From Candidatus Zhuqueibacterota bacterium (lineage in GTDB: Bacteria > Zhuqueibacterota > Zhuqueibacteria > Oceanimicrobiales > Oceanimicrobiaceae): DNA of 46,095 nucleotides. This document shows, one piece after another, positions 1 to 46,095 of this stretch; the first letter of the stretch is position 1, and each line of letters starts with the position of its first letter. The stretch lies in the NCBI GenBank assembly GCA_029262005.1, contig JAJDAG010000111.1, forward strand, positions 1-46,095, read 5' to 3'. Below the pieces are notes generated by a model that saw only the letters and a program-made list of their open reading frames with translations, searched no databases and was not told where the DNA came from. The position numbers and the translations under genes were made by a program.

Positions 1-78
1 ATGCTCGCGTTTATTCTTTGTTGTTGTGTAATTACGATTCTTACAATCAGGACACTCCAAAACGACAAGAACACGCAT
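1..78 (-). CDS. rpmG: Ribosomal protein L33 (partial, N-terminus only)
   Basis: The minus-strand frame from the ATG at 78 runs off the left edge and gives 26 residues: MRVLVVLECPDCKN followed by RNYTTTKNKREH. This is the N-terminal half of the large-subunit protein L33, with the first CxxC pair (CPDC) of the zinc-binding form. A good ribosome binding site, GGTGGAG, sits 5 bases before the ATG. It lies 44 bp after tRNA-Thr(GGT). In many bacteria tRNA-Thr-Tyr-Gly-Thr is followed by tuf and then rpmG; here rpmG follows the tRNAs directly, so tuf is absent from this spot. Confidence 0.9.
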   Translation of the reverse strand, partial: MRVLVVLECPDCKNRNYTTTKNKREH

Positions 79-122
79 AACAGCTCCACCAATATCGATT
101 CATAAAACTTCACATTCAAGAG

Positions 123-195
<73 letters not shown>

Positions 196-209
196 AATCA
201 ACATCATTG

Positions 210-282
210 AGCGGGAGACGGGATTCGAACCCGCGGCCCACAGCTTGGAAGGCTGTTACTCTACCATCTGAGTTACTCCCGC
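210..282 (-). tRNA. tRNA-Gly (anticodon TCC)
   Basis: The minus strand shows acceptor stem GCGGGAG/CTCCCGC, anticodon TCC in the loop CTTCCAA, and the T-arm GGTTCGAATCCC. It is third in the Thr-Tyr-Gly-Thr tRNA operon, the same order as the tRNAs ahead of tufB in Escherichia coli. Confidence 0.97.
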
Positions 283-304
283 CTTTCGCACCAACCATCC
301 TAAG

Positions 305-386
305 TGGAGAGGGGAGGATTCGAACCTCCGAAGGCTATGCCGACAGATTTACAGTCTGTTCCCTTTGGCCACTCGGGTACCTCTCC
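305..386 (-). tRNA. tRNA-Tyr (anticodon GTA)
   Basis: This is an 82-nt class II tRNA with acceptor stem GGAGAGG/CCTCTCC, anticodon GTA in the loop CTGTAAA, and the long variable arm expected for bacterial tRNA-Tyr. It is second in the tRNA operon. Confidence 0.97.
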
Positions 387-399
387 AAAACAAAAAAAG

Positions 400-472
400 A
401 GCCACCAGCAGGGATCGAACCCGCGACATCCTCATTACAAGTGAGGCGCTCTACCAGCTGAGCTATGGTGGC
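400..472 (-). tRNA. tRNA-Thr (anticodon TGT)
   Basis: The minus strand shows acceptor stem GCCACCA/TGGTGGC, anticodon TGT in the loop CTTGTAA, and the T-arm GGTTCGATCCC. It is first in the tRNA operon, about 75 bases after the promoter at 547-574. Confidence 0.97.
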
Positions 473-546
473 AATTGTCTTGGCAAATTTATAAGACTAT
501 TATTGTTACGTCACAAATCGACGCTTCAGATAAAATCCAGCCTTAT

Positions 547-574
547 AATATATAAATTAAAACCCTATTGTCAA
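547..574 (-). promoter_or_regulatory. Sigma-70-type promoter of the tRNA operon
   Basis: On the minus strand a perfect -35 (TTGACA, 574-569) is followed after 16 bases by TATATT (552-547), then a G-rich start region. It lies between the end of cysS (592) and the first tRNA (472), so the tRNA-rpmG transcript probably starts here rather than depending on readthrough from cysS. GC-rich start regions are typical of stringently controlled stable-RNA promoters; that part is inference. Confidence 0.75.
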
Positions 575-591
575 GAACTTTTTGGCGACTT

Positions 592-2025
592 CTATTTATC
601 CATTTTGCGCCAAGCAGGTCCGCTTTTTTTGTCCTCAACAGCAACTCCAATTTCGCTTAATGCATCGCGAATTTTGTCCGACAATCCCCACTCTTTTTTC
701 GCTCGAAGCTCCTGACGCACATCCACAAGTAAGTCGAGCAAAGTCCCAATCAAGTCAGAGGAATGGAAGTCGCTCTCTGTTCTATCAACAATCCCCAGAA
801 ACTGATCAAAGGCGTCAACGGTTTCTTTGACGTAGGACAAAGTCAACAATTCTTCATCAGAATGCATCTGCTTACCGATGAGCTTGTTTGCCTCCCGTAC
901 CATGTCAAACAAGATTGACAACGCTGCCGGTGAGTTAAAATCATCCGACATGGCATCAACAAACTCTGATCGCATTTTTACAAATGTGTTTCCGGGTGAC
1001 ATGGCCGGACCAGCCTGACTGTCACCAAGGCCGGCAGTCAAAGAACTCAGATTATCGTAAAAAGTTGTCAGCCTTTTAACCGCGCTTGAAGCCGCATGCA
1101 AGCCTTCCTCAGTTAAATCAATTGGGCTGCGATAGTGTTTCTGCAGAAAAAACATTCTAATAACCGCACGGCTGTATTTCGCAAGCACTTCCCGAACAGT
1201 CTCGAAATTGCCGAGAGATTTTGACATTTTGTCGCCATCGATATTGAGAAAACCATTATGCAACCAATACCGAGCAAAGTTTTCACCTGTAGCGCATTCA
1301 CTTTGTGCTATTTCATTTTCATGATGTGGAAATACCAGATCAGTGCCGCCTGCATGAATATCAAAAGTCGCACCAAGATATTTCATCGACATGGCCGAGC
1401 ACTCAATGTGCCAGCCCGGGCGACCTTGTCCCCAGGGGCTGTCCCAAAACGGCTCACCCGGTTTATGCTTTTTCCAGAGAGCAAAATCAAGGGGATTCTT
1501 TTTGTTCTTATCAACAGAAACCCGAACACCTGCTCGCAACTCATCAAGACGTTTTCCCGAGAGCTTGCCATAAGTTTCAAACTTACTGACATCGAAGAAA
1601 ACATCTCCGTCCACATCATAAGCGATCTTCTCATCAACCAATGTCTTGATGAGTGCAACCATTTCACCTACATGCTCGGTTGCCTTGGGATGCACAGATG
1701 CTTTGGCAACACCCAGGGCCTCCAAATCCTCAAAGAGAATTTTAGTAAATCGTTCTGAAATCTGATTAAATGGAACGCCTTCTTCCTTGGCTCTGTTTAT
1801 GATTTTGTCATCGATATCAGTAATATTAAAAACATAAGTGACCTCGAATCCAACAAATTCCAAGAAACCACGAATAACATCAAAAACAGTGAATGCCCTG
1901 CCATTACCGATATGAATATAATCATAAACGGTTGGCCCACACATATAGAACTTCACTTTACCCGGTTCAAGCGGCGTGAATTCTTCCTTGGTTCGGGTCA
2001 ACGTATTGTAGAGATGCACAGACAT
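592..2025 (-). CDS. cysS: Cysteinyl-tRNA synthetase
   Basis: Class I aminoacyl-tRNA synthetase that charges tRNA-Cys. From the chosen start the protein is 477 residues, the usual size. The zinc-ligand motif MCGPTVYDYIHIGNGR carries the HIGH signature (HIGN); the zinc/active-site segment WHIECSAM, the HAGGTDLVFPHHENE motif and the KMSKSLGN loop are all present, so it should be active. The reading frame extends 7 codons further upstream, but GGAG 7 bases before the ATG at 2025 fixes the start there, 4 bases after the stop of the upstream gltX-like gene. It is the last protein gene of the left-hand operon and ends in TAG, so TAG is a normal stop in this genome. Confidence 0.97.
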   Translation of the reverse strand: MSVHLYNTLTRTKEEFTPLEPGKVKFYMCGPTVYDYIHIGNGRAFTVFDVIRGFLEFVGFEVTYVFNITDIDDKIINRAKEEGVPFNQISERFTKILFEDLEALGVAKASVHPKATEHVGEMVALIKTLVDEKIAYDVDGDVFFDVSKFETYGKLSGKRLDELRAGVRVSVDKNKKNPLDFALWKKHKPGEPFWDSPWGQGRPGWHIECSAMSMKYLGATFDIHAGGTDLVFPHHENEIAQSECATGENFARYWLHNGFLNIDGDKMSKSLGNFETVREVLAKYSRAVIRMFFLQKHYRSPIDLTEEGLHAASSAVKRLTTFYDNLSSLTAGLGDSQAGPAMSPGNTFVKMRSEFVDAMSDDFNSPAALSILFDMVREANKLIGKQMHSDEELLTLSYVKETVDAFDQFLGIVDRTESDFHSSDLIGTLLDLLVDVRQELRAKKEWGLSDKIRDALSEIGVAVEDKKSGPAWRKMDK

Positions 2026-2029
2026 TCGT

Positions 2030-3475
2030 TCACTCCGAATAATCAACTACATTTTGGATATATTGAGCGACTTTCTCTTTTCCCATAATTTCAACAATCG
2101 TTGCCAAGTCCGGCCCCGTTGTTTTTCCGGTCAACGCAACCCTGATCGGTGCCCACAGTTCCCTGCCCATAATTCCTGTTTCGTTTTGCACATCCTTCAT
2201 AATGGCGCGAAATATAGCGATATCAATGTGGTCGTAGCTATTCAAATAGCGCATAAACGCCCAGTAAACTTTATGCGAGACGTCCTTTGAAACGATGGCA
2301 AGGGCTTCGTTCCCTTTCAGTCGGATGAAGTCAGAGAATAAAGGCTCAACCATTTCTCCTGCTTGAGCAAGAAAATCTATGCTGCTATGAAGCAAGACCA
2401 AGACTTCCGTCAACCTTGTTTCGGTAAATCCCGTTAAGTTCGAATGACCAAGAAATGATTTTACTGCCAATGCAAACTCATCCGATGACAAACTTTGCAA
2501 TTGGCAACGACTTATTTCATTAAGCCTTGCTTGATCAAAAACTACGGCCGGCTGCACAAAACTACCCACTGACAGTCGATGGCTTAACTTCTCTAAAGAC
2601 AGTGCTTCTTGCTCTAGCGACGAGGGCATTCCCATCGTGGCCAAATACCCCATGAGCGTTTCAGGCGTATATCCTAGTTCTTTAAACGCTCGCAAAGACA
2701 ATGTACTAAGCGATAAAGAGGGTAACCTATCGTCAACGCCAAGCATGGCAGGAACATGTCCGAAGGCCGGCACAGCGAAACCCAATGCACGAAAGATTAA
2801 CATCCGTAAGGGTGTGCGAGCCAAATGAGTGGCGCTGAGCAAAACATGACTGATATTCATCAGTGCATCATCCACTACCGCTGCAAAAGTCTGGCTTGGT
2901 TGTCCGTTGGGATGCATTACCAGCGTGTCGCCAACACTCAACGCAGAGAAAAAAACATCTCCTTTTACAAAATCCGTCCATCCTATCTCTTGCGTCGTGA
3001 CAGAAAAAAACCAAGCCGGCGCCTGGCCAGCGTCAGCCGCCCTGCTCAATTCATCCGCAGAGGCTTCAAGCAATTCACGTATATACGGACCGGCGGCCCC
3101 GCCTTGACTGCCTTTACTCATGATTTCATTAAGCTCGTCGGGGGTTTTACAACACGGGTAGACGCCCCCCTCAGCTTTCAGAACTTCGAGGTATTTATGA
3201 TAAATTGAGTGCCTTTCCGACTGCCGATATGGCCCAAACTCACCACCTGCGCCCACGCCTTCTCGCCACTGAATTCCCAGCCAATTGAGCAACCCGCAGT
3301 TCTCAGCTTCCAGATATTCTGCAGGCGCATCAACACCGGCATCCCTAACCCTCAAGACGAATTCCCCATTCTTCTGTGTGGAAAAAATCCAATTCAGAAT
3401 GGCGATTCGTGCGTCACCAACATGCAAATATTCAGTTGGGTTAAGAGCGAATCTGACACGAACATCAGAACTCAT
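2030..3475 (-). CDS. Glutamyl-tRNA synthetase paralogue with degenerate active site
   Basis: The 481-residue protein aligns along its whole length with bacterial GluRS: the N-terminal RVRFA-x-x-P-T-x-YLHVG motif (residues 6-20), YRQSER (83-88), FAAVVDDALM (197-206), ELGYTPETLMGYL (266-278) and the anticodon-binding C-terminal half. Key catalytic positions are changed. SPTG is NPTE (12-15), RIEDTD is RVRDAG (42-47), the YNF of TYNF is QTF, RGEDH is LSATH (213-217), and the KLSKR loop is RLPSL (250-254), with no KMSKS elsewhere. It sits in the usual gltX place between ispF and cysS (ispD-ispF-gltX-cysS order) and overlaps ispF by 4 bases (ATGA). Charging activity is therefore doubtful although the frame is intact. 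It may be a non-canonical or regulatory paralogue, with a true gltX elsewhere. Confidence 0.85.
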   Translation of the reverse strand: MSSDVRVRFALNPTEYLHVGDARIAILNWIFSTQKNGEFVLRVRDAGVDAPAEYLEAENCGLLNWLGIQWREGVGAGGEFGPYRQSERHSIYHKYLEVLKAEGGVYPCCKTPDELNEIMSKGSQGGAAGPYIRELLEASADELSRAADAGQAPAWFFSVTTQEIGWTDFVKGDVFFSALSVGDTLVMHPNGQPSQTFAAVVDDALMNISHVLLSATHLARTPLRMLIFRALGFAVPAFGHVPAMLGVDDRLPSLSLSTLSLRAFKELGYTPETLMGYLATMGMPSSLEQEALSLEKLSHRLSVGSFVQPAVVFDQARLNEISRCQLQSLSSDEFALAVKSFLGHSNLTGFTETRLTEVLVLLHSSIDFLAQAGEMVEPLFSDFIRLKGNEALAIVSKDVSHKVYWAFMRYLNSYDHIDIAIFRAIMKDVQNETGIMGRELWAPIRVALTGKTTGPDLATIVEIMGKEKVAQYIQNVVDYSE

Positions 3476-3960
3476 CCTTGTGCTTCCACTTTCGTCACCA
3501 AAACCGAAGCATAAACCGCAATACCTTCGCCTTGTCCCACAAAGCCCATGGCCTCTGATGTGGTCGCCTTCACAGAAACCTGAGATTCCAGAATAGACAA
3601 AGATGCCGCTATCTTCCGACGAATTTCCTTTATGTGTGGGGCCAATTTAGGACTTTCTAGAACAACAGTAGAATCTATATTGGCAATCTCGTAACCTTTA
3701 TGCAAAAGCATCAAGCCTATTTCCTTGAGCAAAATAAGACTTGAAATCCCGGCAAACCGTTCATCTGTATCCGGAAAGTGTGTGCCCAAATCGCCCAGAG
3801 CCAAACTACCCAGAAGCGCATCGCCGATGGCGTGACTGAGTGCATCCGCATCAGAATGGCCCAGGAGACCTTTGTCTGACTTTATTTCAACCCCGCCCAG
3901 AATGAGAGGCCGCTTCTCCACTAACTGGTGGACATCATAGCCGGACCCAATTCGTATCAA
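3472..3960 (-). CDS. ispF: 2-C-methyl-D-erythritol 2,4-cyclodiphosphate synthase
   Basis: MEP-pathway isoprenoid enzyme that cyclises CDP-methylerythritol 2-phosphate with loss of CMP. The 162 residues are the family norm. The metal-ligand motif GSGYDVHQL (Asp and His) is at the N-terminus, followed by LGGV, GHSDADALSHAIGDALLG, DLGTHFPDTD and the C-terminal KATTSEAMGFVGQGEGI. It overlaps the gltX-like gene by ATGA, and its start lies 3 bases inside the end of ispD, so the three are translationally linked. All catalytic features are present, in contrast to the interrupted ispD upstream. Confidence 0.97.
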   Translation of the reverse strand: MIRIGSGYDVHQLVEKRPLILGGVEIKSDKGLLGHSDADALSHAIGDALLGSLALGDLGTHFPDTDERFAGISSLILLKEIGLMLLHKGYEIANIDSTVVLESPKLAPHIKEIRRKIAASLSILESQVSVKATTSEAMGFVGQGEGIAVYASVLVTKVEAQG

Positions 3961-4646
3961 GACAAATTCTCCTCAAGATAAATTTCTGCGACCCGCATGT
4001 CTGCGGGAACAGTTATCTTTATATTCTCATAATTCCCTGGCACAATTCTAACAGAATGGCCGAGCAATTCAACCAGGCCTGCATCGTCGGTCATATAAAC
4101 ACCTGCCTTATTGGCGCTCTCGTAAGCCTGTAACAGGAGTTCATATCTGAAAACCTGCGGGGTTTGAACCGCCCACAAACCTGCGCGATCGATGGTATTT
4201 GTCACGTAGCCATTTTCAGCTTGTTTGATGGTATCTTTCGGAGGAACAGCCAGAATAACTGCATCATGCGACCGGCAGGCAAAAACGGCCTCATCAATTT
4301 TTGAGACAGCAACCAGCGGCCGCACCGCGTCATGCACAACAACGAAATCAGTACTACCTTTGAGCGTTTGCAACCCTCTGTATACAGAGTCCTGTCTCTC
4401 TTTGCCGCCTTCGATTACCCTTGTAACTTTGCTCATTCGATGCTCTTCAACAACTTCCTGTGCTACAAATGACATCCAATCAACGGAGGTAATTACGACG
4501 ATTTCATCAATCTATGTAGCAGCCTCAAACTTCTGCAAAGTATGATAAACGACAGGCTTTCCACCGATAATTTGAAACTGCTTGGGCAGGTCGCCGCCAA
4601 AACGACGCCCCTGACCCGCGGCAACAATAATGGCTGTAGTTCTCAA
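3957..4646 (-). pseudogene. ispD: ispD (CDP-methylerythritol synthase) interrupted by an in-frame TAG
   Basis: Read from a TTG at 4646, the frame gives the CTP-binding signature [19 protein letters not shown] and continues to EAAT, then a TAG at 4514-4512 (codon 45), then continues without frameshift as IDEIVVITSVDWMSF through the conserved GGKERQDSV, VVHDAVRPLV, TIDRAGLWAVQTPQVF and MTDDAGLVE motifs to the end. Without the TAG it would be about 229 residues, the normal IspD length. Only the 3' part (from ATG 4475, 172 residues) is open, and it lacks the nucleotide-binding loop. The reading may be a true nonsense mutation, a sequencing or assembly error, or readthrough. ispF downstream is intact, which argues that the pathway is still used. 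Confidence 0.85.
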
Positions 4647-4670
4647 AGTTCAGCTGATAACCCGAAATAA

Positions 4671-5699
4671 CTATACAATCAACATCGCATCGCCGTAGCT
4701 GTAGAAACGGTATTTCTCACGAATGGCCTTTCGATATGCTTTAAAAACAAAATCACGGCCACCAAAAGCACAGGTGAGCATCAGCAATGTTGAGCTAGGC
4801 AAATGAAAATTGGTAATTAAGCTATCTACAATTTTGAAATCGTGAGGAGGATAAATGAATTTATCCGTCCAGCCATGCGCCTCTTTGGTCCAGCCCTCCG
4901 ACGTAACCGAAGTCTCAAGCGTCCGGGTCGAACTCGTTCCCACAACAAAAATACGCCCACCATCTTTACGTGTCTGATTGATGGTATTGGCTGTTTCCTC
5001 ATAAACCTCAAAGTACTCAGAGTCCATTTTATGGCGTCCCAAATCCTCGACAACGACCGGGCGGAAACTTCCAAGACCAAGATGCAAAACAATGGGAACA
5101 ATCTTGACACCCTTTTGTTCCAGTTTTTTAAGCAGCGATTTACTAAAATGAAGACCCGCGGTAGGTGCTGCCACAGCGCCACGCACCTTAGAATAAACGG
5201 TCTGATAACGCTCCTTATCCATTGGCTCCGGTTCTCTGTCAAGATAAGGGGGCAAAGGTGATTGGCCGATCTTGTCGACAATGGAAAAAAAATCGTCCTC
5301 ACAATTGAATCGGACAACGCGTCCACCAGAGACTGTATTATCAATCACATCACAACTGAGTCGATCGTTTACAGACAGTCTATTGCCAACACGAACCTTG
5401 CGAGCAGGCTTAACCAGCACTTCCCACAAGCCGTTCTCAAGTTCCCTTAATAGAAAAATCTCGACTTTGGCATCAGTTTTATCCTTGGTACCCATCAATC
5501 TGGCCGGAAATACCTTGGTTTCATTTATCACCAGGCAATCGCCTTCATTGATATAATCAACGATGTCTGAAAACACCCGTTGCTCAATCGTCTGCTTTTC
5601 CTTATTCAGAACCATGAGCCTGGAACCCTCCCGTTTTTCGCTCGGGTATCTTGCGATAAGCTTGTCCGGTAATTTGTACTTAAAACTAGAAAGTTTCAT
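4671..5699 (-). CDS. queA: tRNA preQ1(34) S-adenosylmethionine ribosyltransferase-isomerase
   Basis: Queuosine biosynthesis enzyme that transfers and isomerises the ribosyl part of SAM onto preQ1 at tRNA position 34. It has 342 residues, the family length. Typical motifs are DKLIARYP, DCLVINETKVFPARL, GQSPLPPYL, YQTVYSKVRGAVAAPTAGLHF, LHLGLGSFRPV, VVGTSSTRTLET and ITNFHLPSSTLLML. The start follows GGGAG by 9 bases. It lies 23 bases after ruvB and 24 bases before the likely TTG start of ispD in the same operon. Confidence 0.97.
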   Translation of the reverse strand: MKLSSFKYKLPDKLIARYPSEKREGSRLMVLNKEKQTIEQRVFSDIVDYINEGDCLVINETKVFPARLMGTKDKTDAKVEIFLLRELENGLWEVLVKPARKVRVGNRLSVNDRLSCDVIDNTVSGGRVVRFNCEDDFFSIVDKIGQSPLPPYLDREPEPMDKERYQTVYSKVRGAVAAPTAGLHFSKSLLKKLEQKGVKIVPIVLHLGLGSFRPVVVEDLGRHKMDSEYFEVYEETANTINQTRKDGGRIFVVGTSSTRTLETSVTSEGWTKEAHGWTDKFIYPPHDFKIVDSLITNFHLPSSTLLMLTCAFGGRDFVFKAYRKAIREKYRFYSYGDAMLIV

Positions 5700-5722
5700 T
5701 TAGATTACTCCCGTTCGTTCAT

Positions 5723-6748
5723 CTAAAATAATTTTTCTTGCTCGGCCTTATGTTTCTTTACCTTGCCAAAATGGCGGTAGGCCAGCTCTGTAACAACCCT
5801 GCCACGCGGTGTTCGCTGTAGCAGGCCCTCCTGTATCAAATATGGTTCATAAATCTCCTCAAGTGTTTCGCTGTTTTCACCAATGGCAACGGCCAGTGTG
5901 CTAATACCCACCGGACCACCATTAAATTTTTCCAGCAAAACCGTGAGAATACGTTTATCCATTTCATCAAGGCCCAAAGAGTCAACGTCGAGCCGTTCCA
6001 GGGACGCCTCAGCAATGGATTTGTTAATAATACCGTCGCCCTCCATTTGCGCGAAATCCCGAACACGTCTGAGTAAACGGTTGGCAATTCTTGCCGTGCC
6101 GCGCGCACGCTGCGCAATCTCCAGACCGGCATCTTCATTCATTTCAACTTCCAGGATCTTCGCTGACCGCCGAATGATCCTGAGAAGCTCCTCAGGCCGG
6201 TAATAATCCAGTCGATTTACCACGCCAAACCGAGAACGCAGGGGCGAGGTCAAAAGTCCGGCTCGGGTTGTTGCACCGACAAGCGTAAACTTCGGCAACT
6301 GAATCTGAATCGTTCGGGCATTGGCACCACGGTCGATAATAATATCCAGCTTGTAATCTTCCATGGCCGGATAAAGGTACTCTTCAATAACCCTGTTCAG
6401 TCGGTGAATTTCATCGATAAAAAGAACATCGCCCTCGCCAAGATTGGTGAGCAAACCAGCCAAATCCGCGGGTTTGTCGAGCGCCGGACCGGATGTTACT
6501 TTTATGCCCGCTTTCATTTCCAGGGCAACAATATGCGCAAGTGTTGTTTTGCCCAATCCGGGAGGACCATAAAAAAGTACATGGTCCAGGGACTCCTCGC
6601 GACTGCTGGCAGCGCCGATAAAGACCTTTAGATTCTCCTTGATTTTGTCTTGACCGACAAAATCATCAAAATTTCTGGGACGAAGCGTCCTATCAAACTC
6701 ATTCTCCCCATCAATTTGCTGCGGAGTTATTGCACTATTGTCCAGCAT
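5723..6748 (-). CDS. ruvB: Holliday junction branch migration helicase RuvB
   Basis: AAA+ motor of the RuvAB branch migration complex. It has 341 residues with [20 protein letters not shown], Walker [12 protein letters not shown], Walker [13 protein letters not shown], sensor [11 protein letters not shown], the arginine-finger region [10 protein letters not shown], and the C-terminal winged helix with the [16 protein letters not shown] motif. AGGAG precedes the start by 6 bases. It follows ruvA by 9 bases, giving the ruvC-ruvA-ruvB order. Confidence 0.98.
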
Positions 6749-6757
6749 TGCTCCTGC

Positions 6758-7354
6758 TTATGATTTTTTCAAACTAAGTCTAATCAGTTCGTCCAAAGTC
6801 ACGTCTGGCTCCCTGATTAATGTCTTTGAAATACTTTTTTCTGCTTCAGCCCTTGAAAAGCCGAGAGATGTAAGGGCGATTACACCTTCCTCAAATTTAC
6901 TACCACTGGATACGCCATACCCGTCCACGGCACTACCATCTGTCAAAGCCTCGCGATTCAGCTTGTCCCTTAATTCCAAACAAATTCGTTGTGCTGTTTT
7001 TTTACCCACCCCGGGCAACCTTGTGAGGGCATCAATGTCACTGTCAACAATAAAACGAGTCAATTCGCTTGTACGGCTACCGGACAAGATGGCAAGCGCC
7101 AATTTGGGACCGACACCTGAAACAGAAAGCAGCTTCTTGAACATCGTTTTTTCTTCGGTGGTATAAAACCCAAAAAGCAACATCAGATCTTCGCGCACAT
7201 GGTGATGCGTTAAGAGCTTAACTCGTTGTCCCGGTTCTCCCAACTTATCAAAAGTAGAAACTGGAATCAGCACTTGATACCCGACACCCTGAACGTCGAT
7301 GACAACTTCCACGGACGACTTTTCAGCAATACTGCCATCCAGATAGGCAATCAA
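6758..7354 (-). CDS. ruvA: Holliday junction branch migration protein RuvA
   Basis: Tetrameric DNA-junction-binding partner of RuvB. Domain I is at the N-terminus (IAYLDGSI...VVIDVQGVGYQV). Two helix-hairpin-helix motifs follow (LLSVSGVGPKLALAIL and LTRLPGVGKKTAQRI), then the flexible linker and the C-terminal RuvB-binding domain (ALTSLGFSRAEAEKSI). The open frame continues upstream to 7384, but RuvA proteins begin M-I-A-Y-L. A TTG at 7354, overlapping the ruvC stop as TTGA and preceded by GGAGG, gives exactly that and a 198-residue protein. Confidence 0.95.
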   Translation of the reverse strand: MIAYLDGSIAEKSSVEVVIDVQGVGYQVLIPVSTFDKLGEPGQRVKLLTHHHVREDLMLLFGFYTTEEKTMFKKLLSVSGVGPKLALAILSGSRTSELTRFIVDSDIDALTRLPGVGKKTAQRICLELRDKLNREALTDGSAVDGYGVSSGSKFEEGVIALTSLGFSRAEAEKSISKTLIREPDVTLDELIRLSLKKS

Positions 7355-7830
7355 ATCACCGCCTCCATCCTGTGTAAATGACAAACCGCCACAGCCAAAG
7401 CATCAGAAGCGTCCAGAGGTTCCGGCACTTCCGGGAGTCCAAGGATTTGCTTTAACATTCTCTGCACTTGTTCTTTGGAGGCACCGCCGTTGCCCACAAC
7501 CGATTGTTTAATTTCTCTAGGTGCGTATTCAGAGGTTGGGATGTTCTGGTTTGCGGCAGCAACAATCACAACGCCGCGAGCATGCCCCATCTTAATCGCT
7601 ACTTTTGGGTTCTTTGCGTAAAACAAACTTTCAACAGCAAACTGGTCGGGTTTAAATGTGACAACAAGTCGGCTGATTTCATCATAGATTGCCTTCAACC
7701 GGGCTGGAAAAGCCTGCCGCGAGGTCATCTTTAAACAACCATAATCCAACACACGCATGGCCTGACCTTTTTTTTCGATAATGCCATACCCGAGCGCAAG
7801 TGTACCAGGATCAACGCCGAGAATACGCAC
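7351..7830 (-). CDS. ruvC: Crossover junction endodeoxyribonuclease RuvC
   Basis: Dimeric resolvase that cuts Holliday junctions. It has 159 residues. The acidic catalytic residues are in place: Asp7 in GVDPGTLALGYG, Glu in FAVESLFYAKN, and the two Asp in LDASDALAVAVCH. It is first of the ruvCAB genes and is coupled to ruvA by the overlapping TTGA. A 136-bp gap separates it from yebC upstream. Confidence 0.97.
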   Translation of the reverse strand: MRILGVDPGTLALGYGIIEKKGQAMRVLDYGCLKMTSRQAFPARLKAIYDEISRLVVTFKPDQFAVESLFYAKNPKVAIKMGHARGVVIVAAANQNIPTSEYAPREIKQSVVGNGGASKEQVQRMLKQILGLPEVPEPLDASDALAVAVCHLHRMEAVI

Positions 7831-7966
7831 TCTGTTTATTACCTCAGGGAATAAATTATATTTTTCTAGCCATGCCGGCTATGTGCCGAAACGCCGGCCT
7901 TCAACTTCAAGATACTCTTTTCAAGCAACCCTGTGCCGCACCCATAAATTGGGAAACAGCTGAACT

Positions 7967-8716
7967 TCAGGAATCAATACCCTCAAGAACAGAATCATCT
8001 ATATCAAAATTTGCATAAACTTGCTGTATGTCGTCATGATCCTCAAGCAAATCGAGCAACTTCAGAAGCTGCTCAGCTTCTTTTCCTTCCACCTTGATCG
8101 TATTCTTGGGAAGCATTGTTAATCCGTAAGACTCGATCGCAACCCCATTTGACTCAAGCGTTTCGCGAATCCTGGACATGTCATCAATAGACGATGTTAT
8201 CTCGAAAAAATCTCCCTCGCCAACGAGATCCTCAGCACCGACCTCCATCACCATCAAGAGAAGCTCCTCCTCTTCCAGGCCTTCCTTGGGAACAGTAACA
8301 GTGCCCTTTTTTTCAAACATCCAGGCAACAGCGCCGTTTTCAGCAAGATTTCCACCATGCTTACTCAGATAGTGCCTGACTTCGGCGACTGTGCGTTTGC
8401 GATTGTCAGTAAGGATGTCGAGATAAACAGCCACGCCGCCAGGACCATACCCTTCAAGAACGCCCTCTTCATAAGTGACACCAGGGAGTTCTCCAGTACC
8501 TTTCTTTATAGCACGCTCAATATTTGAGGTGGGCATATTCTCTGCTCGAGCAGAAGCAACTGCCGAACGCAGACGCGGATTCGTGGTTTCATCTCCACCC
8601 CCCTCGCGGGCGGCAATCGTTATGTCTTTAATCAAGCGGGTGAAGGCCTTGCCACGTTCGGCATCAATTTTGGCCTTCTTACGCTTGATCGTACTCCATT
8701 TTGAATGACCTGACAT
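7967..8716 (-). CDS. yebC: YebC/PmpR family protein (TACO1-like)
   Basis: It has 249 residues, the normal length, starting MSGHSKWSTIKRKKAKIDAERGKAF and including DIVIAAREGGGD-type (here DITIAAREGGGDETTN) and GYGPGGVAVY motifs diagnostic of the family. YebC proteins have been described as DNA-binding regulators near ruvC and, more recently, as translation factors that relieve ribosome stalling. The frame extends four codons further, but GGAG 6 bases ahead of the ATG at 8716 sets the start. It leads the yebC-ruvCAB-queA-ispDF-gltX-cysS block. Confidence 0.96.
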   Translation of the reverse strand: MSGHSKWSTIKRKKAKIDAERGKAFTRLIKDITIAAREGGGDETTNPRLRSAVASARAENMPTSNIERAIKKGTGELPGVTYEEGVLEGYGPGGVAVYLDILTDNRKRTVAEVRHYLSKHGGNLAENGAVAWMFEKKGTVTVPKEGLEEEELLLMVMEVGAEDLVGEGDFFEITSSIDDMSRIRETLESNGVAIESYGLTMLPKNTIKVEGKEAEQLLKLLDLLEDHDDIQQVYANFDIDDSVLEGIDS

Positions 8717-8896
8717 AAAATGCTCCAAATATTAACCTTAAATATAATACATTTTCGCTCGTTTTCCAAATTAAAATATCAAGAAAGACATATCCGTACA
8801 CGTACGGTTCAAATAAACGCCACTGAACGGCAGCATTATCCGGGCAAATAGCTAAATAGTGAGCAGCCCTCACCAAAAACAATCACAGAACAAAAC

Positions 8897-8930
8897 AAAA
8901 ACGGCTACCCATGTGCCGGCAGCCGTTTTT
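8897..8930 (-). terminator. Rho-independent terminator after the SPOR lipoprotein gene
   Basis: A perfect 10-base inverted repeat (AAAAACGGCT ... AGCCGTTTTT) surrounds a 14-base loop and is flanked by T-runs when read leftward. It closes the beta-oxidation operon about 95 bases after its last gene and insulates yebC. Its symmetry would allow it to work in both directions. Confidence 0.85.
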
Positions 8931-9024
8931 ACACCGTGTTGTTATTGCTCTTATGTTTACGTAACCCGCAAACGCTATACAATGACGCCTTTTTCAAACA
9001 ATGCCGTCAGCAAGACCAATTCTC

Positions 9025-9540
9025 CTACCACTCGTCAGCGGCGTGATACGCTTTTTTCAGATTAATTTTGGTTCGAATGACCCAGGCAGCTCGAAAACCC
9101 TTCTGAATTGCCAGCTTCTGTACTTTTTCTGCATCGAGCCAATTAACGAAATCACCAATTCTTACTTTGTAAAAAGGTGGGTCAAACACGCGATAGACCG
9201 CATGCTCAAAGCGAACAATGCCATCTTTCTGCACCTCACGCGCCTCTTCCGGATCCGTGGTTTGAATGATCTGAATGCGGTATCCATTGCCAATGGTGTC
9301 TGCCGGTGCGGCCTTAGAGCGGTCGAGTAAGTTATCGATATTGGTCCCTGAGGCTGCTGTGTCTTTAATGTCAATATCATCGTCGTCCAGATCGACCGGA
9401 TTAAAGTCCTCGCGCATGGCGCCCATATTATCGACAGCGCTGCCCTTGCCGGGAGTCCTTTTCACCGTCGAACCCGTTGCACACGCAAACATAATGCTAA
9501 GTGCCACCATCATCCAAACCGATAATTGTACTTTATTCAT
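9025..9540 (-). CDS. SPOR-domain lipoprotein
   Basis: It has 171 residues. The N-terminus is a lipoprotein signal (MNKVQLSVWMMVALSIMFAC), with the predicted lipidated Cys at residue 20. An acidic, disordered linker (DLDDDDIDIKD) follows. The C-terminal part, about 85-165, begins YRIQIIQTTDPEEAREV and contains YKVRIGDFVNWLDAEKVQ, matching the SPOR fold that binds denuded peptidoglycan glycans at division sites. It is the last gene of the operon after etfA, 39 bases downstream, and is followed by a terminator. A direct link to fatty-acid oxidation is not evident. Confidence 0.85.
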   Translation of the reverse strand: MNKVQLSVWMMVALSIMFACATGSTVKRTPGKGSAVDNMGAMREDFNPVDLDDDDIDIKDTAASGTNIDNLLDRSKAAPADTIGNGYRIQIIQTTDPEEAREVQKDGIVRFEHAVYRVFDPPFYKVRIGDFVNWLDAEKVQKLAIQKGFRAAWVIRTKINLKKAYHAADEW

Positions 9541-9579
9541 AATACTCCACCATTATCTTATGCCTGAACCAATCAAAAA

Positions 9580-10560
9580 CTATCTTATTTCCTTAACCGC
9601 GGCAATAAGCGCCGGCACGACTTCAAAAAGATCACCAACGACCCCATAGTCGGCAATATCAAAAATCGGGGCATGCGGATCCTTATTGATGGCGACAATC
9701 GTGCCGGAATTCTTCATTCCGACAATATGTTGAATTGCACCTGAAATGCCTACAGCCAGATAAAGACTTGGGGTGACCGTCTGTCCGGAACTACCAACCT
9801 GGCGATCCAGTGGCAGCCAGCCGTCATCGCAAACCGGCCGGGAGGCAGCGAGCTCAGCATCCAGCACAGCCGCGAGTTCATTCATCAAATCCATGTTTTC
9901 CGGCTTTTTGATGCCTCGACCTACCGAAACAATGCGCTCAGCTTTGCTCAAATCTACTTCCTGCTTCACACCTTCAAAAATATCCAAAACTTTGGTGCGA
10001 ACTTCAATTTCATCAAATGCAACGCCGGCATCGCGTACTTCCCCGCTGGTGCCGCTATCGAGATTGTCGGCATTGAATGCGCCTACCTGAAAGCTGACAA
10101 GATTCGCACCATCTCCAGAGAAAGTAAAATCAGCATCGATTTTGCCCTGGAATATCTGGCGAACAAAAACCGGGGATTCTCCATCCATTTTGTAGCCGAC
10201 ACAATCACTGACCAGTTGGCGGTTTAGCGCTGCCGCAAGTTTGGAAGAATAATCACGCACCATGTAAGTATGGCTAAACAAAATATATTTTGGCGCTTCT
10301 TTAGCCACGATCTGCTTTATTGCTGCACAATAACCATCTGCGGTGTAATCGCCAACTTTTTCATGTTCAGCTATCAGAACTTCTTTGACTCCAACACATA
10401 AATCATTTGCCAGGTCGCCGATATTTTTGCCAAGAACCAAAACACTCAAATCAAGACCAAGATCTTTGGATAGTCCTTGACCGGCCACAACAGCTTCCAA
10501 AGTGGCCCGATTTAGAACACCGTCCCTTTGCTCCGCTACTACAAGTATGTCAACGCTCAT
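9580..10560 (-). CDS. etfA: Electron transfer flavoprotein alpha subunit
   Basis: Accepts electrons from acyl-CoA dehydrogenase together with EtfB. It has 326 residues. The C-terminal FAD-binding domain is clear: VGRGIKKPEN, ASRPVCDDGWLPLDRQVGSSG, LYLAVGISGAIQHIVGM and IVAINKDPHAPIFDIADYGVVGD. AAGGAG precedes the ATG. It follows etfB by 70 bases in the same operon as the acyl-CoA dehydrogenase, which is its likely donor. Confidence 0.97.
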   Translation of the reverse strand: MSVDILVVAEQRDGVLNRATLEAVVAGQGLSKDLGLDLSVLVLGKNIGDLANDLCVGVKEVLIAEHEKVGDYTADGYCAAIKQIVAKEAPKYILFSHTYMVRDYSSKLAAALNRQLVSDCVGYKMDGESPVFVRQIFQGKIDADFTFSGDGANLVSFQVGAFNADNLDSGTSGEVRDAGVAFDEIEVRTKVLDIFEGVKQEVDLSKAERIVSVGRGIKKPENMDLMNELAAVLDAELAASRPVCDDGWLPLDRQVGSSGQTVTPSLYLAVGISGAIQHIVGMKNSGTIVAINKDPHAPIFDIADYGVVGDLFEVVPALIAAVKEIR

Positions 10561-10630
10561 TTATAAAACTCCTTTTCATTTGCATCACTTTATGCCCTTG
10601 GAACGACAGGCGAGCTTATGTTTGCCCGGT

Positions 10631-11419
10631 TTAGAAAACCTTGGCTTCATTTTTTAATTTGTCAGCTAGCTTTGCCGCAATCTCTTTAGGATCTCCTTCA
10701 AAAATCTCGGCCTTTTTTGTCTTCTCCGGAATGAAAATTCTATTGAAATTCAGCGAACTATTGCTGTCGTCAACCTCGTCTTCAGCCAAGCCCAAATCAG
10801 CAAGAGTCAGCGATTTTATTTCCTTTTTCTTTGCCATCATGATGCCTTTGATGGTGGCGTAGCGAAGCTGATTGCTACCTGATTGAATTGAAAGCAACGC
10901 CGGCAACGGCAATTCTACCGACTGAAACCACCCGCCTTCAAGCTCACGTTTAACCTTGATGCCGCCATTGGATTTTTCAATTTCCATAACAATGGAGGTG
11001 TGCGGCAGGCCAAGGTACTCTGCCAGGATCGGGCCTGTTTGGCCAAAACCAGTGTCATCTGCCTGCAGTCCTGTGAGAACCAAATCTGGACTTTCCTGCT
11101 TGATCGCTGCTGCCAGAAGTTTCGCATTAATAAAAGGATCCCGTGTTGTGAAATCCTCATTATTGATGTGAAGCGCGCGTTCGACACCCTTGGCCAGGCC
11201 CTGTTTAATGGACTCTTTGACCCGATCGGGCCCCATGCTCAGCAACACAACCTCGCCGCCGTGTTCCTCTTTCAGCCGCAGGGCAGCTTCCATCGCGTAG
11301 TTATCACTTTCATTAATTTCCCAGTTGAGTTCATCTTCATGCACCCACGTGTTGTCATCCGTGATTTTTAACAAAGAGTCCTGCACAGGCACTTGCTTCA
11401 TGCAAACAATTATCTTCAC
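10631..11419 (-). CDS. etfB: Electron transfer flavoprotein beta subunit
   Basis: Partner of EtfA that binds AMP in the conventional ETF. It has 262 residues beginning MKIIVCMKQVPVQD, with INESDNYAMEAALRLKE, VVLLSMGPDRV, PDLVLTGLQADDTGFGQTGPILAEYLGLPH and LPALLSIQSGSNQLRYATIKGIMMAKKK. It lies 73 bases after the acyl-CoA dehydrogenase gene. Its length and its pairing with a membrane-independent ACAD suggest the ordinary respiratory type; a bifurcating role cannot be excluded from sequence alone. Confidence 0.97.
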   Translation of the reverse strand: MKIIVCMKQVPVQDSLLKITDDNTWVHEDELNWEINESDNYAMEAALRLKEEHGGEVVLLSMGPDRVKESIKQGLAKGVERALHINNEDFTTRDPFINAKLLAAAIKQESPDLVLTGLQADDTGFGQTGPILAEYLGLPHTSIVMEIEKSNGGIKVKRELEGGWFQSVELPLPALLSIQSGSNQLRYATIKGIMMAKKKEIKSLTLADLGLAEDEVDDSNSSLNFNRIFIPEKTKKAEIFEGDPKEIAAKLADKLKNEAKVF

Positions 11420-11492
11420 AATATTCTCCTTCGATTAAGCGGTTTATCAGTGAGCAATTTAATAATAAAAGCAATTAAGTCAAGTTAGAATT

Positions 11493-13223
11493 TTAGCTAA
11501 TCAGGTCAAAGTCATAACCTTCGGACTCGTAGGCATTTTCAGCAATCGATTTGTGCAACGGATCACTGTTATGCTCGACCTGCCGACGGTTTCTTCTGAT
11601 TCTGCGCCAGGCTATTTCACAAAAAGCCTTGCCAATTTGTAATTCACGCGAAACCTTCTCTTTTCCATACTCTTTTAAGGCGGTGTCCAACCGGGAAATC
11701 ACAGCCGCCATCGCGTACAAATCAATGGCCATATTGGCCAGGCGTTCAAGAATAAAGCCTTGATTTATTATGTCCTTCTTGTGCTTGGTCAGAACTTTTT
11801 CAACTGCAATATTGAGTTCCCTGGCATATTCCTCAAATTTACCAACTTCTTGCCGCAGGCCGGCATCTACATCTTCAAGGCGCTCGGTGGCTACCGTCCG
11901 CCGGATTCGGCTAAAGGCAAAATCAGTTAGAACCCCGAGTTGACTCAGTGGACTCTGCAAGGCCTTGCCTACCTCCTTCAAATATTCCCCATGTTCCTGC
12001 ATGCCGGCCAGCGCGATGAAAGAGCGCAACACCTCGTTCGTTCCCTCGAAGATCAAGTTGATGCGGGCATCCCGGAGTGCCCGTTCATAAGGGTATTCCG
12101 GGCTGTAACCAATGCCGCCCGCGATTTGCATGGCCTCACTGGCAGTGCGCCAGACAGCCTCAGATGCATATACTTTGCAAATAGCCGATTCAACGGAATA
12201 GTCAATATCACCGCGGTCAATGAGTGCAGTGGTCAAATAAACCATGCTCTCAAGCACATATGTATCGATGATCATGTCGCTGATTTTTTCTTCAATCATT
12301 TCGAATTTTGCGATGGGTGTGTTGAACTGCTTGCGATTCTTGGCATAATCAACGCTCATTTCAGTGAGTCGTTTGATACCGCCAATACAACCGGCAGCCA
12401 GCCCCAAACGCCCTGAATTCAACACCTCCATCGCCACTTTGAAACCCTTTCCCAAAGGTCCGATGAGGTTTTCGGCAGGGATCCTGACATTATCAAAAGT
12501 TAACTCCGTTGTTGAGGAACCACGTATGCCGAGTTTTTCTTCTTTGCGGCCTGAGGCAAAACCTTCCATGTCACGGGTAACGGCAAAAGCACTTATCTTC
12601 TCGGCATCGCCAACCATTGTTTTGGCAAAAACCGTAAAATAATGCGCAATGCCGCCATTTGTGATCCAAATTTTATTGCCGTTAAGAATATAATCTCCGC
12701 TCCCTTCATCCTTCACCGCTGTGGTTTTAATGCACGCAGCATCCGAGCCGGCACCCGGCTCAGTCAAAGCAAAGCCGGCCAGCCATTCACCGGAGGCCAG
12801 TTTAGGCAAAAAGCGTTTCTTTTGTTCCTCTGTTCCAAACAGCAGCAGCGCCTTTAAACCGATGGACTGGTGCCCACCAAAAGTCGTGGCAATCGATGCA
12901 TCAATACCTGCGATTTCCTCAAAAACACGGTTGTAGGCAGTGGCTGAAAAACCATAGCCGCCATACGTTTCCGGGATGCTCATGCCGAGGAGACCAAGCT
13001 CGGCAAGACCGGCGATGACTTCTGCAGGAATTTCCTGGTTGCGGTCAATCTCGCCGGCGTCAATGTTGTCGGCGGCGAATTGTCTAAGACTTTCAAGTAT
13101 AAGTTTGAGGCTTTCGGCTTCCTCCTTATCCATTTGCGGATGCGGGAATACCATTTCACGCTCAATGCTACCGGCAAAGAGGCATTTCATGAAACTGCTA
13201 ATTTCTTTTTCATTGTTGGGCAT
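11493..13223 (-). CDS. Acyl-CoA dehydrogenase (long, VLCAD-like type)
   Basis: Flavoenzyme for the first step of beta-oxidation. It has 576 residues, longer than the ~380 of short/medium-chain enzymes, because of a C-terminal helical extension of about 180 residues as in VLCAD/ACAD9-type proteins. Motifs include LGLLGMSIPETYGGYG, FALTEPGAGSDAACIKT, WITNGGIAHYFTVFA, EEKLGIRGSSTTELTFDNVRIP, AKNRKQFNTPI, QIAGGIGYSPEYPYERALRDARI and FEGTNEVLRSF, where the Glu of FEGTNE is the expected catalytic base. It is encoded between the multifunctional hydratase/dehydrogenase and etfBA, so a complete oxidation module is present. Confidence 0.95.
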   Translation of the reverse strand: MPNNEKEISSFMKCLFAGSIEREMVFPHPQMDKEEAESLKLILESLRQFAADNIDAGEIDRNQEIPAEVIAGLAELGLLGMSIPETYGGYGFSATAYNRVFEEIAGIDASIATTFGGHQSIGLKALLLFGTEEQKKRFLPKLASGEWLAGFALTEPGAGSDAACIKTTAVKDEGSGDYILNGNKIWITNGGIAHYFTVFAKTMVGDAEKISAFAVTRDMEGFASGRKEEKLGIRGSSTTELTFDNVRIPAENLIGPLGKGFKVAMEVLNSGRLGLAAGCIGGIKRLTEMSVDYAKNRKQFNTPIAKFEMIEEKISDMIIDTYVLESMVYLTTALIDRGDIDYSVESAICKVYASEAVWRTASEAMQIAGGIGYSPEYPYERALRDARINLIFEGTNEVLRSFIALAGMQEHGEYLKEVGKALQSPLSQLGVLTDFAFSRIRRTVATERLEDVDAGLRQEVGKFEEYARELNIAVEKVLTKHKKDIINQGFILERLANMAIDLYAMAAVISRLDTALKEYGKEKVSRELQIGKAFCEIAWRRIRRNRRQVEHNSDPLHKSIAENAYESEGYDFDLIS

Positions 13224-13469
13224 CGTTACTGCTCCTAGTGATCATTCGGTTGTTGCCACTTTACATCTGAAAACAGGATCAGGAGACAAGCTGCTCCCCT
13301 GCTACTTCAAGGTAAAATTATGACAAATGTTCGCTTCGAAAAACTTTGAGTGCCCGGCCCCGGTTCAAAGTTCTTTCAATGAGCCTATCAACGTAAAAAA
13401 ACTAAATTTCGATTCGCAGATTTTACGGGTAAACCAAACAAACTTAGTGTGAATTTTCCTTTTGCAGCC

Positions 13470-15692
13470 CTAGGCCTTTTCCGAGTAGAACTGTCCCTTT
13501 TTTTCGGCCAATACTGAAACCATCTTTGGCGGCTCAAACCGTTCACCATAAATTAGCGCCAACTCATTAAAGATGCTCAAGCACTTTTGTGCGGTAAGAT
13601 CGTCTGCATATTTCATCAGGCCACCCCGGAACGGCGGAAAGCCGGTTCCGAAAATCATGCCGGCATCAACATCCCGGGCACGGCGCACAACTTTCTCTTC
13701 CAGGCACAAAACGGCCTCTTTGAGCATCACAAAAACGAGGCGGCTTTGAATGTCTTCGGTTGAAAATTTATTAGATTGATTTCGATGGCCAATGAGTTCG
13801 TAGACCTGTTTATCCACGCGTTTTTTCTTACCGTCATAAATGTAAAATCCTTTTCCGCCTTTCTTGCCAAGGCGCCCGTCATTAAACATTGTTTCGATTA
13901 TTGGCGAAGGTGTGATCCTGTCACCAAAACTTTCTTGAAGAATGCCGGCAACTTTATAACCGACATCAATGCCAATTTCATCCAGAAGATTCAGTGGCCC
14001 CATCGGCATACCGAAACCGACCATGGCTTTGTCGATCTCATCGATGGTGGCGCCTTCTGCCAATAGCAGCGCGCTCTCATTAATATATGGCCCGAGGATG
14101 CGGTTGACTAAAAACCCCGGACTGTTCTTTACAACCACAGGTATCTTGCCGATTTTTTTGGCAAATGCAACCGCAGTTACGGTGGTTTTTTCAGATGTTT
14201 TATCACCACGAATAACTTCTAAAAGCGGCATGCGATGCACCGGGTTGAAGAAGTGGAATCCAATAACCCGATCCGGTTTTTTCACCCCGGAGGCGATCTC
14301 AGTTATGGAAAGCGACGATGTATTCGATGCAAGAATGGCAGTGTCGCTCATTTCGGCCTCCAGTTCGGCAAAAACGGCTTTCTTCACTTCAAGATTTTCA
14401 ACAATGGCTTCAATAACCAGTTCAGCGCCGGCAAACCCGGAATAGTTGGTGGTGCCGGTAATGAGTGTCATTTTCCGCTGCATTTCAGAAGCGCTCAGCT
14501 TTCGCTTATCCACCGCCTGCTGAAAGATTTTTTTTGCTCGTGCCAGTCCAACATCCAAAGCTTTCTGGTTGATGTCTTTCATGCGTACCGGCAAGTCTTT
14601 GTAAGCCAGTAACTGCGCTATGCCGCCGCCCATCACACCAGCACCAAGCACACTCACTTGCGCGATTTCGGCCGGCTCAGATTTTGTTTTTTCAACGCCA
14701 GGGTCTTTCTTAAGCGCTTCATTCAGGTGGAAAAGGCCGATGAGATTTTTACTCACAGATGTTGCAACCAACTCGCCGAGCAACTTGGCCTCCATTTCAA
14801 GGCCTTGCTCCAAAGACCGGCCAACGCCGAATTCAACCGCATCAATCGCTTTTAGAGGGGCCGGATAGTGCCCACCTGTGCTGCGAAGTGTCTGCTTTCT
14901 CGCCTGATCGAAAATCATTTTCCTGCCAAATGCATTGCTTTCCAGGAAAATAGCCTGCAGCCGTTTCACATTGCGACGGTTTTCGTAAGCATGTCGCTTA
15001 AACTTGCTCAAGATGTGATGCGCAAACTCTTCAGCCTCCGCCCGCATAAATCCGTGATGTTCGACCGGAATCACTTTGTCTACCAAACCGAGGTTGCCGG
15101 CGGTTCTCGCGTCAAGCAGTTTGCCGGTCAAGATCAATTTTAGGGCACGTTGAAGACCGATGAGGCGTGGCAACCGCTGTGTACCGCCAAATCCAGGTAA
15201 AATGCCGAGTTTAACCTCAGGCAGGCCTATTTTGGTCTTGTGATGTATTTTTGCAATACGGAAATGACATGCCAGAGCCAACTCAAAACCACCCCCCACA
15301 CATGCGCCTTGTATTGCCGCAATCACAGGAAACGGCAGCTCATAAATCTTCTGAAAAACCATCTGACCCTGCCGGGCCTTCTCAGCGCCTTCCACCACAT
15401 CTGTGATGTCTTGAATTTCGTTGACATCTGCGCCCGCAATGAAATTATCAGCCTTACCACTGATGATTGTCAGCGCCTTTATATCACTTCGTGTCTTAAG
15501 CTCATCTAGTAACCGGTCAAGCTCCTTCATGACTTTTTCAGTCAGAATATTGACCATTTCGCCCGGAACATCAATGACCAGAAAATAAACGCCTCCTGTT
15601 CCCGGAATCAACGATAACGCACTGCTCGCCTCTTCATCACCCGGTTGAGACTTTTTTTCTGTTTTAGCTTCAGTGCTTGCATTTTCTACCAT
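13470..15692 (-). CDS. fadJ: Fused enoyl-CoA hydratase / 3-hydroxyacyl-CoA dehydrogenase (FadJ/FadB-like)
   Basis: Does steps two and three of beta-oxidation. It has 740 residues. The N-terminal crotonase domain (about 25-220) has the oxyanion-hole FIAGADVNEI and GACVGGGFELALACH, and GLPEVKLGILPGFGGTQRLPR with the two catalytic Glu. The dehydrogenase part (about 345-730) has the NAD-binding VSVLGAGVMGGGIAQL, ASNTSSLSIT, VIGFHFFNPVHRMPLLEVI, NSPGFLVNRIL, and GFGMPMGPLNLLDEIGIDVG. It lies 59 bases downstream of the TetR gene in the same direction, so the two are probably co-transcribed from the FadR-type operator. Confidence 0.95.
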   Translation of the reverse strand: MVENASTEAKTEKKSQPGDEEASSALSLIPGTGGVYFLVIDVPGEMVNILTEKVMKELDRLLDELKTRSDIKALTIISGKADNFIAGADVNEIQDITDVVEGAEKARQGQMVFQKIYELPFPVIAAIQGACVGGGFELALACHFRIAKIHHKTKIGLPEVKLGILPGFGGTQRLPRLIGLQRALKLILTGKLLDARTAGNLGLVDKVIPVEHHGFMRAEAEEFAHHILSKFKRHAYENRRNVKRLQAIFLESNAFGRKMIFDQARKQTLRSTGGHYPAPLKAIDAVEFGVGRSLEQGLEMEAKLLGELVATSVSKNLIGLFHLNEALKKDPGVEKTKSEPAEIAQVSVLGAGVMGGGIAQLLAYKDLPVRMKDINQKALDVGLARAKKIFQQAVDKRKLSASEMQRKMTLITGTTNYSGFAGAELVIEAIVENLEVKKAVFAELEAEMSDTAILASNTSSLSITEIASGVKKPDRVIGFHFFNPVHRMPLLEVIRGDKTSEKTTVTAVAFAKKIGKIPVVVKNSPGFLVNRILGPYINESALLLAEGATIDEIDKAMVGFGMPMGPLNLLDEIGIDVGYKVAGILQESFGDRITPSPIIETMFNDGRLGKKGGKGFYIYDGKKKRVDKQVYELIGHRNQSNKFSTEDIQSRLVFVMLKEAVLCLEEKVVRRARDVDAGMIFGTGFPPFRGGLMKYADDLTAQKCLSIFNELALIYGERFEPPKMVSVLAEKKGQFYSEKA

Positions 15693-15751
15693 TTAAGCTC
15701 GAATCCTTATTTTGGTGTGACTTTTGATTGTTTTGCGCAGAATGAAATTGT

Positions 15752-16366
15752 TTATCCGCCCGATGAATCGCGTCTCGGCGCAATGACACCGTCAATAAAA
15801 ATGCGGGCAACTTGCTCAGCAGATTCATCAAGATCGTGATTGCCGCCTCGGGACAACACCCACTCGGTTGCTATTTCGTCAAGCGCGCCAAAAAGTGCCC
15901 GCTTCACCAGGCCCGGATGAATATCCTGGCGAATACTTCCTTCCTCCTGCCCTTGAATTATCAAAGTGCCAATTACATCTAGATATTCTTTCAACTTTGA
16001 ACCCGTGTACTCCTTGATAAATCGGTTGCTCTGCCGCAACTCAACTTGAAAAACTTGTGCAAGATTTGGATTCTTTCGGACAAACTGAAGATGTGTGTGA
16101 ATGAATTTCTTCAACCTCGAAACACTGCCTTCTTCAGCAAAAACCTCTGACTTTATACCCGCAATAAAATTTCCCATTTCTTCTTCAAAAATCGATATGA
16201 GAATTTCATCTTTATTTTTGAAATACAAATAAATGGTTCCATCTGCAACACCTGCTTGCCTGGCGACCTCAGCTACTTTAGAATTATAAAAGCCCTTTCT
16301 AGCGAAAATCTGGACCGCAGCCTTGAGAATTCTATCTCGTTTGTTATTTTTGTTATTCACAAACAT
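15752..16366 (-). CDS. TetR-family regulator, FadR-like, of the beta-oxidation operon
   Basis: It has about 204 residues. The N-terminal helix-turn-helix is clear (KRDRILKAAVQIFARKGFYNSKVAEVA, then GVADGTIYLYFKNKDEILISIF), and the C-terminal ligand domain resembles the acyl-CoA-responsive FadR of Bacillus. The TTG two codons before the ATG at 16366 is also possible; no strong ribosome site separates them. It heads the operon of hydratase/dehydrogenase, acyl-CoA dehydrogenase and EtfBA, and a 20-base palindrome of FadR type lies 64 bases upstream. Repression relieved by long-chain acyl-CoA is the likely mode, by analogy. Confidence 0.9.
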   Translation of the reverse strand: MFVNNKNNKRDRILKAAVQIFARKGFYNSKVAEVARQAGVADGTIYLYFKNKDEILISIFEEEMGNFIAGIKSEVFAEEGSVSRLKKFIHTHLQFVRKNPNLAQVFQVELRQSNRFIKEYTGSKLKEYLDVIGTLIIQGQEEGSIRQDIHPGLVKRALFGALDEIATEWVLSRGGNHDLDESAEQVARIFIDGVIAPRRDSSGG

Positions 16367-16430
16367 CACCAATTAAAAAAACAGAGAAGAGCCTCTTACA
16401 ACATTCAAAATGTAATAAAAATTTCACAAA

Positions 16431-16450
16431 ATGAATGAATGTTCATTCAT
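16431..16450. promoter_or_regulatory. FadR-type operator palindrome
   Basis: ATGAATGAATGTTCATTCAT is a palindrome with two perfect 9-base arms around a TG centre. It agrees with the TGAATGA...TCATTCA operator described for Bacillus FadR. It lies in the promoter region of the TetR gene, so the regulator probably controls itself and the downstream beta-oxidation operon. No second copy was noticed near the crotonase-thiolase cluster at 22.9-27.2 kb. Confidence 0.8.
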
Positions 16451-16557
16451 AAATTAGTAAAAAAAGACTCATTGTCAAGTTATAATTGGGCAATATTTCA
16501 GGTATGCAGGATTTTTGTTCAGATGGCAGGATTAAGGTCTGGACACTATTTTGCCGC

Positions 16558-16596
16558 AAAAAAAAAGCGCCTGCTAAAACAGCAGGCGCTTTTTTC
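16558..16596 (-). terminator. Rho-independent terminator of trxA
   Basis: A perfect 10-base stem (AGCGCCTGCT, loop AAAAC, AGCAGGCGCT at 16566-16590) is flanked on both sides by A/T runs. Read leftward it follows the trxA stop by 27 bases. Confidence 0.93.
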
Positions 16597-16617
16597 TAAA
16601 TGTTCTGAGGATAGCAA

Positions 16618-16941
16618 CTATAGATTGCTTTCAAGCTTCGATTGCAATTGGTTTTTAGGAACAGCACCGACAATCTGCTCCACAACCTGCCCACCCTTGA
16701 AAATTAACAAAGATGGAATACTGCGGATACCATATTTAGCAGCAGTGCCCTGATTGCCGTCAACATCCAACTTGCCAACCTTGGCCCTCCCGGCAAAATC
16801 ACTTGCAAGCTCTTCGACAGAAGGCGCAATCACCTTGCAAGGTCCACACCATTCAGCCCAAAAATCAACCAAAACCGGCAATTCAGATTGTAAAACTTCA
16901 GTCTCAAAATTTGCATCGGTAAAAGTGATGGTATTAGCCAT
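16618..16941 (-). CDS. trxA: Thioredoxin
   Basis: Small cytoplasmic disulfide reductase of 107 residues, standard length. It has the redox motif [14 protein letters not shown], the conserved [27 protein letters not shown] with the cis-proline, and the C-terminal helix. AAAGGAGAG precedes the start. It has its own terminator, and 117 bp separate it from the upstream glycosyltransferase gene. Confidence 0.98.
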
Positions 16942-17058
16942 GAGTAATAACTCTCCTTTTCAACATCAATAATAGCATATATAGTCATTTCTAATTTCGC
17001 CGGGTAAGATAAAAAGCTTTACCCAGAATATCAAGTATTTTGCTCAAACAAAAACGGA

Positions 17059-18585
17059 TTAAAACAATCTCTTTAAAACCATCAACAAGGTGTTTTGAAC
17101 AAACACTTTGCTCTGTCTGACAAAAAGGTTGACTTTCCTTCCTTGAAGCAGAGACATTAAGCCAACGTAAATAAAGCCAAATTGAAAAAGCACAAAAAAC
17201 GGGACTGAAGCATACACCCCCTTACTCAACAAGCTGAAAAAAGCAACTGTAAAATAGCAGCCTAGCGCGAGCTCAAGCAACGGCTGAAAATTAAATTCCA
17301 CACGATATTTCTTTTGATTCCAACTATCGGTCTTGTTTTCAATTCGATACTTGGGCGTGCGCTTAAACTCAGAGGACTTGTTAAACAAAGCCTCCAATAC
17401 GGCACGAGCGTTGTTGACCGACAACCCGATTCCCAAAGACATGAGCACCGGCAAGAATGGCACCTGATTCCGCCAATCGCGATTACCTTCTGTTTGCGAA
17501 ACCAAATAATATACTATCACTGACAACGAAGCAGAAAAGAACACAAACAAGTAAACGTAGACCATCCAGTCCCAGCCGCGCGCCATCTGAACATTCAGAA
17601 TAATAGGCATTAGCAACGATGGGATCGTCATAAACAAATAGGTGAAATTGCTGAATAAATGCGCGCTTGCCTCGCACTTAACAAACAGTGGAATATCACT
17701 GCGCCAGATAACCGGCAGCAGTTTCTTTGCAGTCTGAACAGAACCTTTGGCCCAACGATGCTGTTGCACTTTGTACGCATTCATTTCAACCGGCAATTCA
17801 GCCGGAGCCACGACATCGGGAACGTAGATAAACTGCCACCCGGCAAGTTGAGCCCGGTAACTTAAATCAAGATCCTCGGTAATGGTGTCGTGCTGCCAGC
17901 CGCCCGCATCGATTATGGCTTGTTTGCGCCAAATTCCAGCCGTTCCATTAAAATTAAAGAATCGGCCAGAGCGGTTTCGGGCGATGTGCTCAATGATGAA
18001 ATGTCCATCTAAAAACATAGATTGAATTCTTGTCAACAATGAATAGCCACGGTTGATGTGCCCCCAGCGCGTCTGCACCATGCCGACTTCCTTCTTTTGG
18101 AAGTAACCAACCGTTTTTCTCAGGAAGTCTGGTTCAGGCGCAAAGTCAGCGTCAAAAATCGCCAGCAAACCACCCCTGGCTTTTTCTAAACCAGCTTCCA
18201 GGGCCCCGGCCTTAAATCCCGTGCGGTCTGTTCTGTGAATGTAAGAAATATCAAAACCGCGACGCTTGTACTTCTCCACCAGACTTCTGGCAACATTGGT
18301 GGTCTCATCAGTAGAATCATCGAGCACCTGCACTTCGAGCAATTCTTTGGGATAGTCGATAGAACAAACAGATTCCAGTAAACGGCCAATGACATACTTT
18401 TCATTGAAAATTGGCAACTGAACGGTCACAACGGGAAGTTGCTCTGATTCGGCAGGCTCAAACAGCTTGTTGTTTTTATACTTCAGATAAAGATACAAAA
18501 GAAAATACTTGTGCAAACCAAAGACGACAAGCATGGTCAACACAAGCCCATAAAAAACAAGTAACCCCACTTCAAACTCACTCAT
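17059..18585 (-). CDS. GT2-family membrane glycosyltransferase (cellulose/mannan synthase-like)
   Basis: It has 508 residues. An N-terminal membrane helix (about 5-30) is followed by a GT-A domain with LPIFNEKYVIGRLLESV, LDDSTDETT (first Asp), FDADFAPEPDFL (DxD type), TEDLDLSYRAQLAGW (TED) and QQHRWAKGSVQT (QxxRW), the full set of processive beta-glycan synthases. Several C-terminal membrane helices follow (about 315-500). It resembles CSLA/CSLC-type hexose polymerases more than hyaluronan synthases. It is the last gene of a short run: Wza-like lipoprotein, BY-kinase-like protein, then this synthase, so it probably makes an exported polysaccharide of unknown sugar. Confidence 0.9.
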   Translation of the reverse strand: MSEFEVGLLVFYGLVLTMLVVFGLHKYFLLYLYLKYKNNKLFEPAESEQLPVVTVQLPIFNEKYVIGRLLESVCSIDYPKELLEVQVLDDSTDETTNVARSLVEKYKRRGFDISYIHRTDRTGFKAGALEAGLEKARGGLLAIFDADFAPEPDFLRKTVGYFQKKEVGMVQTRWGHINRGYSLLTRIQSMFLDGHFIIEHIARNRSGRFFNFNGTAGIWRKQAIIDAGGWQHDTITEDLDLSYRAQLAGWQFIYVPDVVAPAELPVEMNAYKVQQHRWAKGSVQTAKKLLPVIWRSDIPLFVKCEASAHLFSNFTYLFMTIPSLLMPIILNVQMARGWDWMVYVYLFVFFSASLSVIVYYLVSQTEGNRDWRNQVPFLPVLMSLGIGLSVNNARAVLEALFNKSSEFKRTPKYRIENKTDSWNQKKYRVEFNFQPLLELALGCYFTVAFFSLLSKGVYASVPFFVLFQFGFIYVGLMSLLQGRKVNLFVRQSKVFVQNTLLMVLKRLF

Positions 18586-18855
18586 AAAAAATGAAAAACT
18601 CCATATTTATATTTTTAGAGAAAATCCCCTAACCTCAGATTGGATAATAAACAATTGTATATTCTTGCTTATTCCACTAATTTCCATGTAACAAGACACG
18701 CTGAAGTCTGGTCAAAACAGGTTGAATATAGATATTCTGTCATATGGAGTCAAGCAATTTCAGGGAGGACATTGAGTGGGGGCACAATGTAAAACAAGGC
18801 GAGAAAACCCTCCTCGTTTCGTACTATTTTACAACAAAACAGAACATTCTCAGAG

Positions 18856-19491
18856 CTATGCCTGACTGACAACGTCCACAATATCGAGGTCCAGGACTTG
18901 TAACTCCGAAAGGGCACGTGACTTGGTTTCAATTCCCATTTCATTATCAGAAACGAGTACCAATGTTGCGGGTTGAAGAAATTTAGCCAGGGCGAAAGTA
19001 TCGATGTAGGCGTGATATGGGGGGGTGTTCAGCAAAACGAGATCATAGTGATTTGCGGCGGTGGCAATGAGTTGCGGCAACCTCAAGGAGGTTAACAAAG
19101 TCACTGGCTCAACAAAACATTCGCCAGAGCAAACCAGGTGCACGTTGGCCAGATTTGTCTTTTTTACAATTTCACGAACGGTATGCGTGCCTAAGAGGAA
19201 CTCAGCTAATCCGGCACCGCGCGACAACTTATAAGCCCTGCTGAGAATAGGTGTTCTGAGGTTGCAGTCAACAATAAGGACGCGTTGCAACCCTTTTTTG
19301 GAAATCTCCCAGGCCAGCTCCAATATTAACTCTGCACTGGCATTGAAGCTATCAGAAGAATTTACAAGAACCGGCTTACCAATCGGTTGTAACAATCTCT
19401 GATTCAGCTCTCCCAGAACTGAACTGCGGTTCCGTTGGCACAAAGTGACATTTACACTAGAACTCTGGTCACCTGCCGGTTGATTTACCAT
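18856..19491 (-). CDS. BY-kinase/CpsD-like ATPase homologue lacking Walker A
   Basis: It has 211 residues with the fold order of the cytoplasmic tyrosine-kinase half of Wzc/CpsD. The core shows KPVLVNSSDSFNASAEL (41-55) where a GxxxxGKS/T P-loop is expected, then the Walker A' element RVLIVDCNLRTPILSRAY (70-87), and a Walker B equivalent DLVLLNTPP (150-158) with Asn where kinases have Asp. The usual C-terminal Tyr cluster is missing; the protein ends VDVVSQA. ATP hydrolysis and kinase activity are therefore unlikely. It may act as a structural or regulatory partner of the Wza-like protein encoded 57 bases upstream and the GT2 synthase downstream. Confidence 0.75.
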   Translation of the reverse strand: MVNQPAGDQSSSVNVTLCQRNRSSVLGELNQRLLQPIGKPVLVNSSDSFNASAELILELAWEISKKGLQRVLIVDCNLRTPILSRAYKLSRGAGLAEFLLGTHTVREIVKKTNLANVHLVCSGECFVEPVTLLTSLRLPQLIATAANHYDLVLLNTPPYHAYIDTFALAKFLQPATLVLVSDNEMGIETKSRALSELQVLDLDIVDVVSQA

Positions 19492-19548
19492 AAGAACTCA
19501 CCCAATTCGTTAAAGATCGTGAACACCCGTTTCAATCCATACAACCAT

Positions 19549-20175
19549 TTATATTTCAACACCCGGGTCTCCCAAAGCAAGATCCGCCTTGACAACAAAG
19601 ACAACATCATCCGGCGCCAGTTTAAAATCTGTGATTAATCTGGCCGCACTGCCACCTTTACTCAGGTCAATCTTAAAGGTGCGGGCCCTGCCTTGCGGGC
19701 GTCCTCTGAACACCACTATCTTGAAGGTCAAAGGCGCACCCGTTAATCCGCCGGCAAGCAACAGCCCCTGGGCAATCGACATATTTTCCCTGAAGTGAAA
19801 AACACCGGGTGACTTGACTTCACCGCCAAAATAGACCGTTCGATTTTCCGGATTTTCAACCGTGATCTCAATTTCGGGAACGGCCAGCAATTTGCTGTAG
19901 CCATTCATCAGTTTACTCTTGAGCTGCTCCGCGGTCATTCCCGAAACATGAACATTGCCAAAATCTGAAAACGAAACATCGCCGCTTGCATCAACATTCA
20001 TGCAAGTGGTCAAATTCGGGTAGTGAATAAAACGAACATGCAGTGTATCGCCCGGCTTAATTTTGTAACCTGATTCTGCTTTTTGGACGCTGCGCAGGTG
20101 CAGCACCGGCAAACAACCAGGCAAGCCAATAGCTGAAACCGCTAAAAATAAGATGACTGATAGTTTTCCAAGCAT
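19549..20175 (-). CDS. Wza-like polysaccharide export lipoprotein
   Basis: From the ATG at 20175 the protein is 208 residues and begins with a lipoprotein signal (MLGKLSVILFLAVSAIGLPGC). The poly_export domain follows (YKIKPGDTLHVRFIHYPNL, then VDASGDVSFSDFGNVHVSGMTAEQL) and one SLBB-type domain (TVYFGGEVKSPGVFHFRENMSIAQGLLLAGG). The frame is open to 20274, but the upstream extension is Cys-rich and unlike the family. It is shorter than full Wza (about 380), with fewer SLBB repeats, as in many non-enterobacterial export proteins. It starts the run that leads to the BY-kinase-like protein and the GT2 synthase. Confidence 0.85.
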   Translation of the reverse strand: MLGKLSVILFLAVSAIGLPGCLPVLHLRSVQKAESGYKIKPGDTLHVRFIHYPNLTTCMNVDASGDVSFSDFGNVHVSGMTAEQLKSKLMNGYSKLLAVPEIEITVENPENRTVYFGGEVKSPGVFHFRENMSIAQGLLLAGGLTGAPLTFKIVVFRGRPQGRARTFKIDLSKGGSAARLITDFKLAPDDVVFVVKADLALGDPGVEI

Positions 20176-20572
20176 GAACAGCGCACCAAAACAGTGAAAT
20201 ACACACTCGTTTAAGCAACGCGCGTGCCAGCCGTAATTAGCGTGACATTTACACAGCAACTCCAATGTTAACAATTAATAACATCTATCAAATTCAGTTT
20301 GGCGATCTGTCTGAAGGCGTGGTGAAACGAGAATGTGTCTCAGTGTCAGGCAAAACAATGCTGTAGGATGTGGGAAACGTAACTACTTAGTGTTTGACTG
20401 AAAACTCAAATAGTTCTGTCATTCCGGCTTTATTTTATGAGGGTTGTAAATTCTGTATTCTCAATACTCTCCGTATGTCGCTGGCAAAATTCATGAACAA
20501 AGCAGGGTAGAAATTATATGAAAATTTAGAGAATCGTGTGCTTGTAAGAGACATTTACCAAAGCACTTCTAT
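20176..20572. other. Intergenic region with nothing recognised
   Basis: About 400 bases between the start of the Wza-like gene and the end of dinB. I see no open frame with a ribosome site, no tRNA and no clear stem-loop terminator. It must hold the promoter of the polysaccharide run, but no convincing -35/-10 pair was picked out. Confidence 0.5.
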
Positions 20573-21763
20573 TCAACCCTTGTTTTTCCCCTTAGCGGAG
20601 TCAAGCAGCGAAGCGCGTTTGACAGTTTGTTCGCCAAACTTATCCTGAAGGGAATCCAGCAGCTTTGTCAGCTTTCGGTTCATCGAACTATCTTGTTCGA
20701 ACAAGCCGAGTTGTTCACCAGAAACAGAATTGAGCTGTGAAATGCCAACGCCTAAGAGACGCACTTTTTTTCCGCTCCCCCGCATGCGGCGATAGAGCGA
20801 GACCGCCACACCTTTTACAATCTGGCTGGAATCGATAAAATCCGAAAAAGTACGGCTGCGCGTAAATGTGGAAAAATCATCAAAACGTATTTTGAGTGTG
20901 ATCGTGCGCCCTTTCAGGTTATCCTTTCGCATCAGGCGACACAATGATTCTGCAAGTTTTGCCAATGTTAATTCAATACGCACTTGATCATCCGTGTCCT
21001 CGTCAAATGTTCGTTCCTGGCTAATGGACTTTTGCACCCAGCTTGTCACAACATCACGGCTATCAAGACCGCGCGAAAGACGCCAGAGGGCATTGCCCCA
21101 TTTACCAAAACGCCGGCTCAATTCCGTTTCAGTGCGCCGGGCAAGTTCTCCAATTGTATCGATTCCCATTGCCCGCAGCACTTGCTCTGTTTTTTTGCCA
21201 ACACCCCATAGCCGCGAAATATCAAGTGGTGCCAGAAAAGTCTCTTCTTCTCCTGGTTGAACCATAACAAAGCCGTCTGGTTTGTCTAAATCAGAGGCAA
21301 TTTTGGCGAGAAATTTATTCGATGCAATACCGATTGAAGCCGTAAGCTCCAATTCATTGACAATACGTTTCTTTAATTGGCGGCCCAAAGACGCGGCATC
21401 TGCAAAAAGTCCCAGGCTATGGGTAATGTCGAGAAAAGCTTCATCAATGCTGATTTTCTCAATCGCCGGTGTGAAATTTTTCAATATCTCAATCATGGCG
21501 CGAGAGACTTCAGCATAGCGGCTGTGTCGGCCAGGCACAAAAATACCGTGCGGGCAACGACGATATGCCTGAGAAATGGGCATGGCCGAATGGATGCCAA
21601 ATTCACGCGCTTCGTAACTGCACGTCGAAACCACACCGCGGCCATGCCCCCCTTTTGGATTGGCACCAACAATCAGTGGTTTGCCGCGATATTTCGGGTT
21701 ATCCAGTTGCTCAACAGCAGCAAAAAACGCGTCCATATCAAGATGAAGAATAGTCCGGCTCAT
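20573..21763 (-). CDS. dinB: DNA polymerase IV (Y family)
   Basis: Error-prone translesion polymerase of 396 residues. Catalytic motifs are present: ILHLDMDAFFAAVEQ, VVSTCSYEAREFGIHSAMP, and SIDEAFLDITHS with the S-x-D-E acidic pair. The helix-hairpin-helix (ISRLWGVGKKTEQVLRAMGIDTIGELA) and the little-finger domain follow. Near the C-terminus QLGLFEQ is a good beta-clamp binding motif (QLxLF). It is a single gene with spacers on both sides. No LexA-type box was recognised upstream. Confidence 0.97.
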   Translation of the reverse strand: MSRTILHLDMDAFFAAVEQLDNPKYRGKPLIVGANPKGGHGRGVVSTCSYEAREFGIHSAMPISQAYRRCPHGIFVPGRHSRYAEVSRAMIEILKNFTPAIEKISIDEAFLDITHSLGLFADAASLGRQLKKRIVNELELTASIGIASNKFLAKIASDLDKPDGFVMVQPGEEETFLAPLDISRLWGVGKKTEQVLRAMGIDTIGELARRTETELSRRFGKWGNALWRLSRGLDSRDVVTSWVQKSISQERTFDEDTDDQVRIELTLAKLAESLCRLMRKDNLKGRTITLKIRFDDFSTFTRSRTFSDFIDSSQIVKGVAVSLYRRMRGSGKKVRLLGVGISQLNSVSGEQLGLFEQDSSMNRKLTKLLDSLQDKFGEQTVKRASLLDSAKGKNKG

Positions 21764-22012
21764 AAAATGAAATTAGGACTCACTTCATAAAAATGCAAGC
21801 AGTTAAGCAAAATCCTTGAATTTTATCAGGAAATGCCCTATTCTTTTTATGCAGTGCTCATCTACTAACTAAACCATGACTGTCAATGCCGAAATTTTCA
21901 GCAAAACAATCGTCCCGATTGGGCAGGCTTGAGGCTGCCATCGCAAGACATCTCTTTCAATGACAGTTTTTTTGAGCAGATACTCATTCTGTGAATTGAA
22001 GCGAGCAAGAAC

Positions 22013-22405
22013 ATGAAAGGTAATGGCAAGCTAAAAAGAATACGGCAAAATGAATTGAGCGAAATTGCAGTGCTCACTGTCGGTGGCTACATTGAGTTTA
22101 GCACTTCCGATGAACTTGACGAAATCCTGAGCCGTCTTATTAATGCGGGAACATTCAAGATAATCATTGATCTGGCAAATGTCGACTATATCAGTAGTCG
22201 CGGCTGGAGCATTTTTCTGAGCAAGATTAAGGAAATCCGTGAAAATAAAGGCGATTTAAAGCTGATAGGGCTAACGGAGGACGTTTACGAAGTATATAAA
22301 GTGCTTGAGTTTTTCTGGTTCATGAAGGTGTATAATTCAATAGACGAGGCGGTTGAAGATTTCGATCACGAAGTGCCCCCTATGCCGGAAAGCGGCCAGA
22401 CTTAA
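22013..22405 (+). CDS. STAS-domain protein (anti-sigma factor antagonist type)
   Basis: It has 130 residues that form one STAS domain, with VGGYIEFSTSDELDEIL, FKIIIDLANVDYISSRGWSIFLSKI and LKLIGLTEDVYEVYKVLEF. DYISSRGW matches the phosphorylatable DxSS loop of SpoIIAA/RsbV. It could therefore be switched by a serine kinase of the RsbW type, but no such kinase or PP2C phosphatase gene is adjacent. It ends in overlapping stop codons with the convergent DUF5658-like gene. Confidence 0.88.
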   Translation: MKGNGKLKRIRQNELSEIAVLTVGGYIEFSTSDELDEILSRLINAGTFKIIIDLANVDYISSRGWSIFLSKIKEIRENKGDLKLIGLTEDVYEVYKVLEFFWFMKVYNSIDEAVEDFDHEVPPMPESGQT

Positions 22406-22785
22406 AAAATGTGCAGCAAGGCTAATTCATAAATAATCAATCCAATATATGCGACCATAACAAATCCCATCATGGATTTCACGCTCACTCTCCCACCGAT
22501 AATCGTATGATTTTTCAGTATCATCGCTGTTAAAACACTGCCGCAAGTCAATGCGTATTTTACCAGCAAGAATGGCAACGCACCCATTTCCAGAAAAAAA
22601 TCCATCACAGGATTAAATTCTCGTGCAGTTCCTAAACTTATGAGCTTAAGCGTAAGCGTTGCATCTGCAAGGGAAAGGATCAGGACGGAAACAAGAACAA
22701 AGACGGAACGAACGCTGTACCTGTCCACAAAGTGGCCCATTTCACGATCTTCACGCCGCCGGGATTCTTTCCTGGCCCCGCTCAA
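22402..22785 (-). CDS. Small membrane protein, DUF5658-like
   Basis: It has up to 127 residues from a TTG at 22785 (an ATG at 22740 would give 112). A basic/acidic N-terminus (RKESRRREDRE) is followed by three to four membrane helices. The first contains LADATLTLKLISLGTAREFNPVMD, the pattern of DUF5658 proteins (Asp-x-x-x-T in the helix, then E-x-NPxM). Function is unknown. It lies 87 bases after the LeuA-like gene on the same strand. Confidence 0.7.
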   Translation of the reverse strand: MSGARKESRRREDREMGHFVDRYSVRSVFVLVSVLILSLADATLTLKLISLGTAREFNPVMDFFLEMGALPFLLVKYALTCGSVLTAMILKNHTIIGGRVSVKSMMGFVMVAYIGLIIYELALLHIF

Positions 22786-22871
22786 ACTGGAGAAGGTGAA
22801 AGGAAAGGTAGGTTTCGCACGTCTGTCCGGGTTCTTTCGACGTTCCTGATGTGGAAGATTAGGTGTTTCGC

Positions 22872-24104
22872 CTATGGATTTACCCCAATGATTGCGTAAA
22901 TTTCGTCATTTGTCAACAATCTGTTGGAGGCCTTTGCCTCTTGAAATATAGCATCGACCCACTCATCCTTCGGCTTTAGGTTGCGCTTCTTAAGCCAGTA
23001 AATTACATTTGAAACCCCACTCATCGGCCCCACTTCGATGACCTGTTCGCCACCAAACCAGTTTGCGGGAACGCCGGAATAGACATTATCCACCAACCAG
23101 GAATCGTTCTTTTTTTCTGCCTTGATTATGGCAGCCGCATGCACCCCGGTGCCTGTGCGAAAGGCGTCCTCACCAATAATCGGGTAGTTGTGAGGAATCG
23201 GCACACCAAGAGCCTCGGAAGCCTTCCGGCAATATGCCTTCAAAGCAGTCAGGTCCTGCTCAAGCCAACCATATAATTTACAATTCGCCAGAATCAAATC
23301 CATCGCAGTATTGCCGACACGTTCGCCAATGCCCAAAGCACAACCATGCACACGAGTGGCGCCGGCCCGAATCGCTGAAAATGTGTTGGGCAGAGCAAAT
23401 CCGCGATCGCGATGGCCATGCCAGTCTATGCCAATATCTTCACCGGTTTCGGCCACAACTTCGGCAATAAAAGAGACCAATTTATAAACGCCATCAGGCG
23501 TTGCATGACCGCAAGTATCGCAAATACAGATTCGTTTCGCGCCACAGTGGATGGCGGTTGTGTAGAGTTTTCGTAGATCTTCGGGGTTGGAACGAACGGT
23601 GTCTTCGGTGACAAACATGACGGGAAGCCCACCCTCTACAGCAAAACGAACAGCTTGCTCTGTATTTTTTAACAGGAAATCAAGATCCCAGTTCTCGGCA
23701 TATTGTCGAATTGGACTAGAACCGATAAATGCGCATGCTTCTATGGGCAGCCCGACTTTTTGCGAAATTTCAATAATCGGGATAATGTCGGTTTCGATTG
23801 TTCTGCAAGCACAATTTGCCTGAATATTCAGCTTGCTATCGACAATTTCCCGGGCAAGTCGGGTTACATGTTCAACCGCCCTTGGGCCGGCACCGGGCAA
23901 TCCCAAAGCCGCAGTATGAATGCCCAGTGCATTCATAAGATGCAACATTTCAATTTTGTCTTCAATCACAGGATCGACCACTGATGGCCCTTGCAGACCA
24001 TCGCGCAGCGTCTCGTCATCAAACTCAATAACCCGGGGAACGAAATTCTCGCTGTTATGGGTGTTCCAATCGTAAATCAGGCGGTCTTTGTTGTGGGCTT
24101 GCAT
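22872..24104 (-). CDS. LeuA/NifV/HMG-CoA-lyase superfamily enzyme (DRE-TIM metallolyase)
   Basis: It has 410 residues. The N-terminal TIM barrel carries the DETLRDGLQGP motif (with Leu where 2-isopropylmalate synthases usually have Glu in DGEQ), ICDTCGHATPDGVY, the metal-ligand pair in DWHGHRDRGFALPN, and GIGERVGNTAMD. A short subdomain with FRTGTGVHAAAIIKA follows. It lacks the C-terminal leucine-sensing domain of full LeuA (about 510 residues), so homocitrate, citramalate, Re-citrate or a related Claisen condensation is as likely as 2-isopropylmalate synthesis. AGGAAG precedes the ATG by 6 bases. It is next to crotonase, 3-hydroxybutyryl-CoA dehydrogenase and thiolase, with LeuD further up. 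Confidence 0.85.
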   Translation of the reverse strand: MQAHNKDRLIYDWNTHNSENFVPRVIEFDDETLRDGLQGPSVVDPVIEDKIEMLHLMNALGIHTAALGLPGAGPRAVEHVTRLAREIVDSKLNIQANCACRTIETDIIPIIEISQKVGLPIEACAFIGSSPIRQYAENWDLDFLLKNTEQAVRFAVEGGLPVMFVTEDTVRSNPEDLRKLYTTAIHCGAKRICICDTCGHATPDGVYKLVSFIAEVVAETGEDIGIDWHGHRDRGFALPNTFSAIRAGATRVHGCALGIGERVGNTAMDLILANCKLYGWLEQDLTALKAYCRKASEALGVPIPHNYPIIGEDAFRTGTGVHAAAIIKAEKKNDSWLVDNVYSGVPANWFGGEQVIEVGPMSGVSNVIYWLKKRNLKPKDEWVDAIFQEAKASNRLLTNDEIYAIIGVNP

Positions 24105-24197
24105 GAAGTCTTCCTATTTTATTAGCCAAAGCATATCTTCATGCTAATTGAAGTCGAAGCATGAAGTAGAAATGATAATTTTCGCTACTGACTGCTG

Positions 24198-24980
24198 CTA
24201 CTTGCCTTTAAAATCCGGCTTCCGTTTCTCAATGAAAGCCCGGGTACCTTCTTTCATATCCTCAGTAGTAAAACACAAGCCAAAAAGATTCGACTCGAGT
24301 TGAATGCCTTCTTCCAAAGTCAGCTCAAGACCGTGATTAACCGCTTCAATGCAGAATTTTACAGCAACCGGGCCTTTGCTGTAAATGGCGCTAAGAATTT
24401 CCTCCGCAGTGGCGATGAGCGCTTCCGGGGCCGACAGCCGATTAACCAGACCAATTCGATGGGCCTCCTCAGCATCGATCATGTTGCCGGTGAGCACAAG
24501 TTCAAGCGCACGACCTTTACCCACCAGGCGTGGCAATCTCTGCGTGCCGCCATTGCCCGGCATGATTCCTAAACTAACCTCAGGTTGGCCAAATCGTGCG
24601 TTTTTCGAGGCAACCCGCATGTGACAGGCCATTGCCAATTCACAACCACCACCGAGACAAAAGCCATTGACAGCGGCAATAATGGGTTTAGGGAACTGTT
24701 CGATATAGCCCAAAATTTTCTGACTGGCCAGAGAAAATTCTTTGGCGCTGACCGGGTCTTGCCCGGCAAGTTCTTTTATATCCGCACCCGCCACAAACGA
24801 TTTCTCACCTGCCCCTGTAATTATCACGCCGCCAACACCTGCGTCATCCCGGATTTCGGCCAACGCCTCTTGCAGCTCGTTCATTGTTTTCACATTTAAG
24901 GCATTGAGCGCTTTCGGCCGGTTAATGGTGATATGGGCCGTTTTGCCGATTTTCTCTAACAAAATTAATTCGTATGCCAT
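24198..24980 (-). CDS. crt: Enoyl-CoA hydratase (crotonase type)
   Basis: Single-domain hydratase of 260 residues that adds water to crotonyl-type CoA esters. The oxyanion-hole element SFVAGADIKEL, AAVNGFCLGGGCELAMACH and FGQPEVSLGIMPGNGGTQRLPRLVG supply both catalytic Glu. It lies 63 bases after the hydroxybutyryl-CoA dehydrogenase gene. Its pairing with that enzyme and thiolase suggests acetoacetyl-CoA/crotonyl-CoA conversion, running toward synthesis or degradation. Confidence 0.94.
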   Translation of the reverse strand: MAYELILLEKIGKTAHITINRPKALNALNVKTMNELQEALAEIRDDAGVGGVIITGAGEKSFVAGADIKELAGQDPVSAKEFSLASQKILGYIEQFPKPIIAAVNGFCLGGGCELAMACHMRVASKNARFGQPEVSLGIMPGNGGTQRLPRLVGKGRALELVLTGNMIDAEEAHRIGLVNRLSAPEALIATAEEILSAIYSKGPVAVKFCIEAVNHGLELTLEEGIQLESNLFGLCFTTEDMKEGTRAFIEKRKPDFKGK

Positions 24981-25043
24981 GAGTTTGTGTCCTTGTTCTC
25001 TCGTTTAAGTAATAATTGAATCAGCTCACCTGTATTATTCCGC

Positions 25044-25928
25044 CTAAAGTCCAAGATCATTTGCAACCGGCGCTTCACCCGCATAGTCATAAAAACCTTT
25101 GCCTGATTTGCGGCCATAAAAACCAGCCTGCACCATTTTCTTGAGCAAAGGCGGCGGAGCGTATTGCGACTCACGATATTCATCGAACATGATGTCGGCA
25201 ATATAATAAGTGGTGTCCAGTCCAACAAAATCGAGCAAAGTCAGCGGCCCCATGGGGTGACCGCAGCCCAGCGTCATGCCTTTATCGATGTCCTCAATAG
25301 AGGCCACGCCGGATTCCACGGCACGAATAGCTGCAAGCAAATACGGCACAAGCAGCAAGTTGACCACAAAGCCGGAATTGTCTTTGCAGGCAATTGGCGT
25401 CTTGCCGATAAATTTCGCCCAATTGAATGCTGTATCAAATGTCTGTTGGCTGGTTTGAATGGTGCGCACAACCTCCACAAGTTTCATGATGGGCACGGGA
25501 TTGAAAAAATGCAACCCGACAAATTTGTCAGGCCGATTTGTCGCGGCGGCCATTTCCGTGATGGTAAGCGAGGATGTGTTGCTGGCGAAAATGGTTTCCG
25601 GACCACAGAGTTTGTCAAGTGCGCCAAATATGTTTTTCTTGATTTCGATGTTTTCCGTGACCGCCTCAATGATCAACTGGCAATCTTTAAGATCGTCAAG
25701 TTGAACTGAACCATGCAAGTTGGCCAGGGTTGTCTCCTTGTTCTCTGCAGAAACTTTGCCCTTTTCCACAGACTTTGCCAAGAAACCACTGATTTTGGCC
25801 AAGCCTTTATCAAGAAACTCCTGCGAAACTTCATGTAGAACAGTTTTACAACCGGCGGCAGCCGCAACCTGGGCAATGCCGGCCCCCATCAGGCCAGCGC
25901 CAATGACACCTATTCTTTTTATTTCCAT
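25044..25928 (-). CDS. hbd: 3-hydroxybutyryl-CoA dehydrogenase
   Basis: NAD(P)-dependent dehydrogenase of 294 residues, typical for the single-domain enzyme. It has [21 protein letters not shown] (dinucleotide site), [40 protein letters not shown] with the catalytic His and Asn region, and [20 protein letters not shown]. It lies 39 bases after the thiolase gene. Confidence 0.96.
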
Positions 25929-25967
25929 TCTTTTTTTCTTCTGAAGTTAAGATGAACGCCCAACCAA

Positions 25968-27152
25968 TTAAATCGCTTCAACAATGACGGACATGCCCTG
26001 ACCACCACCGATGCAGGCCGATGCCAAACCATATTTGCCACCACGTCTGCGCAACTCATGTAAAATTGTCGCCGTAAGCCTGGCGCCTGTGGCTGCCAGC
26101 GGATGCCCGATAGCGATGGCACCACCATTCACATTTGTCTTGTCGCGATCAAGACCAAGCGCTTTTTCAACGGCCAGATATTGTGGTGAAAAAGCCTCAT
26201 TCACTTCCACTAAATCCATGTCTGCCAGGGATAGCCCGGCGCGCTTAAGCGCCTGGTGGCTGGCATCGACCGGACCAATACCCATAATTGAAGGCTCGAC
26301 ACCGGCGTTACCCCAGGCAACGAGACGGCCAAGCGGCTTCAAGCCTTTTTCTTCGGCCTTGGCCATTGAGCTGAGAACAAGGGCTGAGCCACCATCAACA
26401 ATACCGCTGGCATTTCCGGCGCTCACCGTGCCATCCCCTTTAAAGTAGGCTTTCAGCTTAGATAGCGCCTCAACAGTTGTCTCAGGCCGCATGTGCTCGT
26501 CGCGTTCAAAAATGGTTGTGCCTTTTCTCGATTTAATTTCAACCGGCACAATTTCGCCGGCCAAACGCCCTGAATCCCAGGCAGCTTTCGCACGTATCTG
26601 GCTGGTGTGAGCGTAAATGTCTGTCTCTTCCCGCGTGATACTATATTTGTCGGCGAGATTTTCGGCGGTCATGGCCATGGCACAATCACAGTAAGGATCA
26701 AGCAACGCCTCCCAAAGATAATCTTCAAGCTTGCCGGTATTAAGGCGCAATCCCCAGCGAGCGCCGCGAATAACATGCGGGGCCTGGCTCATGCTTTCAG
26801 TACCGCCAACCAGTGCGGCATCTGCCTCAGCCAATTTGATCATGCGCGCGCCTTGCACAATGGCTTCAAAACCGGAACCGCACAATCGGTTGACGGTTAG
26901 GGCCGGCACAGAAATGGGTACGCTACTTTTTAAACCGATATGCCGTGCCATATAAATGGCGTCAGCAGAAGTTTGCAGGACATTGCCAAAAACAACATGG
27001 CCGATTTCATCCGGAGCAAGACCGGATTTCTCCAAAGCCCCTTTTGCGGCAATGGTGCCGAGGTCAATGGCGCTAAAATCACGCAAAGCACCGCCAAATG
27101 TACCAAAAGCAGTACGCACACCCGAAAGAAAAACAACATCTTGAGCACTCAT
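25968..27152 (-). CDS. thlA: Acetyl-CoA C-acetyltransferase (thiolase)
   Basis: It has 394 residues. The thiolase catalytic set is complete: nucleophilic Cys in TVNRLCGSGFEAI, EVNEAFSPQYLAVE, GGAIAIGHPLAATGAR with the His, and CIGGGQGMSVIVEAI with the second Cys. AGGAG lies ahead of the ATG. It starts the thiolase-dehydrogenase-crotonase-LeuA-like run and is separated from leuD by a terminator, so it should have its own promoter in 27153-27217. Both biosynthetic and degradative use are possible. Confidence 0.96.
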   Translation of the reverse strand: MSAQDVVFLSGVRTAFGTFGGALRDFSAIDLGTIAAKGALEKSGLAPDEIGHVVFGNVLQTSADAIYMARHIGLKSSVPISVPALTVNRLCGSGFEAIVQGARMIKLAEADAALVGGTESMSQAPHVIRGARWGLRLNTGKLEDYLWEALLDPYCDCAMAMTAENLADKYSITREETDIYAHTSQIRAKAAWDSGRLAGEIVPVEIKSRKGTTIFERDEHMRPETTVEALSKLKAYFKGDGTVSAGNASGIVDGGSALVLSSMAKAEEKGLKPLGRLVAWGNAGVEPSIMGIGPVDASHQALKRAGLSLADMDLVEVNEAFSPQYLAVEKALGLDRDKTNVNGGAIAIGHPLAATGARLTATILHELRRRGGKYGLASACIGGGQGMSVIVEAI

Positions 27153-27217
27153 ATTGGTAAGACTCCTTTCTGATTATAATTTTTTGTTAAAATCCGGCGC
27201 TTAAAACACCATTGGGG

Positions 27218-27262
27218 TCAAAAAAAATCCCAAACCCTGATCAAGTTTGGGGCTTGGGATTT
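27218..27262 (-). terminator. Rho-independent terminator of leuD
   Basis: Read leftward, AAATCCCAAGCCCC pairs with GGGTTTGGGATTT (one mismatch) and is followed by a run of eight T. It lies about 38 bases after the leuD stop and separates leuD from the thiolase operon. Confidence 0.9.
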
Positions 27263-27299
27263 GGCTTTCTTCCTGTTTTCCATCACTAATTTTATTTAA

Positions 27300-27800
27300 T
27301 CAATTTGATTGGGCCAATCGATTCTTCACATAATTAACCATGCCACCCTGATTGATTATTTCCTGCATGGTCTCAGGAAACGGCGCTGCCGTAAAAGTTG
27401 TATCTTTTGTTTTGTTGTAAATAATGCCTTTGCTCAACTCAATTTCAAGCTCATCACCTGCATCGATGCCGTCAACCGCTTCGGGACATTCCAGAATAGG
27501 CAAACCGATATTGATGGCGTTGCGGTAAAAAATTCGCGCGAAATATTTCGCCACGACACAGCCGACTTTGGCGCCCTTGATGGCAATTGGGGCGTTTTCA
27601 CGCGAACTGCCACAACCAAAATTTATTCCAGCAACCAGAATATCATTGGGCTTAACTTTGTTTACAAATTCCTTGTCCAGGTCTTCCAGACAATGCGCCG
27701 CCAAATCTTCTTCGTGAATACTCACGCAATGTCGTGCCGGTATGATAACGTCGGTATCAACGTTGTCCCCATATTTATGTGCGTTGCCGTTAATTTTCAT
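27300..27800 (-). CDS. leuD: 3-isopropylmalate dehydratase small subunit (LeuD family)
   Basis: Aconitase-family swivel subunit of 166 residues, beginning MKINGNAHKYGDNVDTDVIIPARH, with ILVAGINFGCGSSRENAPIAIKGA (the GCGSSRE signature) and ARIFYRNAINIGLPILE. The length and short N-terminus resemble the archaeal/thermophile-type LeuD and related homoaconitase small subunits. No large subunit (LeuC) is next to it: upstream is a divergent arginase and downstream a terminator. It must work with a LeuC encoded elsewhere, which leaves its substrate open. Confidence 0.95.
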   Translation of the reverse strand: MKINGNAHKYGDNVDTDVIIPARHCVSIHEEDLAAHCLEDLDKEFVNKVKPNDILVAGINFGCGSSRENAPIAIKGAKVGCVVAKYFARIFYRNAINIGLPILECPEAVDGIDAGDELEIELSKGIIYNKTKDTTFTAAPFPETMQEIINQGGMVNYVKNRLAQSN

Positions 27801-28277
27801 TTTCGCTCAGACTCCCGCTCTCATAATATATTATTTAGTAATGACAAAATGCTTCGACAAATTTAACAAATGGCCGATTGAAAAGCAACATGAAAACCCT
27901 GCAACCTACAACAATTTAGCTTTCAATTTTGCCACTGCATCACTATATTCCCAACGAAGAACATCTCTGCCTCATTTCCTGAACGAAAATTCCACAATTA
28001 GCACGATCATTTTTGAGGTTTCTCAACAAGGCAATTTCACTCTTGCACATCGCCGTAAAATGATTTTTGACTTGACAATTTTTAACTATTCAACCACGGA
28101 GGTTCAAAGGATCTGCGAGAGGTTAAACAAACTCAAAGTTACTCAAATATGGTATTAACAAGACATCATTTCAAACTGTATTTGTGCTCGCTGTGGCTGG
28201 TTTATACCAGTTGAGCAGCAACGACAATTTTTGTCTGAACAGGATCTCTATTAACTATAAAAACACGGCATATTACA
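27801..28277. other. Divergent promoter region, nothing coding recognised
   Basis: About 477 AT-rich bases lie between the divergent leuD and arginase genes. A plus-strand open frame at 27742-28158 runs through leuD antisense; it has no ribosome site and no family resemblance, so it is not called. No T-box or leader peptide with leucine codons was seen. Confidence 0.5.
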
Positions 28278-29183
28278 ATGAAAGTAGAAATGATCGGCAT
28301 TCCCCTGGATTTAGGCGCCAACCGTCGCGGCGTCGACATGGGGCCATCGGCCATTCGCATAGCAAACATTTCAGGAGCATTGAAAAATATTGGTCACGAA
28401 GTAATTGATGAAGGAGACATCAATATTGTCACGCCGGAACTTCAGGCTATTCTCAACCCAAAACTCAGATACCTACCGGAAATCACAAAATCCGTCACGT
28501 CTCTAGCCGATGCTGTCACAGAAACCTTGCAACGCGGGGGCTTTCCGCTGGTGCTCGGTGGCGATCATTCCATTGCCATTGGCACAATTGGTGGTGTAGC
28601 CAGGTATCTGCGGGAGCAGAAGCAGGAACTGGGCGTTATCTGGATCGACGCGCATGCTGATATGAACACCGACAAAACATCTCCGAGCGGAAATATTCAC
28701 GGCATGTCATTCGCCGCCGCTCTGGGCAATGGCTGTGCCGATCTGGTAAAGGTTGCCGGCGATTTTGCAAAAATTAAAGCAGCAAATTCTGTGTTGGTTG
28801 GCGCTAGAAATCTTGACCCGGAAGAACAAGAACATGTCCGGCAGTCTGGAATTCATGTTTTCACCATGGCGGACATCGACCGACGCGGCATTTGTGATAT
28901 TATGCAAAACGCCATTGAGCTTGCAACCCGAAACACGGGCAACCTGCATATCAGCCTGGACATGGACGCTTTGGATCCACAATTTGCGCCGGGCGTTGGT
29001 ACGCCGGTCCGTGGCGGACTGACCTACCGCGAAGCGCACACCGCCATGGAGATGATTGGCGATTCCGAGCAGATTTGCTCCCTGGAAATCGTGGAAGTAA
29101 ACCCAATTCTTGACACCCGCAACACCACAGCGGAAATGGCAGTGGAGCTGGTTGAAAGCGCGTTGGGAAAACGGATTTTGTAG
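28278..29183 (+). CDS. rocF: Arginase (ureohydrolase family)
   Basis: It has 301 residues. Hydrolyses arginine to ornithine and urea with a binuclear Mn centre. The ligands are all visible: GGDHSIAIGT (His), DAHADMNT (Asp-x-His-x-Asp), SGNIHGMSFAAALG (substrate contacts), SLDMDALDP (Asp-x-Asp) and SLEIVEVNP (Glu of the active site). MKVEMIGIPLDLGANRRGVDMGP at the start is typical of bacterial arginase rather than agmatinase. It is a single gene diverging from leuD. Confidence 0.96.
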   Translation: MKVEMIGIPLDLGANRRGVDMGPSAIRIANISGALKNIGHEVIDEGDINIVTPELQAILNPKLRYLPEITKSVTSLADAVTETLQRGGFPLVLGGDHSIAIGTIGGVARYLREQKQELGVIWIDAHADMNTDKTSPSGNIHGMSFAAALGNGCADLVKVAGDFAKIKAANSVLVGARNLDPEEQEHVRQSGIHVFTMADIDRRGICDIMQNAIELATRNTGNLHISLDMDALDPQFAPGVGTPVRGGLTYREAHTAMEMIGDSEQICSLEIVEVNPILDTRNTTAEMAVELVESALGKRIL

Positions 29184-29282
29184 CAGGGCGCGCAGCCGGT
29201 AAAAGGTAATTGCCTGACCCACCAAAACCTGAAAACGGATTTAACCTGCAGCTCTTTGTAGAAGACAACCATAACATAAGGT

Positions 29283-29456
29283 GCTGGACCAATAAAAAAA
29301 GATATCATCAAACATCTAACTAAAGACTTTGAATCGTATGTAAATCAAACACAAAATAAAATCGAATTTTGGTTCGCTCGGGATTTACAGCATCTTTTGG
29401 GTTATAGCGAATGGCGGAATTTTAGCAAGGTATTCGACAAAGCAAACAAAGGATAA
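29283..29456 (+). pseudogene. Remnant of a DinD-like protein N-terminus
   Basis: An open stretch without a start codon encodes KKDIIKHLTKDFESYV, then KIEFWFARDLQHLLGYSEW and RNFSKVFDKANKG before a TAA. This matches the first 55 or so residues of DinD/Bro-N-type proteins ('ARELxxxLGYxxWxxFxxVIxKA'). No continuation of the family follows, and an in-frame TAA lies just upstream. It is a leftover of a lost accessory gene. A 40-codon open frame (MNIAKQPVKPQ...) at about 29471-29590 is unrecognised. Confidence 0.65.
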
Positions 29457-29756
29457 TCAAAATTCCAAAAATGAACATTGCAAAACAGCCTGTGAAACCG
29501 CAGGGCTTGAATCTCATTAAAATCACCGGTAGAAATTACAAAATCAAATCTGCCAACAAAAAACTTGATAAAACTACTGAAAATGCTTAACTCTAAACCT
29601 CTTTGAAGTTGGCCGGCTTAAAAGTGCCAATCATTGGCCGTTTTTAAAATGCCCGATGACAACTTAGTTTTACCCCAAATGAGAGAAACTCGACTAATCA
29701 GTGTTCTTAATTTATGGGGGTTGCAGCATCAATCCAAAACGTCAAAGGTGACTGGT

Positions 29757-30566
29757 ATGGAAAAAGAAGAATCCAAGAAGGGTAGGCTAGCGGAGTCGGC
29801 AGTTAACATTCTTAATGCAATCAAGAATGTGCATGTGTTAATTATTGGCTTTATGATACTGCCGGTTACATGTTTGTTTGCTTATTTTATGGGTATCGAG
29901 ATTCGTTTCTGGGAGATGTCCATCGTTCCTTATTCAACAGCAAGACAAGAAACGGTGGACAGTTTCATCGAAGGCTCGAAATCTTTCATTTCCGTGGATG
30001 CGCTGGCAGATATTTCAGGAGAACACTTTCAGCCTGATATGTCAACAGCCGCGATCAGAGACACGCTGGAGAATCTGCTGGAACGCAACGAAAAATTGAT
30101 TCAGGACTTTCATGATTCGCAACAGGCCGTGCTCACGCAACAAGACATTGTTGCGCATTACAAAAAAATGCTTACGCAGTCAGATTCAGTAAGAACGACG
30201 CAAGACAAGTTTCTGCAAAAGCAGTTGGCTGCTTACCAGAAATGGGAACAACATCACAAATACACAATTTTCATTGAAACGTCCGAGGAGAATAAACAGG
30301 TGGTAAAGAACCTCAGCCACAAGCTTGCAAAAGATGGGTTCCAGCTTGCCTGCGACAGTGAATGGGAAACCATTCCAGAAAATAAAATCACCTTTTTTAG
30401 TAAATCCCCGGAAACGAAACAGGTCGCTGAGGAAATTAGAAAACTAATCAATTCCGACGACGAGTTGATGATTGATTTTTCAGAAGAATCGGCATTATTG
30501 CCGGCCTCTATGCGACAAAAAGATATTCTTATCCAAATCAGATCCGCAATTCATGCCGGAGGATAG
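29757..30566 (+). CDS. Membrane-anchored coiled-coil protein of unknown function
   Basis: It has 269 residues from the ATG at 29757, chosen because AAGGTG lies 7 bases ahead; the open frame runs 41 codons further upstream without a good site. One membrane helix (about 28-48: HVLIIGFMILPVTCLFAYFMG) is followed by a long helical, Gln-rich stretch (about 105-165). A C-terminal alpha/beta region follows (YTIFIETSEENKQVVKNL, KLAKDGFQL, then NKITFFSKSPETKQVAEEI), loosely like LytR_C-type modules. I do not recognise the family. It is followed after 4 bases by the lipoprotein gene, so the two form one unit. Confidence 0.7.
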   Translation: MEKEESKKGRLAESAVNILNAIKNVHVLIIGFMILPVTCLFAYFMGIEIRFWEMSIVPYSTARQETVDSFIEGSKSFISVDALADISGEHFQPDMSTAAIRDTLENLLERNEKLIQDFHDSQQAVLTQQDIVAHYKKMLTQSDSVRTTQDKFLQKQLAAYQKWEQHHKYTIFIETSEENKQVVKNLSHKLAKDGFQLACDSEWETIPENKITFFSKSPETKQVAEEIRKLINSDDELMIDFSEESALLPASMRQKDILIQIRSAIHAGG

Positions 30567-30570
30567 AAAC

Positions 30571-31290
30571 GTGAAAAAGAAGGTCAACAAAACAAAGAGA
30601 GGTCACCTTGTTTTTCTCTGCATGACCTGTTTGACACTCTCAGCCTGCCACCCTGTGCCGATACAAATGGCACGAATGCATCAAATTGATTTTTACAAAC
30701 AAACCTTTACCATTCCTGACAGCGTAGACGCGGTAAAGACTTTACAGAAATTGATTGGCGAAAGAAATTACAGGCTTATAAAGCTGCCCAACATGCGCGG
30801 TGGCAAAATGAAAGAATATCTTTCACAAATTGAAATTCGCGGCGCGCTGAATTTTTCAATCTATCTGAACCCAAATGATATTCACACCTTTTTTGTTGAT
30901 GCATTCGGCAGATATTCCCTGATTTACAAAACCTCAGGCGACATTCTGCTAACAAGTGATTTCTACATAAAAAACAATCAATTCACTGAGGACGATTTAA
31001 AGAAGGGGGAGATCAGGCTCAGAGTCGAGCAATCGCTGGTGCGGCATAGCTATCCGGATTCAGTAAAATATTTTGAACCAGACTCATCGGATAAAATTAT
31101 TTTTAACATAAAAATGGCAAACCTGCCCGGGGAAGACGACGTTTACAGAATCAATTACGAAGAAATGCATGAGGTCCGTCTCAATGGCGATATGATAGGG
31201 TACCTCAAATATGACGCACTGCCGGCCAACAAGTACAAAATTATAGATCTGCGTGGCAGAAATTTTCTGAAGAAACACAAAGTGTTGTGA
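30571..31290 (+). CDS. Lipoprotein of unknown function
   Basis: It has 239 residues from a GTG at 30571, which has GGAGG 8 bases ahead, part of it inside the previous gene's last codons. The start gives a lipoprotein signal (KKKVNKTKRGHLVFLCMTCL, then TLSAC) with the lipid Cys about residue 26. The mature part has alternating beta-type segments (LNFSIYLNPNDIHTFFVDAFGRYSLIYKTSGDILLTSDFYI) and a polar tail. No known family is recognised. The tight 4-base spacing suggests it works with the upstream membrane protein. Confidence 0.75.
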   Translation: MKKKVNKTKRGHLVFLCMTCLTLSACHPVPIQMARMHQIDFYKQTFTIPDSVDAVKTLQKLIGERNYRLIKLPNMRGGKMKEYLSQIEIRGALNFSIYLNPNDIHTFFVDAFGRYSLIYKTSGDILLTSDFYIKNNQFTEDDLKKGEIRLRVEQSLVRHSYPDSVKYFEPDSSDKIIFNIKMANLPGEDDVYRINYEEMHEVRLNGDMIGYLKYDALPANKYKIIDLRGRNFLKKHKVL

Positions 31291-31313
31291 GTTTCTTGAG
31301 CGCAACAGACTTT

Positions 31314-31380
31314 TAACCACGAACCACACGAAAAGCACGAAAAAAAACAAAAAGAAAGACACCTTTCGTGTGGTTCTTAG
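31314..31380. repeat. Inverted repeat between convergent genes
   Basis: GAACCACACGAAA (31321-31333) is repeated inverted as TTTCGTGTGGTTC (31364-31376), with partial pairing extending outward, around an A-rich 30-base spacer. It lies between the ends of the lipoprotein gene and the heparinase-like gene. Motifs of the AACCACGAACCACACGAAAA type occur as dispersed intergenic repeats in several bacteria. It could also terminate transcription. Confidence 0.7.
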
Positions 31381-31451
31381 TTGATTCATTTACGGTTTTC
31401 GGGTTGTCAGGGTCAGGGAATTAGGCCGTGGATTTGTCGTGCAGGGTCTTT

Positions 31452-34400
31452 TTATTTTTGCAGCAGCACCTTGCGAGAAAGCTTGCGGTCACCCGCTTTC
31501 AGACTAACAAAATAGACGCCCGATGCCACAGCACTACCGGCGTCGTCCATTCCAGCCCAAAAGATTTTTTTCTCGCCGGCAGTCTGCACTTCATCAACCA
31601 ATGTTTTCACCGTTTGACCCAGAATATTGTAGATGCCAAGTTTAACAAAAACCTTCTCAGGCAGGGCGTATTCGATACGTGTGGCGGCATTGAAGGGATT
31701 TGGATAATTGGGGCGGAGAATAACTTCTTTGGGTAACGCATCATCCAAAGCGTTGCCACTGTTTTTGTGATCAACCGTCAGAATATTTGAATTGACATCC
31801 GTAATCAAGGTTAGCATGGGCGCAGTAACGCTTTCTTTCGAAGCATAAGCCACTTTATCCGCTGATTCACCGGCGATGAGAAAGCTGTAGACGCCATCTC
31901 CTTCGATTGCATTGGTAAGATCAAATTCAACAAAGGAGCCGGCCGCCGGATTGGCAACGCTATCCAGCGCAATGCCTTGAGAAACAGGCGCATTTGCCCA
32001 GGTCAACTCTGCTTCATGCCACGGTTTGTCTTGATTAAGATAATTATTTGCGACAAGAAAGACCGCACCACCTGAATCACTGCCATCCGCAACCATAAAT
32101 TTTAGAGTTGCGCTGCGAATATCGCCAACCAGGCCGTTTATTTCAAATTTTAACAATGTTCTCGTTTCGGAAAAAGCTGAATGAACCGTTTGCAATTCAA
32201 GTGATGAACCGTAATTGCCATTCGCTTTTGCGGAGCGCACGTAAGCATCTTCAACCGGCGCGAATGTAAAAGTTGAGTCCACCACCGGCCGGACAAACTC
32301 AAACCGGGCAGCCGAAGAAACCTCGCCGGCATAATTAAAAACTGAAATCGGACCGGATGCCGCTTCAAAAGGGACTTGCACGCGCAATGAGGTGAATGAA
32401 TCGGCCGCAAACTCACTGGCCGGCATGCCGTTAAAAGAAACAGCGGTGACTTCATTCAAGCGCGTACCGTTGATTAAAATTTCATCGCCTGCCGTGGCAG
32501 TAAGCGGCGAAAACGAGTGAATGGCAGGCAGAAACTGTGGTTCTTGCACAGTTGCAACAATCAATTCCGGTGGATATACGCCCTCGCCTGAACTGTACGC
32601 CACCTGATTGGCTGACTGATTCAAAATGGCAAAACTCAGGGTAGCCGAACTATCAACTGCAGCGGTAACATCAAATTCTACCCACTGTTCAACTTCGATA
32701 GTATGCAAAGAATCCACCGGGCCGCTCAAAATTGCAGGCGCGTTTTCCCAGGTAATTGTACTTTCGCGCCATGGCTCAGCGCTATCAAGCAGAAAGTTTG
32801 AAGATGAATAAATGAGGCCACCCTGGTCACTTTCATTTTCCACAAACAAACGGAGCACAGCCCTGCGAACACCGCCATCAATGCCGGATATTAAAAACTT
32901 CAGGTAGCTGCTGAACAGCGTGGATTCTACTTTCAGATTGCTTTTGTCACCATAATTTGTGGCGGGACTTGACGACTTCACATGCGCATCTTCCGCTGGA
33001 TGAAAAATGGTGTTTCGCACGGGTTCATACACAACAAAAAAGGCGCTGCTAAATGTTGTTTCATCGGCATTGGTCACAGCGATTTTGCCTGTTTCTGCGC
33101 CTGCCGGTACCGTGGCAATAAGCTCGAAATTCGATTCGGCGTTAAAAAACAACGCCGGAACGCCACCAAATGAAACATCGCTCGCGCCGAGCAAATGAGC
33201 ACCCTGAATCCGAACTTGCGTTGCCACCGGGCCACTGCGCGGAGAAAAAGCATCTATTACAGCCGGGTAAGTGACTATGAAATCTTCTTCACTGGCGGTT
33301 TTTCCTAAAGGATTGGTTATGTAAATAGGGTTCATTTCGGCTTGTGGGGGCACATGCGTGACCAGGATTGAATCGGACTTGATGGTAAAGCTGTCTGTGG
33401 GGACGGTGCCAAACGAAACCGCCGTGACATCAAGAAAATCCATGCCGCTAATTTCAACCGGGGTGCCGGGCGGACCTTTGAGTGGCGAAAAGCCGGAAAT
33501 TAACGGCGCTTGTTTGACTTTGAAGTTTGATCCACTGTAACCTGTTCCCAGTGGATTGGTTACAGCAATCTTACCAGTCGTTGCACCCACCGGCACAATT
33601 GCTTGCATCGCTGTATCGGAAAACACAACATAGAATTCCGAGAGAACGCCGTTAAACGTAACACGAGATACATCAAAAAGATTGAGACCGCGCAACGAAA
33701 CCGCCGAATTAACTGCAGCGGCAACCGGAGAAAACGAATCAACAAAAGGTGCTGAAACCACAGAAAAAATCGCTGAACTCAAATCCGAGCCAATTCGGTT
33801 TGAAACGGCAATTTGTCCTGAACGGGCGCCCTCCGGAACCACGACCTGAATTACCGTGTCAGACACAGCCGAAAATTCCGGCGCCAGAACGCCGCCAATT
33901 GAGATAGCATTGACCCGACTGAGATTATCACCAAACAGAGCAATAACAGCGCCAACCTGAGCTCTTTCCGGCTGAAAAGAAATCAAGACGGGTGGTTTGT
34001 CAATGGCAAACGGCGCATCGCTGATGTCCACCGGCAAAGTTTCATCAAAATTTTGAACTCTAATTAATGCAGAGGCTGTGACATTATCCGGAATAAGCCA
34101 ATCGTAGGTGCCATCATTTTCCGTGCTGCCTACAACCGACTGCCAGGAAGCAGAAAAATCCGTGGAGTAGTCGATGCGGACACTCTTGAACATGGAATCC
34201 GCTGTCCAATTAACAGGTTGCAAACTACCCACTTCGAAAATCTCACCGCCATTGGGACTGGTGATTCTCAGGAAAGGAGCAGCGATTATCTCGACAGAGT
34301 AATTTTCAGTAACGACCTGCTCATATCTGCTTGGGCCAATCAAATGTTGTTTCGGCGCCAGGCTGAAAGTCATCCAACCGGGTCCACTGGCCGTTGCCGC

Positions 34401-36707
34401 AACAGATTGTCCATCAATAAGAACATCCCGCAGGCCCGGATAGAAAAGCGTGATGCTGGTTGTCGTTGCAGGTCCGGCATTCTTGCCAATGCGAATTTTC
34501 CCGGATGTCTGTTTGAAGGCGGCAACCACCGGCTCTGTTGAACGAAAGCCAATGCGGTTTTTATAGAGGAACTCTCTACCGCGGGAAGAGAGGTACTCAA
34601 ACTCGTAGAAACTGTCTTTGAAGTAACAAAGTTTGGCATCCGTTGTCAAGTTCACAAGCGAGTATTGCACGTTGTTTTTATTAAACAAATGGTATTCATC
34701 ACCATCCACTTTCAGACCGCTGATGCCAATGGAATCGTAGTAGAGTTTTTCAAACTCCGGAAGCGGTGCAGTTTGTTTTCGTGGATAAAGCAAAGTAAAA
34801 AATGTCGCCTGCGTACCGTCCGCTGCTGGTGCCACCCGAAGTAAATCTACCATAGATTTATCGATTGCATAAGGCCTGTCGCGGTTGATTGCATACGTTG
34901 CGGCCCTGGGTTCCACAAAAACCACCTCCATTTCTGCGCTGCCCGTTTGCGGTGAAACGACAAATTCATTTTCAGCGGTGGCCGTAATAACATGGCGGCT
35001 GTCCGTGCCAAGCAGATATTCATATTTGTGGCTGGCGAGATTATCGGCAAGTTCATCCACCATGACAAAATATTTGTGCTTGCGGTAAATAACGCTGCGG
35101 TAAAACTGCGAAATATCTTCATAGGCATCGGTGGCATCGCCAAGCAGGTAGCCGACATGTTCGGCATCCAGATAATCCATATTTGCCGCGGTGGAAAGCG
35201 GCTTGTTTGTACGATCGCCTTTTTGGCCCTTGCCATCGATGAGGAAAGTATTGTGTCCATAAGTGATTTTCTTATTGCCCTTATCCGGTCCGGTTTGCGG
35301 GAAGGCGCCATCTTCGGCAGCCAGATAGTCATTGTCATAATAAATGACAAAACCGTTTGCATCCGGATGATCATGCCCACCCGGGGAGAGTTGTTTAAGG
35401 AATCGGCCATGGCCGCCTGGCGAGCCGCTGCGCATGTAAAAAGCCATGGCATCTTTCTCCCAGCCACTGCGGAAAATAGCCGCCTCCATATCAGGCCAGT
35501 AGCGGCTCAGTGGTAAATCGCGATAAGATTTAGCCGGCACACCGGCGTCATCGTAAAACAAAAAAGTCGCCCAGTCTTCAGGGTTAAATCGAGCGCCGGT
35601 CTCATCCAACAAATAATCGAGGAAATCCATAACATAGCCATCCTGGTACACTGATGCCACAAGCGTGAGTAAACCGATGTTGCCAAACGGGCCCAGCCCG
35701 GGCTTGCTGCGCACTTGCCGACTGTCAGCCCAGGTCATTGTAGCCAGGTCATCGGCCTGGACGTCGGCATAAATGCGGGGGTAACCTGTGTTTTTCAAAA
35801 ACTCGCTGCCGGGATATTCCTTGCCGAGATGAAACCAGTCGTTTTGCGGCTCACTGTTTCGGAGCGCCTGCAGGAACAAGCCGATATGAATGTATTTTCG
35901 CCAGTAACCCAGCCCCTGATGCGGGAAGCCATCTGTACCATGTCCCCAAAGCACATTGCGTGACTTTTCCTTGAAATTAAACTTTGTGTCTGACAATCGC
36001 TTGGCAACAAAATCATCGAAAGTAACATCGCCATCGCCCTGAAACGCCAGGCCTATCAAACCCTCTCCGGCTGAAGGTGTCCAGTTGATATTGGTGTAAA
36101 CATCATTGGTGACATGATTATCGCCATGGTCGAGGACGCCTTGTTTAAGCAGAGTCTTGAGACTGTCCGGAATGAGATTGAACAACACGTCCCAGGCAAA
36201 GGCGTAACCCAGGCTGATATGCCCGGCAGACAGGTCGCTGCCCCAATCCGGCAAAGCAGCCAAATCAAGCATCATCTGCATGACTTTGTTTGAATAAATG
36301 GTATCCTGCAGCACTACCCAGGCGACAGTCAGCGCGCCCAGGGCATCACCATATTCCCGGCCCAAATCTTGATCGGCCATGCCCTCAACCGTGACTTGCA
36401 GATTGATAACGCTATCAACTTCTTCAATCTTAAACCGCTGCCAGATTTTGTTCAGCCGGGGATTGGAGAGCACTTTTTGACGTAAGGCTATGGCCCCGGT
36501 ACTATCAAAAAAAACATGCGGATGCGCCGGAGCAATTGTGTTACCCTGGGCCCGAACAAAGGTTATGTTAGTGAGACTTGTTACAACAAGCAGGGACAAC
36601 ACGACTGAGTGCAACTGACAACTGCTAAATAGGCCGCCTCTGCTTCGGCTGGGCAAGTTCCGGCTGAACATTGCACGCAAAATTTTCTTAACAAATATTG
36701 ACTTCAA
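31452..36707 (-). CDS. Secreted heparinase II/III-like polysaccharide lyase with TIG, DNRLRE/CBM96 and T9SS domains
   Basis: It has 1751 residues. A signal peptide (about 1-53) is followed by a long catalytic part (about 60-800) opening HPHVFFDSTGAIALRQKVL and containing GGHDHPDANGFVIYYDND, typical of alginate-lyase/heparinase II/III families. A SPNGGEIFEVGSLQPVNW domain (about 814-905) leads to four IPT/TIG domains (about 906-1225), a DNRLRE/CBM96-like domain (about 1229-1390; AEDAHVKSSSPATNYGDKSN), a fifth TIG (about 1393-1470) and a second DNRLRE domain (about 1475-1640; VEDAYVRSAKANGNYGSS). The end is a T9SS sorting domain (LRPNYPNPFNAATRIEYALP ... GVYFVSLKAGDRKLSRKVLL). Its likely role is uptake or breakdown of an acidic polysaccharide. 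It lies 179 bases downstream of the kinase gene. Confidence 0.88.
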   Translation of the reverse strand: MKSIFVKKILRAMFSRNLPSRSRGGLFSSCQLHSVVLSLLVVTSLTNITFVRAQGNTIAPAHPHVFFDSTGAIALRQKVLSNPRLNKIWQRFKIEEVDSVINLQVTVEGMADQDLGREYGDALGALTVAWVVLQDTIYSNKVMQMMLDLAALPDWGSDLSAGHISLGYAFAWDVLFNLIPDSLKTLLKQGVLDHGDNHVTNDVYTNINWTPSAGEGLIGLAFQGDGDVTFDDFVAKRLSDTKFNFKEKSRNVLWGHGTDGFPHQGLGYWRKYIHIGLFLQALRNSEPQNDWFHLGKEYPGSEFLKNTGYPRIYADVQADDLATMTWADSRQVRSKPGLGPFGNIGLLTLVASVYQDGYVMDFLDYLLDETGARFNPEDWATFLFYDDAGVPAKSYRDLPLSRYWPDMEAAIFRSGWEKDAMAFYMRSGSPGGHGRFLKQLSPGGHDHPDANGFVIYYDNDYLAAEDGAFPQTGPDKGNKKITYGHNTFLIDGKGQKGDRTNKPLSTAANMDYLDAEHVGYLLGDATDAYEDISQFYRSVIYRKHKYFVMVDELADNLASHKYEYLLGTDSRHVITATAENEFVVSPQTGSAEMEVVFVEPRAATYAINRDRPYAIDKSMVDLLRVAPAADGTQATFFTLLYPRKQTAPLPEFEKLYYDSIGISGLKVDGDEYHLFNKNNVQYSLVNLTTDAKLCYFKDSFYEFEYLSSRGREFLYKNRIGFRSTEPVVAAFKQTSGKIRIGKNAGPATTTSITLFYPGLRDVLIDGQSVAATASGPGWMTFSLAPKQHLIGPSRYEQVVTENYSVEIIAAPFLRITSPNGGEIFEVGSLQPVNWTADSMFKSVRIDYSTDFSASWQSVVGSTENDGTYDWLIPDNVTASALIRVQNFDETLPVDISDAPFAIDKPPVLISFQPERAQVGAVIALFGDNLSRVNAISIGGVLAPEFSAVSDTVIQVVVPEGARSGQIAVSNRIGSDLSSAIFSVVSAPFVDSFSPVAAAVNSAVSLRGLNLFDVSRVTFNGVLSEFYVVFSDTAMQAIVPVGATTGKIAVTNPLGTGYSGSNFKVKQAPLISGFSPLKGPPGTPVEISGMDFLDVTAVSFGTVPTDSFTIKSDSILVTHVPPQAEMNPIYITNPLGKTASEEDFIVTYPAVIDAFSPRSGPVATQVRIQGAHLLGASDVSFGGVPALFFNAESNFELIATVPAGAETGKIAVTNADETTFSSAFFVVYEPVRNTIFHPAEDAHVKSSSPATNYGDKSNLKVESTLFSSYLKFLISGIDGGVRRAVLRLFVENESDQGGLIYSSSNFLLDSAEPWRESTITWENAPAILSGPVDSLHTIEVEQWVEFDVTAAVDSSATLSFAILNQSANQVAYSSGEGVYPPELIVATVQEPQFLPAIHSFSPLTATAGDEILINGTRLNEVTAVSFNGMPASEFAADSFTSLRVQVPFEAASGPISVFNYAGEVSSAARFEFVRPVVDSTFTFAPVEDAYVRSAKANGNYGSSLELQTVHSAFSETRTLLKFEINGLVGDIRSATLKFMVADGSDSGGAVFLVANNYLNQDKPWHEAELTWANAPVSQGIALDSVANPAAGSFVEFDLTNAIEGDGVYSFLIAGESADKVAYASKESVTAPMLTLITDVNSNILTVDHKNSGNALDDALPKEVILRPNYPNPFNAATRIEYALPEKVFVKLGIYNILGQTVKTLVDEVQTAGEKKIFWAGMDDAGSAVASGVYFVSLKAGDRKLSRKVLLQK

Positions 36708-36886
36708 TTGGGACGGCTCACTCGTAGAATGTATCAGGTTCGACCAAAAAAAATGCTGACAAATGAATCTGCACTACTGTTGCAAAATCCGAACCAAGCC
36801 GTTGTTGATATTGTGCATGGATTGCAGGTTTTCCTTTTCCGAAAAAGCGTGTTGCTTGTCAGATATTTAGCGATTAGACAAGACAG

Positions 36887-39844
36887 CTAATTTTGAAAGT
36901 GGGCTATTTTTTCGGGCCTTTCCCAGAGCGTATAAAGCTCATTGAGCAAGTCCAACGTCTTTTTCGTCTCGGGATGGGTTTCGTTTTTAATCCTTAAATT
37001 TGAATAACTGCTCAGGAGAATTGACTCAGCTTGGCTAAACTTACGCTCTGCCATAAAACAGGAGGCCAATGCGTTTTGAGATTGCGAGATATGCCAATCA
37101 TCGCCCTCGAATCGCATCCGAGAATGTTCCAAAGCCTCTTTTAGTAGTTTTTCAGCTGTAGTAAACTCTTTCTGTTGCACCAGAAACTCACCGTATTTCT
37201 CAAGAGATTGTATGAAATCCGGATGCCCCTTAGCAAGGACTTTGCGCCTTAAATCAAGTGATTTGCTAAACTCACTCCCGGCCTCACCAAACTTTCCGGT
37301 TTCATGATATAAGTTAGCGAGGTTAAAATGAACATTGGCTACCCGATAGTGCTGCTGCCCCAAAGTCTCTGTATACATTTTAAGGGCTTCCTTGTAATAA
37401 CGCTCGGCATCTGCATAATTTTGTTTTTTGAACTCGTTGGTGCCAAAGTTTTGAAGGGTTCTTGCAATTTGCCAATGTGTTTCGCCATAAATCTTGCGAT
37501 TCGTTTTCAAAGCGCTTTTAAGCAACGCTTCAGCTTCAGCCACATCCCCCATCAGGTGTAAGGTGTTTGCCTGGTTAACCTGGTATAGCGGTACTAAGCT
37601 GTGCTCAGCACCCAAAGTAGTTGTAATGATACTGATTGCTTCCTTATACAAAGAATCTGCTCTGGTGTAACTTCCAATTTTCTTGTAGTTAACGGCTAAA
37701 TTATTGGCTGTACTTGCAACATGTCGATGATGTTCGCCTAAAACTTTTCTCCTCAAGAGAAGTGATCTTGTCAGGAACTCCTCGGCCTCATCAAACCTGC
37801 CGCGTTTGGTCAGCAGAACTCCCAAATTATTCAGTGAATACAAAACATGAGGGTGCTCTTTTCCATAATGCTTTGTCCAGATGCGTAATACCTTTCGATG
37901 GAGTGAATCAGCCAAAACAAATTTACCTTGCTTTTCATACAAAATAGCAAGATTATTTGTCGTTATAGCCGTGCTAGAATGTTCTCGTCCATGCAGACCC
38001 ATTTTCATATCTAAAGCACTCAGATAGAATGATTCCGCAGCTTCATATTCCCCTAACCTTTTCGACAACACCCCAAGTTCATTTAAATTATCTGCAATAT
38101 CCGGATGAATTTCGGGTAGTATCTTTCGGCGAATTTGCAACGCCTCGTTAAAATATGGCAGAGCACTCTCATGCTTGCCGGCAACCGATTGAACTGAGCC
38201 AATTCTGGTCAAACAAATAGCTGTCAGGGTATCTTGTAAGCCAAAGGCATCCTTACATTTATATAAGGCTTCCGTTGCAACCAATTTAGCTTCTTTTAGA
38301 TCTGAGGTTTCCTGAAGAGTCCTGGCTAAGTCCAACAGAGTAAATACCAATTCACGGCTCGTATTTTCCCCGGCCTTTTCTCTACTTAGCAAGGCTTTTC
38401 TTAGCATCATTTCCGCCTTGACATAATCCCCCAAATTGTGGTAGGCACTTCCTATGACATGCATCAATTTTGCTTGCACCAAAGGTTGATCCTCTAATTC
38501 TGTAGAAATTTTCTCTGTACCCCTCTGCAAGAGATCAAAGGCCGTCAACGTGTCGCCTTTAGCGGTATTCGGATCGGTTGCCGTGAAAAGATCGACCAGG
38601 AAGTTGTTAACCTGCTTTATGTTATTCTGTTCTACGGCGAGCTTATTTACCTGTATATTGGCATTGATACCGAATGCAACACTCAAGGTCAAAATAGTTA
38701 CCAAGGCTATTGCAGCAATGGTGTGCCGGCGTATGTATTTTCTGCTGCGGTACCATATCGTCGATTTTGTTGCTTTAATGGGTCGGTGCTCGAGGTAATT
38801 TTCAAGATCGTCAGCGAACTCCTGGGCGGAGTCATAACGTTTTTTTGGATTTTTGTGCATCGCTGTCAGAATGATTCTATCGAGATCGCCGCCGATTTTT
38901 CTGCCCTTCCCAACAGCGCTGGGTTTGGCCGGTTCCTTATCATCAATGATTTTTTTTACGCTTTCTACAGAGTTTTCACCCTTAAGGAACGGATGCCGGC
39001 TTGTGAGCAGCTCATAAAGCACAACCCCGAGAGAGAAGATGTCACTCACAGTGGTCACGGGCTCGCCGTTCAACCCAAGCTGCTCGGGGCTGGCATAGCG
39101 CGGCGTCAAAACGCTGAGCCGCAACGAGTTCTGGTTGAATGAAGCCGAATCGTACTCATTACTGAGGATACGAGCGATACCGAAGTCAAGTAGTTTGGGT
39201 TGCCCGTTTTTGGTTACGAGAATGTTGCTGGGTTTAATATCACGGTGAACTACCGGCGTCTTATGCGCTTCCTGAACCGCGAAACAAACTTTCTGAAACA
39301 AGATGAGTCGTTCTTTTGTAGATAAGCCTTTTTCATTACAATACTGATCTACGGGTTTACCGTCAACATATTCCATCACAAAAAAATGCTCTCCATTCTC
39401 CGTGATACCTCCGTCGTAAAGCCTGGCGATGGCCTCATGCTCGAACGTTGCCATAATCCGCATTTCCTGCAAAAATCTTGCTGCAATTGGCTCGGAATGA
39501 ATCCGGCTGTTCATTACTTTTATGGCGACATGTCTTGTAAACGGTTTATTTGTGGGGGTTGCCAAATACACGGTTCCCATCCCGCCTTTGCCAATGCTCC
39601 TGAGCAACTCATAATCGCCGACTTTCTCTCCGCTACGATCCTTTTCATCTGCCAAGGACATGCCAACAGGTTGGTTCAAGAAATTGGCCGGGTCAGAATC
39701 AGACTTAAGCAACCTTTTAACCAATTCATGCAAGTGCTTATTACCATCACAGGCCTTCTTGATGTAATGCTCTTGTTCCGCACCATTCAACTCGCAGGCA
39801 TGATGGAAAATAGTGGTCGCTTTTTCCCAATATTCAGGCGTCAT
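36887..39844 (-). CDS. Ser/Thr protein kinase with C-terminal TPR repeats
   Basis: It has 985 residues. After a helical N-terminus (1-75), the kinase domain (about 77-350) has the P-loop GKGGMG (85-90), the lysine in VAIKV (109), HRDIKPSN (200-207), DFG (220-222) and SPE (252-254). All catalytic residues are present. A membrane helix lies at about 373-393, so the TPR part (about 440-960) would be outside the cytoplasm. The TPRs are 42-residue kinesin-light-chain-type units (for example HPHVLYSLNNLGVLLTKRGRFDEAEEFL). It overlaps the sigma gene by ATGA and has GGAG upstream, matching the known coupled ECF-kinase arrangement. Confidence 0.95.
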   Translation of the reverse strand: MTPEYWEKATTIFHHACELNGAEQEHYIKKACDGNKHLHELVKRLLKSDSDPANFLNQPVGMSLADEKDRSGEKVGDYELLRSIGKGGMGTVYLATPTNKPFTRHVAIKVMNSRIHSEPIAARFLQEMRIMATFEHEAIARLYDGGITENGEHFFVMEYVDGKPVDQYCNEKGLSTKERLILFQKVCFAVQEAHKTPVVHRDIKPSNILVTKNGQPKLLDFGIARILSNEYDSASFNQNSLRLSVLTPRYASPEQLGLNGEPVTTVSDIFSLGVVLYELLTSRHPFLKGENSVESVKKIIDDKEPAKPSAVGKGRKIGGDLDRIILTAMHKNPKKRYDSAQEFADDLENYLEHRPIKATKSTIWYRSRKYIRRHTIAAIALVTILTLSVAFGINANIQVNKLAVEQNNIKQVNNFLVDLFTATDPNTAKGDTLTAFDLLQRGTEKISTELEDQPLVQAKLMHVIGSAYHNLGDYVKAEMMLRKALLSREKAGENTSRELVFTLLDLARTLQETSDLKEAKLVATEALYKCKDAFGLQDTLTAICLTRIGSVQSVAGKHESALPYFNEALQIRRKILPEIHPDIADNLNELGVLSKRLGEYEAAESFYLSALDMKMGLHGREHSSTAITTNNLAILYEKQGKFVLADSLHRKVLRIWTKHYGKEHPHVLYSLNNLGVLLTKRGRFDEAEEFLTRSLLLRRKVLGEHHRHVASTANNLAVNYKKIGSYTRADSLYKEAISIITTTLGAEHSLVPLYQVNQANTLHLMGDVAEAEALLKSALKTNRKIYGETHWQIARTLQNFGTNEFKKQNYADAERYYKEALKMYTETLGQQHYRVANVHFNLANLYHETGKFGEAGSEFSKSLDLRRKVLAKGHPDFIQSLEKYGEFLVQQKEFTTAEKLLKEALEHSRMRFEGDDWHISQSQNALASCFMAERKFSQAESILLSSYSNLRIKNETHPETKKTLDLLNELYTLWERPEKIAHFQN

Positions 39845-40416
39845 GCTTTCGCTCCTTCTGTTATTTCAGTCGTCAGCCAAGCTTTGGCCAGCCGCCAATC
39901 CCGGTTGACGGTCGCAACCGAAATACTAAGTAATTCGGCCACTTCTTCAATGGAATAGCCGGTAATGTAACGCAATTCGACTATTTTACAATGACGGTCA
40001 TTCAGTAGCGCTAAACGTTCTAACGCATGGTCAAGAGCAATAAACATTTCCGGTTTTTCTTCGGACCGGAGGATGGTTTCCTCAAGAGGTAATGTAATAT
40101 AACCGCTGCCACGTTTTTGACGCATTTTTCGGCGGGCATAATCGACCAGCACCCTGCGCATGCACTTGGCAACGATGCCAACAAACACAGCCTTATCCTG
40201 GCCGCTCAACACTTCCGTGCCCAACAGGCGCAAATATGCTTCATTTACAATTTCAGTAGTTTGTAAGGTGTGTCCGCTGGCTTCATTTTTTAGGAGGTAC
40301 CGGGCAATAGTGCGCAGATTATCATAAACTGATGTGTATAATGCATCGAGCGCATTTCTGTCACCGTCCTGCATCCTCTTTAAAAGCCGGACAATCTCAT
40401 CGGGCTGGTTCCCCAT
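39841..40416 (-). CDS. ECF-type RNA polymerase sigma factor (TIGR02999-like)
   Basis: It has 191 residues from the ATG at 40416, set by GGAGG 5 bases ahead; an earlier ATG at 40437 would place that site inside the gene. Region 2 (EIVRLLKRMQDGDRNALDALYTSVYDNLRTIARYLL, then TTEIVNEAYLRLL) and region 4 (ALERLALLNDRHCKIVELRYITGYSIEEVAELLSISVATVNRDWRLAKAWL) are typical of the subfamily encoded beside Ser/Thr kinases. No anti-sigma gene is present, so the overlapping kinase probably controls its activity by phosphorylation, as proposed for similar pairs. Confidence 0.93.
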   Translation of the reverse strand: MGNQPDEIVRLLKRMQDGDRNALDALYTSVYDNLRTIARYLLKNEASGHTLQTTEIVNEAYLRLLGTEVLSGQDKAVFVGIVAKCMRRVLVDYARRKMRQKRGSGYITLPLEETILRSEEKPEMFIALDHALERLALLNDRHCKIVELRYITGYSIEEVAELLSISVATVNRDWRLAKAWLTTEITEGAKA

Positions 40417-40729
40417 GTCTCCCTCCTCACTCGGCATGACAATAAAAAGAAATTAGTTGTGGGTTTGACAAATTAACAAAATTGTTACTCTGTTGCAAGA
40501 CTATTGCATAACTCAAATGAAAAAAAACAGGTTACGTTACAAAACAACTTTGGGAATATGAAATATTTCCAGACAGATGATATTTTTTGCTAAAAAAAAG
40601 CGCCCTTTAGTGTGAGAACTGTCTAAAAATATGAATTCTGTCCCAGCGCATTATATAGCTAAATACCAAAAACTGATTCTTTACCTAAATGTGGCTTTAA
40701 TCTCTCTACTAAACACAGGAGGACACCCC
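40417..40729. other. Divergent promoter region
   Basis: About 313 AT-rich bases lie between the divergent sigma gene and the AsmA-like gene. A TTGACA stands at 40464-40469 on the plus strand, but no matching -10 element follows at the usual distance. No coding frame or RNA was recognised. Confidence 0.4.
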
Positions 40730-41590
40730 ATGAATAAGGCCAAATCAATTGCCGGTCTTTTATTTATCATCTTATTGGCGGCCTATTTTGGCCTCAAAGT
40801 GTACGCTGCCGGCATTGCAAAAGAAAAAATTGACATGGCCCTGCTCGGAGTCGAAAAGTTCGTCAAAGTCGAGTACAAAGACGTGAGCGTCGATTTGCTT
40901 AGCCAAAATGTGCACATCACGGATGTTGTGATTCTCCCGGCCAAGTCGCAGATGCCCCTGCATATCGCGGAGGTCGTCATTTACGATATTGACCATTCCT
41001 CCCAGGTGCCGGTCTTTCTGGAAGTTGCGGTCAACGGCATTGAGATTGTCTTAGATGACCTGGACAAAAAAGATGCGCAAACATGGCAGGACCTGGGCAT
41101 TTCCGACAAGATAAAATTGGATTTTGCCGCTTCCTACCAATACCAAAGCGACGACAACCAACTGCACCTGAAAAAACTGCACCTGCGCGGCCAGGAGCTT
41201 GGCGAGTTAAATGCCAGCTTGCACCTGGGCAATCTGCCCAGCAATACAAACGGTCTTCTCGGCCTTATCCCAAAGATCACGCTGTACCAGGCGAAAATAA
41301 GCTATCAGGATGACTCGTTGCTCGAGAGATCTCTTAAGGCCGAGGCCAGGTTAAAGAAAAAAAGTGTGGATGACGTCAAAAAAGAAGCAATCGCGGGCAT
41401 CGAAAAACAAATATCGTTGGCGAAGAACGATTTCATGCGAGAGGCGCTGGCGGCTGCAAAAAATTTTATTGCCGACCCGGACGAACTCAGCATCAGCATC
41501 GCGCCCGATAAGCCTGTGTCAATTCAGCAACTGATGCGCATGAATGATCCGGCCAGGGCGGCGAAAAAGCTTAGATTGAGTGTTAAATAG
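40730..41590 (+). CDS. Membrane-anchored AsmA/DUF748-like protein
   Basis: It has 286 residues from the ATG at 40730, which has AGGAGG 7 bases ahead; the open frame starts 33 codons earlier without such a site. One N-terminal membrane helix (about 7-27) is followed by VEKFVKVEYKDVSVDLLSQNVHITDVVI, then repeated beta-strands with hydrophobic alternation, the pattern of AsmA/DUF748-type periplasmic proteins. A basic helical segment (about 210-250) and a polar tail complete it. The family match is loose. It probably acts at the envelope, possibly in lipid or outer-membrane handling. Confidence 0.6.
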   Translation: MNKAKSIAGLLFIILLAAYFGLKVYAAGIAKEKIDMALLGVEKFVKVEYKDVSVDLLSQNVHITDVVILPAKSQMPLHIAEVVIYDIDHSSQVPVFLEVAVNGIEIVLDDLDKKDAQTWQDLGISDKIKLDFAASYQYQSDDNQLHLKKLHLRGQELGELNASLHLGNLPSNTNGLLGLIPKITLYQAKISYQDDSLLERSLKAEARLKKKSVDDVKKEAIAGIEKQISLAKNDFMREALAAAKNFIADPDELSISIAPDKPVSIQQLMRMNDPARAAKKLRLSVK

Positions 41591-41719
41591 TCGTTGTATT
41601 TTAACCTAACTTCAGAGGAGAACTCAAATATGTGTGTGTCCATTGCAGTGCATAAGAATCAATAATAACGTTAACGCCTAATCCAATCTATCACCCACCA
41701 ATTAAGGAGGAATTAAAGG

Positions 41720-43144
41720 ATGAAGAAATATTGTAACGTATTCTCGGTACCAGTGCTATTGTGCACCATATTCATTATAAACGTACTAGGGCAAGATGGC
41801 AACGAACCCAATGATAGTTTCACCCAGGCGACTGCAATTAATCTGGATTCCGGTGTTCTGGGAACGATCGACCCAAGCAGCGATGTTGATTATTTCAGGG
41901 TTGAGACTCCTCGATCCGGAACATTGATCGCGCGGCTGGCTCCCGTACCGGCAGGCTTGAGAATCCAAATGCAAATTTTCAATAGCGACCAGCAACAGGT
42001 GCAAAACGTTATAAGCGGGACAGGCCAGCTAGTTGAGACGGCTGCAGTCCTGGAAGCAGGAACGAACTATGTGGTACTATCGCGCTGGTCAGGAGGAAGC
42101 ACCGAACCTTATACACTGACCCTAACCCTTGACCCCAATGATCTCAACGAGGCAAATGATTCGTTTACAAAGGCCGCCAAGATCACACTGGGCACTCCCA
42201 CAAATGGCACTATCAGACCCAATGGGGATGTAGATTTTTTCGCAGTTGACACTCCTCGACCTGGCGCATTGATTGCTCGCCTGGCTCCCGTACCAACGGG
42301 TTTAAGAATCCAAATGCAAATTTTCAACAGCGACCAGCAACAGGTGCAGAACGTTATAAGCGGGACAGGCCAGTTGGTTGAGACTGCGGCTGTTCTGGAA
42401 GCAGGAACGAACTATGTGGTACTATCGCGCTGGTCAGGAGGAAGCACCGAACCCTATACACTTGCCTTGACTCTCGACCCCAATGAATTCAATGAAGTTA
42501 ATGATTCATTTACTCAGGCCTACCTAATAGGGACATCCCCTACACAGGGAACGATTAGGCCAACTGAAGACGTTGACTATTTTAAATTCGAGGTCACTCA
42601 GCAAGGCGCAATAACTGCGTTGATAGATCCTGTACCTGCTGGCTTACGCATCCAGATGACGATTTTTAACAGCGACCAAGAGCAAGTCCAGAATGTGGTA
42701 AGCGGGACAGGCCAGCGTGTGGAGACCTCCGTCACCCTTGGGGCCGGCACTAACTACGTTGCGCTTTCGCGATGGAATGGTTCCAGCAAAGAACCGTATA
42801 CACTCACATTGCAGGGAAATAACATCGGCACACCCACTTCTGTTGAAAGTTCAAGCAGTGCGCCGAAGACTTTTAGGCTTGCCCAGAATTATCCCAATCC
42901 ATTCAACCCAACCACCACAATCAGTTTCCATTTGGCCAGCCCGAACAATATTACAATAACTATCTATGATATGCTCGGGCGAATCGTACGCACACTTATC
43001 AACCGCAAAGAATCTGCAGGCAGCCATCAAGTTCAGTGGGATGGCGCTAACAAAGATGGCCACCGCGTCGCGAGTGGTGTTTACGTGTATCGGCTTGAGG
43101 CGAATGGGCTTGTCAAATCGAGAAAGATGTTGTTGCTGCAATAA
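41720..43144 (+). CDS. Secreted PPC-repeat protein with T9SS sorting domain
   Basis: It has 474 residues. A signal peptide (about 1-25) is followed by three tandem pre-peptidase C-terminal (PPC-like) beta domains of about 115 residues, each with the pattern NEPNDSFTQA, DVDYF and GTNYVVLSRWSGGSTEPYTL. The first two repeats are almost identical in DNA (41962-42117 against 42307-42462, exactly 345 bases apart). A Ser-rich linker leads to a full sorting domain (FRLAQNYPNPFNPTTTISFH ... GVYVYRLEANGLVKSRKMLLL). There is no peptidase domain. It is probably a cell-surface binding or adhesion protein. AAGGAGGA precedes the ATG. Confidence 0.9.
   Translation: MKKYCNVFSVPVLLCTIFIINVLGQDGNEPNDSFTQATAINLDSGVLGTIDPSSDVDYFRVETPRSGTLIARLAPVPAGLRIQMQIFNSDQQQVQNVISGTGQLVETAAVLEAGTNYVVLSRWSGGSTEPYTLTLTLDPNDLNEANDSFTKAAKITLGTPTNGTIRPNGDVDFFAVDTPRPGALIARLAPVPTGLRIQMQIFNSDQQQVQNVISGTGQLVETAAVLEAGTNYVVLSRWSGGSTEPYTLALTLDPNEFNEVNDSFTQAYLIGTSPTQGTIRPTEDVDYFKFEVTQQGAITALIDPVPAGLRIQMTIFNSDQEQVQNVVSGTGQRVETSVTLGAGTNYVALSRWNGSSKEPYTLTLQGNNIGTPTSVESSSSAPKTFRLAQNYPNPFNPTTTISFHLASPNNITITIYDMLGRIVRTLINRKESAGSHQVQWDGANKDGHRVASGVYVYRLEANGLVKSRKMLLLQ
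41962..42462 (+). repeat. Near-identical internal tandem duplication in the PPC gene
   Basis: The segments 41962-42117 and 42307-42462 differ at only about ten, mostly third-codon, positions, and the step of 345 bases keeps the frame. This points to a recent internal duplication or ongoing gene conversion. The third copy (from about 42652) is clearly more diverged. Confidence 0.85.
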
Positions 43145-43216
43145 ACGACCGGTTAATTAACTGGTTTTGTAAGATACAATTCAGTCATTTTTTAACTTAA
43201 TAGAAGGAGATGCACT

Positions 43217-43444
43217 ATGCTTACCAAACTCATAATTACAGTCTTTACTGGCATGCTGGAAATCATGCTTTGGCTAATCCTTATCGGTGCGGTTGTTGGT
43301 GGTTGGATGGCTATGAACGGCCCCATCGGGGCTGTTGTCGGCCTTGTTGTCGGTTTCATTTTCGAACTTGGCTTTTTTGGTGTAATTCTGTTGATGATAG
43401 ATATCAGGAACTCGGTGAAGAGCATCGAAGAAAAGAAAGCATAA
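43217..43444 (+). CDS. Small membrane protein with glycine-zipper-like helices
   Basis: It has 75 residues and AAGGAG 7 bases ahead of the ATG. Two membrane helices: about 7-30 and 35-62 with small-residue patterns (GAVVGGWMAMNGPIGAVVGLVVGF), then a charged tail (RNSVKSIEEKKA). No family was recognised. It lies 72 bases after the PPC protein on the same strand. Confidence 0.75.
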   Translation: MLTKLIITVFTGMLEIMLWLILIGAVVGGWMAMNGPIGAVVGLVVGFIFELGFFGVILLMIDIRNSVKSIEEKKA

Positions 43445-43481
43445 AGAGAAGGTTCACTCAGAGCACTTGAAATCCGGTTAT

Positions 43482-43578
43482 AAGATACCAGGCACTTACA
43501 TTTGGCAAAGAGTTTCATGTCCTCTCAATGAAGCTGACGTCAACAAACAGATTTATTTTCAAAAGTGCCTGGTATCTT
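43482..43578. repeat. Perfect 16-base inverted repeat, small palindromic element
   Basis: AAGATACCAGGCACTT (43482-43497) is repeated inverted as AAGTGCCTGGTATCTT (43563-43578) around a 65-base spacer. The termini are perfect and the spacer has no coding frame. The AAGTGCCTGGTA-type sequence is like the intergenic REP-type palindromes and small MITE-like elements found in many bacteria. It lies between convergent genes. Confidence 0.75.
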
Positions 43579-43678
43579 TGGTGGGACACTATCAGTCAAA
43601 CTGAGTTGCCATTCAGACTTAAATATGCAGTAATGTAGCGGCTGTCTCAGTGAGAGCAAGCAATAACATCCATAAAGC

Positions 43679-45334
43679 TTATTTGTTAAGCCGATAAAGG
43701 ACAGCGTCCTGCCTTTGCCTGTAATTATTCAAAATCTTGTAGCGTTTAAGAATAGTTGGGTTCCTCCACTGATCTGGCATTTCATTTTGCAGACGGGATA
43801 ATTCTGCCGGGCTTTCCAAAAAAAGATAGCGTGGCTGCATTCGATTTATCAATTCAGGCAATTTATCGCGCCTGTATCCGCTATCAATAATCGAACGCCG
43901 AATCTCATAAGCTACCAATGGCGCCATGTCTCCAGCTATTACTGATTTTCCCGGATTGTTATGTCCTGCAATTCGGGCGACATCCCGGATGGCGGAATAG
44001 AGTGAAAATTCTCTATAAAAATAGTAACGAGTTATTTGAAAGCTTTGTAACAACAAAAAGAAACCCAATAACCAGAACCCAAAAACTCTGGATAGCTGAT
44101 GCCGATCATTGACAAACCATAATCCTGCCAATACGAGCAATCCCAAAATTGGGAAAAAGCAGCTTGGAAAAATATGTTTGTAAACGACAATGCGATAAAA
44201 CCCGAATCCGGTTTGCAACAGGCAAACAATAGCAATAGCTACAAAACTAAGGGACTTGAACTTGTGTCCAGGGTCATCCTTTTTCTTATTTAACATTTCA
44301 GAAAAGAATAATCCATTTAAAGCCAAAACAGGTGGAACTAAAACCAAAGAGTAACGTGGCGGTGAATATGCAAAGAAACCCAAAAATAACCAACCAAATA
44401 AAAGCCAGCCAATCATAAGGTATTTAACTTGAGCAATTTCCCTTTTTTGGGCGATGTTCGCAATTCCTCGAAAAACCTCTAATAAGGCAATTGTGTAGAT
44501 ACCCGGCATAAATTCGAAATGCTTAAGATGGGTTGAGTAGCGCGCGTAGTTTTTCAGGATATTTTTTGGATTAAACGATATCCTTGATACTATATTAAGC
44601 TGCTGGAAATACTGCCAATCTTCTAAATATTTAGAAATCCAAAAAAACCACAAAATAATGCCAAAAACTACAACACAAAATACAGAAAATGAGAAAATGC
44701 GCTTACGGGCTTTATTCTCAATTTACATCACCATTACCAGACACGGGAAAATAAAAAACAATATGAGAGACTTGGTCAAGTATCCGAGAAAAAAAACACC
44801 CCAAAAAGCAAAAACCATCTTAGAGTGTTGAGGATTCTGCAAAAACGACAGTAGAATTAATACTAACCCAAGCAGGCAAACGAGCAAAAGGTTCTCATTC
44901 AGAGCCAGCCGGTTGTATATAATCAGTGGGAAATTTACGGCGCCTAAAATTAAGGCTATTAAGCCTGCTGTTTTGTTAGACTTGCTTAGAATAAAATAGA
45001 GCATGACCAGAGCCAGCAGCCCGCAGAAAATCCCGCTATAACGCACAGATGCCAGGCTTACGCCAAATAGTTTCATCCACAAGAATTGATATACCATGAA
45101 TATTGGCGTGTTTACTCCTGGATTGAAAGCGTCTATGGTATGCCATCTACCAGCCAAAATCCATTGCAAAGAATTATATCCGTTAGTACCTTCATCAGCA
45201 AGGAAAACACCAGAGCGGGAAATATCTCCGGCGGGAGGATCCGCATAAATTTGTGGAAACCTTAATAAAGCCGCCACAACCAGGAAACCAAATAGCAGGT
45301 TTGTACTGTAACGTGATTGAAACCAGCTAACCAT
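43679..45334 (-). pseudogene. GT39/ArnT-like membrane glycosyltransferase interrupted by an in-frame TAA
   Basis: The first half (203 codons from ATG 45334) has the hallmark acidic motif ADEGTNGYNSLQWILAGRWH after the first membrane helix, then several helices ending PCLVMVM. A TAA at 44725-44723 follows. In the same frame the sequence then continues IENKARKRIFSFSVFCVVVFGIILWFFWISKYLED and through further helices to 43679, total about 551 codons, normal for a GT39/PMT-family protein. No frameshift is needed. It is either a premature stop or a sequencing error. The family uses polyprenyl-phosphate sugar donors, though the substrate is not known. Confidence 0.85.
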
Positions 45335-45563
45335 TCTGTTACTTGGCCCTTATTTTGTTGTATTCCGCAATTTTCAAATAGAGGTTGTGTGGACCCTGTG
45401 CTTGAAAAGCCTCAATGGATACAGAAAAAACACAGGAGACATCACGCCGATTTTACTACCAAAAGATACGAAAGTCCTGCAGCTCTTGAAAGTAATAATT
45501 GAAAACGACATGCCCTCTGTCCCGCAAATGCTTCTAAACGAAGCAGGAAAGGGGGTAACAAAA

Positions 45564-45983
45564 ATGAGTAAATATTTAAACCGTTGCTGCTTGGTGGTTG
45601 CAGTGTTTATTTTTACAGTAACTTGTGGCAAGAACGAAACGTTGTCTTCGGAGGTGATGTCAAAGGATTATTTTTTCACCACCCCTGACGGACGGAAGAT
45701 TACCTATACTCCCGTGGATTCATTGATTGTAATTCAGTTCAACAATGATGTTCCTATCGAGAAAAAGCAGCAAATATTTGAGGAATTCAATTTGGAATTG
45801 CTTGACAGGCCTGATAAAAAACGCGGCGCCATTCAATCCATTTAGAGTTCAATGCTTATTCTACGTAGTCAGGGTTTGGGTGCAATATCCAAGATAATTA
45901 AAAGGTACAAAGGGGTTGTCAGGGGCATCTTACCCGCTGTTACGCACGAGGATTCGAAAGATAAAGTCCATATATTTGTGTAA
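45564..45983 (+). pseudogene. Subtilase-prodomain-like lipoprotein gene, interrupted
   Basis: From the ATG at 45564 (AAAGGGGG upstream) a lipoprotein signal (YLNRCCLVVAVFIFTVTC) leads to VDSLIVIQFNNDVPIEKKQQIFEEFNLELLDRPDKKRGAI, which looks like the start of an S8-peptidase propeptide. A TAG at 45843-45845 ends this 93-residue frame. The same frame then stays open as SSMLILRSQGLGAISKIIKRYKG and VVRGILPAVTHEDSKDKVHIFV to a TAA at 45981-45983. No protease domain follows in the window. It is probably a gene broken by a nonsense codon and then by the sequence beginning near 45980. Confidence 0.6.
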
Positions 45984-46063
45984 AAAGGAATTTGTTTATT
46001 AAGACAAAAGAGCCAAATTCCCATCCTAAATAAATTTCACCACAAAACTATAAAGGATGAGAA

Positions 46064-46095
46064 ATGGCTCAAAAGAAAGTAAGTTCGATAGATGC
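46064..46095 (+). CDS. Start of an unidentified gene, cut by the window edge
   Basis: An ATG at 46064 with AAGGATGAG ahead opens MAQKKVSSIDA. Just upstream, GAGCCAAATTCCCATCC (46010-46026) resembles an imperfect inverted copy of the GGATGAGAAATGGCTC around this start. A transposase in an insertion sequence is possible, but ten codons are too few to tell. Confidence 0.35.
   Translation, partial: MAQKKVSSID

Follow-up and report, generated by a model that had tools for sequence, protein, structure and literature searches.

The window, a 46,095-nucleotide stretch of DNA comprising positions 1 to 46,095 of contig JAJDAG010000111.1 from a Candidatus Zhuqueibacterota bacterium, carries on its minus strand a short OPX lipoprotein gene followed by a gene for a stand-alone BY-kinase-like protein and, further on, by a GT2 glycosyltransferase gene. 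The features discussed below are as follows.

20336–20342, minus strand: TGAGACA, candidate activator site, 113 bases upstream of the sigma54-type site
20214–20229, minus strand: sigma54-type −24/−12 element TGGCACGCGCGTTGCT, ahead of the OPX–pseudokinase pair
19549–20175, minus strand: short OPX lipoprotein gene (Poly_export plus one SLBB; 208 aa from the ATG at 20175)
18856–19491, minus strand: BY pseudokinase gene (211 aa, stand-alone)
19327–19371, minus strand: degenerate Walker A VLVNSSDSFNASAEL, residues 41–55, with Ser52 at the Lys position and the loop length unchanged
19252–19281, minus strand: Walker A′ VLIVDCNLRT, residues 71–80
19015–19044, minus strand: degenerate Walker B DLVLLNTPPY, residues 150–159, with Asn155 for Asp
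18725–18753, minus strand: sigma70-type promoter TTGACT-N17-TATATT of the GT2 gene
18586–18855, no strand: intergenic stretch between the pseudokinase and GT2 genes (from ORF coordinates)
17059–18585, minus strand: processive-type GT2 glycosyltransferase gene (508 aa), a neighbour outside the unit

The family-library scans covered the pseudokinase, the OPX protein and the GT2 protein. An Rfam scan of the window returned four tRNAs only, whose genes lie in a row at 123–472 on the minus strand. The mechanically called OPX ORF extends to a TTG at 20274; because the sigma54-type site falls within this longer ORF, the ATG at 20175 is probably the start codon.

The 211-aa protein showed neither a signal nor, by hydropathy, a membrane segment. 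The NCBIfam BY-kinase model TIGR01007 matched residues 39–182 with 75.8 bits, below its cut-off of 108 bits, and the Pfam AAA_31 match was likewise under the cut-off. When an AlphaFold2 model made from a six-sequence alignment (pLDDT 79, pTM 0.80) was submitted to Foldseek, the Wzc kinase domain 3la6 ranked first (E 9.5e-14), and the best structural matches were the kinase domains of Wzc, Etk, CapB and VpsO. In VIA-align, Wzc and CapB scored a Z of about 24 (196 residues) and MinD one of 17.7. The protein is thereby predicted to have the BY-kinase fold. In a profile alignment with two solved kinases, Ser52 (VNSSDSFNA-S-AEL) aligned to the Walker A Lys without insertion or deletion, and Asn155 aligned to the Walker B Asp; the P-loop has retained its length and not its content, the Gly and Lys residues being gone. 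The Tyr tail is also missing: the C-terminal 35 residues of each of the six orthologues described below contain at most one Tyr. In active BY-kinases the consensus Walker A′ contains two Asp, and EX2RX2R serves as the oligomerisation motif. In the window protein the second of these Asp is Asn (LIVDCNLR), a position occupied by Asn in three orthologues and by Asp in the other three, and inspection of the six-sequence alignment by eye revealed no conserved counterpart of EX2RX2R. With GK[S/T], the Walker B Asp and the Tyr tail all wanting, the protein lies outside the active BY-kinases. It shows the sequence and fold features of a BY pseudokinase (the EcpK/HfsB subfamily of PCP-2 systems).

Intact orthologues of the pseudokinase were found in five of the seven other genomes of the family, each at the corresponding position after dinB and the OPX gene. 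The six copies, the window's included, belong to G000, G001, G002, G003, G005 and G007 and represent five genera. GK[S/T] occurs in none of them, the Lys position being Ser in G000, G003, G001 and G007, Cys in G005 and Ala in G002; Asn replaces the Walker B Asp in all six, and the invariant residues include D75 (the first Asp of Walker A′), N155, P158, Y159 and D164. A preliminary description of the locus had proposed a non-catalytic protein with a replaced Walker A, Asn for the Walker B Asp, no Tyr tail and the overall fold kept. The ORF, the profile alignment and the orthologues bear out the motif losses, the structural comparisons bear out the fold, and the degenerate state is conserved throughout the six copies; the same description held that Walker A′ is kept, which is correct for D75 and incorrect for the second Asp. 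It had also named homologues with an intact P-loop at the same locus as the finding that would mark the window copy as merely decaying, and none of the five homologues has one.

Across the phylum, matches of at least 275 bits were obtained in 6 of 82 genomes, all of one family; the next-best match scored 114.8 bits, and the six next matches listed all keep GK[S/T]. A related-loci search returned just two distant Poribacteria loci. Among 71 non-redundant BY-kinase-like frames, taken from the fetched loci as best or chosen matches and hence not a random sample, 59 have kept the P-loop (58 by script, L003 by eye). The 12 frames that have lost it are the six pseudokinases, four stand-alone proteins (L131, L132, L134 and L135) and two fused Poribacteria proteins (L036 and L037). 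Since the loss is common to all six orthologues while 59 of the 71 frames retain the motif, it appears to be more than chance. The remaining genome, G006, is uninformative about the pseudokinase, because it is 70% complete and its best dinB match is only 33% identical, with no orthologous dinB seen.

The four stand-alone proteins (L131:6111-7052, L132:4608-5444, L134:394-1227 and L135:7254-8057) are BY-kinase-like, have no Tyr tail and carry GEGSST, GEGSTT, GEGSTT and GAGATT, respectively, in which the Walker Lys is replaced. They come from other families of the same class; an OPX gene is present in their loci, where inspection by eye also suggested genes for PCPs and AAA-type ATPases. Possibly they form a second pseudokinase group of independent origin. 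The two Poribacteria proteins (L036:6342-8420 and L037:2891-4987) are long, co-polymerase/kinase-like, and retain the Walker B Asp and the first Asp of Walker A′ with the P-loop lost.

The OPX gene lies 2 to 57 bases upstream of the pseudokinase gene in all six genomes. Its product stops after the SLBB domain and has no outer-membrane helix domain; the OPX profile covered the front part only of Wza, as opposed to nearly all of 9n9a, the M. xanthus class-3 OPX WzaB, which it matched with 78.9 bits in the HMM comparison. The same structure ranked first in Foldseek with an OPX model that is itself weak (pTM 0.49), a match to NCBIfam EpsY fell under the cut-off, and Cys54, which follows a hydrophobic stretch, is invariant in six of six. 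The OPX protein resembles the M. xanthus D1D2-OPX proteins EpsY and WzaB (PMC9601211; 9n9a) in ending after a single Poly_export and a single SLBB domain. By its domain composition we would place it among the D1D2-OPX proteins. The same source characterises these as having no outer-membrane part, with a β-barrel protein and a PCP as proposed partners (PMC9601211).

On this conserved arrangement the predicted unit is one of two genes, OPX and pseudokinase. Genome G004 provides a case of its loss: the OPX gene is in fragments across three frames (L117:5600-6215) and the pseudokinase has left no trace at that locus, with dinB, GT2 and trx open and in the same order. Several frameshifts in one gene between sound neighbours look like a pseudogene, and an assembly fault may be the other explanation of the broken OPX gene.

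The G004 case could also be taken to mean that the pair is being lost and that the window copy is a remnant. In line with such decay, the pseudokinase evolves fast (22–42% identity in all pairs except G001–G007, at 59%), and the window copy is short by about 37 N-terminal residues, including an [LV]PSLHLF segment present in four of the six. In the comparison of G001 with G007 (Nei–Gojobori), the sole unsaturated pair, as the other pseudokinase pairs are near or past saturation, dN/dS was 0.29 for the pseudokinase, above the values of its neighbours (OPX 0.16, GT2 0.11, dinB 0.08 and trx 0.07). This value is nevertheless well below 1, the promoter element is retained, and six intact ORFs with common invariant residues persist in five genera. 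From the intact ORFs and the dN/dS of 0.29, the pseudokinase appears to be under purifying selection that is looser than on the neighbouring genes. The six intact orthologues and the dN/dS led us to reject decay, which we regard as very improbable.

A sigma54-type element precedes the OPX gene in all seven well-covered family genomes, G004 with its broken copy included. The strict form TGGCAYN5TTGCW is present in three of them and TGG[CT]A[CT]N5TTGC in the other four; TGAGACA occurs 113–124 bases upstream of the site in four of the seven. In 27 family loci (756,550 strand-bases), 17 loose sigma54 sites were found against 2.5 expected from mononucleotide shuffles: seven before the OPX gene, eight in PCP loci and two in G000:C113. 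Genome-wide, the strict motif occurred 31, 46 and 31 times in G000, G003 and G005, versus 6, 8 and 1 times for the reversed pattern. Eight groups of these 108 strict sites had first ORFs that resembled one another across the three genomes, one group lying inside a coding frame, and both the OPX–pseudokinase pair and the activator gene of a PCP locus (below) were among the eight. TGAGACA was near just two others of the 108 sites, at L226 of G003 (74 bases) and at L260 (reversed, 117 bases). By eye, the first genes common to the sites of the three genomes include a DnaJ-like gene and several that probably encode surface proteins or lipoproteins.

The preliminary description had grouped the GT2 gene with the export genes into one compact unit, possibly a synthase-dependent system. 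Neither proposal was upheld. The sigma70-type promoter of GT2 is present in all seven genomes, ending about 139 to 180 bases ahead of the start codon, also where the gene is relocated; TTGAC[TA]-N16-18-TATA[TA]T had 11 matches in 356,572 strand-bases, including the seven GT2 ones. GT2 lies on another contig in G001 and G007, where, by eye, the genes that follow it (trx, a reductase and a nucleotidyltransferase) are of the same kind as those downstream of it in G005 and G002, and in G004 it is open without the pair. Given its own promoter, GT2 is predicted to be a separate transcription unit, and a three-gene operon was ruled out by this promoter, the two relocations and the G004 case. GT2 and the export genes form no conserved unit, and inspection of the window ORFs by eye recognised no BcsB-, BcsC-, PgaA- or AlgK-like gene beside the pseudokinase.

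These data also bear on the idea that the pseudokinase attaches to GT2 on its cytosolic side and helps to assemble or place the synthase. The model for such a helper is BcsQ, a SIMIBI-type protein of a synthase system, cellulose secretion, according to parts of a report on it (PMC7439463), which the window protein resembles in combining a P-loop-type cytosolic fold with proximity to a GT2 synthase. GT2 adjoins the pseudokinase in four of the six pseudokinase-bearing genomes, and its divergence is compatible with a functional tie: between the linked genomes (G000, G002, G003 and G005) and the clade G001/G004/G007, dN was 0.31–0.37 for GT2 and 0.23–0.29 for dinB. Within the linked four the two genes were alike (GT2 0.23–0.27, dinB 0.21–0.31), and the excess of GT2 over dinB, seen between the two groups and within neither, concerns one branch only. 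Set against BcsQ as those parts of its report describe it (PMC7439463), however, the window protein is closer to BY-kinases (Z 24) than to MinD-type folds (Z 17.7), and its GT2 neighbour is genetically independent. This independence, with the promoter in seven of seven, the relocations and G004, together with the occurrence of GT2 in other families of the class without the pseudokinase, makes a BcsQ-like role unlikely.

That no co-polymerase is encoded locally had been described correctly, as far as the ORFs show: a PCP gene adjoins the pseudokinase in none of the six genomes. Kinase-less PCPs, in which only a tail follows the second membrane helix, are encoded elsewhere in all seven well-covered family genomes, and Wzz and GNVR domains were confirmed in the one from G001. 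In ten fetched loci of this kind, the pseudokinase profile matched none of 84 ORFs. A census based on PF02706, which is incomplete in that it missed a 523-aa PCP-like ORF of G000:C131 seen by eye, placed one kinase-less PCP type in all seven genomes, G004 included; the G000 copy meets the contig end after 275 residues, so that absence of a kinase is not visible there. A second type is complete in G000 (414 aa) and was not found in G005. Co-occurrence was tried as a guide to the partner and singled out none, and the cytoplasmic tail of the widespread PCP (about 45 residues) gives no partner signal, since G004 has this tail too.

Besides sigma54-type sites, the locus of the widespread PCP contains an activator gene of its own and encodes a Wzi-like protein and a long, multi-SLBB OPX. 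A site precedes the activator gene in six of seven genomes (none was seen in G001, whose contig starts shortly before the gene) and an Fn3 gene in six of seven (none in G002). In L142:9182-12484, L144:4702-7887, L195 and their equivalents, this Fn3 gene heads the OPX–PCP–Wzi row and adjoins an NtrC-type activator gene; an inverted repeat, AATTAC (or AAATAC)-N6-GTAAT, lies 102–103 bases upstream of the Fn3 sigma54 sites in the six genomes tested. The repeat was found before the OPX–pseudokinase pair in none of seven. A single regulon of the pair and the PCP locus is not supported, given these differing upstream activator words, and from their promoter regions the two appear to have only the sigma factor in common.

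The partners of the pseudokinase might instead be catalytically competent kinases, whose rings it would join as a regulatory subunit, damping or modulating them. Four other BY-kinase-like proteins with intact P-loops are indeed encoded in the same genome (C103, C113, C117 and C131). The best-scoring other protein of that genome is, however, just 27% identical to the pseudokinase, and inspection of the alignment by eye found no conserved motif of the EX2RX2R type. In the EcpK paper, moreover, such a mode is argued against for EcpK (PMC12004946). We consider a regulatory subunit improbable.

In our opinion, the BY pseudokinase is fairly likely to be a phosphorylation-independent scaffold for a kinase-less PCP encoded elsewhere in the genome, a reading that we infer from the fold, the lost motifs, the selection, the pairing and precedent. 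The pseudokinase would bind the cytoplasmic base of a PCP without its own kinase and would guide PCP assembly by binding, with neither ATP nor phosphorylation, and the OPX lipoprotein would supply the periplasmic section of the same export route. This would require an inner-membrane partner in trans, because the OPX protein is periplasmic and the pseudokinase, having no signal or membrane segment, is cytosolic. Such a scheme would correspond to the EcpK/EpsV/EpsY arrangement of Myxococcus xanthus. The pseudokinase, the D1D2-type OPX and the kinase-less PCPs elsewhere in the genomes are parts that fit it, and the joint loss of OPX (broken) and pseudokinase (absent) in G004 supports it. Several findings count against the scaffold: no PCP gene is adjacent in six genomes; G004 retains the most widespread kinase-less PCP locus without a pseudokinase; this same locus comes with a long OPX of its own and with an activator word that is absent before the pair; the PF02706 census is incomplete; and EX2RX2R has no conserved counterpart.

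According to the EcpK paper, this BY pseudokinase binds EpsV, a PCP-2 without a kinase, and its pathway employs a D1D2-type OPX (PMC12004946). The window protein shares with it the stand-alone BY-kinase fold, the absence of catalytic Walker motifs and of a Tyr tail, a gene apart from the PCP gene and a D1D2-type OPX. It differs in other respects from the account given there (PMC12004946): EcpK lacks all three Walker motifs, whereas here the first Walker A′ Asp is invariant; EcpK has a C-terminal basic helix, whereas the window protein model ends on the last strand; the EpsV partner of EcpK is demonstrated, whereas that of the window pseudokinase is putative; and the window gene, unlike ecpK, forms a pair with an OPX gene, the two preceded by a sigma54-type element. 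HfsB of Caulobacter crescentus, according to the same paper, is similarly a stand-alone BY pseudokinase without a Tyr tail, but works with the PCP HfsA in the holdfast pathway, whereas no PCP gene lies alongside the window pseudokinase (PMC12004946). Wzc and CapB are alike in fold, but their P-loop Lys, Walker B Asp and Tyr tail are absent from the window protein.

BY pseudokinases have thus already been described, as EcpK and HfsB; two experimentally studied ones are named in the EcpK paper (PMC12004946). New here are the pairing with an OPX gene in the absence of a PCP gene, the sigma54-type promoter, the retained first Asp of Walker A′ and the occurrence in 6 of 82 genomes of the phylum, all of one family. 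Literature searches restricted to open-access papers listed no report of an OPX–pseudokinase pair without a local PCP. As a more speculative extension, which we think rather unlikely, a short OPX and a BY pseudokinase under sigma54 could make up an inducible export module with no dedicated co-polymerase of its own, which would plug into a shared kinase-less co-polymerase and re-route its product via a second outer-membrane path.

BY pseudokinases have only recently entered the picture of polysaccharide export, and the family studied here contributes a further set. In this set five genera share a fixed dead state, the gene goes with an OPX gene rather than with a co-polymerase gene, and the type of promoter can be read; G004 adds one natural loss. 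The pair is small and clean, and offers a setting for asking if a BY-kinase fold is able to drive the assembly of a co-polymerase in an ATP-independent way.
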